A stretch of DNA of 64,000 nucleotides. It comes from Bacteroidota bacterium. Its GTDB lineage: Bacteria > Bacteroidota > Bacteroidia > Chitinophagales > Chitinophagaceae. The notes under the pieces were generated by a model. It saw only the letters and a list, made by a program, of their open reading frames with translations. It ran no database searches and was not told the origin of the DNA. This document shows, piece after piece, positions 1 to 64,000 of this stretch. How positions within the stretch are numbered: the stretch's first letter is position 1; the number at the start of each line of letters is the position of its first letter. The stretch lies in NCBI GenBank assembly GCA_016868475.1, contig VGGU01000002.1, positions 1-64,000 of the forward strand, read 5' to 3'. The translations under genes and the position numbers were made by a program.

Positions 1-96
1 GATTTCTGTGCAAAGATTTTCTGCGCGTAACCGAAGCGCCAGCGAGCCTCCCATTAACCCAATACCAATAATTGCTATTTTCTTTTGTGTGTTCAT
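1..96 (-). CDS. prephenate dehydrogenase-like protein, N-terminal fragment (runs off left edge)
   Basis: Only the first 32 codons are present; the gene continues beyond position 1. The start ATG is at 96-94. Residues 7-18 form a Rossmann dinucleotide-binding start (IAIIGIGLMGGS) followed by LALRLR, which is the usual opening of TyrA-type prephenate dehydrogenases (prephenate to 4-hydroxyphenylpyruvate, NAD(P)-linked, tyrosine synthesis). Other NAD(P)-dependent dehydrogenases such as pyrroline-5-carboxylate reductase start similarly, so the family call is likely but not secure. It lies 134 bp downstream of ric on the same strand and may have its own promoter. Confidence 0.65.
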   Translation of the reverse strand, partial: MNTQKKIAIIGIGLMGGSLALRLRAENLCTEI

Positions 97-230
97 CTTA
101 AATCTGCCCAATCAGCATTTTTTTAAATATAGAGGATATTAAACGTATTAAGAAATCCAATTACGTTAACCCAATAACATACGGGAAAGGGCTACTCGAA
201 GCAGCTTAGTTGTTGTTTACTTGTTATTTT

Positions 231-935
231 TCAATAACGGCTAAACAAAACATTGTTCTCAAGGTGTACGTGCTGATGCAAATCTTGCTCAAAGCGATGC
301 AGCGAATCATATAAAACGCGGAAGGTTGTGCAGGCATTTTGTGGGGGTTGGTATTGGTCTGTGATGGCGCGAATCTTAGCCATTACTTCCCCGGCATGAT
401 CGTGTTCATGTTCCATGGCTGCAATTGGTTCTTTGACAGAAGCAAGGTTCTTGGTTAAAGATGCCGTTTCAGAATTTTGAACCGTCTCCAATTGTTTTAT
501 TATGGGAAAAAGAATTTCTTCTTCCTTTTGTAAATGTGGCATCAATTCATTGTACAATTCTTCGACCAGCAACAACAATTTGTTCAGGTTGGGGAGACGT
601 TCGCCATGTTTTGAAGCTACCTTTTGTGCGTATCCCAAAATTCGAGGAAGTTCTTCTTTCACATATACATGATGCGTATCAACTATATACTCGCACAAAT
701 CAACCGAGGATAGTTTTTCGTAAGGGAAACCATATTTGCCCGTAGTGGTTGATTGTAAAATATTTTGAAGAGCTGTTTCTACCGCCTGGGTGTTTAATCC
801 TTTTTCTTCGCAAGCAACCAGCAGACTTCTTTTTCCCTTGCAACAAAAATCAAGTTCGTATTTTTCAAATACGGTGGCAGCCCTGCTGTTTTCCTTAACA
901 ATGGTTGCTAATGTTTTTTCTGATAGATTTTCCAT
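231..935 (-). CDS. ric: iron-sulfur cluster repair di-iron protein (Ric/ScdA/YtfE family)
   Basis: The 234-residue protein has the ScdA N-terminal domain with the paired cysteines C31-C32 in CCKGKRSL. A hemerythrin-like four-helix domain follows, with His/Glu ligand motifs (DTHHVYVKEE, MPHLQKEEEIL, MEHEHDHAGE, HQHVHLENN). The family repairs iron-sulfur clusters damaged by nitric oxide or oxidative stress in the cytoplasm. It starts 10 bp after nosY and is the last gene of the nos operon, which fits protection from NO during denitrification. The length is normal and all ligand motifs are visible. Confidence 0.93.
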   Translation of the reverse strand: MENLSEKTLATIVKENSRAATVFEKYELDFCCKGKRSLLVACEEKGLNTQAVETALQNILQSTTTGKYGFPYEKLSSVDLCEYIVDTHHVYVKEELPRILGYAQKVASKHGERLPNLNKLLLLVEELYNELMPHLQKEEEILFPIIKQLETVQNSETASLTKNLASVKEPIAAMEHEHDHAGEVMAKIRAITDQYQPPQNACTTFRVLYDSLHRFEQDLHQHVHLENNVLFSRY

Positions 936-945
936 AAATATATTT

Positions 946-1713
946 TTACATGTCTTTCTTTAAAAATTTTCGCTTGGCCAATCCCAAAGGAAATGCTGCC
1001 CATAAAATCAAAACACCAAGAGTAAAAATGGTTCCATAGGCATTCCCAAAAAAGTTTTTATAAATAGCCCCGGTGTAGCCCATTAAAGCGCTTACATCCA
1101 TCTTAAGCATGATTACAATTCTTGCTAAGTCAATTGGGTTCAATGCAGACAATAACAGCGTTAGTTTTTCCATAGGGTAATCACTTAACGCAAAAAGCAA
1201 CATCAGCAGAATTCCGTCATAGATCAAAGAAAAATAAAACCAAAGCAATAGTGCCAATCCAATACCTTTTGCTTTGTCCCTTGCGTGAACAGAAGTGAAG
1301 AGGGCCATGCTGATGAAAACAAGCGTGAGAAGACTTCCTGTTATCAGTAATGAAATACCTATAGCATCTGGTGAATAAAACAACACAGGAAGCCCCACAC
1401 CCAACCAAAATGCACCCAATAAACTAAGTACAAGCCCAAAATACTCACTGAGTAGCACACGGGTTCTGCTTAAGGGTTGAGCTAACATCAATTCAATAAA
1501 CTCGTATGAGTTATAATAGTGTATTGTGGTAAAGATCAAACTCACTAGTGGCAAAACTGTTAGTACAATGGTAAGTAGACTAAGTATGGCCTTGCTGGAG
1601 TTTTCTTCCAACTGAAACAAACCGGCGGTTATTAAAAATAAAAAAGCCGCATACAGCAAAACAATTTTGTTGCGCAGAATATCATAGAGCACGTATCGTG
1701 TAAGCTTCATCAT
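946..1713 (-). CDS. nosY: NosY-type ABC transporter permease
   Basis: The 255-residue membrane protein has about six hydrophobic segments (roughly residues 18-33, 45-68, 85-113, 119-142, 150-176, 229-248), typical of ABC-2 permeases. It sits 4 bp downstream of the nosF ATPase and inside the nos cluster, which identifies it as NosY. This is the membrane part of the NosDFY complex needed to assemble the copper-sulfur centre CuZ of nitrous-oxide reductase. The sequence alone would only support ABC-2 permease; the specific name rests on context. Confidence 0.88.
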   Translation of the reverse strand: MMKLTRYVLYDILRNKIVLLYAAFLFLITAGLFQLEENSSKAILSLLTIVLTVLPLVSLIFTTIHYYNSYEFIELMLAQPLSRTRVLLSEYFGLVLSLLGAFWLGVGLPVLFYSPDAIGISLLITGSLLTLVFISMALFTSVHARDKAKGIGLALLLWFYFSLIYDGILLMLLFALSDYPMEKLTLLLSALNPIDLARIVIMLKMDVSALMGYTGAIYKNFFGNAYGTIFTLGVLILWAAFPLGLAKRKFLKKDM

Positions 1714-1717
1714 GGTT

Positions 1718-2434
1718 TTACCCTTGAGTGTTTTTTTGTTGACGCATAATTTGCGCTATAGCCAGACCTAGTTTTTCTTCGCCGGTTTCCCGCTGAAGGG
1801 TGGGCAGATCTTTTTTAAATATAAGCCGTCCCTCCTGCATGTAAGCCACATGGGTGGTTAGTTCTTGAAGATCGCTCAACACATGAGAGGTTACAATAAT
1901 CAGTTTATTCTTTTTCTTTTCTTGAGCTATTTTTGCTTTTAGAATTTCGGTAGCCAGAGGGTCTAGGCCCGCTGTGGGCTCGTCCAATATCAGCACAGGT
2001 GGATTAAAAAGAAAAGCAAGAGCGGCATTTACTTTTTGCTTGGTGCCACCACTAAGTGTTCCAAGCGGTTTTTCACAAAGCAAATCCATGTTAAACTCTT
2101 CTTCCAGTTGAGTATCTTGATTTGAGGTGTTTCTGATTTCTCTGATCATGGTGAGCAATTGCCCCACTTTCATATTATCGGGATAACGTCCAATCTGTGG
2201 CATGTACCCAATGGATGCTCTATACGCAGGGCTTCCGTTAACCGTTGCTCCATTAACCGTAATAACCCCTTTGTCTGGCTTGATCAATCCAAGTATTGCT
2301 TTGATAAGGGTTGTTTTACCGGAGCCATTTGGGCCAATCAGCGAAACCACTTCGCCGGCATTAAACTGCATGTTGATTCCTTTCAAAACCTCCAGTTTAC
2401 CAAAACGCTTATATAAATTTTCAATTACAATCAT
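1718..2434 (-). CDS. nosF: NosF copper-assembly ABC transporter ATPase
   Basis: The 238-residue ATP-binding subunit has Walker A GPNGSGKT at residues 34-41, the signature LSGG at 127-130 and Walker B ending in LDEPTAGLD around 150-158. With NosY and the periplasmic NosD it forms the transporter-like complex for CuZ maturation of NosZ. Its ATG overlaps the stop codon of nosD (ATGA at 2431-2434), so translation is probably coupled. Nothing is truncated. Confidence 0.93.
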   Translation of the reverse strand: MIVIENLYKRFGKLEVLKGINMQFNAGEVVSLIGPNGSGKTTLIKAILGLIKPDKGVITVNGATVNGSPAYRASIGYMPQIGRYPDNMKVGQLLTMIREIRNTSNQDTQLEEEFNMDLLCEKPLGTLSGGTKQKVNAALAFLFNPPVLILDEPTAGLDPLATEILKAKIAQEKKKNKLIIVTSHVLSDLQELTTHVAYMQEGRLIFKKDLPTLQRETGEEKLGLAIAQIMRQQKNTQG

Positions 2435-3669
2435 AATAAAAGTTGCTTCATTACAGGACGTTCATCGCGCAGCAGTTCAGGAGTTAAACTGGGAATAGCT
2501 CTTTCTGCTTTGTCCAACAGGGTAACTATAAAACTGCGAAACAATAACAGGGTGGTGGGATTTTGTTCTATGAGCATCGAATACAGTGTGGCTGGATGAT
2601 GGGGAATGTCGCCTCGTCCATCACGGTCCAAATCATATCCTTCATATTTATCCCAATAATTTTGGGTGAATTTGTTGAGCACCAGAGTCCCGTTGGTCCC
2701 TATATCAAAACTGTTTCCTATAAAATTATTTTTTTCAAACAGATTATCGTCACAACTGGCTTGCACTTTCATAGCCCACCCATTGGCTTGAAACAGGTTT
2801 TGTTTTACTTGAAGCCGGCTACTACCCTCCATGAGAACCCCAACCGTGTTGCGGATAAATTTATTTTTTTCAATGTGACTATCCGTAATGTCTTTTAACA
2901 ATAAACCATAAGACGATGCACCCCAGTTTTGCTGAAACCAATTGTTGAGCATCGTTACGTTTTTTGAATACATTACTGCTACTCCAGCTCCGTTATCAAT
3001 AAACTTATTGTGCCCATAATAATCGGAATTAGAAAACATAAAATGAAGACCGTATCGAATGTTTTTTCGACTAAAGTTTTTTTCAATTTTAGAATCGGTC
3101 ACAAATTCAAAATATATACCATCCCGATGTCCTCTAATATTGTTGTTATAAATGTGCGCTTGGCTGCATTTCCATAAGTGAATTCCGTTCCCGGTCATCT
3201 GTTCCGAGGCGGGCGATCCGATAATATCATTATCGTGAATTTGCGTACGCGTAGAATTAGACACATGAATTGCAAAATAAGCATTGAAAATTTGCACGTT
3301 TGATATGGTCACACTATCCGTGTCTATTACTTTGATAGCCGCAAAGTCATTCATGGCGGAATACCCCGACCGATCAAAGGAAAGGCCAGACACTTCTACC
3401 TTGTTTGCATTGATCAGCAATATTTCGTACTTATTCTCTCCATCAAACAACGGAGACCCTTCTCCCAAGAGGGTAAGTCTTTTGTTTATTACTAAATTTT
3501 TTTCTTTGTAAACCCCGGGAAGAATTCGGATAGTATCCCCTTCTTTGGCTAATTGAATGGCCTTATTTAATGAAGTAATAGTCTGGTTTTTCCCCACTAG
3601 TAGAACAGCTCCTTGGACGGAGCTGTTCAGTAAAAAAATTACCCCAAAATAAAAAACTACTTTACTCAA
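2431..3669 (-). CDS. nosD: NosD periplasmic copper-binding/beta-helix protein
   Basis: The 412-residue protein starts with a Sec signal peptide (residues 1-20, ending SVQGA). It continues as a right-handed parallel beta-helix with many N-rich rungs of the CASH/NosD type (about residues 90-330, for example RDGIYFEF and YGLLLKD). NosD is the periplasmic component that works with NosF/NosY in assembling the CuZ site of NosZ. The start is a TTG at 3669 overlapping the nosL stop (TTGA). It is chosen because the signal peptide begins exactly there and no in-frame ATG lies before it. Confidence 0.92.
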   Translation of the reverse strand: MSKVVFYFGVIFLLNSSVQGAVLLVGKNQTITSLNKAIQLAKEGDTIRILPGVYKEKNLVINKRLTLLGEGSPLFDGENKYEILLINANKVEVSGLSFDRSGYSAMNDFAAIKVIDTDSVTISNVQIFNAYFAIHVSNSTRTQIHDNDIIGSPASEQMTGNGIHLWKCSQAHIYNNNIRGHRDGIYFEFVTDSKIEKNFSRKNIRYGLHFMFSNSDYYGHNKFIDNGAGVAVMYSKNVTMLNNWFQQNWGASSYGLLLKDITDSHIEKNKFIRNTVGVLMEGSSRLQVKQNLFQANGWAMKVQASCDDNLFEKNNFIGNSFDIGTNGTLVLNKFTQNYWDKYEGYDLDRDGRGDIPHHPATLYSMLIEQNPTTLLLFRSFIVTLLDKAERAIPSLTPELLRDERPVMKQLLL

Positions 3670-4106
3670 GGCACTATTTTTTTTATCTCCTCCCAGGTGT
3701 AAATTTTTCCATCCCGATTATTATTAAATTTAACAGCAGCCTCCTTAGCGCTAAATGCGGCCACTCGGCTTCCCATTGGGGTGAGAATATAATCGGCATA
3801 TATAAAAGAGGCTGTTGAAACAGCAAGCAGTTCTCCCTTTTTTTCAAAATTTACAACCAAAGTCTCCTTGGTGTCTTTTGGGGCAACGGCGCCGGAACGC
3901 ATGAATCGGAGCAAACAATTTACATCGTCAAATTTGAACACCTTCCCCTTTTTGGTTACTAGTTCGCAACCGAATTTTTCATCCATTAGGGTCATTTTAC
4001 AAAAATGGCATAGGTCCGTGCCAAATATGATGGGTTCCTGTTGCGCACTACAAGAGAGTAATGAACCGGCTACAAGAAGCCATATATAAACAATTCGTAA
4101 ACTCAT
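3666..4106 (-). CDS. nosL: NosL copper chaperone lipoprotein
   Basis: The protein has 146 residues from the ATG at 4106. It has a lipoprotein signal peptide with the lipid-attachment Cys at residue 19 (SLLSC). A Cys pair, C33-x2-C36, is followed by M38 (DLCHFCKM), the Cu(I)-binding arrangement of NosL. The family delivers copper to NosZ in the periplasm. A longer reading frame to 4184 exists, but the lipobox fixes the start at 4106, one base after the stop of the upstream membrane-protein gene. nosL also overlaps nosD by 4 bp. Confidence 0.9.
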   Translation of the reverse strand: MSLRIVYIWLLVAGSLLSCSAQQEPIIFGTDLCHFCKMTLMDEKFGCELVTKKGKVFKFDDVNCLLRFMRSGAVAPKDTKETLVVNFEKKGELLAVSTASFIYADYILTPMGSRVAAFSAKEAAVKFNNNRDGKIYTWEEIKKIVP

Positions 4107-4107
4107 G

Positions 4108-4695
4108 TTACTTGATTTGCTTTTTGGGGTTCCTCCATTCAAAATACCATACACCAAAAGCCAACCCAGCTGCTGCAATAACAATCCACCCTCCTATATC
4201 GGGAAAAGAATACGCATCAAAATTCAACAACCGCTTATGTCCAAAGACCGGGGGTTGGTAAGAGAATCCTGGTACTTGAATCGCGGCTTTAGGATCAAGT
4301 TCGTGTCCGTATTTATACCCCCATTGATAGAAATCATAAAGAGCCAGCGCTCCCCCTATGACGGTAAGGATCAAATAATAAAAAAGTAGTTTTCTATTTC
4401 CAACAATGGCAATGATCATTCCTAAAAGTATATAAAACCCTACAACATAAGGAAGAAAAATAAATTCAGGAAACATTTCAACACTGATATGTTTCATGCC
4501 AATGTAGTGATTGAGGCCATTAATAATTTCTACGTCGCCAGATAATCCATTGATCCAAATGTTCATCATTAATCCCTCGGGATACTGCGGAGCAAAAAGA
4601 TCAATTCTCCAAACGGGTAAGAAAAAAACAGCCACCAACGCGCCGGAAGCAAATGCTACCAACACACGAGAAACAACGCTTAATTTGTTTGCCAT
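4108..4695 (-). CDS. nos-cluster membrane protein of unknown function
   Basis: The protein has 195 residues from the ATG at 4695 (MANKLSVV). Four hydrophobic segments are visible (about 8-28, 79-98, 103-121, 167-184), with a loop of about 50 residues after the first (INGLNHYIGMKHI, likely periplasmic) rich in His and Met. The start at 4695 is preferred over one at 4746 because the latter would begin upstream of a strong hairpin (4710-4735) that follows the fasciclin gene. I do not recognise a named family. Its place between nosZ/fasciclin and nosL suggests a role in copper handling or NosZ maturation, an inference from context only. Confidence 0.75.
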   Translation of the reverse strand: MANKLSVVSRVLVAFASGALVAVFFLPVWRIDLFAPQYPEGLMMNIWINGLSGDVEIINGLNHYIGMKHISVEMFPEFIFLPYVVGFYILLGMIIAIVGNRKLLFYYLILTVIGGALALYDFYQWGYKYGHELDPKAAIQVPGFSYQPPVFGHKRLLNFDAYSFPDIGGWIVIAAAGLAFGVWYFEWRNPKKQIK

Positions 4696-4709
4696 AATAA
4701 GGAGAATAA

Positions 4710-4735
4710 GGACCGCAAGACAAGGCCTGCGGTCC
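4710..4735 (-). terminator. hairpin after the fasciclin gene, possible partial terminator
   Basis: An 8-bp perfect stem (GGACCGCA / TGCGGTCC) with a 10-nt loop begins 14 bases after the fasciclin stop codon. On the transcribed strand it is followed by TTATTCTCCTTATT, a weak U-rich tract. It could be a leaky terminator or an mRNA-end stabiliser that sets nosZ-fasciclin expression above that of the downstream assembly genes. Confidence 0.5.
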
Positions 4736-4749
4736 GATGAGGGCATGAT

Positions 4750-5310
4750 TTACTTGGCAGGAGGTAACAGTACCGCGTCAATCACATGAATGATTCCATT
4801 GCTGGCTTGAATAGAGGCCACAATGTTGGCGGTGCCGTTTACTTTTACTTTTCCGTCTTTCACAGTAAGTGTGATGTTGTCTCCGTTTGCCTGGCCAATC
4901 ATCTGACCATCTTTCATGTTTTCGACTTTATACACCGCAACAGCCACGTGATACTGAAGTATATTTTGTAAATCAGCCTTCTTATCATCTTGCATCAATC
5001 CTTCCACAGTTCCTTTAGGAAGTTGATCAAACGCTGCGTTAACGGGTGCAAAAACAGTAAAGGGCCCCGCATTAGATAATGCGGTTACCAATTCTGCTTG
5101 TTTCAAGGCAGCCACCAATGTTGTATGATCGGGCGATCCTACAGCAATCTTCACCACATCTTTTTGCGATTCGTCGTCCTGAACAGCCTCTTGTCCTCCC
5201 GCCACTACTTGCTCAGCAGATCCTGCGCTATCTGAAGATTGCGAGGCATCTCCACAGGAAATCAGGAATATTCCTGCAGCAAATAATAAAGAGAATGTTA
5301 TCTTTTTCAT
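4750..5310 (-). CDS. fasciclin (FAS1) domain lipoprotein
   Basis: The 186-residue protein has a lipoprotein signal peptide with the acceptor Cys at 19 (FLISC). A Ser/Asp/Glu/Gln-rich linker follows, then one FAS1 domain (about residues 53-184) with the hallmark FTVFAPVNAAF motif and the C-terminal NGIIHVIDAVLLP strand. FAS1 domains mediate adhesion or protein-protein contact at the cell surface. Here the gene sits directly after nosZ (7 bp apart) and before the nos assembly genes, an uncommon partner for N2O reduction. The domain call is secure; any role in denitrification is inferred from position. Confidence 0.92.
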   Translation of the reverse strand: MKKITFSLLFAAGIFLISCGDASQSSDSAGSAEQVVAGGQEAVQDDESQKDVVKIAVGSPDHTTLVAALKQAELVTALSNAGPFTVFAPVNAAFDQLPKGTVEGLMQDDKKADLQNILQYHVAVAVYKVENMKDGQMIGQANGDNITLTVKDGKVKVNGTANIVASIQASNGIIHVIDAVLLPPAK

Positions 5311-5317
5311 AATAGTA

Positions 5318-7300
5318 TTATTTATTGTCTGTGGGCAAATTGGTTCCGGTGCTAAAAGTTAGTGGCACGTTAGATCCCGCTGGGCTTACTCGGATATAAC
5401 CCTGCATTTCCTGGTGAAGCGCAGAACAGAAGTCGGTACAATACATTGGGTATACGCCGGTTTTTTCTGGCTTCCAAACAAGTGTTTGAGTTTCTCCTGG
5501 TAAAATGAGTAGTTCGGCATTGTTTGCGCCCTTCACCGCAAATCCATGGGGCACATCCCAGTCCTGCTCCAAATTGGTTACGTGGAAATAAACCACATCA
5601 CCCAATTTCACCCCTTCAATATTATCGGGAGTAAAGTGTGAACGAATTGAACTCATATACACGTGTACCTCTTTACCCTTACGCTCCACTTTTGCTTTTC
5701 CTTCTCCCAAAGCAGCATAAGGGTGTTTGTTTTCTTCCAGCTTATAGATTTTTTTACTTTTTGGCATTACCAAGGATGCGGGAATAGCTTCTGCATAGTG
5801 GGGTTCGCCAATAGTGGGGAAGTCAAGGATTAGCTTCATTTTTTCGCCACTGATGTCATAGATCTGTGCACTTTGTGTCAACTCTGGACCCGTGGGTAGA
5901 TAGCGATCTTTGGTAATTTTATTATATGCAACCACATACTTGCCGTGAGGTTTGCTGGTTGGTCCACCAGGTACACAAAGGTGTCCTATTGAATAATATG
6001 TAGGAACACGATCCAATACTTTCAATTCTTGAATATTCCATTTTACGATCTCTGAGGAAACAAAGAAGGAAGTATAAGCATTTCCCTTTCCATCAAACTC
6101 GGTGTGCAAGGGGCCTAATCCTGGTTTCTGAACTTCTCCATGCAATACAGCATCATATTTCAACACAGGAATACCATCGTATTCTCCATCGAAATTTTTA
6201 GCAGCTATTGCTTCTTGAATTTTTGTAAACGAGAACACAGGAATTACCGCAGCTAATTTACCGCTACCCACAATGTACTCTCCGGTAGGATCGGTGTCGC
6301 AACCGTGTGGTGATTTAGGACAAGGCATAAAATAAACCATGTCTGGGCAATCTTTGGGGTCCAACACCAGCACCTCTTCCTTAATAACAGAAGTAGCAGT
6401 ATGTGTTGATTCGTTAAACTTGTTGTGAGCATAGCGAACCTTTTTCTTCATTCCCTTTCCGGCTTTGGCATACTCTTCGGCTTTTTTCCAGTTTACCGCC
6501 ATAATAAAGTCTTTGTCCTTCTGAGATGCATTTACTTCAAGAAGCGTGTTTGCTTTTTCAGAATTATAGCAGCTGAAGAAGAACCATCCCGCAGATTTTC
6601 CCTTTCCTGCGCGCGCCAAGTCAAAATTGATGCCGGGTGCCAGGATTTGAAAAGAAAGGTTCATTTCTCCGGAAGTGGGATCTACACCTATAAAACTCAC
6701 AGTTCCTTTGAAGTTTTCTTTATAGGTGTTGATAGGAACATCGGTGTTGTCGCCAATAGGAACGCTGAATCTTGTTCCCGCTACCACATACTCTGAATTT
6801 TCTGTAATAAAAGGAGACGAGTGGTTACCAGCGCTATTGGGAATTTCTATGATTTCTGCGGTTCTGAAAGTCTGTAGATCTACTCTAGCAATACGGGGAG
6901 TATTGTTTGCATTACCAAATGCCCAACGGCCATCGTGTTCGCCCTTGGTTACAGACAAAGCTACGTGGTGTAGGTCGTCCCAAGGAACAAACCCGTGAGA
7001 GGTGTTTAGCATTGGTTTTGATTCTTCGGAATATCCCCAACCCTTTTCGGCATCAACCGAAAAAACAGGGATTACGCGGAATAGCCTGCCGGAGGGTAGA
7101 CCATAAACAGACATTTGCCCACTAAAACCGCCGGAAACAAAATTGTAAAACTCGTCGTACGTACCTGGGGCTACATAGGCTTTTGCGGCAGCATCAGCGC
7201 CTACCCCAGAGGACCCCCCCTTGGGCTTACATGACTGTTGCCCAAACAATCCAAACGCTACTACGGCAAAAAGCCAAGCCAATTGTTTAAATTTTTTCAT
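5318..7300 (-). CDS. nosZ: nitrous-oxide reductase, clade II (Sec-exported)
   Basis: The 660-residue protein reduces N2O to N2 in the periplasm. The N-terminus is a Sec or lipoprotein-like signal (hydrophobic 8-20, Cys at 24) without a twin-arginine motif, which marks clade II enzymes. The seven-bladed propeller domain carries His-rich CuZ ligand motifs such as H102, H111-H112 and H122. The C-terminal cupredoxin domain holds the CuA site: C621, C625, H629 and M632 in MYCTDFCSALHQEM, plus the upstream His in VPHGF. It follows a cytochrome c gene by 36 bp and precedes the fasciclin gene. Confidence 0.97.
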   Translation of the reverse strand: MKKFKQLAWLFAVVAFGLFGQQSCKPKGGSSGVGADAAAKAYVAPGTYDEFYNFVSGGFSGQMSVYGLPSGRLFRVIPVFSVDAEKGWGYSEESKPMLNTSHGFVPWDDLHHVALSVTKGEHDGRWAFGNANNTPRIARVDLQTFRTAEIIEIPNSAGNHSSPFITENSEYVVAGTRFSVPIGDNTDVPINTYKENFKGTVSFIGVDPTSGEMNLSFQILAPGINFDLARAGKGKSAGWFFFSCYNSEKANTLLEVNASQKDKDFIMAVNWKKAEEYAKAGKGMKKKVRYAHNKFNESTHTATSVIKEEVLVLDPKDCPDMVYFMPCPKSPHGCDTDPTGEYIVGSGKLAAVIPVFSFTKIQEAIAAKNFDGEYDGIPVLKYDAVLHGEVQKPGLGPLHTEFDGKGNAYTSFFVSSEIVKWNIQELKVLDRVPTYYSIGHLCVPGGPTSKPHGKYVVAYNKITKDRYLPTGPELTQSAQIYDISGEKMKLILDFPTIGEPHYAEAIPASLVMPKSKKIYKLEENKHPYAALGEGKAKVERKGKEVHVYMSSIRSHFTPDNIEGVKLGDVVYFHVTNLEQDWDVPHGFAVKGANNAELLILPGETQTLVWKPEKTGVYPMYCTDFCSALHQEMQGYIRVSPAGSNVPLTFSTGTNLPTDNK

Positions 7301-7336
7301 GTTAAATATTTTTTAATGTTTAAAATATAGATTGAG

Positions 7337-7810
7337 TTATTTTTCTCCATCGTTACTGCGCATAAACTCCAGCACCGTGCGGGCCTCTTCTTTTCCAATG
7401 TTTTGATTAGGCATTCTAACCAGGCATAGCTCTAGCAGCTTCTGTGCCTCAGGGTCTTTTTCCAACATCATATCCACGTTAATAATCATATTCATAATCC
7501 ATTCGGGCTTTCTTTTGGTGGTTAATCCTTTCCAGCCCGGACCCACAACTTTTTCTTCGGTTAGTTTATGACAAGACTGGCACTTTAGCTCATAACTTGC
7601 TTTTCCTTCGGAAACCATTTTTGAATCCAGCGGATTACTAATGGTAATATCTCCTTCCTTTATTTCCGTGCCATGAACTTCTGGCTGGTTTTTGGTCAGG
7701 TCTTCAAGTTTTACAACAGGTTGATCTTCCTGAACACCTTCGTTGCAGGAAAAAATTACTATGGCTCCAATAATAAAAGTTAAAACCAAAAGTGTGTTTT
7801 TCATCTTCAT
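7337..7810 (-). CDS. c-type cytochrome lipoprotein, likely electron donor for NosZ
   Basis: The 157-residue protein has a lipoprotein signal (Cys at 22 in IVIFSC) and a single haem-binding site CQSCH (C77, C80, H81). A candidate axial Met lies at 133 (RMPNQN). As the first gene of the nos operon it most likely shuttles electrons to NosZ from quinol-oxidising complexes on the periplasmic side, as small cytochromes c do in clade II nos clusters. The donor role is inferred; the haem site is seen directly. Confidence 0.92.
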   Translation of the reverse strand: MKMKNTLLVLTFIIGAIVIFSCNEGVQEDQPVVKLEDLTKNQPEVHGTEIKEGDITISNPLDSKMVSEGKASYELKCQSCHKLTEEKVVGPGWKGLTTKRKPEWIMNMIINVDMMLEKDPEAQKLLELCLVRMPNQNIGKEEARTVLEFMRSNDGEK

Positions 7811-7919
7811 AAATTGTGGTTTGGGTGATGTAGAGTTTAGGCGTGTTTTTTAGTCTTTCACGAAGGTCAAAGGTTGGTCTTTTCTGTTTTTTGTTTGTTG
7901 AACTTCGTCATCTCCCTGG

Positions 7920-7933
7920 TTGACAATAATCAG
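7920..7933. promoter_or_regulatory. FNR/CRP-like half-palindromic site upstream of the nos operon
   Basis: TTGACAATAATCAG fits the FNR/CRP pattern TTGAT-N4-ATCAA with one mismatch in each half. It lies about 110 bp upstream of the cytochrome c start, where an oxygen- or NO-sensing CRP-family regulator could act on the nos operon. No TAnnTTTG element was found next to it, so the promoter is unlocated. Confidence 0.35.
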
Positions 7934-7941
7934 TTTTTTGT

Positions 7942-7956
7942 TTGCGCCAGGCGCAA
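7942..7956. promoter_or_regulatory. perfect GC-rich palindrome in the nos/glpD divergent region
   Basis: TTGCGCC-A-GGCGCAA is a perfect 7-bp inverted repeat with a one-base centre, standing out in AT-rich intergenic DNA. It lies between the divergently transcribed nos operon and glpD, so it could be an operator for either. A centre of one base is too tight for a normal RNA hairpin loop. Confidence 0.35.
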
Positions 7957-8070
7957 CCGGTCTTTTGTTTGGAAAAAGTACACAAGGCATTATCTTCGGT
8001 ATCAACTGATTGTGTTCTTTGTTGAACCCCCCGCTCGAATTGATTGATTTTCTATCAGATACCACTTCAA

Positions 8071-9579
8071 ATGCAAAGAGATAAACTGTTGTACGAGCTT
8101 AATAATAAAGCCAGCTGGGATTTGGTGGTTATTGGTGGTGGCGCAACCGGCCTTGGAATTGCGTTAGACGCATCAACAAGAGGGCTAAAAACCCTGCTGG
8201 TAGAAAAAAGGGATTTTTCTTCAGGAACATCAAGCAGATCAACCAAACTAATTCATGGTGGTGTTAGATATTTAAAGCAATTAAGATTTAGTTTGATAGT
8301 TGAATCTTTGCGAGAAAGAAAAATATTATTAAGGAATTCTTCAAACGTAACCCACATAATCCCGTTTATTATTCCGGTTTATTCGTTTTACGAAAAACTA
8401 CTTTACTCTTTTGGATTACACCTGTATGCGCTTTTTGGATTTAACTCTACTGTTGGAAACACAAAAGTCTTGTCAAAAAAAGAAACTCTGGAAAAGCTTC
8501 CTTTTGTTAATGAAAGAAATCTTTGTGGTGGGGTTTTGTATTACGATGCACAATTTAATGATAGTCAGCTCTGCGTTGATCTGGCTCAAACTGCAATCGA
8601 CAATGGTGCCACTGTTTTAAATTATTGCGAGGTTACTGATTTGGTAAAATCAAACAACCTGGTTTGTGGGGTGGTGTTTAGGGACACTATTTCAAACACC
8701 AACTATAATGTTAGTTGTGGTTTTGTTGTAAACGCTACCGGAGTGTTTACAGAAGATATTTTAAAGAAGGACGTTGAAGCTTATTCAAAGATTGTGGTGG
8801 CCTCTCAGGGAATACATCTTGTTTTAGATAGTGTTTATGGATCCAAGAAATTTGCCATGACCGTGCCGTCTGTTGACGGTCGGGTTGTTTTTTTAATCCC
8901 CTGGCTTGGTAAGCTGTTGCTTGGCACCACTGACACCAAAATGGAAGAAGCAAAAGAGGATCCCGTGCCGCTTAAAAGCGAGATTGATTTTTTGATAGAT
9001 TCTTACAACAGGTTTAGCAGTAAAAAAATAACCACCAACGAGGTTAGTGCTGTTTTTGCCGGTCTGCGACCTTTGTTTAATAGCAGTAGTTCGTCAACCG
9101 CTGTTATGTCCAGAGAGCACAGCATTATTGTTGGTAAATCCGGGCTTATAACAATTATAGGAGGAAAGTGGACAACATATAGAAAAATGGCGGAAAGCAC
9201 CGTGGATCTAATATATAGGCGGGGGCGGCTAAACAAAAGAAAGTGTGTAACCAAAAACCTATTGCTCTATACTTACAAGGATAAAAACAAATCCACCCAA
9301 GAGCTAATAACCGCTAACCCCTCGCTGGCCGAGATAATTAATACAGAGTATGGTATAACAAAAGCGGATATTGTGTACGCCATACTTTTTGAAATGGCTC
9401 AAACAGTAGAAGATGTTTTGGCCAGAAGAACCAGATTGTTGTTTTTGGATGTTAGGGCTTCGGTATTGGTTTCTCCAATTGTTGCTGATCTGTTGGCGGT
9501 ATATCTAAAAAAAGATGCCGCTTGGGTTGAAGCTCAATTACTGGCCTATAAAAATCTTGCGGAAAAATATTACGCATAA
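8071..9579 (+). CDS. glpD: FAD-dependent glycerol-3-phosphate dehydrogenase
   Basis: The protein has 502 residues from the ATG at 8071. The FAD Rossmann motif GGGATG is at residues 22-27, followed by the family block SSRSTKLIHGGVRYL. The C-terminal half has the GGKWTTYRKMAE motif and the helical DAO_C domain. It oxidises sn-glycerol-3-phosphate to dihydroxyacetone phosphate at the inner membrane and passes electrons to quinone. No glpK or glpF lies nearby. The gene is G/T-rich on its coding strand and stands alone, divergent from the nos operon. Confidence 0.92.
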   Translation: MQRDKLLYELNNKASWDLVVIGGGATGLGIALDASTRGLKTLLVEKRDFSSGTSSRSTKLIHGGVRYLKQLRFSLIVESLRERKILLRNSSNVTHIIPFIIPVYSFYEKLLYSFGLHLYALFGFNSTVGNTKVLSKKETLEKLPFVNERNLCGGVLYYDAQFNDSQLCVDLAQTAIDNGATVLNYCEVTDLVKSNNLVCGVVFRDTISNTNYNVSCGFVVNATGVFTEDILKKDVEAYSKIVVASQGIHLVLDSVYGSKKFAMTVPSVDGRVVFLIPWLGKLLLGTTDTKMEEAKEDPVPLKSEIDFLIDSYNRFSSKKITTNEVSAVFAGLRPLFNSSSSSTAVMSREHSIIVGKSGLITIIGGKWTTYRKMAESTVDLIYRRGRLNKRKCVTKNLLLYTYKDKNKSTQELITANPSLAEIINTEYGITKADIVYAILFEMAQTVEDVLARRTRLLFLDVRASVLVSPIVADLLAVYLKKDAAWVEAQLLAYKNLAEKYYA

Positions 9580-9580
9580 T

Positions 9581-9611
9581 TTTGGCCGGTTTATTGTGTT
9601 TCCTATATTCG
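9581..9611 (+). promoter_or_regulatory. promoter of the trp leader/trpB2 transcript
   Basis: TTTG (9581-9584), a 19-bp spacer, then TATATTCG (9604-9611). This matches the Bacteroidota vegetative promoter TTTG-N19-TAnnTTTG except for one base in the -7 box. Transcription would begin about 20 nt before the leader peptide start. Confidence 0.6.
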
Positions 9612-9637
9612 TGCTCGCTGATCAATAAACAAACATC

Positions 9638-9721
9638 GTGCTTTTAAATACTACCACAATTTTTACTTGGCGTTGGTGTGCTAATTCGGCAGGCCTTGGA
9701 AGCTGTGGTCGTTGGCGTTAA
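9638..9721 (+). CDS. tryptophan leader peptide (attenuator)
   Basis: This 27-codon reading frame starts with GTG (an in-frame stop lies at 9626-9628) and ends with TAA at 9719. It contains three Trp codons, at 9668, 9674 and 9713 (TWRW near the middle, RWR at the end). Three Trp in 27 residues, directly ahead of a tryptophan synthase beta gene and a terminator hairpin, is the signature of ribosome-mediated attenuation. The segment GGCAGGCCTT (9688-9697), just after the Trp pair, can pair with the 5' arm of the terminator. No usable ATG is present in this frame. Confidence 0.72.
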   Translation: MLLNTTTIFTWRWCANSAGLGSCGRWR

Positions 9722-9741
9722 CCGCCACATCATCTTTTTTT

Positions 9742-9783
9742 AAGAGGTCTGTCTTCATAAGGGGCAGGCCTCTTTTTCTTTTA
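9742..9783 (+). terminator. intrinsic terminator (attenuator) before trpB2
   Basis: A 12-bp stem is formed by AAGAGGTCTGTC (9742-9753) and GGCAGGCCTCTT (9763-9774), using two G-U wobbles, with a 9-nt loop. TTTTCTTTT follows immediately. The 3' arm resembles GGCAGGCCTT at 9688-9697 inside the leader peptide, which would allow a competing antiterminator pairing with the 5' arm. Confidence 0.82.
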
Positions 9784-9826
9784 GAATCCCTGAAGACTTT
9801 ATTTATTCATTATTAAAAAATTGTTC

Positions 9827-11176
9827 ATGAAATACTTTTTAACCGAAGACCAAACACCACATCATTATTATAATATTAGTGCCGATATTACCGAACCCCT
9901 ATTACCCCCGCTTCATCCACAAACAAAAAAACCTGTGGTCCCCGAAGATTTGGCTCCTTTGTTTCCAATGGAGCTGATCAAACAAGAGGTAAGCAAGGAG
10001 CGATATATAGAAATTCCGGACGAGGTTCGTTCTCTTTATAATTTATATCGTCCCAGCCCGCTTGTTCGTGCAACACGTTTGGAAAAACAACTTAATACAA
10101 CCGCGCGTATTTATTATAAGTACGAAGGGGGTAGCCCCAGTGGTTCTCACAAAACCAACACTGCGCTTGCGCAAGCTTATTATAATAAGCAGGAGGGGAT
10201 TAAAAAAATTGTAACCGAAACGGGTGCCGGGCAATGGGGAACAGCCCTGAGTTTTGCTTGTGCACAATTTGGTTTAGACTGTGAAGTGTTTATGGTCAGG
10301 GGCAGCTATGATCAAAAGCCCTATCGTAAAGTAATTATGGAAACCTTTGGGGCAACGGTTCACCCTTCACCTAGCAATCTCACTGCCACAGGTAGAGCTC
10401 ATTTGCAAAAAGATCCCACTTCGCTGGGATCGCTGGGTATTGCTATTAGCGAAGCGGTTGAGGTTGCTGTTCAGGATAGCAAAACACATTATGCTCTTGG
10501 TAGCGTCTTGAACCACGTGTTGTTACATCAAACCATTATTGGACAGGAAGCAATCAAACAATTTGAATTAGCAAATGATTACCCCGATGTGGTCATTGCC
10601 CCATTGGGTGGTGGTTCAAATTTTGCAGGCCTGGCATTTCCTTTTGTAGGAGAGATGCTAAGGGGGGGTAAAGCAGTTCGTGCCGTAGCGGTTGAACCCG
10701 CCTCTTGTCCAAAATTAACTCGTGGCGTGTTTGGTTATGATTTTGGAGACAGCGCGGGTTTTACACCTCTACTTCCTATGTATAGTTTGGGGCATGATTT
10801 TATGCCGCCGGGTTTACACGCTGGTGGTTTGCGTTATCATGGTGCCAGTGCTCTTTGTAGTCATTTGTTGAATATGAAAAAAATTGAAGCCGTGGCGCTT
10901 CAACAATTAGAGTGTTTTGAGGCTGGGTTGTTGTTTGCTAAAACAGAAGGAATTTTACCGGCGCCAGAAGCAACACACGCTATAGCACAAGCCATTCGTG
11001 AGGCTAATGAGGCAAAAGAAAATGGGGAAGAGCGCGTGATTGTATTTAACCTTTGCGGTCATGGTCACTTTGATATGAGCGCTTACGAGGATTATTGCAG
11101 AGGCCAGTTAACAAATCATAGCATCGAACAGGCGGAGTTGGAAAAATCAATCGGTGCTGTGCAACTGGTGTCCTAA
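9827..11176 (+). CDS. trpB: tryptophan synthase beta chain, TrpB2 type
   Basis: The protein has 449 residues from the ATG at 9827. It is longer than classical TrpB1 (about 400) and carries the TrpB2 signature N-terminal extension. The PLP-binding Lys is K109 in GSHKTNTAL, and the phosphate loop GGGSN lies about two-thirds along. It condenses indole with serine to give tryptophan; TrpB2 enzymes often act without a tightly bound alpha subunit. No trpA is adjacent. The Trp-rich leader and terminator upstream indicate control by tryptophan supply. Confidence 0.94.
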   Translation: MKYFLTEDQTPHHYYNISADITEPLLPPLHPQTKKPVVPEDLAPLFPMELIKQEVSKERYIEIPDEVRSLYNLYRPSPLVRATRLEKQLNTTARIYYKYEGGSPSGSHKTNTALAQAYYNKQEGIKKIVTETGAGQWGTALSFACAQFGLDCEVFMVRGSYDQKPYRKVIMETFGATVHPSPSNLTATGRAHLQKDPTSLGSLGIAISEAVEVAVQDSKTHYALGSVLNHVLLHQTIIGQEAIKQFELANDYPDVVIAPLGGGSNFAGLAFPFVGEMLRGGKAVRAVAVEPASCPKLTRGVFGYDFGDSAGFTPLLPMYSLGHDFMPPGLHAGGLRYHGASALCSHLLNMKKIEAVALQQLECFEAGLLFAKTEGILPAPEATHAIAQAIREANEAKENGEERVIVFNLCGHGHFDMSAYEDYCRGQLTNHSIEQAELEKSIGAVQLVS

Positions 11177-11183
11177 TAAATTC

Positions 11184-12467
11184 TTAACGCGTTAATCGAT
11201 ACAAAAACACCGCTGTTCGTTGTATTAGTTTTGGATATTCTTTAAGATTGATCGTTTCTCCGGGAGCATGCGCACCACGTCCGCTGGCGCCCAGTCCATC
11301 CAGGCAGTCAAGATATTTTGCTACATAAGAAATATCGCCCGCTCCGCGACTGCCGGGGTTTCCCGGAGAAACTTTTCCAAAACCTAGCGTTTCACTAACC
11401 TCACTCAATTGGTTGGCTAGTTTTGTGTTTCCTTCTGTTGGGGGCATTGAGGGAATTCCGTCTGTGAAGTGAATGACGGATTTTGTACTGGGCAATGATT
11501 GACCAACAATTTCGCGCATTACGCTCCTTGCGTTTTCTTTTTGTTCTTCACTTAAAAAGCGAAGATCTCCGTTTGCATAAGTCCGTGGAGAAATGATGTT
11601 TGTTTTTCCGGCTACTTCACCCTGTTGTGCTTCATCATTATAAGCAACCTCGGCGCCGCCAATAATCAAACCAGGATTAAAGGTGAGGTTGGGCTCTTTG
11701 CTCAGCTGCTCTCTGAAGGAATTGATAATTCGTGCCGCTTCATAAATAGAACCAAATCCTGCATTTCCAAATATACCGGAAGAGTGTCCTTGTTTTCCCT
11801 CCACTTCCAATTTCCATCCACTGGCACCTCTTCTAGCGGTGGCTACCGTATTTAATCCGCTTGCTGTTTCAAAGGCTAATGCTATATCGTGTTGTTGAGC
11901 GCGTGCAATAAAATCTCCTCGAGATATTTCTCTAGGGTGACCCGCGTTTTCTTCATCACCCGTCATGTAAACTGTAATAGAGGTTTGCTCAAGCAAACCC
12001 AGCCGATGCATCGCTTTTAATCCGGCTATTATTGCCACATCACCCCCTTTCATATCATTGATGCCTTGACCCGTTGCTGTGCTATCATTTAGTTGCGTAA
12101 ATGGATTCGCGGGCATGTCGGGTTCAAACACGGTATCCAGGTGACCAATCAAAAAAAGTTTTTTTCCTTTTGTTCCTCTTCTGTAAGCTACCAGATGCCC
12201 CGCTCTTTTCAACGAGTCTGGTAATGATACCCATTCCACCGTAAAGCCCAGTGCTCTTAACTCGGTAGCATACACCTCCCCCACAGCACGAACACCGGCA
12301 ATATTATAGGTTCCACTATTGATGTTTACTGATTGGCGGAGCAACTGGAGTGTTTGTTCCATTTGTTGTTCAACCGTCTGAATTAATTTTTTTTCTTCCG
12401 GTGTAAGCGATTGGCCGCTGACTATCAAAGAAATAAATAGTACAAACGAAAGGATAATGGCTTTCAT
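11184..12467 (-). CDS. M20 family zinc metallopeptidase (glutamate carboxypeptidase-like), exported
   Basis: The 427-residue protein has a signal peptide (about residues 1-18, ending VSGQS). Metal-binding motifs of the M20A/CPDG2 group are in order: GHLDTVFE, NDMKGG, TGDEENAG and an AHAPGE segment near the C-terminus. The central dimerisation domain lies around residues 205-320. It probably hydrolyses C-terminal glutamate or dipeptides in the periplasm. It ends 7 bp from trpB (convergent) and follows the S9 peptidase gene by 2 bp, so the two peptidases form an operon. Confidence 0.9.
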   Translation of the reverse strand: MKAIILSFVLFISLIVSGQSLTPEEKKLIQTVEQQMEQTLQLLRQSVNINSGTYNIAGVRAVGEVYATELRALGFTVEWVSLPDSLKRAGHLVAYRRGTKGKKLFLIGHLDTVFEPDMPANPFTQLNDSTATGQGINDMKGGDVAIIAGLKAMHRLGLLEQTSITVYMTGDEENAGHPREISRGDFIARAQQHDIALAFETASGLNTVATARRGASGWKLEVEGKQGHSSGIFGNAGFGSIYEAARIINSFREQLSKEPNLTFNPGLIIGGAEVAYNDEAQQGEVAGKTNIISPRTYANGDLRFLSEEQKENARSVMREIVGQSLPSTKSVIHFTDGIPSMPPTEGNTKLANQLSEVSETLGFGKVSPGNPGSRGAGDISYVAKYLDCLDGLGASGRGAHAPGETINLKEYPKLIQRTAVFLYRLTR

Positions 12468-12469
12468 CG

Positions 12470-14623
12470 TTATTTATTAATTCCTTCCAATGCAAACAAA
12501 AAAGCATAGTGTAAGGCTACGTCTTTTAAATAATCAAAACGCCCGGAGGCTCCTCCATGCCCCGCTTCCATATTTGTTTTTAAAAGCAGCACATTCTTGT
12601 CTGTTTTTAGTTTGCGCAAGCGCGCCACCCATTTTGCAGGTTCAAAATACTGCACCTGGCTATCGTGTAATCCGGTAGTGACCAACAAATTTGGATAGTC
12701 GGTTGCCGTTACGTTATCATAGGGCGAATAAGATTTCATATAAAAGTAATCGTCTTTGTTGGCTGGATTTCCCCACTCGTCGTATTCGTTTGTTGTTAGG
12801 GGAATGGTGGGATCAGACATGGTGGTTATCACATCCACAAAAGGAACATGCGCAATAACGCCGTTCCAGAGTGTGGGTTCCATATTAACAACAGCGCCCA
12901 TCAATAATCCTCCGGCGCTTCCGCCCATTGCATAAAGATGACCGCGGCTAGTAAATTTTTGTTCGATTAAATATTTACCACAATCAATAAAATCGTTAAA
13001 CGTGTTTTTCTTTTTCTGCAATTTGCCGTCTTCATACCAAGACCTGCCCATTTCCTGTCCTCCACGTATATGGGCAATAGCGTATACAAAACCACGGTTT
13101 AATAAGGAAAGGCGATTTGTTGAAAATCCGGCATCCATGCTGGCTCCATAAGATCCGTATCCATACAGAAGGGCTGGAGCCGATCCATCTAGTTGAATTC
13201 CTTTTTTATATACAATAGACAGCGGAACTCGTGTGCCATCGCGGGCAATTACAAATCGTCTTTCTGTAACATAATCACTTCTTTTGAATCCGCCGAGTAC
13301 GGGTTGTTCTTTAATAAGTTCTTTTTGTTTTGTGGCAATGGTATAGTCGTAGGTAGAAAGTGGTGTGGTCATGGAAGAATATCTAAAGCGGAGTCTTGTA
13401 GAAAGATATTCTGGGTTTCTACCCACAAAGGCGTCGTATGCCGGTTCTCCAAAGTCAAGATAATGCTCTTTTTCTCTGGGAAATTCACGAACGCGTAATT
13501 GCACCAGCCCTTCTTTTCTTTCGGTAAGAACCCAAAAGTTTTTAAACGGCTCAACCCCCTCCAGCAATACGTCTGTTCTGTTGGGGATAAGCTCTGTCCA
13601 TGCCGTTTGTTGTGTTTGGTCTAATGGACAACTCATTAAGCGAAAATTTTTTGCTCCCCAGTTGGTAACAATCAAAAAACGATCTTCCCAGTGATCAACA
13701 CTATACAGCAAGTCTTTTGTTCGGGGTTGAAACACCCGAAAGCTTCCCTGTGGTTGATTTGCGGGTAAAATATATACTTCGGAGCTCAGCGTTGCCGCAG
13801 AATAAATCATGATATACTGTCCGGAACGAGTCTTAGTAACTCCTATATAATTGGATGGGTCTTTCTCCTCATACACAATTACATCTGCTTTTGCCGGTGT
13901 TCCTAGTTGGTGCCTTTTTATTTTTTCTGATAACAGGGTTGTGTGATTGTTGGCTGTATAAAAAATTGTTTTGCTATCGGCCGACCAAACCGCATTGCCG
14001 CTGGTTCCCGGTATTGCATCACTCAGCAACTCTCCGGTTTTGAGATTTTTAAAGTATAGGGTGTATTGTCTGCGCGAGACCTCGTCTACTCCATAAGCCA
14101 TCCACTGGTTGTCGGGACTTATGTTTGGGCCTGAGATAGAATAATAATTTTTTCCTTTTGCCATTTGATCTACATCTAACAACAACTCCTCTTTGGCGTT
14201 GGCGGCAATACCTTTTCGATAGTATTTATAATACTGTTTGCCTTCTTCGGTTTTAGAATAGTAGATATAGCCATTGTCTGTTACGGGCTCCGACTCGTCT
14301 TTTTCCTGTATTCGGCCCCGCATCTCTGTAAATAGCCCTTTTTGAAGCTCTTTTGTTCCGCTCATCATGGTGTCCAGATATTCGTTCTCTGCTTGTAGGT
14401 GTTCAACAACCCTTGTGCTATCCGGCCCTTTTTTAAAATAATCATTCATCCAATAATATTCGTCTTTAATAGTATCGCCGTGTTGCACAAATGCGCGCAT
14501 CTTTTCAATAGCCCTTGGCGCTTGTGTGTTTTTCGGCCAATCATATTGCGTTTTTTTCATGCTGTTGTTTTTACAAGCCACAAGCAAAAGCAGGGTAGAA
14601 AAAAAATAAATTATTTTTTTCAT
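12470..14623 (-). CDS. S9A prolyl oligopeptidase / oligopeptidase B-like lipoprotein
   Basis: The 717-residue protein begins with a lipoprotein signal (LLLVAC, Cys at 17). An N-terminal beta-propeller is followed by a C-terminal alpha/beta-hydrolase domain. The catalytic triad is visible as S569 (GGSAGG), D654 (GLHDSQV) and H689 (EAGHGG). Such enzymes cut short peptides after Pro or basic residues. The lipobox suggests anchoring in the periplasm or outer membrane. It is the upstream partner of the M20 peptidase, consistent with peptide scavenging. Confidence 0.93.
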   Translation of the reverse strand: MKKIIYFFSTLLLLVACKNNSMKKTQYDWPKNTQAPRAIEKMRAFVQHGDTIKDEYYWMNDYFKKGPDSTRVVEHLQAENEYLDTMMSGTKELQKGLFTEMRGRIQEKDESEPVTDNGYIYYSKTEEGKQYYKYYRKGIAANAKEELLLDVDQMAKGKNYYSISGPNISPDNQWMAYGVDEVSRRQYTLYFKNLKTGELLSDAIPGTSGNAVWSADSKTIFYTANNHTTLLSEKIKRHQLGTPAKADVIVYEEKDPSNYIGVTKTRSGQYIMIYSAATLSSEVYILPANQPQGSFRVFQPRTKDLLYSVDHWEDRFLIVTNWGAKNFRLMSCPLDQTQQTAWTELIPNRTDVLLEGVEPFKNFWVLTERKEGLVQLRVREFPREKEHYLDFGEPAYDAFVGRNPEYLSTRLRFRYSSMTTPLSTYDYTIATKQKELIKEQPVLGGFKRSDYVTERRFVIARDGTRVPLSIVYKKGIQLDGSAPALLYGYGSYGASMDAGFSTNRLSLLNRGFVYAIAHIRGGQEMGRSWYEDGKLQKKKNTFNDFIDCGKYLIEQKFTSRGHLYAMGGSAGGLLMGAVVNMEPTLWNGVIAHVPFVDVITTMSDPTIPLTTNEYDEWGNPANKDDYFYMKSYSPYDNVTATDYPNLLVTTGLHDSQVQYFEPAKWVARLRKLKTDKNVLLLKTNMEAGHGGASGRFDYLKDVALHYAFLFALEGINK

Positions 14624-14659
14624 TTGCGAGAAGTTTTTGTGTTCTTGTTGGGGGTGTTC

Positions 14660-15178
14660 TTAATGGATCTGCTCGGTTATTTTTTCCAGGCAGGCGGCAA
14701 CACCTTCTTTTACGCCCCTTTTATACATTTTGAGCGCCTCCTTTTCGTTCCCTGTTTTTTCATAGGAGTGGCCCAGGAAAAAAAGAAGTTCGCTGTTTTT
14801 CTTTTGTTCGTAAGAAAGTTTAAAACAGTCAAGCGCGGGCTGAAACAAACCTGCATAATAATAGCTCTTTCCTAGGTATTCGTAAAAGAGCGCGTCTTCG
14901 GGCTCTAGATAATCAAATGGAAAAAGAAGTTGATTAACCCCTGTGTAGTCTTTTTGATCTAATAGTTTTTTTGCTTTTATTAATATGGTGTCGCGTTTTT
15001 GTTTCCAGTCTTTTAGTCCTTGTTCGCGAAGTGCTGCGTTTGGATCTATCTCCGTATCCCGAAGCGCCTGGTATTTCATCACCCCCTGCGTAAGATTTGG
15101 TTTAAAGTCTTGTCCTATCACGTCCGCTTGGGTTAAGAACAAAAAAGAGAGGGTGAAAAAAAGCAGGCCTTTGTTCAT
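14660..15178 (-). CDS. exported TPR-repeat protein of unknown function
   Basis: The 172-residue protein has a signal peptide (about 1-22). Two or three tetratricopeptide-like helical hairpins occupy residues 85-165 (FYEYLGKSYYYAG and LLFFLGHSYEKTG units). TPR folds are protein-interaction scaffolds, and no specific partner can be named. It is transcribed toward the S9 peptidase gene with a gap of 36 bp and may belong to the same transcript. Confidence 0.8.
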   Translation of the reverse strand: MNKGLLFFTLSFLFLTQADVIGQDFKPNLTQGVMKYQALRDTEIDPNAALREQGLKDWKQKRDTILIKAKKLLDQKDYTGVNQLLFPFDYLEPEDALFYEYLGKSYYYAGLFQPALDCFKLSYEQKKNSELLFFLGHSYEKTGNEKEALKMYKRGVKEGVAACLEKITEQIH

Positions 15179-15243
15179 ATTAATAAATTTGTAGGAAAGT
15201 TAGGTTATTTTGGTGTGCAACTCTTTGTTAGCCCGTTACCCAC

Positions 15244-15969
15244 ATGTGTGTAGATATTGGATATAAATCTATGTTGGGGGCAGATGGCCTGCCCCGCTAT
15301 ATTCCTGGAATAAAAATTAATCGAGACTTGGTTGATGTAGACCACAACAGGCCCCATATTGCCGCACACGAAAACCCATCGTGTTTTGTGTTGGTTAACC
15401 GCGGTGGTGATGTTTGTGTGGAGCGATTTTTTTGGGGCATAGCTCCTGGTTTTAAAACCCCCACCCCTTTGTATAATGCGCGAAGCGAAAAGGTATTATT
15501 GCCTGATTCGTTTTGGTTTTCATTAAAAGAGCAAAGGTGTTTATTGCTTGCAGACGGTGTTTACGAACATCAACAGCGTGAGGGGGTTAAAAAAAAGACT
15601 CCTTATTATATCAAACTAAAGGGTGGTGAACCATTGTTAATCCCTGCTCTTTTTTCCTTTACCTCTTTGTCGTTTAGTATTCTTACGCGTTCTGCCAATG
15701 GGGTTTTCAGAGAAATACATAATTCTGGGCCTAATAAACACAGGATGCCCCTTCTTTGCCCCGTGGATCGGGCGCTGCGATGGTTACAAAAAGATTTAAA
15801 ACAAGAGGAGATGGTTGATTTTGTTAGTTTCTTGCTTCCGGATCAAGAGCTAAGTTATCACACCGTTTTTTCAATTCGTGGTAAAAAAGAAAGGCCTGAC
15901 GGTTTAAAAGAAAACGATTTTTTTGATTGGGGTCGCGCGGGTTTTTTGGAAAAGGCTTCTCTTTTTTGA
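15244..15969 (+). CDS. SOS response-associated peptidase family protein (SRAP, YedK/HMCES-like)
   Basis: The 241-residue protein has all four SRAP active-site positions: Cys2 immediately after the initiator Met, N78 in YNARSEK, E108 in DGVYEH and H166 in NKHRMP. The WGIAPGF motif is at 64-70. Family members cross-link to abasic sites in single-stranded DNA through Cys2 and so protect damaged forks. The requirement that Cys is residue 2 fixes the ATG at 15244. It stands alone, divergent from the TPR gene and convergent with nadA (1 bp apart). Confidence 0.93.
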   Translation: MCVDIGYKSMLGADGLPRYIPGIKINRDLVDVDHNRPHIAAHENPSCFVLVNRGGDVCVERFFWGIAPGFKTPTPLYNARSEKVLLPDSFWFSLKEQRCLLLADGVYEHQQREGVKKKTPYYIKLKGGEPLLIPALFSFTSLSFSILTRSANGVFREIHNSGPNKHRMPLLCPVDRALRWLQKDLKQEEMVDFVSFLLPDQELSYHTVFSIRGKKERPDGLKENDFFDWGRAGFLEKASLF

Positions 15970-15970
15970 T

Positions 15971-16969
15971 TTATACCCCCGCCAGTTTACTAATCTCCAA
16001 CATTTTTTCTATTGGTTTTTTTGCGGCTAGCCTTATTTTTTCATCCATTAATACTTCAGGTTTTTCGTTTACTAAACAAGCGTATAATTTTTCAAGTGTG
16101 TTTAGTTTCATGTGTGGACAATCGTTACAGGCACAACTGTTATTTGGTGGTGCGGGAATGAATGTTTTTTGTGGAGAATTTTTAATCATTTGGTGTAATA
16201 TTCCCGCTTCTGTTGCCACAATATAGGTGTCTTCGGAATCTGATTGGCTGTATTTTAATAATTCTGTGGTGGATCCAACCATGTCTGCAATTCTTAAGAT
16301 AGGTTCTTCACACTCGGGGTGTGCAATTAGTTTTGCTGTTGAATATCTTGTTTTTAGTTTGATTATTTTTTCTAAGCTAAATATTTCATGTACCATACAC
16401 GCCCCATTCCAAAGAAGCATTGATCTTCCGGTTATTTTATTGATATAGGCTCCTAAATTTTTATCGGGAGCAAATATCAGTGGTTGTTCTTTTGGAAAAC
16501 TTTCAACAATTTTTTTTGCATTTGAGCTGGTACAAATAACATCGCTCATTGCTTTAATTTCTGCACTGCAGTTTATATAACTAACAACCAAATGGTCGGG
16601 GTGTTTTTCTTTAAATTTTTTAAATACTTCAGGGGGGCAGCTATCGCTTAATGAACATCCTGCATTTAAGTCGGGTAATAAAACTTTTTTTGTGGGGTTT
16701 AATATTTTTGCTGTTTCTGCCATAAAATGTACACCTGCAAAAACAATAATCTCCGCTTCTGCTTTTTGCGCTTCTCTGGCTAAACCTAAACTATCCCCAA
16801 TATAATCCGCAATATCCTGAATATCTGAATCCTGGTAATAGTGTGCTAGAATAATTGTTTTTTTTTGTTTTTTTAGTTTATTAATTTCTTCAAATAGATC
16901 CACGCTGGGATCTACAAAATTTTGCCAATTTTCGTTTTGCTCGATGGTTATGGTTTGTAACTGGTTCAT
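15971..16969 (-). CDS. nadA: quinolinate synthase
   Basis: The 332-residue enzyme condenses iminoaspartate with dihydroxyacetone phosphate to quinolinate, the second step of de novo NAD synthesis. The [4Fe-4S] ligands are visible as C105 ([10 protein letters not shown]), C191 (NGACMVHE) and the CACNDC cluster at 279-284. Substrate-binding [10 protein letters not shown] is at 43-52. nadB and nadC are not adjacent; nadD lies 9 kb away. Upstream lies the AT-rich 535-bp gap. Confidence 0.96.
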
Positions 16970-17269
16970 TTTTTTAACTCATCACAAAAGTCTGTTCAAA
17001 AAAAATATATAGCAAATCATTCTTTTTAGATTTTTTTCTTCTTATAGTATTATATAATATTCTATTTATTTATAAATTCTTTATTATTATTATGTGTGTG
17101 GAAATGTTAATTATTTTTTTTATGGTTGAAAAAAACAAAACTTTTTAGTAATAAAACCAAATAGTCTAGATTTTATGGTTGGTTTTCAATTTGTTAATCA
17201 TTAATAGAATGATAGTATATTTTTTGTGCTTGTTTTTTACTAATGTTTTTGGTGTTGATTTTTAGTGAA

Positions 17270-17318
17270 TAGTCTTGGGTTTATCAACTAATAAGAGATA
17301 AGAACACAATCAAGACTA
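17270..17318. repeat. 8-bp inverted repeat straddling the composition flip
   Basis: TAGTCTTG (17270-17277) and its perfect reverse complement CAAGACTA (17311-17318) are separated by 33 bp of A/T-rich sequence. The pair brackets the point where the plus strand changes from T/G-rich to A/C-rich. It could be a protein-binding site or chance. Confidence 0.4.
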
Positions 17319-17472
17319 AAATTTTAACAGACTTTATGGATCTCTCTTAACGTTTCACGGGGGTTTATTAACAAAAAAAACACAGAAACCAACAGGGGCT
17401 GTGTATAAAAAAACAACGGCCTTTTTAACCCCCACCCCCTCTGCAAAGCATAATTTTCCACAGTTTTTCCCC

Positions 17473-17480
17473 TATTTTTG
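17473..17480 (+). promoter_or_regulatory. -7 promoter element of the ppiD-like gene
   Basis: TATTTTTG matches the Bacteroidota -7 consensus TAnnTTTG and ends 24 nt before the ATG at 17505. No clear -33 TTTG was found at the usual distance. Confidence 0.45.
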
Positions 17481-17504
17481 CCATCCTCTTAAAATAGGAT
17501 TAAT

Positions 17505-19619
17505 ATGTCTATTATTCAGGATATCAGGGATAAATACGCAAAACTCACCGTTGTGCTTGTTGCTTTGGCGCTTTTGGGATTTATTCTTACCGATTATTTT
17601 TCAGGTAAAAGCAGAATGAGCGGTAATGTTGCTGCGTCTATAGGGTCTGTTAATGGAAGCCCTATTGGTTTTGATGAGTTTAACCAAAAGGTTATCCAGG
17701 CCGAGGAAAACCTAAAAACACAGGGATACGCACAGGGGGCCGCTTTAACCCAACAAGCACTTGAGCAGGCCTGGAACCAAGAAATTGGACAGGTTTTATT
17801 AAAAGAAGAACTTAATGAGCTAGGAATAGGTGTGGGCAAAAAAGAATTGGCAGATCTTCTTTATGGTGCCGGGGCCCCACAAGACCTTCAAAACCAGTTC
17901 AAAGATCCCAAAACCGGACAGTTTAACCCAGCTCTTGCTAAACAAAACATAGACCAGGCGCTAAAAAGCGGAACGCCCGAGCAAAAAGCGAATATTATAA
18001 GTTATATCGATGCGTTGGCAAACATGCGCAAGGCGGATAAATACCTCGCCCTGTTTTCTAACAGCATCAACTTTCCACGCTGGTTTATTGAAAAACAAAG
18101 CGCAGAAAACAGTCAACTGGCCCGCATATCTTTTGTTAGAGAGCTATACACCTCGGTACCGGACAGCGCCGTAAAAATAAGCGATGAGGAAATCTCGGAA
18201 TATATTAATAAAAACAAAACTCAGTTTAAGCAACAAGAAAGCAGAACAATTCAGTACGTTGTTTTTGGGGCCTCTCCTTCCGCGGCAGATAGTGCCGCCG
18301 CGCTTTCCGCGCTTAACAACCAAAAGGAAAGATTTGCATCATCAGACAACGTTGAGCGGTTTTTAGCTGGTGAGGGCGCACCCTATTATGGTGGTTACAT
18401 TAACGGAAAATCTATTCAGCAAGCGGTTAAAGACTCATTGTTTAAGCTTGCCCCCGGGGCAACCTTTGGACCGTACCTAGAGGCAGACCGATTTTTGATT
18501 GCCAGAATGGTTGGTGTTGTTCATATGCCGGATACGGTTAGTGTAAGGCATATATTAATAAGCACACAAAATCGCGACTCCGCAACAGCATATAACCTAT
18601 GCGACAGTCTTCAAAAAGCAATTGCGGGTGGATCAAACTTCGATTCGTTAACCGCAAAGTTTTCGGACGACCCCGGAAGCAAAAACACGGGCGGCAAGTA
18701 TCAAAATGTTTCTTCTGGACAAATGGTTGCCCCCTTCAATGATTTTATTTTCTTAAAATCTTCGGGTGCAAAAGGAATTGTAAAAACCGATTTCGGCTTT
18801 CATTATATAGAAATTCTTTCTCAGAAGGGAGGTGGCAATGGATATAAAATTGCTTACCTACCACAAGAGATAGTAGCAAGCCAAGAAACCGATAACCTGG
18901 CGCTGAATAAAGCCAATGAGTTTGCGGGAGATAGTAAAGACCTAAAATCTTTCAGCGATAATTACGAGAAAAAACTAAAAACACAGGGTATTGTAAAAAG
19001 TATTGCAACAAATATAACCCCGGTTTCTTATGAAGTTCGCGGGGTGGGAGCCTCTCGTAGTTTTGTTCGTGCTATTTATGAAGCGGACAAGGGCGGTGTT
19101 TTAAAGCCCGAACGCATAGACAATAATTATATCGTGGCGGCCGTAACAGAAGTAAACGAAGAGGGAACAGCGAGCGTGGAAGCGGCCCGCACAACTGTTG
19201 ATCCGGTTCTTAGAAACAAGAAAAAGGCCGAACTGCTTAGTAAGAAAATTGGAACCATCACAACACTTGAAGCCGCAGCAAGTGCGCTGGGTGGAAAACA
19301 AATCGAGACCGCTGACAGCATACGGTTTGCGGGATCGTTTTCTTTTGGATACGAACCACGCATGGCGGGTGCCGCATTTAACATGGCTAATAAAGGAAAG
19401 GTGGTTTCTACTGCAATCGAGGGATTGAGCGGAGTCTTTGTGGTAAGAGTTGACAATATTGGCAGCACACCCGTTTTGGAAGGCGATGTAACTTCTCAGC
19501 GAGAATCTCGATATCAACAAGCCAAACAGGCGTATGCTAACCAGTATAGCCCCAACAACCCGGTATCTATTTTAAGAAGCGCGGCAACAATTAAAGATCG
19601 CCGCCAGGAAAGATATTGA
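17505..19619 (+). CDS. PpiD/SurA-like peptidyl-prolyl isomerase, membrane-anchored
   Basis: The 704-residue protein has one N-terminal transmembrane segment (about 13-32, KLTVVLVALALLGFILT). A SurA_N-type chaperone region follows, then a parvulin rotamase domain (about 345-445, starting VRHILIST and containing FSDDPGS and FGFHYIEI). The C-terminal part resembles a second degenerate rotamase region. It is expected to help fold periplasmic and outer-membrane proteins, tethered to the inner membrane. The plus strand here is C/A-rich, unlike plus-strand genes to the left. The DUF2480 gene follows after 12 bp. Confidence 0.9.
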   Translation: MSIIQDIRDKYAKLTVVLVALALLGFILTDYFSGKSRMSGNVAASIGSVNGSPIGFDEFNQKVIQAEENLKTQGYAQGAALTQQALEQAWNQEIGQVLLKEELNELGIGVGKKELADLLYGAGAPQDLQNQFKDPKTGQFNPALAKQNIDQALKSGTPEQKANIISYIDALANMRKADKYLALFSNSINFPRWFIEKQSAENSQLARISFVRELYTSVPDSAVKISDEEISEYINKNKTQFKQQESRTIQYVVFGASPSAADSAAALSALNNQKERFASSDNVERFLAGEGAPYYGGYINGKSIQQAVKDSLFKLAPGATFGPYLEADRFLIARMVGVVHMPDTVSVRHILISTQNRDSATAYNLCDSLQKAIAGGSNFDSLTAKFSDDPGSKNTGGKYQNVSSGQMVAPFNDFIFLKSSGAKGIVKTDFGFHYIEILSQKGGGNGYKIAYLPQEIVASQETDNLALNKANEFAGDSKDLKSFSDNYEKKLKTQGIVKSIATNITPVSYEVRGVGASRSFVRAIYEADKGGVLKPERIDNNYIVAAVTEVNEEGTASVEAARTTVDPVLRNKKKAELLSKKIGTITTLEAAASALGGKQIETADSIRFAGSFSFGYEPRMAGAAFNMANKGKVVSTAIEGLSGVFVVRVDNIGSTPVLEGDVTSQRESRYQQAKQAYANQYSPNNPVSILRSAATIKDRRQERY

Positions 19620-19631
19620 TAAACCCAACCT

Positions 19632-20147
19632 ATGGCCGAGTTTGTAAATAAAGTTGCAGAAAGCGGACTCATCACCATCGATCTTGAAGATTGGTTCCCT
19701 AAAGGAGAAATAACGGTCTTTGATCTAAAAGACTATCTTTTCATGGGAATGATTGTAAAAGAAAAAGAGTTTAGAGAGGCGTTAAAAAACACGGATTGGG
19801 AGACTTTCAGAGATAAGACGATTTCTATTATTTGTTCGGCGGATGCAATTATTCCAAGCTGGGCATTTATGTTGGTGGCAGCATATTTACAACCAGTTTG
19901 TAAAGAACTAGCGCTTGCAAACCCTGAAGAATTACGCAAACAGCTTTTTATTCGAAACCTTCAAGCCATCAATCCCGCCGATTATAAAGACCAGCGCGTT
20001 ATTATAAAGGGTTGTGGAGACACACCTATTGGCGACTATGCTTACTTGGAAGCAACACGAATACTTCGTCCGGTTGTTAAGTCCCTAATGTTTGGTGAGC
20101 CATGTAGTACGGTTCCTGTTTATAAAAGACAGCGCACAGATCAATAG
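19632..20147 (+). CDS. DUF2480 family protein
   Basis: The 171-residue, apparently soluble protein has no signal peptide. It carries the family-typical segments LEDWFPKGE near the N-terminus, SADAIIPSWAF in the middle and KGCGD followed by IGDYAYLEAT toward the end. DUF2480 proteins are common in Bacteroidota and have no established function that I know of. The gene follows the ppiD-like gene closely and ends 88 bp before the SET/ATP-grasp cassette, so it probably belongs with ppiD rather than the cassette. Confidence 0.82.
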   Translation: MAEFVNKVAESGLITIDLEDWFPKGEITVFDLKDYLFMGMIVKEKEFREALKNTDWETFRDKTISIICSADAIIPSWAFMLVAAYLQPVCKELALANPEELRKQLFIRNLQAINPADYKDQRVIIKGCGDTPIGDYAYLEATRILRPVVKSLMFGEPCSTVPVYKRQRTDQ

Positions 20148-20190
20148 TCACGCTTGTTCATAACTTATTCACATTAGACTTTTAATGATC

Positions 20191-20210
20191 AATTGCTATT
20201 AATAGCAATT
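20191..20210. promoter_or_regulatory. 20-bp perfect palindrome before the SET/ATP-grasp cassette
   Basis: AATTGCTATT is followed directly by its reverse complement AATAGCAATT, giving a gapless 20-bp palindrome that ends 25 bp before the cassette's GTG start. There is no T-run after it, so it is more like an operator for a dimeric regulator than a terminator. Confidence 0.55.
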
Positions 20211-20235
20211 TAACTTACATGCACCTTACTAACCT

Positions 20236-20730
20236 GTGCAAACAACCCCGGCTACCCAAACCTACCGACTTGTTCTTTCAACAAGTATTGGCGATGTGCG
20301 CGAAGATGCGGCTTCGGGGCAAAAAGCGTTTTTTGCCGGACGTCAATTTGGTGCTGGCGAAGTTTTATCTTCTTTTGTTGCGGAGGAGGTTTGTGTTAAT
20401 CCTTCTTACTTAACCGTGCAACTGGGAGACAAACACCATATTATGCTAAAGCCGGCATACTTACAATATATCAACCACAGCTGCAATCCAAATTGTTTTT
20501 TTGACACCACCAACCTAACCGTTGTTGCGCTTCGGGATATAGCTTATGACGAAGAGCTTACTTTTTTTTATCCTTCTTCCGAGTGGGACATGAGTCAACC
20601 CTTTGTGTGTAATTGTCGAAGCCAGCAGTGTTTAGGCATGATTCGGGGCGCAAAACACTTGAGCGATCAACAAGCCAACGAGTATCACCTAAACCTTTAT
20701 ATAGTGGATAAAAGAAATTTAGAAGGATGA
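20236..20730 (+). CDS. stand-alone SET-domain protein (putative protein-lysine methyltransferase)
   Basis: The protein has 164 residues from a GTG at 20236; no in-frame ATG precedes the domain. SET motifs: NHSCNPN at residues 80-86 (cofactor and knot region), YDEELTFFY at 104-112, and a post-SET zinc motif C125-x-C127-x4-C132. SET enzymes transfer methyl groups from S-adenosylmethionine to lysine. The usual Asp before the last Tyr of the EELTxDY motif is Phe here, so activity may be altered. It is the first gene of a three-gene unit; its stop overlaps the next start (ATGA at 20727-20730). The methylation target is unknown. Confidence 0.87.
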   Translation: MQTTPATQTYRLVLSTSIGDVREDAASGQKAFFAGRQFGAGEVLSSFVAEEVCVNPSYLTVQLGDKHHIMLKPAYLQYINHSCNPNCFFDTTNLTVVALRDIAYDEELTFFYPSSEWDMSQPFVCNCRSQQCLGMIRGAKHLSDQQANEYHLNLYIVDKRNLEG

Positions 20731-21869
20731 ACAAGGCGGCAATAAAAAATCTTGCTACAGAATTTAAGGTTTGGGTCTTGGCTCCGCACTTTGAAACCGA
20801 GGATCCCAACCTTGCCCATTATTACGACTTTACGCACAGTATTCAAGAATACACGCGGGTTTTCTCTGAATTAAATATTGAGTGGGAATGGGTTCCGGTA
20901 ACCCTTGAGGGGTTTATAAAAAGCATAGAAAAAATCAACAAATCAACCCAGATCAAAAAAGCGTTGGTGTTGAATCTTTGTGATGGCGACGAGGTAAATG
21001 GGACTCCCGGAGTTTCTGTTATTGATGAACTAGAAAAGCATCAACTGGTTTACACGGGGGCGGATCGCCATTTTTATACCATCACCACCTCTAAAATCCC
21101 AATGAAAAAAGCGTTTGACAAGTTTGGGGTGCCAAATTCGCCCTGGCGAATAATTTCAGGAAAACCGGGAACTGTTCGCGGAATTTGTCTACGTGTTGGA
21201 ACACCCCTTTTATTAAAACCAGCCGTATCGGGAGGAAGCATGGGGGTGTCTGTAAAAAATGTTGTTCACTCCGAGCAGGAACTAAAAAACAGATTAAACG
21301 AATTAAAAGAGGGGTATCGCGGTTGGAACCTTCAAGCCGACGGATTGTTTGTAGAGCGATTTATCATTGGACCCGAATTCACCACATTTATTACAGGCTC
21401 ATCCGATGATCCCGCAAACTGCAAAGTATATGTTCCGGTAGAAAGACACTTTCATCCATCGCTGCCAGAGGCGGAACGCTTTTTATCTTTTGATCGACTA
21501 TGGGAAATCTACGAAACAGAAACACCCATGCCGGGGAATGAAAACTTTTACGAGTACGCACCAGCACCAGAATCCCTCCGAAGAAGATTGACGGCGCTTA
21601 GTAAAAAAGCATATCTCGCCTTGGGCGGAAAGGGATACACAAGGATAGACATTAGGCAAGACGCCCAAACAGGAAAATTATATGTGCTTGAAGCAAACGC
21701 ACAATGTGGTTTAAGCGAAGACGAAGACTATACCTCCATTGGGGCTATTCTTAAAGCCTCAAATGTTTCTTACACACAAGTGATTTTTGAAATTTTACAA
21801 GATGCGGTTCGTCGTCATGCACAAAGAATATCGCAAACCACAAAAAGAAAAACAAAAGCAGTATTGTGA
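20727..21869 (+). CDS. ATP-grasp ligase, D-alanine-D-alanine ligase-like
   Basis: The 380-residue protein has an N-terminal preATP-grasp domain with the motif NLCDGD at 83-88. The ATP-grasp fold contains K164 in LLKPAVSGGSMGV, D308 in YTRIDIR, and the metal-binding E322/N324 in LEANAQCGLS. It should form an amide bond through an acyl-phosphate, joining a carboxylate to an amine with ATP. It is clearly not housekeeping Ddl, which is shorter and lies with cell-wall genes. Its ATG overlaps the SET gene stop and its own stop overlaps the next GTG (GTGA), so all three products are probably made in fixed ratio. Substrates are unknown. Confidence 0.87.
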   Translation: MNKAAIKNLATEFKVWVLAPHFETEDPNLAHYYDFTHSIQEYTRVFSELNIEWEWVPVTLEGFIKSIEKINKSTQIKKALVLNLCDGDEVNGTPGVSVIDELEKHQLVYTGADRHFYTITTSKIPMKKAFDKFGVPNSPWRIISGKPGTVRGICLRVGTPLLLKPAVSGGSMGVSVKNVVHSEQELKNRLNELKEGYRGWNLQADGLFVERFIIGPEFTTFITGSSDDPANCKVYVPVERHFHPSLPEAERFLSFDRLWEIYETETPMPGNENFYEYAPAPESLRRRLTALSKKAYLALGGKGYTRIDIRQDAQTGKLYVLEANAQCGLSEDEDYTSIGAILKASNVSYTQVIFEILQDAVRRHAQRISQTTKRKTKAVL

Positions 21870-23293
21870 AGGTTTGCGTGCTTCAACCCGATTATTCAAC
21901 TACGGCGGTAGATTATAAATATTATGATCCACCAAGAAATCTTTCTTTGTTACTTTCTAACAGCCGGGTAGACCATGTGTTTTTAAATAAGCTAACCACT
22001 TATAAACAACTCAAAGAATTATCAAAGCAGGGATATGACATTTTTGTAAATCTTTGCGAGGGATATCCAGAATGGGAAGTTCCTGGTGTTGATGTTGTTT
22101 ACTCGCTCGAGTCGCTAAACCTTCCATTCACCGGACCAAGCTCTGCCACCTATGATTTACCAAAAGCACTATTAAAGTATGTGGCTTATTGCGAAGATGT
22201 TCCTACTCCAACGTATGTGCTCCTGGAAAAAGAGGAAGATATGCACACCATTCCTGCAGAATTAAAATTTCCACTTTTTATAAAACCCGCGCACGCAGGC
22301 GATAGTCTTGGGGTTAACGAAGAGTCGCTTGTAAACAACAGGGCTGGACTTGAAAAAAAATGCAAGGAATTGTTGCCGCTTTATGGCAACGTATTGGTGG
22401 AACAATATATAGAGGGTCGTGAATTTACTGTGCTGGTTGCAGCAAATCAAGACGGTAAAAGCTGTACAAGCTACAAGCCTGTTGAATATATTTTTCCTTC
22501 TGGCAAATCCTTTAAAACCTATTCTTTAAAAACATCCGAACTACACCCGAGCGCTAATATTCCTTGCAGCAATGAGGTGTTGGAAAACAAACTCAGAACG
22601 GCCAGCGAAAAAATATTTAAAACAGCCGGCGGGCATGGCTATGGCAGATTAGACTTTCGTGTAGATAAAGAGGGAAATATATTTTTTTTAGAGATAAATC
22701 TTACCTGTTCCGTTTTTTATACAGATGGATATGAGGGCTCCGCAGATTTTATTTTGAAATACGATCCCGCTGGTCAATCGGGGTTTTTACAACACATCAT
22801 TGCAGAAGGAATAGCGCGACACGCAAGAAAGCAACGACCCTTTTATATGAAAGGCAATTCCATTGCGGGTTATGGAATTTATGCAAAACAAACACTACAA
22901 CCCGGGCAGATTGTTTTTGTTGGAGAGGGCCGCTCTCAACGACTAATTACAAAAAGAGAAGTAGATCAAAATTGGAATGAGGAAGAAAAATTACTATTTC
23001 GCAGATACGCATATCCGATTAGTGAAGAGGTGTATGTTTTGTGGGACAACAATCCGGCAGACTGGGCTCCTCAAAACCATAGCTGTGATGCAAACACTAT
23101 TTTTGACGGGCTCAATGTAATTACCACGCGAATGGTTGCCGCACATGAAGAGCTAACACTTGACTACGCCAAATTTCTTGACGCAACCATGGAGCCGTTT
23201 ACCTGTGGATGCGGTTCGCCTAAGTGTAGGGGAAAAATTGCGGGAACCATCAATAACACGCTAACCACAAGAGAACAAAAAAAGAGGCGTTAG
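21866..23293 (+). CDS. ATP-grasp ligase fused to a C-terminal SET domain
   Basis: The protein has 475 residues from a GTG at 21866. Residues 1-325 form a second D-Ala-D-Ala-ligase-like ATP-grasp enzyme: NLCEGYPEWEVPG at 62-74, K140 in FIKPAHAGDSLGV, D263 in GRLDFR, E276/N278 in FLEINLT. Residues 328-465 form a complete SET domain: GYGIYAKQTLQPG at 335-347, NHSCDAN at 404-410, EELTLDY at 428-434, and post-SET C447-x-C449-x4-C454. Ligation and lysine methylation in one chain suggest successive steps on one substrate or carrier. It ends 3 bp from mnmG (convergent). The fusion is read directly; the function is inferred. Confidence 0.88.
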   Translation: MKVCVLQPDYSTTAVDYKYYDPPRNLSLLLSNSRVDHVFLNKLTTYKQLKELSKQGYDIFVNLCEGYPEWEVPGVDVVYSLESLNLPFTGPSSATYDLPKALLKYVAYCEDVPTPTYVLLEKEEDMHTIPAELKFPLFIKPAHAGDSLGVNEESLVNNRAGLEKKCKELLPLYGNVLVEQYIEGREFTVLVAANQDGKSCTSYKPVEYIFPSGKSFKTYSLKTSELHPSANIPCSNEVLENKLRTASEKIFKTAGGHGYGRLDFRVDKEGNIFFLEINLTCSVFYTDGYEGSADFILKYDPAGQSGFLQHIIAEGIARHARKQRPFYMKGNSIAGYGIYAKQTLQPGQIVFVGEGRSQRLITKREVDQNWNEEEKLLFRRYAYPISEEVYVLWDNNPADWAPQNHSCDANTIFDGLNVITTRMVAAHEELTLDYAKFLDATMEPFTCGCGSPKCRGKIAGTINNTLTTREQKKRR

Positions 23294-23296
23294 TTT

Positions 23297-25159
23297 TTAA
23301 CGACCCATGTATACCATTAGAATTTGTACATCACTTGGGTTAATACCCGAAATCCTACTTGCTTGACCCAGGGTTCTGGGTTTTGCTTTCATTAATTTTT
23401 CCCTTGCTTCGTTTCCAAGCGAAGAAAGCTTTCTGTAATCAAAACTCTCGGGAATCTCTAACTCTTCGAGTTGTTTCATTCTTTGTACCAACTCTTTTTC
23501 TTTTTCGATATAAACTTCATACTTAATCTGCACGCCCGCTTGTTCAATGCTTTCTTTATCAAAAACACTGAGCGCGCTGTTAACAGAACTAACCGCACGC
23601 ATCATGTCAAAAATTTCAACATCGGGCCGCAATAAAATTTTTTGTGCTCTTTGTTTTTCAACAATGGTTGCAGTGTTTAGTGTAGCAAACCAATCGTTTA
23701 CTTCGGAGGGTTCTAAAAACAGCGAAGTGAATATTTTTTTTATTTCATCAATCTCGGAATGTTTTTTTTGAACACGAGTCATTCGTTCTTGTGAAGCAAG
23801 ACCCAGGCTGTGACTTAGTGGGGTTAATCGCAGATCTGCATTGTCTTGTCTCAACAAGGTTCTAAACTCGGCACGCGAAGTAAACATGCGATAAGGTTCT
23901 TTTGTTCCTTTTCCAACCAAGTCGTCAATTAACACACCTATATAGGCCTCGCTTCTTTTTAAAACCAAGCCCTCTTGTTTGTTTGCCGACCGATGTGCGT
24001 TTATTCCAGCCATTAGGCCCTGACAAGCAGCCTCTTCATAGCCCGTTGTTCCATTAATTTGCCCAGCAAAGAATAAATTGTTCAATAGTCTGGTTTCTAG
24101 GGTATAGTGTAATTGCGTAGGGGGAAAATAATCATATTCAATAGCATAACCAGGCCTAAATACCTTAACGTTTTCAAATCCACCAATATTACGAAGGGCC
24201 TCGTATTGTACGTCTTCTGGTAATGATGTAGAAAAGCCGTTTAAATATATTTCAACAGTATTCCACCCCTCTGGCTCAACAAAAAGCTGGTGGCGATCCC
24301 TTTCGGCAAAACGATTAATCTTGTCCTCGATGCTTGGACAGTAGCGTGGCCCAACCCCATCAATTCTCCCGGCAAACATCGGGCTTCTGTCAAAACCGGT
24401 TTTTAAAACATCATGGACAACCTCGTTGGTGTACGCTATCCAGCAACTTCTTTGTTTTTTAGGTTTTTCGGTGTCTAAAAATGAAAAACCGGTTATATCC
24501 TCATCCCCTGGCTGCTCTTCCATTTTTGAATAATCCAGACTTCTTCCGTCAATTCTTGGGGGGGTTCCCGTTTTAAGTCTATTGCTTTCAAATCCTTGAC
24601 CTACAAGCTGTTCTGTAATTCCTGTTGCAGCATTTTCTGCCATTCTTCCGCCACCAAAATTCTTTTCACCAATATGCACTATGCCATTCAAAAAGGTTCC
24701 GTTGGTTAAAACAACCGATTTTGCTTTGATCTCATGCCCAAGACCGGTCTTTACACCAAAACAAACCCCGTCTTTTATGAGCAGTCCACCCACCATGTCT
24801 TGATAAAAGTCAAGGTTGGGTGTACTTTCAAGCAGCTCCCTCCATTTGAGATGAAATAGCATTCTGTCGTTTTGCGCACGAGGACTCCACATGGCAGGAC
24901 CCTTGCTACGGTTTAGCATCCTGAACTGTATCGTGGATAAATCGGTAACTATACCAGAGTAGCCACCCATGGCGTCAATTTCTCTAACAATTTGTCCCTT
25001 GGCAATTCCCCCCATAGCTGGATTGCAGCTCATTTGGGCAATTGTCTGCATATTCATGGTAATCAACAGGGTGCGAGAACCCAAATTAGCGGCAGCAGCA
25101 GCGGCCTCACAACCGGCATGCCCCGCCCCAACTACTATAACATCGTATTCTTTAAACAC
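23297..25159 (-). CDS. mnmG: tRNA uridine-5-carboxymethylaminomethyl modification enzyme MnmG (GidA)
   Basis: The 620-residue protein has FAD-binding GAGHAG at residues 11-16. The family blocks NPAMGGIAKGQIVREIDA, GTFLNGIVHIG and GYEEAACQGLMAG are present, and the C-terminal helical domain is complete. With MnmE it builds cmnm5U at the wobble position of several tRNAs. The start is GTG at 25159, giving MFKEYDVIVVGAGHAG, which matches the family start. A TATCTTTG element ends only 4 nt upstream, so the mRNA may be almost leaderless. Confidence 0.96.
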   Translation of the reverse strand: MFKEYDVIVVGAGHAGCEAAAAAANLGSRTLLITMNMQTIAQMSCNPAMGGIAKGQIVREIDAMGGYSGIVTDLSTIQFRMLNRSKGPAMWSPRAQNDRMLFHLKWRELLESTPNLDFYQDMVGGLLIKDGVCFGVKTGLGHEIKAKSVVLTNGTFLNGIVHIGEKNFGGGRMAENAATGITEQLVGQGFESNRLKTGTPPRIDGRSLDYSKMEEQPGDEDITGFSFLDTEKPKKQRSCWIAYTNEVVHDVLKTGFDRSPMFAGRIDGVGPRYCPSIEDKINRFAERDRHQLFVEPEGWNTVEIYLNGFSTSLPEDVQYEALRNIGGFENVKVFRPGYAIEYDYFPPTQLHYTLETRLLNNLFFAGQINGTTGYEEAACQGLMAGINAHRSANKQEGLVLKRSEAYIGVLIDDLVGKGTKEPYRMFTSRAEFRTLLRQDNADLRLTPLSHSLGLASQERMTRVQKKHSEIDEIKKIFTSLFLEPSEVNDWFATLNTATIVEKQRAQKILLRPDVEIFDMMRAVSSVNSALSVFDKESIEQAGVQIKYEVYIEKEKELVQRMKQLEELEIPESFDYRKLSSLGNEAREKLMKAKPRTLGQASRISGINPSDVQILMVYMGR

Positions 25160-25163
25160 GCAG

Positions 25164-25171
25164 CAAAGATA
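25164..25171 (-). promoter_or_regulatory. -7 promoter element of mnmG
   Basis: On the minus strand TATCTTTG fits TAnnTTTG and ends 4 nt before the GTG start at 25159. The parS-like palindrome lies about 22 bp further upstream. Confidence 0.45.
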
Positions 25172-25192
25172 ACCCCCTATTTCCTTGAATTA

Positions 25193-25208
25193 TGTTCCAC
25201 GTGGAACG
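25193..25208. promoter_or_regulatory. parS-like ParB-binding palindrome
   Basis: TGTTCCACGTGGAACG contains the perfect 14-bp palindrome GTTCCACGTGGAAC. It agrees with the general ParB site tGTTnCACGTGnAACa at all but the last, weakly conserved base. It lies directly after the ybeY stop and 34 bp upstream of mnmG. parS sites normally cluster near the chromosome origin and are often near mnmG/gidA. This is the only full match I noticed in the window. Confidence 0.7.
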
Positions 25209-25649
25209 CTAAACGGGAGAAACACCATATTTACCAAGGTACAAGTCTTCTTTTCCCCTCATTTTCTGAATATCGGAGCTTTTTTTGTCTCTATACCCAC
25301 AAAGATGTAGCGCACCATGAAAAACAACCCGGAGGATTTCGCTTTTTATACTTAGGCCCAGCGATTTTGCATTATCCCTAACTTGGTCAACGCTTATATA
25401 TATATCTGCGGTTATTAGTTTGCTATCAGAGAGATCAAAGGTGATTATATCAGTAGCGTAGTTGTGCTTTAAGTACTGGCGGTTTATATTACGGATGGTC
25501 CTATTGTTGCAGAAAATGTAATTAACCAGGCCAATCTCTTTGTTTTCTGATTTAAATAAGTTTTCAATGAATTTCTTCAGGGCGGACCGATTACCAAGGT
25601 CAATCGAGGCAGAGGGAAAGAAAAAGCAGACTTTTGATTTTGAGTTCAT
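25209..25649 (-). CDS. ybeY: rRNA maturation endoribonuclease YbeY
   Basis: The protein has 146 residues from the ATG at 25649 (MNSKSKV). The metal-site motif reads HGALHLCGYRD, with H111 and H115 present. The third His of the classical HGxLHLxGYDH motif is replaced by Asp (D121), a change I associate with Bacteroidota YbeY. The family processes 16S rRNA 3' ends and takes part in ribosome quality control. A longer reading frame to 25685 is rejected because it begins at a TTG only 3 bp from the feoA -7 element. Confidence 0.9.
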   Translation of the reverse strand: MNSKSKVCFFFPSASIDLGNRSALKKFIENLFKSENKEIGLVNYIFCNNRTIRNINRQYLKHNYATDIITFDLSDSKLITADIYISVDQVRDNAKSLGLSIKSEILRVVFHGALHLCGYRDKKSSDIQKMRGKEDLYLGKYGVSPV

Positions 25650-25688
25650 AATTATCAAAATTCGTAAAGAAATACCACTCAACAAGGA

Positions 25689-25696
25689 TAGCTTTG
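25689..25696 (+). promoter_or_regulatory. -7 promoter element of feoA
   Basis: TAGCTTTG matches TAnnTTTG and ends 18 nt before the feoA ATG at 25715. The downstream nadD gene is probably on the same transcript. Confidence 0.5.
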
Positions 25697-25714
25697 CATA
25701 ATTAATGCTAGTTT

Positions 25715-25945
25715 ATGATGGTTAGACTATCGGATCTTAAACCGGGGCAGGAGGCAACAATCGAGGAGTTTGAAAACTCCGAGCTTTTATTAAAACTCAT
25801 GGAAATGGGGTGTATTCCTGGAGAAAAGGTTTTGGTTGAGCAGGTTGCACCGCTTGGGGATCCAATTTCGGTATCTGTTTCAGGATACCGTCTTAGCTTA
25901 AGAATTAATGAGGCAGAAACTATTTTGGTTAACGTAAAATGCTGA
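25715..25945 (+). CDS. feoA: ferrous iron transport protein A
   Basis: The 76-residue SH3-like protein has the family pattern LSDLKPGQEATIEEF, then MGCIPGEKV and a C-terminal GYRLSLRINEA strand. FeoA is a small cytoplasmic partner of the Fe(II) transporter FeoB. Unusually, feoB is not the next gene: it lies 3.2 kb away on the opposite strand. nadD follows after 15 bp. Some Bacteroidota fuse FeoA to FeoB; here they are separate genes. Confidence 0.9.
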   Translation: MMVRLSDLKPGQEATIEEFENSELLLKLMEMGCIPGEKVLVEQVAPLGDPISVSVSGYRLSLRINEAETILVNVKC

Positions 25946-25960
25946 TAATCAAATAAATAG

Positions 25961-26533
25961 GTGAAAATCGCTCTTTATTTTGGCTCCTTTAACCCAATTC
26001 ACAACGGGCACCTGATTGTGGCTAATTACCTATTAAACCAAACAGACATAGAAAAACTATGGTTGGTTGTTTCGCCCCAAAACCCAAACAAACAAGAAAA
26101 TAGTTTACTAAACGAATATCAGCGTCTTCATTTAACCAAGCTCGCCACAGAAAACGACGAGCGAATAAAGGTTTCTGATATCGAGTTTAATCTGCCCAGG
26201 CCCTCATATACAATTGATACGCTTACTTATCTGAGTGAAAAATACCCACAACATCAATTTTCAATATTGATGGGTGCGGATAGTTTTCAAAATCTTCCCA
26301 ATTGGAAAAACGCCAATCAACTGTTGGCAAACTATCCAATATATGTTTATCCGAGACAAGGATTTTCGATTAGCAATAAGATGGGCGCCCAATTCAACAG
26401 CATTGATGCGCCAATGTTGAATCTGTCCGCAACCTATATTCGTAAATGTGTTGCAAGCGGAAAATCTATTCGATATATGGTTCCTGATTTGGTGCGAGAA
26501 GAAATAGAAAAAGGCGGGTATTATAAAAAATAA
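25961..26533 (+). CDS. nadD: nicotinate-nucleotide adenylyltransferase
   Basis: The protein has 190 residues from a GTG at 25961. The nucleotidyltransferase motif [10 protein letters not shown] begins at residue 8, and the C-terminal ISSTxIR-like block reads [13 protein letters not shown]. The enzyme adenylates nicotinate mononucleotide to deamido-NAD. It probably shares a transcript with feoA and overlaps the end of the convergent chrA gene by 13 bp. Confidence 0.95.
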
Positions 26534-27759
26534 CCCAACAGCAAACAAATTGCAACGATTATTGGTGAAATAATTTTTGTAAAACGAAGCAACAACACGG
26601 TGCTCAACAATACTATTAAACTAATCCATCCGGTTGTGTTGTTTTCCAATAATGAAATATCTCGCGAAATATAAAGTGTAGAGGCAATTAATATTCCCAC
26701 AATTGCCGCGTTGACCCCTTCCAAGGAACGATAAACAACAGCATACTTTTTTAGATTGTGCCAAATGGGAAAAAAGAAAAGCACAAGCAGGGTACCCGGC
26801 AAAAAAATTGCAAAAGTTCCAATTAAGCAACCTAAAAATTGCATACCCGGCCCTTCTTTTTTTAACGCTAATCCTCCGGTAAAAGAGGCAAAAGAAAACA
26901 AGGGGCCGGGAACCGCTTGCACCAACCCCATGCCCATATAAAAATCTTGTTGATCAATTTGAATAACGTTAGGATTTTTTTCGCGAACCGTATTAGGACG
27001 AACACTCCATTGTTCGTACATCATTGGCAATAACACCTGGCCACCACCAAAAACCAGACTACCCAAACGATAGGTGTTCTCAAAAAGATTCAACTGTTTT
27101 CTTTCGGGCCAGTTGTTGGTGCGTGCAGCTTCGCTTAATAAACCAGCTACCAAAAAAATAATTCCAAATAGCCAAAAATTCCACCAACGAATTTGTTTGG
27201 GTTTTTCATCGATCTGCGGAATTCGTTTGCTACTAAAATTGGTTGCAATTCCTCCGGCAATTAACAAAACCGGAATTAACCAGGGCCTTCCGAATAATAA
27301 AACGGTTACAATAAGGCCAACCCCCATGATAACCCAAGTGATGGTATTTCTAATTGCTAACGGAAAAAAGCGAAGGATGGTAAAAACAAGAAATCCGGCT
27401 GCCATGGAGGGAATAAATCTAAACAAACCGTCTCCAATTTTATGCTGATTCAACAAGGGGAGCAAAAATGAAAATCCACCCATTATTGTACTAGCCGGAA
27501 AAATCCAGACCAAAAGAGTGAGTATAGCAAGAGGAATTCCTCCGCGCTTATAACCAATTAGAGTAAGGGTTTGTGTGGAGGATCCGCCCGGCAATAGTTG
27601 ACAAAGCGTATTATATTCCATCAACTCTTTCTCGGTTACATAGGGTGTTTTATGGACAAAATTTTTAAACATCATACCTAAATGCGCCTGTGGGCCCCCA
27701 AAAGAAACAAGGCTGTGTGTAAGAACGGATCGCAAAAAGGGAAGATGGCGAATCAACAT
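26521..27759 (-). CDS. ChrA-family chromate transporter, two-domain
   Basis: The 412-residue membrane protein is made of two homologous halves. The first opens with [11 protein letters not shown] and contains [17 protein letters not shown]; the second contains [15 protein letters not shown] and [16 protein letters not shown]. This is the long-chain ChrA layout. Family members export chromate by ion exchange, but many homologues have unknown substrates, so chromate resistance is not assured. It stands alone, overlapping nadD at its 3' end. Confidence 0.9.
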
Positions 27760-27817
27760 GGTACCCTAAAAGTAAAAATTTATCATTGTTATTGTATTTT
27801 CACAAAAACAAGTCTTC

Positions 27818-29134
27818 GTGAAAAACTTAATACTACCCTGTCTTTTTACGGTTTTCTTCACTGCGGCTAATGCCCAAGCGAAAAATTCCACAGCAGACCT
27901 TAGGTCAACGATTCATTCAAAAGCAGAACAGCTGCAGTCTAAAACTAATAGCTGGAGAGAGCAAATACACCAAAACCCCGAGTTGGGAAATCGCGAGTTT
28001 AAAACAGCAAAACTGATTGCCGCACATCTACGCTCGCTTGGGATTGAGGTACAGGAGGGTATTGCTAAAACGGGTGTGGTTGGGTTGTTAAAAGGAGCTA
28101 AGCCAGGACCCTGTGTGGCATTACGCGCAGATATGGACGGATTGCCTGTTGCTGAACGTGTAAAAATTCCTTTTGCCTCTCGAGAAAAAACTATCTACGA
28201 GGGCGCCGAAGTGGGAGTAATGCACGCTTGTGGTCATGACACGCATGTGGCTATTTTAATGACTGTTGCGGAAGTTCTTTCTGGTATGCGTGATCAACTT
28301 AACGGTTCGGTAAAGTTTGTTTTTCAACCAGCAGAAGAGGGAGCTCCTGCCGGCGAAGAGGGAGGGGCGGCATTGATGGTAAAAGAAGGGGTGATGGAAA
28401 ACCCAAAAGTGGATGCCATATTTGGATTACACATACAATCAACCTTAGAGGTTGGGAGAGTAAAATATAAGGCCGGATCAATAATGGCGGCGGCAGATTG
28501 GTTTAATATTGTTGTAAAGGGTAAGGGAAGTCATGGTTCTCAACCTTGGCGCGGAGTAGACCCTATTCAAGTTGGTGCGCAAATCATAGAAGGATTACAA
28601 AATATTGTTAGCCGACAATCAGAGTTAACCAAAGCACCAGTAGTAATTACGGTCGGAAAAATAAACGGAGGGGTTAGACAGAATATAATTTCTGAAACCT
28701 GCGAAATGTCTGGTACTATCCGTACGCTGGATAGTAAAATGCAAAAAGACGTGCATGAAAAAATAATAAGAACGGCTAAGTTAATTGCGGCCGCAAATGG
28801 TGCTGATGCGGATGTTGTAATTGAAACCAAAACATTGGTAACCTATAACACTCCCGAATTGGTAAAACAAATGGTGCCTACACTGGAAAAAACACTAGGC
28901 GCAACCAATGTAACCGAAACAGAATGGGTTACCGGAGCAGAAGATTTTTCTTATTATGGAACAAAAGCGCCGGCATTCTTTTTCTTTTTGGGAGGAATGC
29001 CCAAGGGACAAGACCCCTCTACAGCTCCACCACATCACACGCCAGATTTTTATGTTGATAATAGCGGCATGCCAGCCGGTGTTAAAACGCTATGCAATTT
29101 GGTGTTTGATTATTTGTCGGCCGCCGCAAAATAG
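27818..29134 (+). CDS. exported M20D amidohydrolase (hippurate/IAA-amino-acid hydrolase type)
   Basis: The protein has 438 residues from a GTG at 27818, with a signal peptide ending about residue 19 (ANAQA). The two-metal centre motifs of the M20D group are visible: MHACGHDTH, PAEEGAPAGEEGG, a HIQST segment with the usual His, and PPHHTPDFYVD near the C-terminus. It likely hydrolyses N-acyl or N-aminoacyl amides in the periplasm. It ends 12 bp from feoB (convergent). Confidence 0.9.
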   Translation: MKNLILPCLFTVFFTAANAQAKNSTADLRSTIHSKAEQLQSKTNSWREQIHQNPELGNREFKTAKLIAAHLRSLGIEVQEGIAKTGVVGLLKGAKPGPCVALRADMDGLPVAERVKIPFASREKTIYEGAEVGVMHACGHDTHVAILMTVAEVLSGMRDQLNGSVKFVFQPAEEGAPAGEEGGAALMVKEGVMENPKVDAIFGLHIQSTLEVGRVKYKAGSIMAAADWFNIVVKGKGSHGSQPWRGVDPIQVGAQIIEGLQNIVSRQSELTKAPVVITVGKINGGVRQNIISETCEMSGTIRTLDSKMQKDVHEKIIRTAKLIAAANGADADVVIETKTLVTYNTPELVKQMVPTLEKTLGATNVTETEWVTGAEDFSYYGTKAPAFFFFLGGMPKGQDPSTAPPHHTPDFYVDNSGMPAGVKTLCNLVFDYLSAAAK

Positions 29135-29146
29135 CGTTGAAAAAAA

Positions 29147-31261
29147 CTAGCTGAAAATAAAGTAAACTATCCAGGAAAGAATCCAGGCAAGTCCGGTCAT
29201 GTAAACTAATTGGATTGCCGGCCATTTCCAGCTTTTGGTTTCTCTTTTTACCACAGCTAGCGTGCTCATACATTGCATGGCAAACACATAAAATATCATT
29301 AACGAAAGACCGGTGGCCAGCGAAAACAATGGTTTGCCATTAGGGCGAACAGCAGCTTTCATTTTTTCATTCAACAAAGTATCATCGCCGTTGTCTCCAA
29401 CACTAAACAGTGTTGCCATGGTTCCCACAAAAACCTCTCTGGCAGCAAAAGAAGTGACCAACGCTATTCCTATTCTCCAATCAAAACCAAGCGGTGAAAT
29501 AACAAACTCTAATTCTTTCCCAATTAAACCAGCGAAAGAATTTTGGAGTTTGGCCGCGTGAAAATCTTTTTTTAATTGTACCGTATCTGAACCCGGGATT
29601 GATATAGAGGATTGATAATTTCTTTCAACAGCCTGCATGCGCGCAACAGGTCCATAGGTGCTTAGTCCCCAAAGAATCAGAGAAATAACCATGATCACTT
29701 TTCCCGCATCAAACATAAAAATTTTAGCCTTGCCTAACATGGTAGGCAATAGATTTCCCCAGCGTGGCGAGCGATACATGGGTAGCTCAAGAATAAAAAA
29801 ACTTTTTTCTTTAATCTTAATGAACAGATTGGCTATATAAGAAACCAACAACGCAACAACAACGCCGGCCATATACAACCCGAGCAAAACCAACCCCTGC
29901 AGACTTATTACCCCAAACAAATAATTTTTTGGAATCACCAGCGCTGTGATAGTAGTATAAACGGGCAACCTTGCCGAACAACTCATTAAAGGAGTTATTA
30001 AAATGGTAAGCAGTCTTTCTTTTCTGTTTTCTATGCCTCTTGCACACATGATGGCAGGTACAGCACAGGCAAAACCGCTAATCATGGGCATTACACTTTT
30101 CCCATTTAAACCCACGCTTCTCATTAGTCTGTCAGATAAAAAACCAATCCTTGCCATATAGCCAGAATCTTCTAATAAAGTAATGAGGCCAAACAATATC
30201 ATGATCTGAGGAACAAAAACAAGAATCCCCCCCAGCCCGGCCACAACACCATTTATAATTAAATCAGAAAATTGTGTGTTTGGAAGTGAAGAAGAAAGCC
30301 AGCTGCTCAGCATCCCAAAACCCAACTCCACCAAATTCATTGGATATTGCGCTAACAAAAAAACACTTTGAAATAATAAAAACAACACCGATAATAAAAT
30401 AAGGTATCCCCAGTTACGGTGCAGAAGCACAGCATCCAGCTTTTCTGTTAAAAAAGATTTTTTTAATGGATCTGGTTCCGTAACAGCCAACTGCATAACC
30501 TGTTTGATCTTTGCGTATCGTTGCAGTATTTCACTGGCCTGTGTTTTGGTGGGGTTGAATTGATATTGTTTTTCAATCTCTTCAATCTTGTGCTGTGTAT
30601 CCGGATCAAACCCAAAATGTTGGTGATTGATGAGAAGATGAATGGCTTTATAGTCCCCAATACCCACAAATTGATCCTTAATTTTTTCTATAGCAATTGC
30701 TGCCAAGGAGCGATTGTCGATAAAATCACGGACTGGAATTTTATAGGCACCATCAATGGTTTGCTCAATTGCTTTTTGAAGTGCACCAATTCCTCCTCCC
30801 TTTCTGGCATCAACCGCTACTACCGGCACCCCCAATTCTCTTTTGAGTTCGGTTGGATTAATTCTAATTCCTTTTTGGCGGGCCAGGTCCATCATGGTAA
30901 GCGCCACCACCACCGGCAACTTCAGATCAATTAACTGTGTACAAAAAAGCAGGTTTCGTTTTAGGTTGCTGGCATCGGCCACCACTACTATTACATCGGG
31001 TTTTATTTCGGCGTCTTCCCCCATGATCATTCGGTAGGTTACCCACTCGTCCATCCTTTTAGGATACAAACTGTAGGTGCCGGGCAGATCGATGAAATTC
31101 ACCCGATGTTTACCCAACTGTGCCGTTCCTGTTTTTTTATCAACGGTTACTCCTGGGAAATTTCCCACCTGTTGGCGCAGCCCTGTCAAGCGGTTAAAAA
31201 GGGAACTTTTTCCGCAGTTGGGGTTGCCCACAAGAGCAATATGATTAATAGTGGTTCCCAC
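29147..31261 (-). CDS. feoB: ferrous iron transport protein B
   Basis: The protein has 704 residues from a GTG at 31261. The N-terminal G-protein domain has G1 GNPNCGKS at 12-19, G3 DLPGTYSL and a VVVADASN segment. A helical GDI-like region follows. The membrane part has two Gate motifs (GFGCAVPAIMC-like, here SGFACAVPAIMCAR, and LITPLMSCSARLPVY). It imports Fe(II) across the inner membrane. The length is normal and there is no FeoA fusion. It is divergent from the M28 peptidase gene; a short hairpin-forming repeat lies between them. Confidence 0.95.
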   Translation of the reverse strand: MGTTINHIALVGNPNCGKSSLFNRLTGLRQQVGNFPGVTVDKKTGTAQLGKHRVNFIDLPGTYSLYPKRMDEWVTYRMIMGEDAEIKPDVIVVVADASNLKRNLLFCTQLIDLKLPVVVALTMMDLARQKGIRINPTELKRELGVPVVAVDARKGGGIGALQKAIEQTIDGAYKIPVRDFIDNRSLAAIAIEKIKDQFVGIGDYKAIHLLINHQHFGFDPDTQHKIEEIEKQYQFNPTKTQASEILQRYAKIKQVMQLAVTEPDPLKKSFLTEKLDAVLLHRNWGYLILLSVLFLLFQSVFLLAQYPMNLVELGFGMLSSWLSSSLPNTQFSDLIINGVVAGLGGILVFVPQIMILFGLITLLEDSGYMARIGFLSDRLMRSVGLNGKSVMPMISGFACAVPAIMCARGIENRKERLLTILITPLMSCSARLPVYTTITALVIPKNYLFGVISLQGLVLLGLYMAGVVVALLVSYIANLFIKIKEKSFFILELPMYRSPRWGNLLPTMLGKAKIFMFDAGKVIMVISLILWGLSTYGPVARMQAVERNYQSSISIPGSDTVQLKKDFHAAKLQNSFAGLIGKELEFVISPLGFDWRIGIALVTSFAAREVFVGTMATLFSVGDNGDDTLLNEKMKAAVRPNGKPLFSLATGLSLMIFYVFAMQCMSTLAVVKRETKSWKWPAIQLVYMTGLAWILSWIVYFIFS

Positions 31262-31332
31262 GTAAGTTAGATTGGGTGCAAAAGTAGACAGACCTTGTCA
31301 AATTGATTTACGAAATAAGAAGTACCTTTTGA

Positions 31333-31351
31333 ATTCCGTGTAAAACGGAAT
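31333..31351. promoter_or_regulatory. inverted repeat between feoB and the M28 peptidase gene
   Basis: ATTCCGT-GTAAA-ACGGAAT is a perfect 7-bp inverted repeat with a 5-nt centre, in the 121-bp divergent region. It could be an operator for feoB or the peptidase. It does not resemble a classical Fur box. Confidence 0.35.
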
Positions 31352-31382
31352 AACTTAGCAATTCTTTGATCAAACAACTTCA

Positions 31383-33068
31383 ATGAAATCAAGATTTTGC
31401 CTTCCCCTGCTGCTTATTACCTTAAGCGGTTGCACCATTATTAATAATTCAACCAGCACAAAGAAATTGGAGTCTGGCCTCCGCGAGCACGTTGCTTTTT
31501 TGGCAGACGATAAACTCGAAGGACGTAGAACGGGAACTGCGGGAGAAAAATTAGCAATGAGTTATATAGCTCAACAATTTCAAAAAATTGGACTGGAGCC
31601 CAAAGGAACAGATCAATACTACCAATCCTTTTTGGTGAACGAAGGAATTGAAATGAAAGAAGGAACAACGCTAACCATTTCCAAATCTGTTTCAGAAGGA
31701 ACGGTGGTCACCAAAAAATTGAACATCAGCAAAGATTTTTTTGCATTTCCCTATAGTGCCAATGGTCCTGTAACCGGAACTGCTACAACAGGGCTGCACG
31801 AAGTGGGCTTGCCAAGATTAATGGATATAAATGAAGTGTTGGAGGATAATGCAAGTAATCCACACTTTGATTTGGCCGGCTATATTTATGAGTACAGCAA
31901 GAATGCAAAAAGCAAAGGAGCCACTTCGTTGATTTGGTATAATCCTGGTAAAAAAGAAGATAAACTTGTTTTTAATGGGAAAGACAAATCCCCCACGATT
32001 GATATCCCCGTTCTTTACGTGAGCAACGCTGTGCTTAATGAAATGGCCAAAGAAGACGAGTTGGGAACTTTTAGTTTTAATGGGATGGTTCAGTTGGGTG
32101 AAAAAAAGCGTTCGGGCGCTAATGTAATTGGAGCAATCAACAACAACGCGGCAACCACAGTGGTCATTGGTGCGCATTTTGATCATCTTGGCTATGGAGA
32201 AGACGGGAATTCCCGCTATGAAAAAAAAGAACCTGCAATTCATAATGGCGCAGATGATAACGCCAGTGGAACCGCAGCGCTTATTGAATTATCCAGGATA
32301 TTGAAGCGTTCAACCTCAAAAACCAACAACTATTTATTTATTGCTTTTTCTGGAGAGGAGCTGGGGCTGTATGGTTCAAAACACTTTACCGATCACCCAA
32401 CCGTAGAACTCAGCACCGTTAATTATATGATTAATATGGATATGGTTGGACGAATGAACGACAGCACTCGCTCTGTAACCATTGGTGGATTTGGAACTTC
32501 TCCAACCTGGGCTTCTTTGATTAACAAGCCGTCGGCAACCAAAAACCAAAAAAATCTCACTATAAAAATTGATTCTAGTGGATCGGGCCCAAGCGATCAC
32601 ACTTCTTTTTACCGGAAAAACATTCCTGTGTTATTTTATTTTACAGGTCTACACACCGATTATCACAAGCCCTCGGATGATGCAGATAAAATCAACTACA
32701 AAGGTATGGCACAAATAGTGAGTCATGTTAACGGGGTAGTGAAAGGTGCCAATGAAAAAGGAAGGCTAGCGTTTTTAAAAACACGCGAAGCACAAACCAC
32801 CACTACCGCCAGATTTAGTGTTTCAATGGGAATTATGCCGGACTACACCTATAGCGGAAATGGGGTTCGGGCCGATGGTGTAACCGAGGGAAGGGCTGCA
32901 CAACAAGCCGGAATAAAAGCTGGAGATATTGTACTTCAAATAGGCGATTACCGTATCAGCTCCATGGAATCGTATATGCAAACATTGGGTAAGTTTAAAA
33001 AGGGCGATAAAACAAAAGTGGTCTATCAGCGCGGGGCAGAACAGTTTACCGCAGAGATTCAGTTTTGA
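31383..33068 (+). CDS. M28 family aminopeptidase lipoprotein with PDZ domain
   Basis: The 561-residue lipoprotein (Cys at 16 in LITLSGC) has the M28 di-zinc ligands in order: GAHFDHLG, NGADDNASGTAAL, SGEELGLYGS, NMDMVGRM and TDYHKPSDD. The insert between about residues 130 and 240 fits a PA-like domain. Residues from about 480 form a PDZ domain (GRAAQQAGIKAGDIVLQIGD). It is an envelope-located aminopeptidase. It has a divergent partner, feoB, and is followed after 49 bp by the IPExxxVDY gene. Confidence 0.92.
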   Translation: MKSRFCLPLLLITLSGCTIINNSTSTKKLESGLREHVAFLADDKLEGRRTGTAGEKLAMSYIAQQFQKIGLEPKGTDQYYQSFLVNEGIEMKEGTTLTISKSVSEGTVVTKKLNISKDFFAFPYSANGPVTGTATTGLHEVGLPRLMDINEVLEDNASNPHFDLAGYIYEYSKNAKSKGATSLIWYNPGKKEDKLVFNGKDKSPTIDIPVLYVSNAVLNEMAKEDELGTFSFNGMVQLGEKKRSGANVIGAINNNAATTVVIGAHFDHLGYGEDGNSRYEKKEPAIHNGADDNASGTAALIELSRILKRSTSKTNNYLFIAFSGEELGLYGSKHFTDHPTVELSTVNYMINMDMVGRMNDSTRSVTIGGFGTSPTWASLINKPSATKNQKNLTIKIDSSGSGPSDHTSFYRKNIPVLFYFTGLHTDYHKPSDDADKINYKGMAQIVSHVNGVVKGANEKGRLAFLKTREAQTTTTARFSVSMGIMPDYTYSGNGVRADGVTEGRAAQQAGIKAGDIVLQIGDYRISSMESYMQTLGKFKKGDKTKVVYQRGAEQFTAEIQF

Positions 33069-33091
33069 TAGAACGTTCTTATTGTAAAAGT

Positions 33092-33112
33092 TTGTAGTAG
33101 TTTAGACTACAA
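33092..33112. promoter_or_regulatory. inverted repeat just upstream of the IPExxxVDY gene
   Basis: TTGTAGT and ACTACAA (7 bp each, 7-bp spacer) end 5 bp before the ATG at 33118. The position would place an RNA hairpin or an operator directly on the ribosome-binding region. Confidence 0.3.
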
Positions 33113-33117
33113 TAGTT

Positions 33118-33564
33118 ATGGCAGAACGCATCCCCAAACTGGTTTTAGATAATTCGTTGATCACCGAGGCGTTTTTTGAAGGCACGCGATTACTGGGGAT
33201 TGTAGCCCCGATACGTGGCTATCAATTCTGTTGGCATCTTAATAATTCAATGGGGCTTGATTTTAGAATCAATGAATTGGAGATAAAACGGATTTATAAA
33301 AAACGGCAATACTCTTTTGCGGTATACGAATACAAAGAACCCACGGGTTCTCTTGAGCATTATATCTACAATAATAAGTTTGATGGCGAATTTCTGTTGC
33401 CAGAATTCAAACATCTTGATTTTTTATGGCTCATGCGAGAAGACGAGGTGAGCGATGCTTCAATACAACAGACCATCCAGATTATCCGAAATATGCAACC
33501 GGTTCAGCTAGTAGCCGAATTACCCATAGAGCATATAAAAAATAAGGAGAATTTAGTTTTTTAA
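33118..33564 (+). CDS. IPExxxVDY family protein
   Basis: The 148-residue soluble protein has no signal peptide. The overall pattern (early HLNNSMGLDFR segment, YxxYEYKEP, and a terminal string of short strands ending in ELPIEHIKNKENLVF) corresponds to the small Bacteroidota family named for the IPExxxVDY motif. No biochemical function is established that I know of. It ends 17 bp from selD (convergent). Confidence 0.7.
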   Translation: MAERIPKLVLDNSLITEAFFEGTRLLGIVAPIRGYQFCWHLNNSMGLDFRINELEIKRIYKKRQYSFAVYEYKEPTGSLEHYIYNNKFDGEFLLPEFKHLDFLWLMREDEVSDASIQQTIQIIRNMQPVQLVAELPIEHIKNKENLVF

Positions 33565-33581
33565 CCGCTGCTTGTTATTGA

Positions 33582-34634
33582 TTATTGTCTGATCAATAAG
33601 GGCACAGCAGTTTCCGCAGTGATTTTTCCAATTGGATTCACAAATGCACCAAGCCCTCTTGCTTGTAAGAGATCTTGCACTTCTTTCAAGGAGTCAGGAG
33701 CACAGCTAATCAGTAATCCGCCGTTGGTTTGCGGATCGGGGAGTACCGTAAACGCTTCCATCACATTCACCCCACCCTCAAACTTTACCTTACTACTATA
33801 TGCATTCCAATTACGAGAGGTGGCGTCAGGAGAAATCCGCTGGCTGATATAAGCTTGCAATCCTTCGATCAGGGGCACTTGAGAATAGTCGATAACTGCG
33901 CTGCAGCCACTTCCGCCAACCATTTCCAAAACATGTCCCATCAGCCCAAACCCGGTAACATCCGTCATGGCATTTACTCCATTTATTTTACCCAGTTCTT
34001 CACCAATGGTATTTAGTTGTGTTAATTGTTGATGTAAGGTAATGCGATCGGCTTCCTGTAGCAAACCTCGTTTTTGGGCAGTGGTGAGAATACCAACACC
34101 CAAAGGTTTGGTAAGCAGTAGCAGGTCTTCCGGTTTTGCAGTATTGTTTTTTTTCAAATTTTCCAAAGGAACAATTCCGGTAACCGCCAATCCAAAAATG
34201 GGTTCCGGCGAGTCAATGCTATGCCCGCCTGCAAGAGGAATTCCAGCATTCATGCAACTGGTTCTGCCTCCTTCAACTACACGCTGTGCATATGTAGCAG
34301 CAATTTTTTCAACAGGCCAGCCCAAAATGGCAATTGCCAATAAAGGTTTTCCTCCCATTGCATATACATCACTGATTGCATTGGCGGCAGCCACTTTTCC
34401 AAACAAAAAGGGATCGTCTACAATAGGAGTAAAAAAGTCAGTGGTTGAAATAAGCGCGGTGCCGTTTCCCAAATCATACACTGCCGCATCGTCATTACTA
34501 TGATTACCTACCAATAAATTTTTTGCATCCGGTAATGCAAGATTGGTGTGCAATATTTCTTCCAACACTTTAGGCGCAATTTTACAACCACAACCTGCGC
34601 CGTGTGAAAAAGAAGTGAGTTTAATAGATTCCAT
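33582..34634 (-). CDS. selD: selenide, water dikinase
   Basis: The 350-residue protein makes selenophosphate from selenide and ATP. The N-terminal catalytic motif HGAGCGCK carries C15, C17 and K18, so the enzyme uses Cys rather than selenocysteine. The AIR-synthase-like fold motifs STTDFFTPIVDDPF and GGHSIDSPEP are present. It directly follows mnmH (7 bp), so selenophosphate is probably used for 2-selenouridine in tRNA. No selA, selB or selC is visible in the window. Confidence 0.95.
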   Translation of the reverse strand: MESIKLTSFSHGAGCGCKIAPKVLEEILHTNLALPDAKNLLVGNHSNDDAAVYDLGNGTALISTTDFFTPIVDDPFLFGKVAAANAISDVYAMGGKPLLAIAILGWPVEKIAATYAQRVVEGGRTSCMNAGIPLAGGHSIDSPEPIFGLAVTGIVPLENLKKNNTAKPEDLLLLTKPLGVGILTTAQKRGLLQEADRITLHQQLTQLNTIGEELGKINGVNAMTDVTGFGLMGHVLEMVGGSGCSAVIDYSQVPLIEGLQAYISQRISPDATSRNWNAYSSKVKFEGGVNVMEAFTVLPDPQTNGGLLISCAPDSLKEVQDLLQARGLGAFVNPIGKITAETAVPLLIRQ

Positions 34635-34641
34635 GTTTATC

Positions 34642-35682
34642 TTATATTTTTTTTACCTCAAGCAAAGCGCCCACATTGCCCGCACCCGTTTGATTGCTTG
34701 GGATAGCTATTAATAATTTTTCAAGCCCTTCTCGATTTTGCAATGACCGTGCATAAAATTTGTCGTAATACCGTAATAAAATAGCAAAGCTTGCTGTTGT
34801 GTTGTTTTCTTGAAAAAGGTCAATGGATTGTTGAGCTTGTTGATGTCCGAGTTTTTTAGTGATACGCACAATGGCAGCAATAACAGCATCGCGATCAAGT
34901 TGTCCGTATTCTTCCACAATATGCTCAAGTCTTTTTTCAAAAGGAATATCCAAAAAATATACAGGCGATTTTCGCATGGTGGCCCATAGTTCGTTGGGGA
35001 TATTCACGGTTCCTATACGTTGCGATTCGTCCTCCAGCCAAATTGAAGCAGTTTGATTTGTTTGTACGCAATTCTGCAAGGCCTGAGCTAATTTGTTTTC
35101 AAATTGTTCTTGTCCGGGTTGCGGTGGAAGGCCAATATTTCCAAAGGCAGAACCTTTGTGGCCTGCCAGCGCCTCCAGATCTATCACTTGTTGTCTTTCT
35201 TTTTTTACCTGATTCAACAACTCTGTTTTTCCGGAACCGGTATACCCTCCTATCAATTGAAAGGGATAATCTTTTTTAAACTGCGCCAACACCCAGTTAC
35301 GGTAAGCTTTGTATCCTCCGGAAAGCGTATAGATTTTAAATCCAAACAGATCCAACAACCAACTAATGGCAGCGCTTCGCATTCCTCCCCGCCAACAATG
35401 CACCAGCAATATTTTACTTCCATTAGCTATGCGTTCTGCATCCTGTACACGTTGTTTTAGTGTGGGACCAAAAAAATCAAGACCAATTTTGATGGCATCC
35501 TCTCTGCTTTTTTGTTTATAGGTGGTGCCAACAATTTTTCTTTCTTCGTCTGTGAAAAGAGGAAATGAAACTGCGCCCGGTATATGTGCATGTTTAAATT
35601 CGCCAGGGCTTCTCACATCTAAAACAGGATGTAATAAGGCTAAAGAAAGAAATTGTTCGATATCAATCCGCTGCGCCGGCAT
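34642..35682 (-). CDS. mnmH: tRNA 2-selenouridine synthase
   Basis: The 346-residue protein (also called SelU/YbbB) has an N-terminal rhodanese domain with catalytic C96 in HCWRGGMRS. A P-loop domain follows, with GGYTGSGKTEL at 145-155. It replaces the 2-thio group of wobble uridine with selenium, using selenophosphate from the adjacent SelD. The ATG at 35682 is only 2 nt beyond the T-run of the rho terminator, so expression probably needs read-through or a promoter inside the end of rho. Confidence 0.95.
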   Translation of the reverse strand: MPAQRIDIEQFLSLALLHPVLDVRSPGEFKHAHIPGAVSFPLFTDEERKIVGTTYKQKSREDAIKIGLDFFGPTLKQRVQDAERIANGSKILLVHCWRGGMRSAAISWLLDLFGFKIYTLSGGYKAYRNWVLAQFKKDYPFQLIGGYTGSGKTELLNQVKKERQQVIDLEALAGHKGSAFGNIGLPPQPGQEQFENKLAQALQNCVQTNQTASIWLEDESQRIGTVNIPNELWATMRKSPVYFLDIPFEKRLEHIVEEYGQLDRDAVIAAIVRITKKLGHQQAQQSIDLFQENNTTASFAILLRYYDKFYARSLQNREGLEKLLIAIPSNQTGAGNVGALLEVKKI

Positions 35683-35684
35683 AT

Positions 35685-35706
35685 AAAAAAGGGGACCGTG
35701 TCCCCC
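35685..35706 (-). terminator. intrinsic terminator of rho
   Basis: On the minus strand GGGGAC-ACG-GTCCCC is followed immediately by TTTTTT, a textbook rho-independent terminator 8 bases after the rho stop codon. It ends 2 nt before the mnmH start codon. Confidence 0.85.
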
Positions 35707-35713
35707 TATGCGT

Positions 35714-37081
35714 TTATCTATTCATTGAAGCTAAAAACTCTTCATTATTCTTAGTGCCCTTCATTCGATTTTGCAATTCACGCATCGCTTCTTCGGTATT
35801 CATGTCGGTGAGAAAAACACGAAGCAGATTCATGCGTTGCAGTACAGCCGGCTCCAATAGTAAATCATCCCGACGAGTAGACGATGAAGTAAGATCAATT
35901 GCCGGGTAAATGCGCCTGTTGGATAATTTACGATCCAGCTGCAGTTCCATATTACCGGTTCCCTTGAATTCTTCAAAGATCACCTCATCCATTTTACTAC
36001 CGGTATCAACCAGGGCGGTAGCAATAATGGTAAGAGAACCACCATTTTCAATTTTACGAGCCGCGCCAAAAAATTGCTTTGGTTTTTGCATTGCGTTTGC
36101 TTCCACACCACCAGACAACACTTTACCAGAAGCCGGAGCTACGGTGTTATGCGCGCGCGCTAAACGCGTGATAGAGTCTAATAGAATTACTACATCATGT
36201 CCGCACTCTACCAAGCGCTTGGCTTTATTGAGCGCCATGGTGGAAACCTTTACGTGTTTTTCAGCGGGTTCATCAAAAGTTGAAGCAATAACCTCTGCGC
36301 GTACACTTCTTTCCATATCCGTAACCTCCTCAGGTCTTTCATCTACTAGCACCACCATCAAATAACATTCCGGATGATTGGCCGCAATAGCATTGGCTAC
36401 CGCTTTCAGCAACATGGTTTTACCCGTTTTGGGCTGTGCTACGATCAATCCACGCTGGCCTTTACCAATGGGAGTGAACAAATCCATGATACGAGTGGAA
36501 TAGTCGGAAGGAGTGGTAAACAGATTTAATTTTTCGAAAGGGAAAAGTGGTGTCAGGTAATCAAACGGAACACGATCTCTTACTTCGTCGGGGCTTTTTC
36601 CGTTTAGCAGATCAACTTTTATAAGAGCAAAATATTTTTCTCCTTCTTTTGGAGGACGAACGGGGCCATAAACAGTATCTCCACTTTTTAAACCAAAGAT
36701 CTTGATTTGTGAAGGGGAAACATATACGTCGTCGGGAGAGGATAAATAATTGTAATCAGAGGAGCGAAGAAATCCATATCCATCGGGCATCATTTCTAAC
36801 ACCCCTTCGCCCATAATCATACCATCAAATTCGACCGTAAAAACAGGTTCTTTTCGGGGAGCTGGCTGAAATCGTTGTGGAGCATTTTCAACAGGCACTC
36901 CGGGTTCGGGCGTATTTTCTAAAATAGTTTGTGCTAGCAAATCTGTTTTTATAGGAGCCGCCTCTGGCACCATTGCAGGAGCATCGGCGGAGCTTTTCTC
37001 GGGAGATTTTTCTTCAGGTACGTCTTCTTTACGGGGTCTTCCTCTTCTTTTTGGTTTGTTTTCGTCGGTAGAAACTGGCAT
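35714..37081 (-). CDS. rho: transcription termination factor Rho
   Basis: The 455-residue hexameric RNA helicase has an N-terminal extension of about 85 residues, rich in Lys/Arg, Pro and Glu (RRGRPRKED near residue 12), as in many Bacteroidota. The RNA-binding cold-shock domain follows ([15 protein letters not shown], about 115-129). The ATPase domain has Walker [12 protein letters not shown] and the Walker B region [14 protein letters not shown]. It ends transcripts lacking intrinsic terminators. Ironically its own gene ends at a strong intrinsic terminator. Confidence 0.96.
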
Positions 37082-37120
37082 TCTTGTTTTTTTAGTGATT
37101 GAAGTTTGTCGGGGAAAATA

Positions 37121-37137
37121 GAACGAGCAATTCGTTC
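37121..37137. promoter_or_regulatory. inverted repeat in the rho 5' region
   Basis: GAACGA-GCAAT-TCGTTC is a perfect 6-bp inverted repeat with a 5-nt loop, 39 bp upstream of the rho start. It could form a hairpin in the rho leader mRNA. rho genes are often autoregulated in their leader, so this is a plausible element. Confidence 0.3.
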
Positions 37138-37250
37138 GAGGGATAAAAATTAGGTGTTACTATAGGACTTGAAACGATGGCCGCAACGGCCGTTTGCTAC
37201 TGCAATAGTACTGCAAATTCGAGAATCCTAAAAATTTTTTCATTCCCTCT

Positions 37251-37284
37251 TTGTCAGCCACTCTGTGTTCAGGGCTTACCTTTG
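37251..37284 (+). promoter_or_regulatory. promoter of asnS
   Basis: TTG (37251-37253), a 23-bp spacer and TACCTTTG (37277-37284) fit the Bacteroidota pattern TTG-N17-23-TAnnTTTG. The -7 box ends 20 nt before the asnS ATG, which supports the start at 37305. Confidence 0.6.
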
Positions 37285-37304
37285 TTCCTCTAAAGTTTGG
37301 GCAC

Positions 37305-38747
37305 ATGTTTAATAACAGGATCAAGATTAAGGAGTTGTTGGCACAGGAACCCGCGGGTCAGCAGGTTACGGTCATGGGTTGGGTGCGTACTTTTCGCAAC
37401 AATCAATTTATAGCCTTAAACGACGGAAGCACAAATAATAATTTACAAGTGGTGTTGGAATTGGGAAAATTCCCAGAAGAGCTTTTAAAAAGAATTACCA
37501 CATCTGCATCCTTGCGGGCACAGGGTGTTGTAGAACCCTCTCTCGGTAAAGGACAAAAGATGGATCTGAAAGCAACCACAATTGAAATACTAGGCGATTC
37601 CGATGCCGAGAAATATCCGCTTCAACCCAAAAAGCATTCTTTAGAATTTTTAAGAGAAAAAGCACATCTACGTTTTCGTACCAACACCTTTGGAGCAATA
37701 TTTCGTGTAAGACATGCGCTAGCATTTGCTGTACATCAGTTCTTCAATCAAAAAGGGTTTATTTATTTACACACACCCATTATTACCGCCAGTGATGCAG
37801 AAGGCGCGGGTGAAATGTTTAAAGTTACTACCCTGCCCATGGATGGAACTGCACCAAAAAACGAAGAGGGTGCTGTCAATTATAAAGAAGATTTTTTTGG
37901 TCGCGCCACCAATTTAACGGTGAGCGGACAATTGGAGGGCGAACTGGGAGCCACTGCATTTGGAGAAATCTATACGTTTGGTCCTACTTTTCGTGCCGAG
38001 AACAGCAACACGGCCAGACATCTGGCGGAGTTCTGGATGATAGAACCCGAAATGGCATTCTGTGATTTGGAAGACAATATGAATTTGGCCGAAGAGTTTA
38101 TCAAGTATATCATTGGCTATGCCATGCAGCATAACGCAGAAGACCTGCAATTTTTAGATCAGCGCTTAGCTGAAGAAGAAAAACAATTGCCACAGGACAA
38201 GCGAAGCGAAATGGGATTGTTGGACAAACTCAAGTTTGTAGTAGACAATCAATTTGAACGAATCACCTACACGGCAGCAATTGACATCTTGCGAGAGAGC
38301 AACTACAACAAGAAAAAGAAATTTCAATACGAGATCACAGGATGGGGAATGGATTTGCAAAGTGAACACGAGCGTTACCTGGTAGAAAAACATTTTAAGA
38401 AACCCGTAATTCTTTCCAACTATCCGGCCGGCATCAAAGCATTTTATATGCGCCAAAATGAAGACGGCAAAACCGTTGCGGCCATGGACATTCTGGCTCC
38501 CGGCATTGGAGAAATCGTAGGAGGGTCACAGCGTGAGGAAAGAATGGATCGACTAACCACACGTATGAAAGAAATGAATATTCCCGAAGAAGAGCTGTGG
38601 TGGTATTTAGATACTCGCCGATTTGGAACCGTACCGCACGCAGGCTTTGGGTTGGGTTTTGAAAGAATGGTACAATTTGTTACCGGTATGAATAACATAC
38701 GCGATGTGATTGCCTTTCCGCGCACACCGGGAAGCGCAGAATTTTAA
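37305..38747 (+). CDS. asnS: asparaginyl-tRNA synthetase
   Basis: The protein has 480 residues from the ATG at 37305 (MFNNRIK). A longer frame from 37251 would overlap the promoter. The N-terminal OB-fold anticodon domain ([22 protein letters not shown] region) precedes a class II catalytic core. Motif 2 is [21 protein letters not shown] and motif 3 is [10 protein letters not shown]. It charges tRNA-Asn with asparagine. The length is typical of the Bacteroidota enzyme, and DUF3089 is convergent downstream. Confidence 0.95.
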
Positions 38748-38762
38748 TTTTTCCTCAGCATC

Positions 38763-39806
38763 TTATTTTCCCTGCTGAAACCGATGAACACGTGTTGCTA
38801 TATTCTCGCGAACATCAACATAATAAAGATTGATATCACCAACGTGATAATTACTGGTCTTATATAAAAAACTCCAGGGAAACTTTGGCTTTTCGGTAAA
38901 CAAAACACCATGACTGATCTGTGCATCGGCCGGTGTTGGAAATATCTTATTGAAATTAGTAATAATGGCTCCCTTGTTACGCGTTCGTCCTACAAATGTA
39001 TTATCGGTGGTCCAGCTTATAGGATTGGTAACTAATATAGAATCTCCTCTTGCATTTTCTTTGGTAACTCCCGGGGTAAGATACCCTGTTTTAAATGTTC
39101 GCCAACTACATACACAACCAACTTGCTCAGGGGTTGAGCATACCGGAATGCTGGTTAATGCTTTTATATTCAAAGGCCAGCCTACTGCGTAAGCGGCAAC
39201 TAATTGATTTTGCAAAGGCTTACCGTCAAAAAATTCTTTTAATAACCAAATGGCATGGAGTGTGCCTTGACTATGTGCAGCGAGTATAATAGGCCTTCCA
39301 TTATTAAAATGTTCGAGATAATAGATAAATGCAGAACGAACGTCCTGATACGCCAATGCAATGGCCCGACTAGACAGTGACGAATCTACTGCGTAAAAAT
39401 TTTTTATATGTGCTTGTCTGTATCGGGGCGCAAAAACCTGCCCGTATTGATTAAATGCACTAGCCTGAAACAAAATGGTTGAATAATCTGTTTTAGCGTT
39501 TAAATAAGGGTCGTCAATGGCTGCATTGCCTTGGGGAAAATCCTCTTTGTTAGTAAAAGTAGTGGGGTGTACAAAAAACACATCGACGATGGCAACCCTT
39601 TCTTCGTTTCTAAAGGGGGCTGGAATGCTGTCTGATGGGTCTTTTTTCAATGGGTGCGCAGCCCAGTGGTCCAAATTGCTATAATCGGGAACTCCGATAT
39701 CATTACGAAAAGTGTAGCTTTTACTGTAGGACTGGTATTTATCTGCACATCCTTGAATTCCTAAAAAACAGGTAAAAAGCACTAAAAATCGATAAAAATG
39801 GGTCAT
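38763..39806 (-). CDS. DUF3089 family lipoprotein, alpha/beta-hydrolase-like
   Basis: The 347-residue lipoprotein has Cys at 20 (LGIQGC). It contains DVFFVHPTTF, GQVFAPRYRQAH and the nucleophile elbow AHSQGT, all typical of DUF3089. The fold resembles alpha/beta hydrolases, so an esterase or lipase role is plausible. The substrate is unknown and activity is not established for most members. It stands alone between asnS and padR. Confidence 0.82.
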   Translation of the reverse strand: MTHFYRFLVLFTCFLGIQGCADKYQSYSKSYTFRNDIGVPDYSNLDHWAAHPLKKDPSDSIPAPFRNEERVAIVDVFFVHPTTFTNKEDFPQGNAAIDDPYLNAKTDYSTILFQASAFNQYGQVFAPRYRQAHIKNFYAVDSSLSSRAIALAYQDVRSAFIYYLEHFNNGRPIILAAHSQGTLHAIWLLKEFFDGKPLQNQLVAAYAVGWPLNIKALTSIPVCSTPEQVGCVCSWRTFKTGYLTPGVTKENARGDSILVTNPISWTTDNTFVGRTRNKGAIITNFNKIFPTPADAQISHGVLFTEKPKFPWSFLYKTSNYHVGDINLYYVDVRENIATRVHRFQQGK

Positions 39807-39873
39807 AATGCTGCAAATTTCGCCTTAAATATGTTAAAAAGATCAAAATATAGAAAAAACAAAAAAATAATAG

Positions 39874-39892
39874 TACTATGTAATGCATAGTA
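39874..39892. promoter_or_regulatory. probable PadR operator
   Basis: TACTATG-TAATG-CATAGTA is a perfect 7-bp inverted repeat with a 5-bp centre. It lies 14 bp upstream of the padR -7 box, in the -33 region where a repressor would block RNA polymerase. PadR-family regulators commonly bind ATGT/ACAT-type dyads and control their own operon. Confidence 0.55.
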
Positions 39893-39906
39893 TCATACAT
39901 TCACCC

Positions 39907-39914
39907 TATCTTTG
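39907..39914 (+). promoter_or_regulatory. -7 promoter element of padR-pspC
   Basis: TATCTTTG matches TAnnTTTG and ends 23 nt before the padR ATG. The inverted repeat at 39874-39892 overlaps the expected -33 position. Confidence 0.5.
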
Positions 39915-39937
39915 CATAAGCAACTACAAGCTTTAAT

Positions 39938-40279
39938 ATGAATATCGACAACACACAAAGCCAAATGCGGAAGGGGATTTTGGAGTTTTGTATCCTCTCT
40001 GTTATCAAAAGAGGCGAATCCTACCCCGGAGACATAGTGGATGAAATGCGTGCATCAGGGCTTCAGATCCTGGAAGGAACGCTTTATCCGCTTTTGACCC
40101 GACTCAAGAATGCCGAAATGCTCAGTTATCGATGGGTTGAAAGTCCTACGGGCCCCCCACGCAAATATTTTTCACTGACTGAAAAGGGGCAGCTTTTTTA
40201 TCAGGACCTAGGCCGCACCTGGGAGGAACTCTCCTTTGCAGTAAATAAAATTATTAGTCCTAAACCCACTAACCTTTAA
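39938..40279 (+). CDS. PadR family transcriptional regulator
   Basis: The 113-residue winged-helix protein has the PadR core: RKGILEFCILSVI at the start, YPGDIVDEM, LEGTLYPLLTRLKNAEML as the recognition helix region and SPTGPPRKYFSLTEKG as the wing. PadR proteins usually repress their own operon and a neighbouring membrane-protein gene. The partner here, 17 bp downstream, is the PspC protein. The palindrome upstream is the likely operator. Confidence 0.93.
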   Translation: MNIDNTQSQMRKGILEFCILSVIKRGESYPGDIVDEMRASGLQILEGTLYPLLTRLKNAEMLSYRWVESPTGPPRKYFSLTEKGQLFYQDLGRTWEELSFAVNKIISPKPTNL

Positions 40280-40296
40280 TAATAAACAGTTGTAAT

Positions 40297-42366
40297 ATGA
40301 AAAAGATCATCACCATTAATTTAAGCGGACGTGTTCTCCAGATAGAGGAGCCTGCTTATGAACAACTGCAACAATATATTGCCAGCTTGCGCGCTTATTT
40401 CTCAAAAGAAGAAAGCCGCGAAGAGATTATTAATGACATTGAAGGCAGAGTAGCGGAACAGTTCTATAGTTTAATTCAACAAGGGGCTCCTTGTATTACC
40501 GAACAACACCTGAGCGAGATCATTGCTGCTATGGGAAAGCCAGAAGAATTGGCCGATGCAGAAATGGCTGAATCGGCAAACACTCAGGAAGAGCGTCCGT
40601 TGAATAATCAATCAAACCCCAATACCAAAACAAATAAAAGAGAATTTTTTAGAGACGCTAATAATAAAGTGTTGGGTGGAGTGGCTAGCGGAATTGCTAA
40701 TTATATCGGAATCGATCCGGCGATCATCCGCATTTTACTTGTGCTATTTAGCTTTTCGAGTTTTGGTATAATAGCGTTTGGGTATATTCTACTTTGGATA
40801 GTTATTCCGGCCAAAGAACTGGAGGACTATATGGGGCGTAGAATTTACCGCAACCCTGATGATCGGGTTTTTGCGGGTGTGGCTAGTGGAATTGCTGCCT
40901 ACTACAATATAAGCGCACGTAATATTCGCCTGGTGTTTTTAGCCCCCGTGTTATTACAAATATTATTTTCCATATTAAATGTTTTTGATGATTCTGCACT
41001 GGCGGAGCTTATTTTCAATATAAGCTTTGGTTCACTTTTTGGTTTTTCTGTGGTGCTCTATATTATTCTGTGGCTTATTCTTCCAACCGCAGAAACCCCG
41101 TATCAAAAAATGGAAATGCGTGGGGAAACTATCAATCTGGAAAAAATTCGTCAGTATGTAAGCGAGGGGGGCGTCAATAAAAAAATGGAAGAATGGGGGA
41201 AAGACGTTGAGTTAACCGCAAAGCAATTATCTGCAAGGGTTGAAGCACTGGCAATGGAAGCCAAACAAAAAAGCAGCGGATCTAAGCTACTCCGCATTGT
41301 TGGTTTATTTTTTAAAGTAATTTTTGTTTTCGTTTTCGGAGGCATTGCTATTGTATTATTGATAGCACTCCTGGCGCTATTGTTTGGAGGAGTTGTTTCC
41401 TGGCCCTTACAACATTATATATGGAGTTCTTCGCAACAGCAAGTATTGGCCTGGGCAACCTTTGCCTTGTTTTTACTAGTGCCTGTAATTGGTTTTATCA
41501 TTTGGTTGACTCGTCGATTGATCAACACAAAAACCGGGCACACCTATTTGAGCTGGACTTTTGGCGGACTCTGGGCCTTAGGTTGGGTTGCATTAACACT
41601 GTTTGCAGCCAGCATATCAAAGGATTTTAGTTATAAATCAAAAAAAATAGAAAACATTGCAATGCCTTCCGCCTCGGCTACTAAAATGTTGGTTACGGTT
41701 ACAGAGCCCGAGTTGGAGTACAGCGGAAGTTTTAGCTGGATCGACGGAGATCCAACCGGCTGGGATTTAACTAAGGACACATTAAAACTCTCGAATATTT
41801 TGATAAAAGTTGAACCCAGTGGTGATACCACTTATCAGCTGCAAGTGGTTCGGATGGCAAATGGAAAGGACCAACAAGACGCTGGTGATCGGGCTGATTT
41901 GATCAATTATCACGTTGTTGCAAATCCCGTTGGTGAACAACAGACCTTGGTAGATTTGGGTAATAGCTACGCCATACCCGCCATGTCAAAATACAGAGGC
42001 CAACAAGTAAAAATCATTATTCGAGTTCCGATAGGGGGTAAGATTAATTTTGACAAATCAGTTAGATCAAAACTCTCTTCATTTGAGATAAAAATCCGAC
42101 ACCGAAACGATAACAGATACGATCGATATGATTGGGAAGAACATGATTTCCGATATCGTTCCAACATTGATTATATCATGGGGGCAGATGGAGAGCTCAA
42201 GGCGTCCAGTGAGTTAGATTCCGGAGGAGAAACTCTGAACTTGGAATCGAAGCCTCCTGCGCCACCAACTCCGGATACACAAAAGAAAGCTATGTTATTA
42301 CCCCCAAACAAGATTTATCCTATTGAAGCATGCGGCCCCTCCCTATTAAGACTTCTTTTGAGATAG
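40297..42366 (+). CDS. PspC-domain membrane protein (two PspC domains)
   Basis: The 689-residue protein has a cytoplasmic N-terminal part (about 1-110). Two PspC domains follow, at about 113-172 (VLGGVASGIANYIGI) and 180-255 (VFAGVASGIAAYYNI), each with hydrophobic helices. A coiled helical linker and three more membrane segments (about 340-445) come next, and a C-terminal soluble domain starts at about 450. PspC proteins sense or protect against envelope stress. The pairing with a PadR regulator is common in Bacteroidota. Confidence 0.88.
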   Translation: MKKIITINLSGRVLQIEEPAYEQLQQYIASLRAYFSKEESREEIINDIEGRVAEQFYSLIQQGAPCITEQHLSEIIAAMGKPEELADAEMAESANTQEERPLNNQSNPNTKTNKREFFRDANNKVLGGVASGIANYIGIDPAIIRILLVLFSFSSFGIIAFGYILLWIVIPAKELEDYMGRRIYRNPDDRVFAGVASGIAAYYNISARNIRLVFLAPVLLQILFSILNVFDDSALAELIFNISFGSLFGFSVVLYIILWLILPTAETPYQKMEMRGETINLEKIRQYVSEGGVNKKMEEWGKDVELTAKQLSARVEALAMEAKQKSSGSKLLRIVGLFFKVIFVFVFGGIAIVLLIALLALLFGGVVSWPLQHYIWSSSQQQVLAWATFALFLLVPVIGFIIWLTRRLINTKTGHTYLSWTFGGLWALGWVALTLFAASISKDFSYKSKKIENIAMPSASATKMLVTVTEPELEYSGSFSWIDGDPTGWDLTKDTLKLSNILIKVEPSGDTTYQLQVVRMANGKDQQDAGDRADLINYHVVANPVGEQQTLVDLGNSYAIPAMSKYRGQQVKIIIRVPIGGKINFDKSVRSKLSSFEIKIRHRNDNRYDRYDWEEHDFRYRSNIDYIMGADGELKASSELDSGGETLNLESKPPAPPTPDTQKKAMLLPPNKIYPIEACGPSLLRLLLR

Positions 42367-42385
42367 ACCGACAGATGCTTTGACT

Positions 42386-42393
42386 TACATTTG
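42386..42393 (+). promoter_or_regulatory. -7 promoter element of gcvT
   Basis: TACATTTG matches TAnnTTTG and ends 18 nt before the gcvT ATG. A TTTG at 42357-42360 lies 25 bp upstream, slightly farther than usual. Confidence 0.45.
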
Positions 42394-42411
42394 TGTTCTT
42401 AAAAATGACAA

Positions 42412-43503
42412 ATGTCTGTCAGGAACACGCCCTTTTTTCAAAAACACCAGGAATTAGGAGCCAAGATGGCTCCCTTTGCTGGTTATAATATGCCCATATC
42501 CTATTCCGGAATAAATGACGAGCACCAAACAGTAAGAAAGAACGCCGGCGTATTTGATATTAGCCATATGGGCGAATTTATTCTAAAAGGACCCCAGGCA
42601 CTTGATCTAATACAGCGCGTTACCAGCAACGATGCTTCCAAGTTGACCAATGGCAAGGCGCAATACAGTTGTTTTCCAAATGACAAAGGAGGCATTGTGG
42701 ACGATATATTAGTGTATTGCCTGGAAGAGAACAAGGTATATATGCTGGTAGTTAATGCTTCCAATATTGAAAAGGATTGGAATTGGATTCAGCAATTCAA
42801 TTCAGCAAATGTGGAAATGCATAATATATCTGACAAAACCTGCTTGTTAGCGGTACAGGGTCCAAATGCAACACGCATCTTACAGCCGTTAACCGAAATG
42901 GACTTGTTGAATCTTGGGTATTACACATTTGCAAAAGGAAAATTTGCGGGGGTTGACAATGTGTTAATCAGCGCAACTGGATATACGGGCGCGGGGGGTG
43001 TAGAGATTTACTTTGAAAACAAAAACGGGCATGCTGAAAAAATTTGGGATGCCATATTTGAAATTGGAGCACCACAAGGGCTCAAACCAATAGGGTTGGG
43101 CGCACGCGATACACTTCGATTAGAGATGGGATTCTGTTTGTATGGGAATGATATTGACAACACCACTTCACCATTGGAAGCCGGACTAGGTTGGATTGTT
43201 AAGTTTTCAAAACCCTTCACCAACGCCACTGCACTGGCTGCACAAAAAGCTGCGGGTCTGCAACGGAAGCTGGTGGGTTTTGAAATGATCGACAAGGGAA
43301 TTCCGCGTCATGGCTATGAAATAAAAAATCAAGACGGACAAGTAATTGGAGTAATCACTTCAGGAACGCAATCGCCGAGTTTAAACAAGGCAATCGGAAT
43401 GGGATATTTGCAATCGGATCATTCCACACTGGACGCCATTGTTTATATACAGGTTAGAGATAAACAGTTAAAAGCAAAAGTTGTCAAAGTACCTTTTATT
43501 TAA
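42412..43503 (+). CDS. gcvT: aminomethyltransferase (glycine cleavage T protein)
   Basis: The 363-residue, tetrahydrofolate-dependent T-protein of the glycine cleavage system releases ammonia and forms methylene-THF. Family blocks are visible: [11 protein letters not shown] near residue 45, the [14 protein letters not shown] segment near 190 and [15 protein letters not shown] near 235, with the C-terminal barrel ([21 protein letters not shown]-like). gcvP and gcvH are not adjacent. An SRPBCC gene follows after 2 bp. Confidence 0.94.
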
Positions 43504-43505
43504 GT

Positions 43506-43982
43506 ATGCCTACGATTCACCTGACTACGTTTATTGCTGCACCGGCCAATATTGTATTTGACCTGAGCCGACACGTAAGCGTGCACAAAGAAGCATACGT
43601 GAGGCACAAAACAGAAGCAGTTGCAGGAACTCGGTTTGGCTTAATGGAAAAGGGAGAAACAATTACCTGGAAATCCTTTCACCTTTATAAAGAGCGGTTG
43701 CAACGTGTCAAAATTGTAGAAATGATCAAACCTGAAATGTATGTGGAGGTTCAGCTACAAGGAGATTTGACCATGTTCAGGCACGAACATCACTTCAAGC
43801 CCATTGATAATGGTATGCTGATGATAGACTTGCTAACCTATGAATTTCCTTATGGGCAACTGGGGCGTTTATTTAACACTGTTTATTTCAATCAATACAT
43901 GGAAAAATATCTTCAGCAAAAAAATATGTTTATTAAAAAGTATGCTGAAACGGATCGCTGGAAAAAACTCCTACTTCGATAA
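43506..43982 (+). CDS. SRPBCC (START-like) ligand-binding family protein
   Basis: The 158-residue protein has a typical SRPBCC opening (TFIAAPANIVFDLSRHVSVHKE). The pattern of curved beta-sheet strands ends in a long C-terminal helix (about 120-150). Such proteins bind hydrophobic ligands or act as cyclases, and no ligand can be named. It is translated just after gcvT (2-bp gap) and is probably co-transcribed. Confidence 0.8.
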   Translation: MPTIHLTTFIAAPANIVFDLSRHVSVHKEAYVRHKTEAVAGTRFGLMEKGETITWKSFHLYKERLQRVKIVEMIKPEMYVEVQLQGDLTMFRHEHHFKPIDNGMLMIDLLTYEFPYGQLGRLFNTVYFNQYMEKYLQQKNMFIKKYAETDRWKKLLLR

Positions 43983-44023
43983 AAACACTTTCCACTCACT
44001 GCTCTTGTTTGTGGAATTAATTC

Positions 44024-44031
44024 TAAATTTG
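44024..44031 (+). promoter_or_regulatory. -7 promoter element of comB
   Basis: TAAATTTG matches TAnnTTTG and ends 16 nt before the comB ATG at 44048. TTG at 44005-44007 lies 16 bp upstream, one base short of the usual range. Confidence 0.45.
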
Positions 44032-44047
44032 CGCACGCCAATCAAAC

Positions 44048-44776
44048 ATGTCTACTAAGCCAGTACTTTATACCTCTCTTTCACCCGCCCTTCTGCACCT
44101 TTATGACTTAAGCAATAGCGTAGTTGTGATCATTGATGTGTTTCGAGCAACGTCAACGATTGCTGCTGCGCTGCATAATGGAGCTCGGGCAGTAATTCCT
44201 GTAGATTCTGTTCCCAAAGCAATAGAAATGGGAAAAAACATCGATGGAATTGTAGCGGGAGAACGTGATGGTTTGATTGCTGAAGGTTTGCAACACGGAA
44301 ATTCGCCATTGGAATATTCGCGAAACTTTATTGAAAATCGCAATTTGGTTTTAACCACCACCAACGGTACTCGTTTGCTTCAAATGGCATTGGACAGAAA
44401 CGCCTCTACAATTATTTCCGGAAGTTTTCCCAACCTATCTGCTGTTTGTTCTTTTTTAATCAATGAGGGGAAAAACGTGGTATTGGGTTGTGCAGGTTGG
44501 AAAGACCGATTTAATTTAGAAGACACGCTTTTTGCAGGAGCGGTAATTGAACAAGTTCAGGAGCATTTTTCCATTCATTGTGACAGCTCATTGATGGCTA
44601 CTACGCTTTACCAAAAGTATGCCAATGATTTATTAGGATTTGCCCCACAGCTAACGCACTATCATCGCTTGGTGAAACGAATTGGGCTGATCAAGGATAT
44701 TGAATTTTGTCTGACTCCCGATGTAGCTAATGTGCTGCCTGTTTATCAGGACGGGAAGCTAGTTGTAAAAAAATAA
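44048..44776 (+). CDS. comB: 2-phosphosulfolactate phosphatase family protein
   Basis: The 242-residue protein has the ComB signature IDVFRATSTIAAAL near residue 29, then GERDG, TTNGTRLL and GCAGWKDRFNLEDTLFAGAV. In coenzyme M synthesis ComB dephosphorylates phosphosulfolactate. In Bacteroidota the pathway beyond this step is usually missing, so the enzyme probably supplies sulfolactate for other uses or acts on another phosphate. It stands alone. Confidence 0.88.
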   Translation: MSTKPVLYTSLSPALLHLYDLSNSVVVIIDVFRATSTIAAALHNGARAVIPVDSVPKAIEMGKNIDGIVAGERDGLIAEGLQHGNSPLEYSRNFIENRNLVLTTTNGTRLLQMALDRNASTIISGSFPNLSAVCSFLINEGKNVVLGCAGWKDRFNLEDTLFAGAVIEQVQEHFSIHCDSSLMATTLYQKYANDLLGFAPQLTHYHRLVKRIGLIKDIEFCLTPDVANVLPVYQDGKLVVKK

Positions 44777-44907
44777 ATCTGGTAAGATAGGAATTTTTTA
44801 GCGTACGAAATCAATTTGTACCCAATCTCCTTCTTTATTTTTTCCCACAGGGAAAATTGGTTCTTATTCCTTTAAATTTGTAGGTTCCCCTTTGCACAAG
44901 GGGCACA

Positions 44908-47900
44908 TTGATAATTGTGGCACTACCCCATCTCGTAAAACATATTTATACGCACGGCACGGATGAAGTGGTTCGTCGTGGAAAAAAAATACATGCCATT
45001 GGTTTTGTAGAACTTGTTGAACACGATCAGTTGTTTGGTACAGCTACTTTTCGAGTGCGCGATGATAGCTATAATACCTATTATAAAGTTTATATACATC
45101 ATTTTAAAGAACCCGGGGCCACCACTTTACGTTGCACTTGTCCGTATAATCTGGGGGAAATTTGCAGGCACGAAACAGCGGCCTTGCTTCAGTTACAAGA
45201 AATGTTGGATCGAGGGCACTTGCAAATAGGACAAGTTCAATACAACCAGCGGCACACGGTGGTTAAAATGAAAACCATTGATTTAAAAAATATACGATTA
45301 CTCTGTGGCCCGCAAATATTATCACAAGCCGAAACACATTTACGTACAAAAAAAGCGGCCATTGTATATGCAGAAAACGAAACAGTAAAAGCCAATGTTT
45401 CTTTAGATGGCGAAACGTATGAGGTGTTGATTCGAAAAAATGAGGAACGAAATTTTGATACCAGCTGTGATTATGAGGATACGCTGCGTCCGCTTTGTTT
45501 GCCCAAGGTAATTGTGCTGCTTCAATTATTACACACACATGGCGCAAATTATTTCGATAGCATACGAAACTGGGACAAGGAAAAGAATATGTTGTTGGAG
45601 GCCTACGGTTATTCATTAAAAGACGATCTCTCTGGCAAGTTTGAATTTACCTATAAGGATAGCAAACCATTTTTGCGAGTGTTGGATGCCGAGATAAAAC
45701 GAGTGACTACCCCTGCTTCAACGCCAAGGCCAGTTCTATTTCCAACAAAACCATTGCTTAAAGAGGAGGAAGTGACGGTGATCTCCAATCCTGAGTGGAC
45801 TCAACGCATTGGGGTGGTAGTGAATTTTAATAAAAAAGAATTTCCACGCTTTTCCATAGATGTAATAATGGGTGAACCAACCCAAGACAGTGTTGGATTT
45901 GCCGGGCGTGTGGAAAAACTGGATGTATCACGATTTGTAGAAGTTGAGGATATCAGTGAGTCCGATCGGGAGTTATTGCAAGCTGTTCGAAAATTACAGG
46001 ATGCAGAAATAAAAAAATATCTCAGTCGTAATTCTCCGTTTTCGGGCATATGGGATAGCATTGTGCATCAGGAGGGAGATGATCTACCTGACGAAACAAA
46101 AGAGTTGATTACCGAGTACCTGCTTCCCAAACTGCATCGCTTGTTCCGGGATTTAGCCGACTCCTCTTTTGTTTTTCGACTTGGTATGGGCAAAGCATTT
46201 AAAACAGCCAATCTGGAACCGCTTGAATTGAGCGCAGAATATTTAACACCACAGTTTCAGATTAAAAAAAATTCACATTACGCTATTCATGCACAAGTAA
46301 AAGTTGGCGCATTGGAATTGAGCTTGAAGGATAACGAATGCTCTTCGCCTCTTTTATTTGAACAAAATGGAGTTTGCTATTGCTGGAAAACAAAAGAGAT
46401 CATTCAGTTGAATGAAACCTTTTTACCAGATAGTCGAATTAATTATCCCATAGCAGATTGGGCAGCAACCATGCAACAAGTTGTTTTACCGCTTTCACGC
46501 AAATACACGGTAAGATTTGATAAAGCACTGACCAAAGAAATTCGAGGGGTTAATCCTGAGGCAAAAATTCAACTTACAGAAAAAGGAGATTATCTATTAT
46601 TCAAACCCGGTTTTGTTTACGAGGGGTTTGAAGCAAGCGCTACGGATGGAGATCGAGTATTGATTCCCCAGGAAGAAGGAGTAATGGTTGTGCATAGAAA
46701 TCGTGACAAAGAAGAATTGTTCTTACAAAGACTGGCTTCTTTGCATTCTGGCTTTGTGCATAATGAAGAAGACGGAACCTATGCTTTAAAAGGAGCTGAA
46801 GTGTTGCGCAATAATTGGTTCTTCCTTTTTATTGATGCGATGAAAGAATCCAAAACCCCGGTATTTGGATTTGAAAATCTGCAGCACTATCGGTTTAACA
46901 CGGCCAAACCCCAAACGCAAATATTTATCAGCAGCCATACGGACTGGTTTGACGCTAAGGTCAACATTGCTTTTGGCAACCAACAAATAACCGTAGCGGA
47001 TGTAAAAAAAGCAATAGCCAACAACCAACAGTTTGTGCAATTAAGTGATGGCACATTGGGTATTTTACCTGAGGATTGGCTGAAAAAGTATGCCTTGCTA
47101 TTTAGAGTAGGTGAAGGGAAAACGGATACCTTAAAACTTTCCCGTTATCATTTGGGAATAATTGATGAATTATATGAGCATCGAAATCAACAGGAGCTGG
47201 AATTACAACTTGAGGAAAAATATGAGCAGCTTCGGCAGTTTGATCAAATAAAAAAAATTGAACCGCCCAAGTCCTTGCAACCCATTTTACGTCCCTATCA
47301 ATTATCCGGCTATCAATGGCTAAATTATCTTAAAGAGGTTAGCTGGGGTGGGATCCTTGCAGATGATATGGGATTGGGAAAAACGGTTCAAGCGCTGTCT
47401 TACCTGGAATATTTCAAAAACCAAGAAGGGGAGCTTCGCGCTTTGGTAATTTGCCCAACTACATTGATCTATAATTGGGAAAATGAAATAAAAAAGTTCA
47501 CCCCCTCTTTACGACATCGCATTCATCACGGGCCTCAACGCATTCGTAACAAAGAAGCATTTGAAAAATTTGATATCGTCATTACTACTTATGGTACTTT
47601 ACGAAGCGATATTAAAATTTTGAGTACACTCAAATTTGATTATGTGGTGTTGGACGAATCACAAGCCATTAAAAATCCCACGAGTAAGGTTACACGCGCC
47701 GCGCAACTACTACAATCTCAGCATCGCATATGTATGAGCGGAACTCCGCTACAGAATAACACCTTTGATATTTATGCGCAAATGAACTTCTTAAACCCGG
47801 GCATGCTTGGGTCGGTAGAATTTTTCCGCAACGAATTTGCCATTCCCATTGACAAGCTGGGGGAACCCGACCGAAAGGAGCATCTTCGAAAGCTGCTTTA

Positions 47901-48675
47901 TCCGTTTATTTTAAGACGAACTAAGGAGCAAGTAGCCAAGGACCTGCCTGAAAAACAAGAAATGGTCTTGTATTGTGAAATGGAACAGAAGCAGAGAGAT
48001 ATTTACGATGCATATCGTAATGAATATAGAAATCAGATACTTGGAGCCATTGAAACAAAGGGGGTGCAAAAATCACAACTTACCATCTTACAGGGGCTGA
48101 TGAAACTTAGACAAATCTGTGATTCCCCCGCAATTCTCAACGAAAAGGAAAAATACCCAAACTATTCTATAAAGCTAGATGAGTTATCCCGTCAGTTGAT
48201 TGAAGAAATCAGCAATCATAAAGCATTGATTTTTTCACAGTTTCTTGGGATGTTAGCCTTGATTCGGGCTAAACTGGAGGAGTTGGGAATCCCCTATGTA
48301 TATTTTGATGGAAGCACTACTGCTCCAGAGAGAGAAAAAGCTATCCAACAGTTTCAGCAACAGGACAAGATTCGAATATTTTTAATTTCCCTCAAGGCTG
48401 GAGGCGTGGGCTTAAACCTCACAGCTGCAGACTATGTCTATATCATGGATCCTTGGTGGAATCCTGCTGTAGAGCAACAGGCAATTGACAGGACGCATCG
48501 AATTGGACAAACTAAAAATATTTTTGCCTATAGAATGATCTGCAAGGATAGCATTGAAGACAAGATCCTTCAGTTGCAAGATCGAAAGCGTTCACTTGCA
48601 AAAGATATTATTACAGACGAGGCCGGCTTTGTAAAGAGCCTATCCCGCGAAGATGTGGAATATCTCTTCGGTTAG
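44908..48675 (+). CDS. SWIM zinc-finger SNF2-family helicase
   Basis: The protein has up to 1255 residues; the start is a TTG at 44908 or GTG at 44917, with no ATG before the zinc finger. The SWIM motif is C76-x-C78-x7-C86-x-H88 (CTCPYNLGEICRH). The SNF2 ATPase lies in about residues 795-1250: ADDMGLGKTVQAL (motif I), VVLDESQAIKNP (motif II), LISLKAGGVGLNL and QAIDRTHRIGQ (motif VI). It is an ATP-driven DNA translocase, likely in repair or transcription recycling. A TAAATTTG box ends at 44880. Confidence 0.93.
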   Translation: MIIVALPHLVKHIYTHGTDEVVRRGKKIHAIGFVELVEHDQLFGTATFRVRDDSYNTYYKVYIHHFKEPGATTLRCTCPYNLGEICRHETAALLQLQEMLDRGHLQIGQVQYNQRHTVVKMKTIDLKNIRLLCGPQILSQAETHLRTKKAAIVYAENETVKANVSLDGETYEVLIRKNEERNFDTSCDYEDTLRPLCLPKVIVLLQLLHTHGANYFDSIRNWDKEKNMLLEAYGYSLKDDLSGKFEFTYKDSKPFLRVLDAEIKRVTTPASTPRPVLFPTKPLLKEEEVTVISNPEWTQRIGVVVNFNKKEFPRFSIDVIMGEPTQDSVGFAGRVEKLDVSRFVEVEDISESDRELLQAVRKLQDAEIKKYLSRNSPFSGIWDSIVHQEGDDLPDETKELITEYLLPKLHRLFRDLADSSFVFRLGMGKAFKTANLEPLELSAEYLTPQFQIKKNSHYAIHAQVKVGALELSLKDNECSSPLLFEQNGVCYCWKTKEIIQLNETFLPDSRINYPIADWAATMQQVVLPLSRKYTVRFDKALTKEIRGVNPEAKIQLTEKGDYLLFKPGFVYEGFEASATDGDRVLIPQEEGVMVVHRNRDKEELFLQRLASLHSGFVHNEEDGTYALKGAEVLRNNWFFLFIDAMKESKTPVFGFENLQHYRFNTAKPQTQIFISSHTDWFDAKVNIAFGNQQITVADVKKAIANNQQFVQLSDGTLGILPEDWLKKYALLFRVGEGKTDTLKLSRYHLGIIDELYEHRNQQELELQLEEKYEQLRQFDQIKKIEPPKSLQPILRPYQLSGYQWLNYLKEVSWGGILADDMGLGKTVQALSYLEYFKNQEGELRALVICPTTLIYNWENEIKKFTPSLRHRIHHGPQRIRNKEAFEKFDIVITTYGTLRSDIKILSTLKFDYVVLDESQAIKNPTSKVTRAAQLLQSQHRICMSGTPLQNNTFDIYAQMNFLNPGMLGSVEFFRNEFAIPIDKLGEPDRKEHLRKLLYPFILRRTKEQVAKDLPEKQEMVLYCEMEQKQRDIYDAYRNEYRNQILGAIETKGVQKSQLTILQGLMKLRQICDSPAILNEKEKYPNYSIKLDELSRQLIEEISNHKALIFSQFLGMLALIRAKLEELGIPYVYFDGSTTAPEREKAIQQFQQQDKIRIFLISLKAGGVGLNLTAADYVYIMDPWWNPAVEQQAIDRTHRIGQTKNIFAYRMICKDSIEDKILQLQDRKRSLAKDIITDEAGFVKSLSREDVEYLFG

Positions 48676-48706
48676 GTTTTAACAAGTTTCTCCCTTCCTT
48701 TACGTT

Positions 48707-48714
48707 TAACTTTG
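48707..48714 (+). promoter_or_regulatory. -7 promoter element of the outer-membrane protein gene
   Basis: TAACTTTG matches TAnnTTTG and ends 18 nt before the ATG at 48733. This supports that start over an in-frame TTG at 48712 that lies inside the box. Confidence 0.5.
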
Positions 48715-48732
48715 CGGACTTTAAATTTACTT

Positions 48733-51669
48733 ATGAGAAAGTACATTGGTTTACTCCTTTTAGTCTTGTGTATTGGAAATGGAGCCATGGCCCAACGGGC
48801 CGATGGAGTTATCAAGGGGCAGCTTACTGATTCCAGCGGTAAGCAACCTATTATGGATGCAACGGTATCGGTAATAAACAGTAAGGATTCCTCTCTGGCC
48901 AGCTTTGCATTGACTTCCAAGAAAGGTGATTTTGAGATCAATAATTTACTGCCCGGAGATTATCGGTTGATCATAAGCAGCAAAGGTTTTGAGGAGATTA
49001 GTCGAAATCTCAGTATCAGTGCAGAGAAAAAAATAATTGATCTCGGTTCGCTAATGATGAGCAAAGATTACAAGACGCTGGAGGGTGTTGTGGTTACAAC
49101 AGAATCTCCCATTGTAGTAAAAAATGATACCGTACAATTTAATACCAGCGGTTTCAAAACCATCCCTAACGCCACTGTGGAAGATTTACTCAAGAAAATT
49201 CCCGGAATGGAAGTAGATAAGGAAGGAACAGTAAAGGCACAGGGCGAACAAGTCCAGCGAATAATTGTTGACGGGAAAGAATTTTTTGGGAACGATCCCA
49301 AATTGGCCACTAAAAATCTTACGGCGGATATGGTGGAAAGTGTGCAAGTGTTCGATGACATGAGTGAACAATCCAAATTTACCCGAATCGATGACGGAAG
49401 CAGGAGCAAAACCATCAACATCAAATTAAAGAAGGATAAAAACAAAGGATATTTTACTCGGGCCTTGGCAGGTGCTGGCAGTAACGATCGATTTGAAGGA
49501 AATCTAAGCTTTAACAACTTCAATGGCAATAAGCGATTTTCTGCACTATTTAATACCAACAACATTAACAAACAGGGATTTTCTTTTAATGATATAATTA
49601 GCGCCATGGGAGGGTTCAGTGGTTTTGGCAGCGGAGGAAATAGCAGCGGAAGTGGAGGTGGTGGGTTTGGTGGTGGAAGCGGTGGTGGTGGATTTGGTGG
49701 CGGGATGCAAGTGATTTCTACCGGAAGAAGCGGTGGTGGATTCGGCGGTAGTTTTGGGGGGCAAAACACCGGGGTTATTCGCTCACTTTCATCCGGACTT
49801 AATTTCAGTAATGAGTGGGGAACAAAAACAAAGTTTACGGGGAGTTACTTTTTTTCTGATTCCAGACCCGTACAGGAACAAAATATTCTTCGCCAGACAT
49901 TTTTTGTAAACGACTCAATCGCTTATCAAAACAGAACCAGTCGATCCGATAATTTAAATCAAAATCATCGCGTTAATATTCGATTTGAATATCAGATCGA
50001 TTCGCTCACTTCTATACTATATACGCCACAGTTAACGCTGCAGCATTCTGACAACAGTAGTTTTGACTCCAGCATGACTACCTCTCAAACTCCAACACGC
50101 TCTTACACCGCTATTCGAACCAACTCACGAAATGCAAATGTGAGAGATGGAAGTAATTTCAATAATAATATTTTATTCCGCAGAAAATTTAAAAAAATAG
50201 GAAGGACCATTACCATTGGATTGAGTAGCACATGGGGAATGAGCGAATCGGATGGAAAAACAATATCTAATAACCACTTTTTCCTTCCCGATGGCAATCC
50301 GGTTTTATACTTTGCCCAGAATCAACAATATTCACAAGCTATTAAAACCAGAAATAATATAGTGAGCACATCTTATACTGAGCCACTGGGAAACAATAAA
50401 TTGTTGGAAATCAATTATGCGTATACCAATAACTTCAGCCGCTCAGAAAAGGAAACGTTCAATTACAATGCTAGCAATGACAAGTACGATAATCCTAATC
50501 TGCTTCAAACTAATCGGTTTAAAAATTTATTTGAAGCGCATCGTACCGGCTTGAATTTTCGTGTGCAAGAGAAAAAATATAATTACCAAATGGGTGTAGG
50601 AGTGCAACAATCCTTATTAGAGAATCATACCTATCAAGCAGCTACCAGAAAAGACTCTTTGATCAGGCAAAACTTTACTAATTTTTTCCCAACAGCTAAT
50701 TTCAACTATACGCCTTCTCGTAGTAAGAATCTTAGATTCTCTTATAACGGGCGCACTAATCAGCCTACGGTAACGCAGTTGCAAAATGTACCGGATGTAA
50801 CCGACACTCTAAATGTTCGCATTGGGAATCCTGGTTTGAAGCAAGAGTTTACGCATAATGTAAACCTTGGTTATAACACCTTCAACCTGGCAACCTTCCG
50901 GTTTGTAGCTGCAAATATCAATATCAGCGCTACCAACAATCGTATTGTAAACAGCATCATCACGCGTGGTCCTGTGCAAACTACAACCTACGCCAACGTA
51001 AACGGTTATCTGAGAGGGTTCTCCTATTTTACATTGGGCCTGCCCTTTAAAAATCCAAAACTGAAAGGTTCCAATATCAACACTACAAATACCATGCTTT
51101 ATCTGCGTGATATCAGTTTGATCAACAAGCGAGAGAATATTACACAAACATTCACACTTACACAAGGTGTAGGAGTCAATATCAGCAAAGAAAAATTTGA
51201 TATTGGGTTACGCACCAACTTTGGGTATAACAAACTGAATTATTCTATAAACAGCAAGCTGAATGAGGAGTACTGGACGCAAACCTACAATGCAGATCTT
51301 ACCTATAAATTGCCTGCCAGCTTTATAATCACTACAAATTTTGATTACCTGATTAACACAGGGCGTGCTGCCGGGTTCAATCAACGAATTCCCTTGTTGG
51401 GAGCCAGCATAAGCAAGCTGATGTTTAAAAATAAAAATGGGGAGTTAAAAATATCGGCCAACGATTTACTCAATCAAAATCAAAGCATTACTCGTACAGC
51501 TGGTGACAACTATTTACAGGATACACGCAGCATGGTTTTGCGTCGATATTTTCTGGTTAGTTTCTTGTTTAACCTAAATAAAACAGGCGGGAAAATACCG
51601 CAGCAACAAACCATCCCGGGCATGCCAAGATTTATGACACGCGAAATGCGTGACGTTCGAATGTTCTAA
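48733..51669 (+). CDS. outer-membrane beta-barrel protein with CarboxypepD_reg-like domain
   Basis: The protein has 978 residues from the ATG at 48733, with a signal peptide (1-20, ending AMAQ). A carboxypeptidase-regulatory-like beta-sandwich (about 23-105) and a plug-like domain ([33 protein letters not shown]) come next. A large TonB-receptor-like barrel of the beta-barrel family follows. A very Gly/Ser-rich stretch (about 292-343) sits in the early barrel region. It lacks an evident TonB box and a SusD partner, so its cargo is unknown. Confidence 0.9.
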
Positions 51670-51674
51670 AATAT

Positions 51675-52400
51675 TTATAGACTGGCCAGGTGAATATTAG
51701 CACGCACCAGATCTGCTGGTGTGTCAATGGCTATACTGTTGTAATTGGTTTTGACCATTCGGATTTTCTTGCCATGTTCGAGATAACGTAATTGCTCTAA
51801 TTTTTCAGTGGATTCCAAACTGGAAACCGGCCAAGTGGTAAACTCAAGCAATGCATTTTTTCTGAATGCATACACACCAATATGTTCGTAATAAGCAGCA
51901 GAGTGGCTGTTGTCTCGATTATACGGAATGGGATTTCTGCTGAAATACAAAGCGTCATTAGCTAAGTCTGTAACTACTTTAACAACATTGGGATCTTGAA
52001 TTAGTGTATGATCCAGAATTGGCTGCATCAATGATGCCACTTCTACCGTGGGGCTATCAAACGCATCTAATAAAGCTGCCAGCGGTTCTTTTTTTATAAA
52101 TGGGGTATCTCCTTGTACGTTGACAATAATGTCTGCGTCCATAGTGGCTGCTACTTCAGCAATTCGATCGGTTCCACTTTCAAAATGCCTTGTACTTCTT
52201 TTGCATACTCCACCAAATTTGTTGATTTCAACTTCAATTAGATCACTATCTGTTATTACAATAACCTGATCAAATAAGAGCGTGGCTTGTGTGGCTTCCG
52301 TCGTATGTCTAATTACGGTTTTATTGCCCAGGGATTGCAACAATTTTCCGGGAAATCGGCTGGCCGTATAACGAGCAGGAATCAGGGCTACAACTTTCAT
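51675..52400 (-). CDS. kdsB: 3-deoxy-manno-octulosonate cytidylyltransferase (CMP-KDO synthetase)
   Basis: The 241-residue protein has the nucleotidyltransferase start IPARYTASRFPGKLL, NVQGDTPFI and the Bacteroidota-type SRNPIPYNRD block. It activates KDO with CTP for lipid A/LPS core assembly in the cytoplasm. It is probably co-transcribed with the hydroxylase gene upstream (9-bp gap) and dnaN before that. Confidence 0.96.
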   Translation of the reverse strand: MKVVALIPARYTASRFPGKLLQSLGNKTVIRHTTEATQATLLFDQVIVITDSDLIEVEINKFGGVCKRSTRHFESGTDRIAEVAATMDADIIVNVQGDTPFIKKEPLAALLDAFDSPTVEVASLMQPILDHTLIQDPNVVKVVTDLANDALYFSRNPIPYNRDNSHSAAYYEHIGVYAFRKNALLEFTTWPVSSLESTEKLEQLRYLEHGKKIRMVKTNYNSIAIDTPADLVRANIHLASL

Positions 52401-52409
52401 GCCTGCAGT

Positions 52410-53234
52410 TTATTTTTTTTGTTTTTGAAAAGGACTTTTCAACAGGTTCAACAGATCCTCATCTTTTTCTTCCGGGTAATCCTTGTCAATTCCATATTGA
52501 ACGGACTTGATGTCCAGAAAACGGAAAGTGCCAAATAGTCGATCCCACACGGAAAACACCGCACCATAATTACTGTCGGTGTAGGGTTGTTTCCAATGAT
52601 GATGCACTTTGTGCATATTGGGAGAAATCAATACCCAACTCAACAATCGGTCTATAGTTGCAGGAAGACAAATATTTGCGTGTGTAAATGCAGTGGCCAC
52701 TACCACCAGCGTTTGATAGATCATCACCGTATACATGGGTGCGCCTGAAAAAAATATCAGTAACAAAAAAAAGATTCCTCTCAGCAGACTATCTCCCGGA
52801 TGATGACGAAGTCCTGTGGTTACATCTACTTTTTGATCACTATGATGTATAATATGAAAGCGCCAGAAAAATTTTTGTTGATGCATCACCCAATGCACCA
52901 GCCAACTGCTGAAATCAAGGGCCAACACTCCAATCAAAATAGTTAAACCCATCCCGGCACTACTCCAATAAATCAATCCAAACGATTGTTGAGCACACCA
53001 ATCAGACAAGGCCACGATCAAAATTGCCAGAAAGGTGTGAATAATCAAATGAATTAGCGTAAAAACAAAATTAATAGCGGCGTGTTGAAGTTTACCTTTT
53101 TGATATGGGAGTTTAAAAAGTGGGAAAGCTCCTTCGAGCATCCAAAAAAATAAAAGCCCTCCTACTAAAATGGCTAATCTCTCGGCGGGCCTTTGCTCAA
53201 GATCTTGAAAGTAGTTGATCCACTCCGACCACAT
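52410..53234 (-). CDS. sterol desaturase / fatty acid hydroxylase family membrane protein
   Basis: The 274-residue membrane protein has about four hydrophobic helices. The His-rich di-iron motifs of the family are HWVMHQQKFFWRFHIIHHSD (residues about 112-131) and NMHKVHHHW near 210. Members hydroxylate or desaturate lipid chains with O2. Neighbouring kdsB hints at envelope lipid modification, but the substrate is not known. Confidence 0.88.
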   Translation of the reverse strand: MWSEWINYFQDLEQRPAERLAILVGGLLFFWMLEGAFPLFKLPYQKGKLQHAAINFVFTLIHLIIHTFLAILIVALSDWCAQQSFGLIYWSSAGMGLTILIGVLALDFSSWLVHWVMHQQKFFWRFHIIHHSDQKVDVTTGLRHHPGDSLLRGIFFLLLIFFSGAPMYTVMIYQTLVVVATAFTHANICLPATIDRLLSWVLISPNMHKVHHHWKQPYTDSNYGAVFSVWDRLFGTFRFLDIKSVQYGIDKDYPEEKDEDLLNLLKSPFQKQKK

Positions 53235-53244
53235 GATAGTACAT

Positions 53245-54360
53245 TTATTGATTCAGCATCAATGGCATGATAAGCATTTGCAGTTCCTCATTGTCCCCTA
53301 TGGTTAAAGGGCGTAGGATTCCTGCTTTATTAGGAGTAGATAATTCAATCAGTACGTCTTCGCTTTCCGTAGCCCCCAGCATTTCAATTAAAAACTTGGC
53401 GTTGAAGGCAATTACTAAATCCTCTCCGTTGTATTGACATTTCATACGTTCGTTCCCTTCAAAACTAAAATCCACATCCTGCGCAGTTAATTGTAACTCG
53501 CTGCCGGTAATACTCAAGGCAACCTGGTTGGTGCTTTTATTACTGAAAATGCTTACGCGACGTAACGCACTTTGAAATGACATCTTGTCTACAGTCAACG
53601 TGTAAGGATTTCCGGTAGGAATTACTACTTTATAATCCGGGAAGCGGGCATCAATCAATCGGCAGCTCATTTGAGTAGTACCATAACTGATAAACAAATG
53701 GTTGTTGTTATAGTTTATGGTAACTGCCTGTTCTGTATCGGGTACAGCAGCTTTAACCAGATTCAATGGCTTCTTGGGAACAATAAAAGAATCTGTTTTA
53801 GGACACTTGATATCTGTGCGCTTATAGCGAACCAATCGATGTGCATCGGTGGCCACACACTGCAAGCCCTTTTTATCTAATTCAAAAAACACACCTGTCA
53901 TAGCTGGACGAAGATCGTCGTTGCTGGTTGCAAATAAAGTTTTGTTGATGGCAGTAAGCAGCGCCGTTGCGCTCATCTCAAAAGAAGTGGTATCATCTGC
54001 ACTGGGCTCTTTTGGGAAGTTATCTGGATTTTCGCCCATCACCTTATACTTCCCATTGTCGCTGGTTATTTCAATGGCAAAATTCTTGTCAATAGTAAAA
54101 GTGAGGGGTTGGTCTCCAATATTTTTTAATGAGTCCATCAAAATACGAGCAGGAATACAAACCTTTCCGGTATCCTTAGCTTCAATATCAAGTTGCACAC
54201 GCATCACGGTTTCCAGATCGGTGGCCACTACGGTTAGTTTCTTCTTTTCCACTTCAAACAAAAAGTCCTCCAATATGGGAAGAACCGTGTTGGTGTTAAT
54301 AACACCGGAAATGTGCTGCAACTGTTTCAAAAGCACCGAAGAATTCGCAATGAATTTCAT
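53245..54360 (-). CDS. dnaN: DNA polymerase III beta sliding clamp
   Basis: The 371-residue protein has the three-domain clamp layout. The N-terminal MKFIANSSVLLKQLQHISGVI, the middle ATDAHRLVRYKR block and the C-terminal LLMPLMLNQ (usual MPMR-like end) are all present. It encircles DNA and tethers polymerase III. It is not next to dnaA or recF, so it is not in the classical origin-type cluster. recX is divergent. Confidence 0.96.
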   Translation of the reverse strand: MKFIANSSVLLKQLQHISGVINTNTVLPILEDFLFEVEKKKLTVVATDLETVMRVQLDIEAKDTGKVCIPARILMDSLKNIGDQPLTFTIDKNFAIEITSDNGKYKVMGENPDNFPKEPSADDTTSFEMSATALLTAINKTLFATSNDDLRPAMTGVFFELDKKGLQCVATDAHRLVRYKRTDIKCPKTDSFIVPKKPLNLVKAAVPDTEQAVTINYNNNHLFISYGTTQMSCRLIDARFPDYKVVIPTGNPYTLTVDKMSFQSALRRVSIFSNKSTNQVALSITGSELQLTAQDVDFSFEGNERMKCQYNGEDLVIAFNAKFLIEMLGATESEDVLIELSTPNKAGILRPLTIGDNEELQMLIMPLMLNQ

Positions 54361-54405
54361 ACCATTTCTATTGATGGGTTGATGGCGAAACTACTGATTT
54401 TATGG

Positions 54406-54413
54406 TAGATTTG
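54406..54413 (+). promoter_or_regulatory. -7 promoter element of recX
   Basis: TAGATTTG matches TAnnTTTG and ends just 5 nt before the recX ATG at 54419, with TTG at 54379-54381 (24-bp spacer). The mRNA would begin at or next to the start codon. Confidence 0.45.
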
Positions 54414-54418
54414 GAGGG

Positions 54419-54883
54419 ATGTATAAAAAGGCATTCACGCCCGAACAGGCACTTCAAAAACTGCGTCATTACTGTGCTTATCAGGAGCGTTCTCACCAAG
54501 AGGCCCGGGAAAAACTCTTTCAGTTAGGGTGTTCCTCCCGGATGCATGATGAAATTATTAGTTCGTTGATACAGGACAATTACTTAAACGAGGAGCGTTT
54601 TGCTATTGCCTATGCCGGCGGAAAGTGGAGGGCCAAACATTGGGGGCGAATTCGTATTAAGTTGGAACTGCAACAACGAAAGATCAGTGCCTATTGTATA
54701 CGCAAAGCACTGGAACAGATTGAGGAAGAACACTATCAAAAAGTGCTGGAAGCTCAGGCACTTAAAAAGTATAGCGCATTGAAACAGCATCAATATATTA
54801 TACGAAAGAAAAAAACAATAGATTATCTGGTAGGCCGGGGATTTGAACCCTCACTGGTTCGCTCTATTGTTTCCAAATTTTAA
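54419..54883 (+). CDS. recX: RecX family regulatory protein
   Basis: The 154-residue protein is made of three-helix repeats typical of RecX. Recognisable parts are the CAYQERSHQEAREKLFQLG segment near residue 18, LIQDNYLNEERFAIAYAGGKWRAKHWG near 45 and the closing YLVGRGFEPSLVRSIV. RecX binds RecA filaments and limits recombinase activity. recA is not adjacent. It precedes the nitrilase gene by 5 bp. Confidence 0.92.
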   Translation: MYKKAFTPEQALQKLRHYCAYQERSHQEAREKLFQLGCSSRMHDEIISSLIQDNYLNEERFAIAYAGGKWRAKHWGRIRIKLELQQRKISAYCIRKALEQIEEEHYQKVLEAQALKKYSALKQHQYIIRKKKTIDYLVGRGFEPSLVRSIVSKF

Positions 54884-54888
54884 ATCTT

Positions 54889-55683
54889 ATGTCAACCATT
54901 ACCGTTTCTTTAATACAAACCACGCTTCATTGGGAGGACAAGGCGGCTAATCGACAGCACATTGAAGAAAAAATAGCTACGCTTACCGGCAAAACGCAGG
55001 TGGTACTATTGCCCGAAATGTTCACTACGGGGTTTAGTATGAACCCCTCCCAACTCGCTGAAAAGATGGAGGGGGAATCTGTACAATGGTTAAGAAGCAT
55101 GGCCGTGCAATACCGATTGATTTTAGCCGGAAGTTTGATTGTTGAGGAAGATGGGAAGTACTTCAACAGATTGATTTGGATGCTACCCACTGGTCTGTTT
55201 GGCTATTATGATAAGCGTCACCTATTTGCTTTTGCAGGGGAGGATAAACAATACACTGCTGGAAATAAACGATTGGTCACTGCTGTTAATGGCTGGCGAT
55301 TTAACCTACAAATCTGTTATGATTTACGATTCCCGGTATGGGCTCGCCAACAAGTTTCAAACGGAGAGCCTGAATATGATGTACTGGTTTATGTAGCTAA
55401 TTGGCCTGAAAAAAGAAGACAGGCCTGGATTACACTATTACAAGCACGGGCTATTGAAAACCAGTGCTATGTAATAGGCGTAAACAGAATTGGTGAAGAT
55501 GGAAAGGGGGTTTATCACAGTGGCGATAGTATGGTGATTGATCCATTGGGCGAGATTTTGTTTGCCCAAAAAGACCAGGAAGCAATTCATTCTATTACGC
55601 TGAATAAAGAAAGGCTCATTGAACTGCGTCAAGCCCTTCCCTTTCTAAAAGATGGGGATAAATTTGGACTATTTCCTGGCTAA
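54889..55683 (+). CDS. nitrilase-superfamily amidohydrolase (omega-amidase-like)
   Basis: The 264-residue protein has the catalytic triad E43 (LLPEMFTTG), K109 (YDKRHLF) and C143 (QICYDLRFPVW). The sequence most resembles the Nit2/YafV omega-amidase branch, which hydrolyses alpha-ketoglutaramate or ketosuccinamate. It overlaps the end of thiL (convergent) by 15 bp. Confidence 0.92.
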   Translation: MSTITVSLIQTTLHWEDKAANRQHIEEKIATLTGKTQVVLLPEMFTTGFSMNPSQLAEKMEGESVQWLRSMAVQYRLILAGSLIVEEDGKYFNRLIWMLPTGLFGYYDKRHLFAFAGEDKQYTAGNKRLVTAVNGWRFNLQICYDLRFPVWARQQVSNGEPEYDVLVYVANWPEKRRQAWITLLQARAIENQCYVIGVNRIGEDGKGVYHSGDSMVIDPLGEILFAQKDQEAIHSITLNKERLIELRQALPFLKDGDKFGLFPG

Positions 55684-56706
55684 ATGATTCCATCCCTGTG
55701 CCGTGATGGGATATTTGCTGCCGCCTTTTGTAAATAGTTGTGCACCTTGTTCCACATCCGTCATATAGCCCACCACACTGATTTGTTCATTGAGCACCAG
55801 TTTATCGTATTCTGTTTGAGGAATGGTAAATAATAATTCGTAATCCTCACCTCCACTCAACGCACAGGCTGTGGGATCGATTTCAAATTTATAAGCGGCT
55901 TGTCGGGTTGCTTCTGCAATGGGAATTTTTTCTTCATAGAGCACGCAGCCCAATTGACTTTGCTTACAGATATGTAAGATCTCAGAACTGAGTCCATCAC
56001 TGATGTCCATCATAGCGGTTGGTTGAATTTTTTGAGCTGCTAAAAATTCAACAATATCTTTTCTGGCTTCAGGTTTTAATAGTCGACCTACTACATAGGC
56101 TTCGCCTTCCAGATCAGGCTGAACGCCTGGGTTCTCGAGATAAATCTTTTTTTCTCTTTCTAAAAACAACAACCCTATATAGGAAGCTCCCAAATCTCCA
56201 CTTACACAAATCAAATCTCCTTTTTGTGCAGTACTTCTTTTAACAAAAGCATCTGGGGTTACTTCGCCTATGGCTGTTATGGAAATAATCAATCCTTTTT
56301 GCGAGGAGGTGGTATCGCCCCCTACCAGGTCTACTCCATATTTTTCACAGGCCGCATAAATTCCTTCGTATAACTCTTCCACTGCTTCTACGCTAAGTCT
56401 ATTACTCAATCCTAAACTTATTACCAACTGTGTAGGTGTTGCATTCATAGCATAGATATCGCTAATGTTCGCGATTACCGATTTATATCCCAAATGCTTA
56501 AGAGGGGTATAGGTCAAATCAAAATGAACGCCTTCTACCAAAAGATCCGTACTGATTACGGTTTGCTTGCCAAAATGATCTATCACTGCTCCATCATCAC
56601 CAACACCTACAATGGAAGAAGCGTTTTGTAGTTCTATATTTTTAGTAACATGATCAATCAGCCCAAATTCTCCCAAGGAGCTGATTTCTGTACGTTGATT
56701 TGACAT
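55669..56706 (-). CDS. thiL: thiamine-monophosphate kinase
   Basis: The 345-residue protein has the ThiL motifs GVGDDGAVI near residue 35, STDLLVEGVHFD near 52, VGGDTTSSQKGL near 130 and MMDISDGLSSEI near 228. It converts thiamine phosphate to the active diphosphate. No other thiamine genes are adjacent. It is probably co-transcribed with the inositol-phosphatase family gene (9-bp gap). Confidence 0.95.
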   Translation of the reverse strand: MSNQRTEISSLGEFGLIDHVTKNIELQNASSIVGVGDDGAVIDHFGKQTVISTDLLVEGVHFDLTYTPLKHLGYKSVIANISDIYAMNATPTQLVISLGLSNRLSVEAVEELYEGIYAACEKYGVDLVGGDTTSSQKGLIISITAIGEVTPDAFVKRSTAQKGDLICVSGDLGASYIGLLFLEREKKIYLENPGVQPDLEGEAYVVGRLLKPEARKDIVEFLAAQKIQPTAMMDISDGLSSEILHICKQSQLGCVLYEEKIPIAEATRQAAYKFEIDPTACALSGGEDYELLFTIPQTEYDKLVLNEQISVVGYMTDVEQGAQLFTKGGSKYPITAQGWNHLARK

Positions 56707-56715
56707 AATACTAGT

Positions 56716-57510
56716 TTAAAGTTTTTTACGTCCATTAATCACTTCTACCATTTCATCGTGTATCAATCCGTTTGTAGCAATTAACTTGTGTTGATAAACC
56801 GAAAAAGCCTCTCCTCTGAAACCTGTTACTTTACCGCCGGCTTCTTCTACAATTAAATATCCGGCAGCACTATCCCAGGGTTCTAGTTTTTGTTCAAAGA
56901 ATCCATCAAATCTTCCGCAGGCAACCCAACACAGGTCAATTGCAGCAGAGCCTAAACGACGCACAGGAACTCCTTTACGTACAAACCGTTCAAATACTTC
57001 AATGGGGCCATTGTTTTCATTGATGTAGGTGTAAGGAAAGCCGGTGACCAAACAGGATTTTAATGTGGTTGTTTTTTTGCTGACCTGTATAGGTTTATCA
57101 TTAAGCGTAGCCCCCTTTCCTTTTTCTGCAAAAAAGAACTCTCGAAGATGTGGATTATAAACAGCTCCTAAAATGATGGAGCCCTTCCATTCCACAGCTA
57201 TCGATACACAGTTTAGCGGAATACCTTGCGCAAAATTGATGGTGCCATCTATGGGATCAATGATCCATTTATATTCGGAGCATTGTTCAAGCGCTCCACT
57301 TTCCTCTGCTAAAATCTGGTGATCCGGATAGGCTTTTTTAATTACTTGCAGAATAGCTTTTTCAGCAGCATGGTCTGCTTCGGTAACCAGGTTGTTTACA
57401 CCTTCTTTATTGTGTATTTCAAAACTGCCCTGGAAAAAACGAAGTATTTCTGCTGCGCCAGCGTCTGCAGCGTTACGTAAAATGGTGTGGAGCATGCGCG
57501 AAGATAACAT
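56716..57510 (-). CDS. inositol monophosphatase family protein (SuhB-like)
   Basis: The 264-residue (or 259-residue, from the second Met) Mg-dependent phosphatase has the metal-site motifs AEESGA near residue 68, DPIDGTINFAQG near 86 and EPWDSAAGYLIVEEAGG near 212. In bacteria such enzymes act on inositol-1-phosphate or related sugar phosphates, or as the SuhB transcription partner. The particular role is open. It is divergent from the GH3 gene. Confidence 0.92.
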   Translation of the reverse strand: MLSSRMLHTILRNAADAGAAEILRFFQGSFEIHNKEGVNNLVTEADHAAEKAILQVIKKAYPDHQILAEESGALEQCSEYKWIIDPIDGTINFAQGIPLNCVSIAVEWKGSIILGAVYNPHLREFFFAEKGKGATLNDKPIQVSKKTTTLKSCLVTGFPYTYINENNGPIEVFERFVRKGVPVRRLGSAAIDLCWVACGRFDGFFEQKLEPWDSAAGYLIVEEAGGKVTGFRGEAFSVYQHKLIATNGLIHDEMVEVINGRKKL

Positions 57511-57557
57511 GTCCCTCGCTCAATTGCTTATATTCGCACTATAACAGAAACAGTGCG

Positions 57558-59090
57558 ATGGCGTCTATTCTTGACATAAAAATTCCACGGGCACTGGCCT
57601 CCATTCTCCAGATCCCCATTAACGATAATCGTCGGCAACAACTTAGGGTACTTAAAAAACTGTTGAAAAAAGCCCGCTTTACCGCATTTGGTCAGCAGTA
57701 CCAATTTGATCAGGTTTTATTGAGCAAGCATCCGGGAAAAAAATTCCAGGAACTGGTTCCTATTCATGCTTACAATAAGATCTACGAGCAGTGGTGGAAA
57801 CAAACGCTCGATGGCACTCCTGATGTAACCTGGCCCGGTAAGATCAAATATTATGCATTGAGCTCCGGCACTTCCGAGGCCGCCAGTAAATATATTCCCG
57901 TTACTAATGATCTGCTGCGGAGCAATATGGTAAACTACCTGCGACAGTTAATTAGTTTGGCTAGATATGAGGAGGCTAATATGATGGCCATGACCAAAGG
58001 GTTTTTAATGTTGGGGGGAGCTACGGATCTAAAAAAAGGAAAGGCCGGATGGTTTGCGGGAGATCTCAGTGGTATTTTAGCTAAGCGCAGGCCATTCTGG
58101 TTTCAGACTTTTTATAAGCCAGGAGGACGAATTGCTGCAATTAGTGATTGGAATCAAAAATTGCATGAGATTGTTGAGCAAGCACCTAACTGGGATATTG
58201 GCTTTTTGGTTGGTGTTCCGGCTTGGTGCCAAATGCTAATGGAAATGGTGATTGAACGATATAAGCTGAACCATATTCATGAGGTTTGGCCCAATCTTAG
58301 TTTTTTTGTTCATGGAGGAGTGGCCTTTGCACCGTACAAGAAAGGATTTGAAAAATTATTAGGTAAACCTATTGTATATGTTGAGAATTATTTATCAAGC
58401 GAAGGATTTATCGGATATAGAACAAGAGAACATGCTTCAGGCATGCAATTGATCCTGAATAACAATATTTTCTTTGAGTTTATTCCGTTTGATGAATCCA
58501 ATTTTGACGCCGATGGAAATCCCCTTCCTGTTGCCAGCGCAAAAATGATTCATGAGGTAGAACCCGGAAAAGAGTATGCGCTACTCATGAGTACCAACGC
58601 GGGCGCTTGGCGTTATTTGATCGGGGATACCATTCGATTTACGGATATTGAACGTTCCGAAATAGTAATTACGGGTCGTATAAAACACTTCTTAAGTTTA
58701 ACCGGAGAACACCTGAGTGTAGATAACATGAACAAGGCCATTGAAATAGTGAGCAATGAACTCAACATCAGCATTCCTGAATACACGGTAGTTGGTCTTC
58801 CTTATCAAAGTTTTTTTGCGCATCGCTGGTATATTGCCACAGACGACAAAGTGGATGCAGCGGTGTTACGCACTAAAATTGATCAACAATTAAGAATATT
58901 AAATGATGATTATGCCACAGAAAGGGATAGTGCATTAAAAGAAGTGTTTCTCGAGGTACTCCCCGAAAAAAAATTTTTAGACTTTATGGCAGCAAAGGGA
59001 AAATTGGGAAGCCAACATAAATTTCCGCGCGTAATGAAAGGGGCCATGCTGGCAGATTGGGAAAAGTTTTTACAAACCAGTCAATGTTGA
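57558..59090 (+). CDS. GH3-family acyl-adenylating protein
   Basis: The 510-residue protein has the GH3 fold, known from plant auxin- and jasmonate-amino-acid synthetases. The ATP-loop-like SSGTSEAASKYIPVT is near residue 98, YLSSEGFIGYRTR near 280, and the C-terminal TGRIKHFLSLTGEHLSVDNM near 372. Bacterial GH3 proteins presumably adenylate a carboxylic acid and join it to an amine. The substrate is unknown. The gene for a peptidoglycan glycosyltransferase follows after 6 bp. Confidence 0.9.
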   Translation: MASILDIKIPRALASILQIPINDNRRQQLRVLKKLLKKARFTAFGQQYQFDQVLLSKHPGKKFQELVPIHAYNKIYEQWWKQTLDGTPDVTWPGKIKYYALSSGTSEAASKYIPVTNDLLRSNMVNYLRQLISLARYEEANMMAMTKGFLMLGGATDLKKGKAGWFAGDLSGILAKRRPFWFQTFYKPGGRIAAISDWNQKLHEIVEQAPNWDIGFLVGVPAWCQMLMEMVIERYKLNHIHEVWPNLSFFVHGGVAFAPYKKGFEKLLGKPIVYVENYLSSEGFIGYRTREHASGMQLILNNNIFFEFIPFDESNFDADGNPLPVASAKMIHEVEPGKEYALLMSTNAGAWRYLIGDTIRFTDIERSEIVITGRIKHFLSLTGEHLSVDNMNKAIEIVSNELNISIPEYTVVGLPYQSFFAHRWYIATDDKVDAAVLRTKIDQQLRILNDDYATERDSALKEVFLEVLPEKKFLDFMAAKGKLGSQHKFPRVMKGAMLADWEKFLQTSQC

Positions 59091-59096
59091 TCGTTT

Positions 59097-59804
59097 ATGC
59101 CTGCTAAATCCTCAGCCTCATTTTCCTGGTGGCGTACTGTTAAACGTGCTCTTTTTTACATTTTTATTCTTCAATTTATATACATCCTGGCTTTACGCTG
59201 GGTCAATCCCCCTATAACAATTACACAGTTAAACAATTGGTTAGTGGGTAATGGCATGCGCAGAGATTATGTGATGGCCAGTGAAATCTCGCCGTATATG
59301 CGGCTTGCCGTGATAGCTTCGGAAGATCAACTCTACACACAACACTATGGGTTTGATTGGAAACGTATACAAGAGGCAATGGCCTATAATAAAAGGAAGC
59401 CGCAAAAATTAAGAGGAGGAAGCACCATCAGTCAGCAAACGGCTAAAAATGTTTTTTTATGGCAAGGCCGAAGTTGGATACGAAAAGGGCTTGAAGTGTA
59501 CTTTACCACTATGATTGAATTGCTATGGGGAAAGAAAAGAATTCTTGAAGTATACTTGAACGTGATTGAAATGGGCAAAGGCGTGTTTGGAGTAGAGGCG
59601 GCTGCACAATATTACTTTGGAAAATCGGCCAGACAATTAACCCGAAGAGAAGCAGCTATGATTGCAGCCGGATTGCCCAATCCCAAGAAGTTCAACATAA
59701 AACCAGCTTCCAACTATGTGCAGGGCAGAAGTAATTTTATTCTCCGGCAAATGATGCACATACAAACTGAACCAACAATTCGAAAACTTATTGAGAATCG
59801 GTAA
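59097..59804 (+). CDS. mtgA: monofunctional peptidoglycan glycosyltransferase
   Basis: The 235-residue protein has one N-terminal transmembrane helix (about 17-35). The GT51 domain shows catalytic E76 in ASEDQLY, GGSTISQQ at 107-114, the Arg/Lys-rich ELLWGKKRILEVYLN block and GVEAAAQYYFGKSA. It polymerises lipid II glycan strands in the periplasm. No transpeptidase domain follows. It overlaps the convergent kinase gene by 17 bp. Confidence 0.95.
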   Translation: MPAKSSASFSWWRTVKRALFYIFILQFIYILALRWVNPPITITQLNNWLVGNGMRRDYVMASEISPYMRLAVIASEDQLYTQHYGFDWKRIQEAMAYNKRKPQKLRGGSTISQQTAKNVFLWQGRSWIRKGLEVYFTTMIELLWGKKRILEVYLNVIEMGKGVFGVEAAAQYYFGKSARQLTRREAAMIAAGLPNPKKFNIKPASNYVQGRSNFILRQMMHIQTEPTIRKLIENR

Positions 59805-60369
59805 CAAAAGCAGTTTCCAGTATTTGATTGACAGCACTAATGGCTAACTGTTTTCGTTCTGCATCTTTGCCATGTATGAGTGTCCAGGGAACAGCTTGGT
59901 TTTCCAACCAATTACGATAGATGAAAAATAATTTTTCACGCGTTGCCTGATCGGGATATTCTCTTAACCGATCCTTTACCCAGGGTAAGTCGGGTTGACA
60001 TAGAAAGTAGTGATCTACTTTTCGTTTAGCCAATTGCTCCTCAATAAACGGATGACATTTATTAAAAACAAATTGGCACCATACTTTCATAACACTCATG
60101 TCCGTATCAATAAAATATGGGATATCATAATCTTGTTCTAATAAAGGAGCAGCCCTTTTTTCCAGCTTCTCAGCCAGCTGATCTTCCAACGCAACCTGTC
60201 CCTTTGCAATAGTTAGCAGGTCTTGGAAACAATAATCCGTACCATGAGTAAGCAAATACTCACGGGCATATTCCGGACACCAGATTGTTTCAAAATGCTC
60301 GGCCAGTTCTTGACAGAGGGTACTTTTTCCGGTGCTCTCGGGGCCTATGATTACTATTTTCTTAAGCAT
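59788..60369 (-). CDS. NadR-like ribosylnicotinamide kinase domain protein
   Basis: The 193-residue P-loop kinase has Walker A GPESTGKST at residues 9-17. The C-terminal part resembles the NadR kinase domain (CPEYAREYL, DTDMSVMKVWCQ, WVKDRLREYP). It lacks the adenylyltransferase and DNA-binding parts of NadR. It probably phosphorylates nicotinamide riboside brought in by the adjacent PnuC. The two genes overlap by 8 bp. Confidence 0.9.
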   Translation of the reverse strand: MLKKIVIIGPESTGKSTLCQELAEHFETIWCPEYAREYLLTHGTDYCFQDLLTIAKGQVALEDQLAEKLEKRAAPLLEQDYDIPYFIDTDMSVMKVWCQFVFNKCHPFIEEQLAKRKVDHYFLCQPDLPWVKDRLREYPDQATREKLFFIYRNWLENQAVPWTLIHGKDAERKQLAISAVNQILETAFVTDSQ

Positions 60370-60988
60370 GTGACTTTTTCACTTTTTCTTTCCAACTATG
60401 CAAGCCTGCAAAAGCCAGCAACAAAAGTATTAAATAATAGAGCGCGGTAACCCTTAAACCTTTCACAAAATAAAGGGGCATCGAGGTAATATTGGTGAGT
60501 ATCCACCAATACCAGCTTTCTACTTTTTTTTGTGTCATCAACCACATCCCTGTAAATGCAGCTGCAGAAGCCAATGCATCTGCCCAAGGAATAGCCCCTT
60601 CAAAAAAATATTCTTTTAGCCCAGTAAGTGAACCGTACAGAACAAAATAAATAACCGCAAAGAACAAAACATGTTGTATCCACTCTTGATTGGTGGCATA
60701 GTTGATCTGCACCAATGGTTTTTGTCTAAGATCTTTTCGAGACCAATTATACCAACCGAAAAGACTCATGAGGGTATAATAAAAATTTACCACTCCTTCT
60801 CCGGGTAATTGAAACTTAAAACTTAACCAAGTATAAATAATGGTATTGAGTAGTCCGGTGGGATATACCCAACTATTTTCTTTTTTACTAAACCAAACAC
60901 TGACAATTCCTGCAGCTGCCGCCAACCATTCTATACAAGAAGTTTGAATGATTGATTCCCACAGATCAGCTATCAGATTGTTACTCAT
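60362..60988 (-). CDS. pnuC: nicotinamide riboside transporter PnuC
   Basis: The 208-residue membrane protein has about seven hydrophobic segments. The PnuC signature is visible: WVYPTGLLNTIIYTWLSFK near 39-57, YGWYNW-like SLFGWYNWSRK near 76 and the NITSMPLYFVKGL block near 166. It facilitates uptake of nicotinamide riboside, which the overlapping kinase traps as NMN. The gene also overlaps nfu by 4 bp, giving a tight three-gene unit. Confidence 0.94.
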   Translation of the reverse strand: MSNNLIADLWESIIQTSCIEWLAAAAGIVSVWFSKKENSWVYPTGLLNTIIYTWLSFKFQLPGEGVVNFYYTLMSLFGWYNWSRKDLRQKPLVQINYATNQEWIQHVLFFAVIYFVLYGSLTGLKEYFFEGAIPWADALASAAAFTGMWLMTQKKVESWYWWILTNITSMPLYFVKGLRVTALYYLILLLLAFAGLHSWKEKVKKSHA

Positions 60989-61581
60989 TCTGATTCGGCG
61001 ATCACTTCTTTTACTTCAGGGATCATTCGCTTCATCATTCCTTCAATCCCTGCTTTGAGTGTAATCATTGAGGAGGGGCAGCCACTGCAACTACCTTGCA
61101 TGACCAAGCTAACCGTACCCGCTTCATAGTTTTTAAATTGAATTGCGCCACCATCCATTTCAACGGCAGGACGAACATAAATATCCAACAACTCTTTAAT
61201 TCGTTTTACAACATCATCATCGTCGGCCACCACTTCATTGGAAACGCTTTGCTTTACGGCGGATAACTCTTCTTCATTCACTACAAGCTTGCCTTCTTCT
61301 AAATAATCCTTTAAAAATTGACGAACCGATGGTATTACATCGTCCCAGTCGGTTTCAGCAGTTTTTGTAAGTGTAACAAAATTGCTGGCTATAAAAACGG
61401 CTTTAATAAAAGGGAAACCGAATAATTCAGTGGCCATTGGAGAAGGTCCTGCGCTGGCCACATCTAGGAAGTCCACGCTTTTTCCCGGGTATAAAAGTTT
61501 ATTTGCCACAAACTTCATGGTTTCGGGGTTAGGGGTCATTTCCGTATAAATACTTACTATGGGATTGCCGGTCTTAATCAT
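60985..61581 (-). CDS. NifU-like iron-sulfur cluster scaffold (Nfu)
   Basis: The 198-residue protein has an Nfu N-terminal domain (about 8-95, TEMTPNPETMKFVANK). A NifU C-terminal domain has the cluster-binding C165-x2-C168 in GSCSGCPSS. It receives and passes on [4Fe-4S] clusters in the cytoplasm. It is the first gene of the nfu-pnuC-kinase unit, although functions differ. Clients here could include NadA and respiratory enzymes. Confidence 0.93.
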   Translation of the reverse strand: MIKTGNPIVSIYTEMTPNPETMKFVANKLLYPGKSVDFLDVASAGPSPMATELFGFPFIKAVFIASNFVTLTKTAETDWDDVIPSVRQFLKDYLEEGKLVVNEEELSAVKQSVSNEVVADDDDVVKRIKELLDIYVRPAVEMDGGAIQFKNYEAGTVSLVMQGSCSGCPSSMITLKAGIEGMMKRMIPEVKEVIAESE

Positions 61582-61663
61582 ATCGGGTTAATTTGTTCTG
61601 CAAAAATAACAAGTCTGGGAACGAATTGTTTACGAAGTAGGGAATCTGCTAATTTTCTGAAAT

Positions 61664-62401
61664 TCAATCAGTAAACCTTCCAGATTTTTTTAATACCCGA
61701 ATTAACACGTATAAGGTGGTCAGAGATGCAAGACAAATGCCTAACAATTGATTACGCCAAACCTCATCCTGACAGGCCAATGCCGGATAACGCCAAACAG
61801 GAATAGGAGCAAAGAGGAGTAAAAAAATTCCAGCTAACCAAATGTATTGTGTGGTGTGTTCTTTGAGTATCCATCGCTTCCAATTGAACTCCATGCCGGA
61901 CAATGTTCTACCAAGCCCTTGCAAGCGCGGCCACCAACGATTAACATCGCCACAATAAGCATCATAGCCTGCCCCAAACTTTCCTCGCAGAAAATTTTCT
62001 TCTGCCAAAACAATGGTCTGATAAATAAATAAAAAAACCGGAACCATTACAGCCACATAGAAAAGAGAGTTGGCAAGTATGCCTACACCTAATAACATTA
62101 AAATATTTCCAACATAAAGTGGATTTCTGCAATGACTAAAAATTCCTTCTGTAACAAGTCCGTCTGCATATGGTTTCCCTTCCTTGCCTCCCCGAACAAT
62201 GTAGGCTAATCCAATAGTGGCACCGCGAATGGCTTGCCCCAACAAAGTGGTGAGTAAACCCAATATAATGGGCCACCAATAGTAAGAGGGTCCACAGCAG
62301 GTTGCTGTAAATAACAAGGGGGATGGCAAAAACAGCGCACCGTAAAAAAGAATAAAGATGATATTACGGTATTTGAAAAAGAAGTTACCGATCGTAACCA
62401 T
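61664..62401 (-). CDS. isoprenylcysteine carboxyl methyltransferase-like membrane protein
   Basis: The 245-residue protein has about five or six hydrophobic segments. The ICMT/PEMT-type C-terminal methyltransferase motif begins near residue 88 (GIFSHCRNPLYVGNILMLLGVG) and continues with AEENFLRGKFGAGYDAYC near 131. Bacterial members methylate membrane lipids, thiols or unknown small molecules with SAM. It lies 16 bp after cmoA and may be co-transcribed. Confidence 0.85.
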   Translation of the reverse strand: MVTIGNFFFKYRNIIFILFYGALFLPSPLLFTATCCGPSYYWWPIILGLLTTLLGQAIRGATIGLAYIVRGGKEGKPYADGLVTEGIFSHCRNPLYVGNILMLLGVGILANSLFYVAVMVPVFLFIYQTIVLAEENFLRGKFGAGYDAYCGDVNRWWPRLQGLGRTLSGMEFNWKRWILKEHTTQYIWLAGIFLLLFAPIPVWRYPALACQDEVWRNQLLGICLASLTTLYVLIRVLKKSGRFTD

Positions 62402-62417
62402 AAAAGTAAATTGAAGA

Positions 62418-63146
62418 TTATTTTTTTACGGCCACCAGACCGGTAAAATTGTACCATTTGAAAAACACCTCACAATGAGCAAATCCCTGATCGCGTAGCA
62501 AACTGATATTCTCGCTCAATTTATAAGGGACCAGCACATTCTCCAATGCTTCTCTTTTTTGAGAGATCTCTAATTCGCTGTACTGATTGCGACGTTTGTA
62601 ATTGTAGTAGTAATTGATAAAGTTGCGATTGAAATTACTTTCTTCCGCCAAAATTTTTTCTACGATAATTAAAACGCCACCGCTATTCAAACCACTTACA
62701 ATATCCTGAATTAATTTTTCTCTGTAAATGGGCCGAACAAACTGAAGCGTGAGACAGAGCACCACTACAGAAGCGTTTTCGATTTTCACACCCTGTCCCA
62801 AATCCTTGCAACGTAATTCATAGGGGCGAGCGAAGTTGATCTCATCGAATTTTGCCTTACACTTTTCCAGCATTTCGGGCGAATCATCGATCCCAATAAA
62901 CTTGATGGATTGATCAACAAGCGTATCCATGCCAATCATAGTGGTTCCTGTAGAACAACCAAGATCATAGACAAAAGTGCCTACTCTGGCATGATCGGCC
63001 GCCAACTCTGCTACCATTCGTTGAATTTCGCCATAGAAAGGCACGGAACGATTGACCATGTCGTCAAACACATGGGCTACGTTTGCCCCGAATTTAAAAT
63101 CGCTGGCTTTGTTAATCTCTTCGCGGAACACCTGATCTGTTGACAT
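62418..63146 (-). CDS. cmoA: carboxy-S-adenosyl-L-methionine synthase
   Basis: The 242-residue class I SAM-fold protein has YDLGCSTGTTM near residue 60, NASVVVLCLTLQF, and the diagnostic CmoA segment YSELEISQKREALENVL near 180. This segment separates it from ordinary methyltransferases. It converts SAM and prephenate to carboxy-SAM, used by CmoB to make cmo5U34 in tRNAs. cmoB is not visible in the window. Confidence 0.93.
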   Translation of the reverse strand: MSTDQVFREEINKASDFKFGANVAHVFDDMVNRSVPFYGEIQRMVAELAADHARVGTFVYDLGCSTGTTMIGMDTLVDQSIKFIGIDDSPEMLEKCKAKFDEINFARPYELRCKDLGQGVKIENASVVVLCLTLQFVRPIYREKLIQDIVSGLNSGGVLIIVEKILAEESNFNRNFINYYYNYKRRNQYSELEISQKREALENVLVPYKLSENISLLRDQGFAHCEVFFKWYNFTGLVAVKK

Positions 63147-63183
63147 ATGCTAAATTGTCCGCAAAGTAACGAAATATCTAACC

Positions 63184-64000
63184 CTATTCAGGCTGTTGCC
63201 CCCATTTCTCTGGCGAACGCCAAAGGGCAGAGAGTAGTAGCTCGCGCATATAGAAAAACTCCTTAGGTAGCTTGTCGTGTACTTTTTCAAACAGATCCCG
63301 ATGATCTAAGAGTTCAAGTTTTCCTTCCTCTTTGTCTATGATCATCACTTTGTCAAAATCCTCTTTTGAAAAATTATCCAGACCTCTCCAATCCATATCA
63401 ACATAACGGGGCCTCCATCCAATTGGACTTTCAACGGCCTGTGCCTGCCCACGAATTCGGCCTACAATCCATTTTAGCACGCGTATGTTTTGACCATAAC
63501 CGGGCCATAAAAATTGTCCTTGCTCATCTTTTCTAAACCAGTTGACGCTAAAAACCCGTGGAGCATTGGAAAGATCTCTGCCGAATTGCAACCAATGATT
63601 CACGTAATCTCCAATATGATATCCCATAAAGGGCAGCATGGCAAAAGGATCGCGACGCACTTTTCCAATTTCACCAAAGGCTGCAGCGGTCATTTCACTC
63701 CCCATAGTAGCAGCCATATAAACACCAAAACTCCAGTTGAAACTTTGATAGACCAAGGGCACGCTGGTACTTCTTCTTCCACCAAAAATGAATCCTGAAA
63801 TATGAACGCCATCCGGGTTTTCCCAATTCTCATCAATGGCAGGATTTTGGTGTGCGGGTGCACAGAAACGTGAGTTGGGATGTGCAGCAGGTTGTCCTGT
63901 GCTGGAATCATAAGGTTTGCCCTTCCAGTCTGTTAACCCTTCAGGAATTTCCTTGGTTAATCCTTCCCACCAAACATCTTGATCAGCGGTAATTGCCACA
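63184..64000 (-). CDS. pckG: phosphoenolpyruvate carboxykinase (GTP), C-terminal part (runs off right edge)
   Basis: The last 271 residues are present; the N-terminal half lies beyond position 64000. GTP-type PEPCK motifs are clear: [20 protein letters not shown] with the Arg pair, [30 protein letters not shown] and [28 protein letters not shown]. The enzyme makes PEP from oxaloacetate with GTP in gluconeogenesis. The ATP-type enzyme lacks these segments. It lies 37 bp upstream of cmoA on the same strand. Confidence 0.96.

Follow-up and report, generated by a model that had tools for sequence, protein, structure and literature searches.

A conserved SET/ATP-grasp gene cassette in Chitinophagaceae as a candidate route to a methylated, amide-linked amino-acid compound

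SET domains are generally viewed as writers of protein-lysine methylation, with BurB/MSMT the exception. To our knowledge, very few bacterial SET enzymes have solved structures, BurB being one of them. It comes from Burkholderia thailandensis (PDB 9l4t, 9l4v) and is a SET-domain methionine S-methyltransferase that, according to the available text of two reports, methylates free methionine and feeds DMSP/malleicyprol synthesis (PMC12542666; PMC7496086). In the available part of the former, His93 contacts the adenine of SAM, His138 is a SAM adenine residue, Ser88 lies near the ligands and methionine is held via main-chain atoms; the S88A variant retains >60% activity, so Ser88 is not essential (PMC12542666). 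In eukaryotes, TTLL12 unites SET-like and ATP-grasp-type ligase domains in one chain; its SET domain is closest to those of SETD3, SETD4 and SETD6, and the accessible portion of its description records that neither histone methylation nor tubulin tyrosination was found in vitro (PMC3520985). Graspetide clusters often combine an ATP-grasp enzyme with a methyltransferase and an ABC transporter, as covered in the accessible sections of PMC8939145. Our literature search found no paper on the SET/ATP-grasp combination of the cassette described here.

The cassette lies in the window (the whole 64,000-nucleotide stretch of Chitinophagaceae DNA that was analysed) and consists of three overlapping open reading frames on the + strand. 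P1 (20236..20730, 164 aa) is a small SET-domain methyltransferase (Pfam SET 5.9e-11), its best SET stretch covering model positions 62-104 of 105. P2 (20727..21869, 380 aa) is a Ddl-like ATP-grasp ligase (Dala_Dala_lig_C 7.9e-15). P3 (21866..23293, 475 aa) fuses an N-terminal Ddl-like ATP-grasp domain (residues 1-325, boundary approximate; 21866..22840; Dala_Dala_lig_C 1.4e-24) to a SET domain at the C-terminus that carries post-SET cysteines (residues 335-475; 22868..23290; Pfam SET 1e-7). An initial sequence-only reading had assigned the three products in the same way, and had called the SET domain of P3 complete; Pfam agrees on both counts, with a match over residues 335-434 that covers model positions 1-104 of 105. 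The ORF coordinates likewise bear out the stop/start overlaps that it described, ATGA between P1 and P2 (20727..20730) and GTGA between P2 and P3 (21866..21869), each of 4 bases on the + strand. The six flanking genes scanned encode, by Pfam, PpiD/SurA-like, DUF2480, MnmG, YbeY, NadA and SRAP proteins; none is a decarboxylase, transaminase or dehydrogenase gene of the kind that accompanies the SET gene in the DMSP pathway of BurB, BurI, BurD and BurE. The window's genome is a reduced one.

The three genes form a real joint unit. Among the best 80 of 325 relatives from a genome scan, a choice that under-samples distant ones and takes in many close kin, so that p values of co-occurrence overstate independence, P1, P2 and P3 occur in order in 69 loci, which places the cassette beyond chance. 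Carriers in the scan include the named strains Sediminibacterium soli and Terrimonas pollutisoli. In 68 of these the genes are separate, and in one (L080) P1 and P2 are fused into a SET/ATP-grasp protein; loci with P2 split into two ORFs (L048), or with one (L115) or two (L121) genes between P2 and P3, were counted as ordered. The other 11 comprise six that run off a contig (L052, L072, L073, L074, L077, L079), four with P2 and no adjoining P1 (L109, L112, L120, L125) and one with only P3 and a downstream gene, g4 (L093). In L093, L147 and L150, P3 has neither P1 nor P2 as a neighbour. In the nearest relative (G003), P1 is broken, with 64 codons lost, NHSC included, and P2 and P3 remain open.

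Across 395 genomes of the phylum, all 15 counted for P1 also carry P3; in two of them, G383 and G303, P1 and P3 are apart. G302 and G430 have P3 with no P1 or P2 of counted size anywhere in the genome. Counted were 15 of 18 matches for P1 (leaving out G350, 102 bits, P1-like and without P3; G294, 55 bits; and G302, 52 bits, the SET domain of P3), 17 of 18 for P3 (leaving out G166, an ATP-grasp-only hit of 111 bits) and six of seven for P2 (leaving out G296, 108 bits, P3's own ligase domain). Of 97 genomes, 39, among them the window's own, have cassette-type P3; this count omits Ddl-like hits and P2, and takes in a fragment of 80% identity that lies at the end of its contig (G028) and two cases recovered from pieces (G020, G036). 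Other genera of the family contributed 16 genomes, 13 of which gave only Ddl-like matches or none, and no P3. Genome G096 holds two P1 copies and no P3: one (L211) lies 4-6 kb from Ddl-like ATP-grasp, GNAT and NAD-dehydrogenase-like genes, with a 2OG-Fe dioxygenase gene at 2.5 kb (all spacings are approximate, since gene starts were taken by script as the longest ORFs), and the other (L212) has ABC and HlyD genes near and no ligase nearby. The joint system proposed from sequence is thus upheld by conserved gene order in relatives, the check named for it, by the P3 and L080 fusions and by the co-occurrence of unlinked P1 and P3; the homologues co-occur and are not scattered.

P1 is closest to BurB by profile and by fold. 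A P1 profile (47 rows) matched BurB best among solved structures (5.4e-19 over 126 of 166 positions), with the best histone enzyme as runner-up at 1.8e-8. The AF2 model of P1 (pLDDT 93.2) returned BurB chains in the top three places in Foldseek and at the top in VIA-align (Z 14.8 and 14.0; next 11.4). By all three comparisons, each against solved structures only, protein-lysine enzymes are not the closest characterised relatives of P1. A control profile was built from four stand-alone SET proteins of relatives, the four best of five recognised by the P1 model among ten fetched loci; its best match was the histone enzyme MLL1 (1.8e-24), and BurB was absent among the matches listed (best 60 of 123). 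Since BurB is nearest to P1, whereas the relatives' stand-alone SET proteins go to histone enzymes, the most likely substrate of P1 is a small amine or free amino acid and not a protein lysine. Lysine methylation, which the sequence-only reading had supposed for SET enzymes, found no support in the case of P1, its nearest solved relative being a free-methionine S-methyltransferase. With so few bacterial SET structures solved, nearness to BurB is no proof of the BurB reaction.

Conservation and the BurB alignment define two motifs in P1. The SAM-binding SET motif N80-H81-S82-C83 (20473..20484, + strand) has N80, H81 and C83 identical in 76/76 rows (the rows, 76 for P1, 77 for P2 and 91 for P3, are those above a length and score limit). 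The P1-family hallmark motif, F110-F-Y112-P-S-S-E116-W-D-M119 (20563..20592, + strand), has F111, Y112, P113, E116, W117 and M119 identical in the same 76. H81 aligns with BurB His93 and Y112 with BurB Tyr124; the BurB-type SAM-pocket histidine and active-site tyrosine are both kept throughout. P1 departs from BurB at Asn80 (Leu92 in BurB), Leu76 (Ser88) and Asn126 (His138), and so no equivalent of Ser88 or His138 was found in the aligned protein. As BurB grips methionine by main-chain atoms, the P1 substrate is not readable from side chains.

The ATP-grasp fold and the lysine, aspartate, glutamate and asparagine of the ATP/Mg site are present in both ligases, by Pfam for P2 and P3 and by the predicted model for the fold of P3. 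The presumed Mg residues D308, E322 and N324 and the ATP lysine K164 of P2 are identical in 77/77 rows, as are D263, E276, N278 and K140 of P3 in 91/91, and an invariant cysteine follows the metal asparagine (C327 in P2, C281 in P3). Both ligases had been said to keep NLC[DE]G and the metal residues, and they do, with NLCDG in P2 and NLCEG in P3. The AF2 model of the whole of P3 (pLDDT 92.0) drew D-Ala-D-Ala or D-Ala-D-Lac ligases throughout the 50 Foldseek matches listed. Neither protein scores as a D-Ala-D-Ala ligase proper: Ddl scores of 75.2 bits for P2 and 99.6 bits for P3 fall far below the curated cut-offs of 243 and 245.65. P3 has a threonine at the position that we take to be the equivalent of Ddl Tyr216. 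No TTL model matched P2 or P3 in Pfam at E 0.001, the matches being Dala_Dala_lig_C and general ATP-grasp. In a tree, P2 and P3 share one branch apart from two Ddl-like rows (support 92/91, not starred), and the window's own genome carries a separate Ddl-like gene. Within the SET domain of P3, residues N404, H405, C407, Y434, C447, C449 and C454 are identical in 91/91 rows. It shows no clear preference for BurB, the scores for BurB (51.6 bits) and MLL1 (49.1 bits) being nearly tied. A lack of SAM-binding residues, raised at the outset as a possible objection, was not found: NHxC and the active-site tyrosine are present in 91/91 P3 and 76/76 P1 rows.

Directly downstream of P3 in 36 of 80 loci is g4, an ABC-type membrane-domain gene (Pfam ABC_membrane_3) whose product has no ATPase domain. 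Among the 97 genomes, g4 occurs in 19 of the 39 with P3 and in 1 of the 58 without it; within the genus alone the link is not significant (p 0.17). Green sulfur bacteria have a SET gene, an ATP-grasp-SET gene, a complete ABC exporter and another SET gene. The window's genome gave no g4 match; there, the compound made by the cassette may remain in the cell or exit by another route. The sequence-only statement that no transporter lies beside the cassette stands for this reduced genome and fails for many relatives.

Several other associations were considered and rejected. Against a viral or plasmid origin, no relative was found among viral contigs, and none of the 455 matching plasmid records covers more than 80% of P3; the plasmid matches listed (20 of 455) are ATP-grasp or Ddl-like stretches, and the annotated neighbourhoods of the three examined hold no SET gene. 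MnmG, YbeY, DUF2480 and PpiD lie near the cassette in some relatives and not in others, so that these flanking genes probably have no part in it. The idea that a palindrome found upstream of P1 in the window, and imperfectly in G003, is an operator was dismissed: 3 of 67 other upstream regions have one, against 2.4 expected. Separately, a gamma-glutamyltranspeptidase gene adjoins P3 in one locus (L147) and a P1-like gene in another (L200), two cases only, and related proteins (34% identity) with no Pfam match adjoin the cassette in L034 and L035.

From these observations we infer substrates, reactions and their order, the methylated atom and export. The chances seem to us about even that these genes form a small biosynthetic pathway whose product is a methylated amino-acid compound with amide linkage, such as a modified di- or tripeptide or an amino-acid amide. 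P1 would methylate, with SAM as donor, a heteroatom in the side chain of either a free amino acid or a small amine, giving either a sulfonium or a methylated amine. P2 and P3 would carry out two successive ligations, in each of which ATP activates a carboxylate as its acyl phosphate for joining to an amine, and the C-terminal SET domain of P3 would methylate the substrate or product handled by its ligase half. That ligation and methylation act on one substrate is plausible. The gene neighbourhood of L211 speaks for the pathway; weighing against it are the residue differences between P1 and BurB, the near tie of the P3 SET domain, the broken P1 of G003, the occurrences of P3 with no P1 or P2 (L093, L147, L150, G302, G430), the P1 copies of G096 with no P3, the missing ATPase domain of the g4 product and the non-significant g4 link inside the genus. 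In relatives, the ABC-type protein of the adjoining gene would carry the product across the membrane, and the product is probably exported there. We speculate, more tentatively, that in Chitinophagaceae and green sulfur bacteria Ddl-type ligases and SET enzymes, partly fused, constitute a dedicated assembly system for a family of exported short peptides with a permanent charge (sulfonium or quaternary ammonium), with P3 as a fixed core to which P1, P2, a further SET and a transporter are added by lineage.

The same genes could serve protein tagging, with the ligases extending the tail or a side chain of a protein by one amino acid or a short peptide, in the way that tubulin ligases act on tubulin, and the SET domains methylating the addition. 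The domain union in TTLL12 favours this, as do the surroundings of P3 in L147, where a gene for a MATCAP-type tyrosine carboxypeptidase is close by, together with those of an N-formylglutamate amidohydrolase and a glutathione-synthetase-type ATP-grasp enzyme. Tagging is nevertheless unlikely, given that P1 is nearer to a free-amino-acid enzyme, that the ligases match Ddl and no TTL model, that the transporters which accompany the cassette in two lineages are better suited to a small molecule, and that among flanking families, part of them annotated, only the core and g4 recur beside more than 35 of 80 loci, MnmG heading the rest. The SET domains might also be ordinary protein-lysine methyltransferases that do no more than share an operon with a dipeptide ligase pair, a view favoured by the roughly equal closeness of the P3 SET domain to MLL1 and BurB; covalent SET/ATP-grasp fusions in both orders, co-occurrence beyond linkage and the BurB kinship of P1 make this quite unlikely.

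Kinship of P2 and P3 with D-Ala-D-Ala ligases would suit cell wall or peptidoglycan tailoring, in which an unusual dipeptide is made, methylated and used in the wall. We consider this improbable in view of the sub-threshold Ddl scores, the separate Ddl-like gene, the threonine in P3 and the lack of P3 in most of the genomes from other genera. A graspetide-like ribosomal pathway would account for the pairing of ATP-grasp enzymes, methyltransferases and ABC transporters, and a peptide natural product had been one option in the sequence-only reading; it fares worst, as the ligases are Ddl-like and a search up to 2.5 kb from the core of 80 loci for small ORFs (22-90 aa) lying outside larger ones turned up none that is conserved, the biggest cluster, of nine loci, looking like noise. 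We hold such a precursor to be highly improbable.

A small-molecule pathway, the reading that we prefer, would give bacterial SET enzymes a concrete role of that kind, and points to an unrecognised class of methylated products, derived from amino acids, that Chitinophagaceae and green sulfur bacteria would make; fusion and co-inheritance tie the SET family nearest BurB to amide ligases. BurB and P1 are both small stand-alone SET enzymes, about 25% identical, that share the motif histidine, the Tyr124 equivalent followed by a Ser-(Ser/Thr)-Glu stretch and post-SET cysteines; BurB feeds DMSP/malleicyprol synthesis, whereas P1 sits with ATP-grasp ligases. DdlB and its relatives share fold and ATP/Mg residues with P2 and P3, which differ in their NLC[DE]G motif, invariant cysteine and changed substrate loop. 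Graspetide clusters offer the same set of ligase, methyltransferase and ABC transporter, whereas the cassette has Ddl-type ligases and no detected precursor peptide. TTLL12 resembles P3 in domain make-up, its ligase belonging to another family, the tubulin-tyrosine-ligase-like one.

The cassette lies on the forward strand of the window at 20236-23293 and comprises P1, a SET protein of 164 aa, P2, a 380-aa ATP-grasp protein resembling D-Ala-D-Ala ligase (Ddl), and P3, of 475 aa, in which a Ddl-like ATP-grasp domain is followed by a SET domain. The three open reading frames are as the sequence-only reading described them, with stop/start overlaps of four bases, ATGA and GTGA. Housekeeping genes (PpiD/SurA-like, DUF2480, MnmG and YbeY) flank the cassette, in a genome of 1.74 Mb, 107 contigs and 96.7% completeness. 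A perfect 20-base palindrome, AATTGCTATTAATAGCAATT, is found at 20191-20210, 25 bases upstream of P1; it is imperfect in the closest relative, G003, and is not general among the relatives' upstream regions. The genome also carries one additional stand-alone SET gene outside the cassette (G000:C18:29094-29387).

The nearest cassette carriers are, by record title, mostly Chitinophagaceae or Bacteroidetes. Among 97 related genomes, including the window's own, 39 have the P3 type and 38 have P1, with both in 37, P1 only in one (G096) and P3 only in two; p values for co-occurrence are inflated by the kinship of the genomes. In one P3-only genome, G010, a contig end falls inside P2 (L052). The other is G003 (P3 91% identical), whose P1 (L202:5083-5385) lacks 64 codons, the SAM motif among them, with P2 and P3 still open; either this genome can do without P1 or the system is in decay there. 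Across 395 genomes of the phylum, P3 was found in 17, P1 in 15 and P2 in six, with P3 present in all P1 genomes and both P1 and P3 in all P2 genomes. P1 lies 1.7 Mb away from P2-P3 in G383, and P1-P2 and P3 are on different contigs in G303; the association thus exceeds a shared neighbourhood.

Joint occurrence in a conserved order, which had been proposed as a check, was borne out: of the 80 best loci in the genome scan, 68 have the three genes in order, or 69 counting L080, where P1 is fused to P2. Spacing is tight, with a median of 4 bases between P1 and P2 (68 loci, 24 overlapping) and of 18 bases between P2 and P3 (78 loci, 21 overlapping). At L042, the unit's neighbours differ from those in the window.

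In 36 of these 80 loci, the next same-strand gene after P3 (median gap 101 bases) is g4, which encodes an ABC-transporter membrane domain of roughly 300 aa without an ATPase (PF13748, 5.8e-46 in L038). Of the 39 relatives that have P3, 19 also carry g4, versus one of the 58 without P3, the sole exception, G013, retaining a decayed P3 remnant; when the genus is taken by itself, the association does not reach significance (17/36 versus 1/6, p 0.17). The G013 locus (L213:8248-12030) holds an intact-looking ABC_membrane_3 gene, and the remnant is a decayed C-terminal part of P3. G045 has the arrangement P2, P3, g4, P1. No g4 match was found in the window's genome.

A green sulfur bacterial genus accounts for nine P3 genomes of the 395-genome set, and a chlorosome protein was present in all four of these tested. 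Five of six fetched loci lack P2 and carry P1, P3, an ORF of 580-694 aa and a third SET gene; the remaining one is cut off after P3. The one long ORF scanned with Pfam, that of L149, encodes a complete ABC exporter. The third SET gene, of about 120 aa, follows the exporter-type gene at L149:11756-12112 and L152:5812-6174. This layout without P2 makes P3 the constant part of the system.

Three further neighbourhoods, a single case each, point to amino-acid and amine chemistry. Of the two P1 homologues in G096, one shares its stretch of DNA with genes encoding a Ddl-like ATP-grasp enzyme, a GNAT, an NAD-dehydrogenase-like protein and a 2OG-Fe dioxygenase; the second has ABC and HlyD genes nearby and no ligase. 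In G294 (L199:4989-8318), adjoining genes with other SET domains encode a protein whose C-terminal half looks ATP-grasp-like by eye (Pfam gave SET only) and a 617-aa fusion of SET, AdoMet decarboxylase and spermidine synthase, possibly a pathway to a methylated polyamine amide. The neighbourhood of P3 in G302 includes genes for gamma-glutamyltranspeptidase, N-formylglutamate amidohydrolase, a MATCAP-type peptidase and a glutathione-synthetase-type ATP-grasp enzyme; the stretch downstream of P3 at L147:4041-7872 holds genes for a glutathione-synthetase-type ATP-grasp enzyme, a MATCAP-type carboxypeptidase and N-formylglutamate amidohydrolase. Separately, two related proteins (34%) without a Pfam match, outer-membrane-barrel-like by eye, adjoin the cassette in two genomes (L034:6736-7713 and L035:9461-10414).

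Searches of the open-licence literature found no publication on the cassette itself or on a SET domain with D-alanine-D-alanine ligase; for SET with ATP-grasp, one paper on TTLL12 and one apparently unrelated paper came up. We propose that P1 would methylate a free amino acid or amine, P2 and P3 would form amide bonds through acyl-phosphate activation, the P3 SET domain would methylate the intermediate or product, and the ABC-type protein, where present, would export the product. We infer cofactor use from conserved residues; substrates, step order and product are part of the proposal. Arguing against this scheme, G003 has lost P1, some loci hold P3 alone and G096 has P1 without P3.

P2 and P3 both align with Ddl enzymes, the predicted P3 model takes the Ddl fold, and the ATP and metal residues of both are identical across every row counted, but their scores lie far under the Ddl cut-offs. 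Common to the two are NLC[DE]G and an invariant cysteine three residues past the metal asparagine, and in the tree, which has one outside row on a very long branch, they group together and apart from Ddl (branch support 92/91, unstarred). P3 retains the Ddl loop lysine and has threonine where Ddl has tyrosine. P2 and P3 therefore probably use amino acids other than D-Ala. In the SET tree, the deep forks of which are weak, P1 and the P3 SET domain fall into separate groups, in keeping with independent recruitment.

The closest relative of P1 among solved structures is BurB, a SET enzyme that converts free methionine to S-methylmethionine (PMC12542666; PMC7496086). A profile of 47 P1 rows matched BurB at 5.4e-19 over 126 of 166 positions, versus 1.8e-8 over a shorter stretch for the best protein-lysine enzyme; the window's P1 alone gave the same ranking (9.2e-10 versus 2.3e-7). 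With the AF2 model of P1 (pLDDT 93.2), the top Foldseek matches were three BurB chains, and fold Z scores were 14.8 and 14.0 for BurB and 11.4 for the next. A control profile of four stand-alone SETs of relatives placed MLL1 first (1.8e-24), with BurB absent among the best 60 of 123 matches, and the P3 SET domain matched BurB and MLL1 about equally well; the BurB link is therefore specific to P1. P1 shares with BurB the adenine-contacting His93, the active-site tyrosine and the subsequent Ser-(Ser/Thr)-Glu stretch, whereas other pocket positions differ, so we do not claim P1 as a methionine methyltransferase; our claim, from sequence and model comparison, is that P1 would be akin to BurB in its mode of action.
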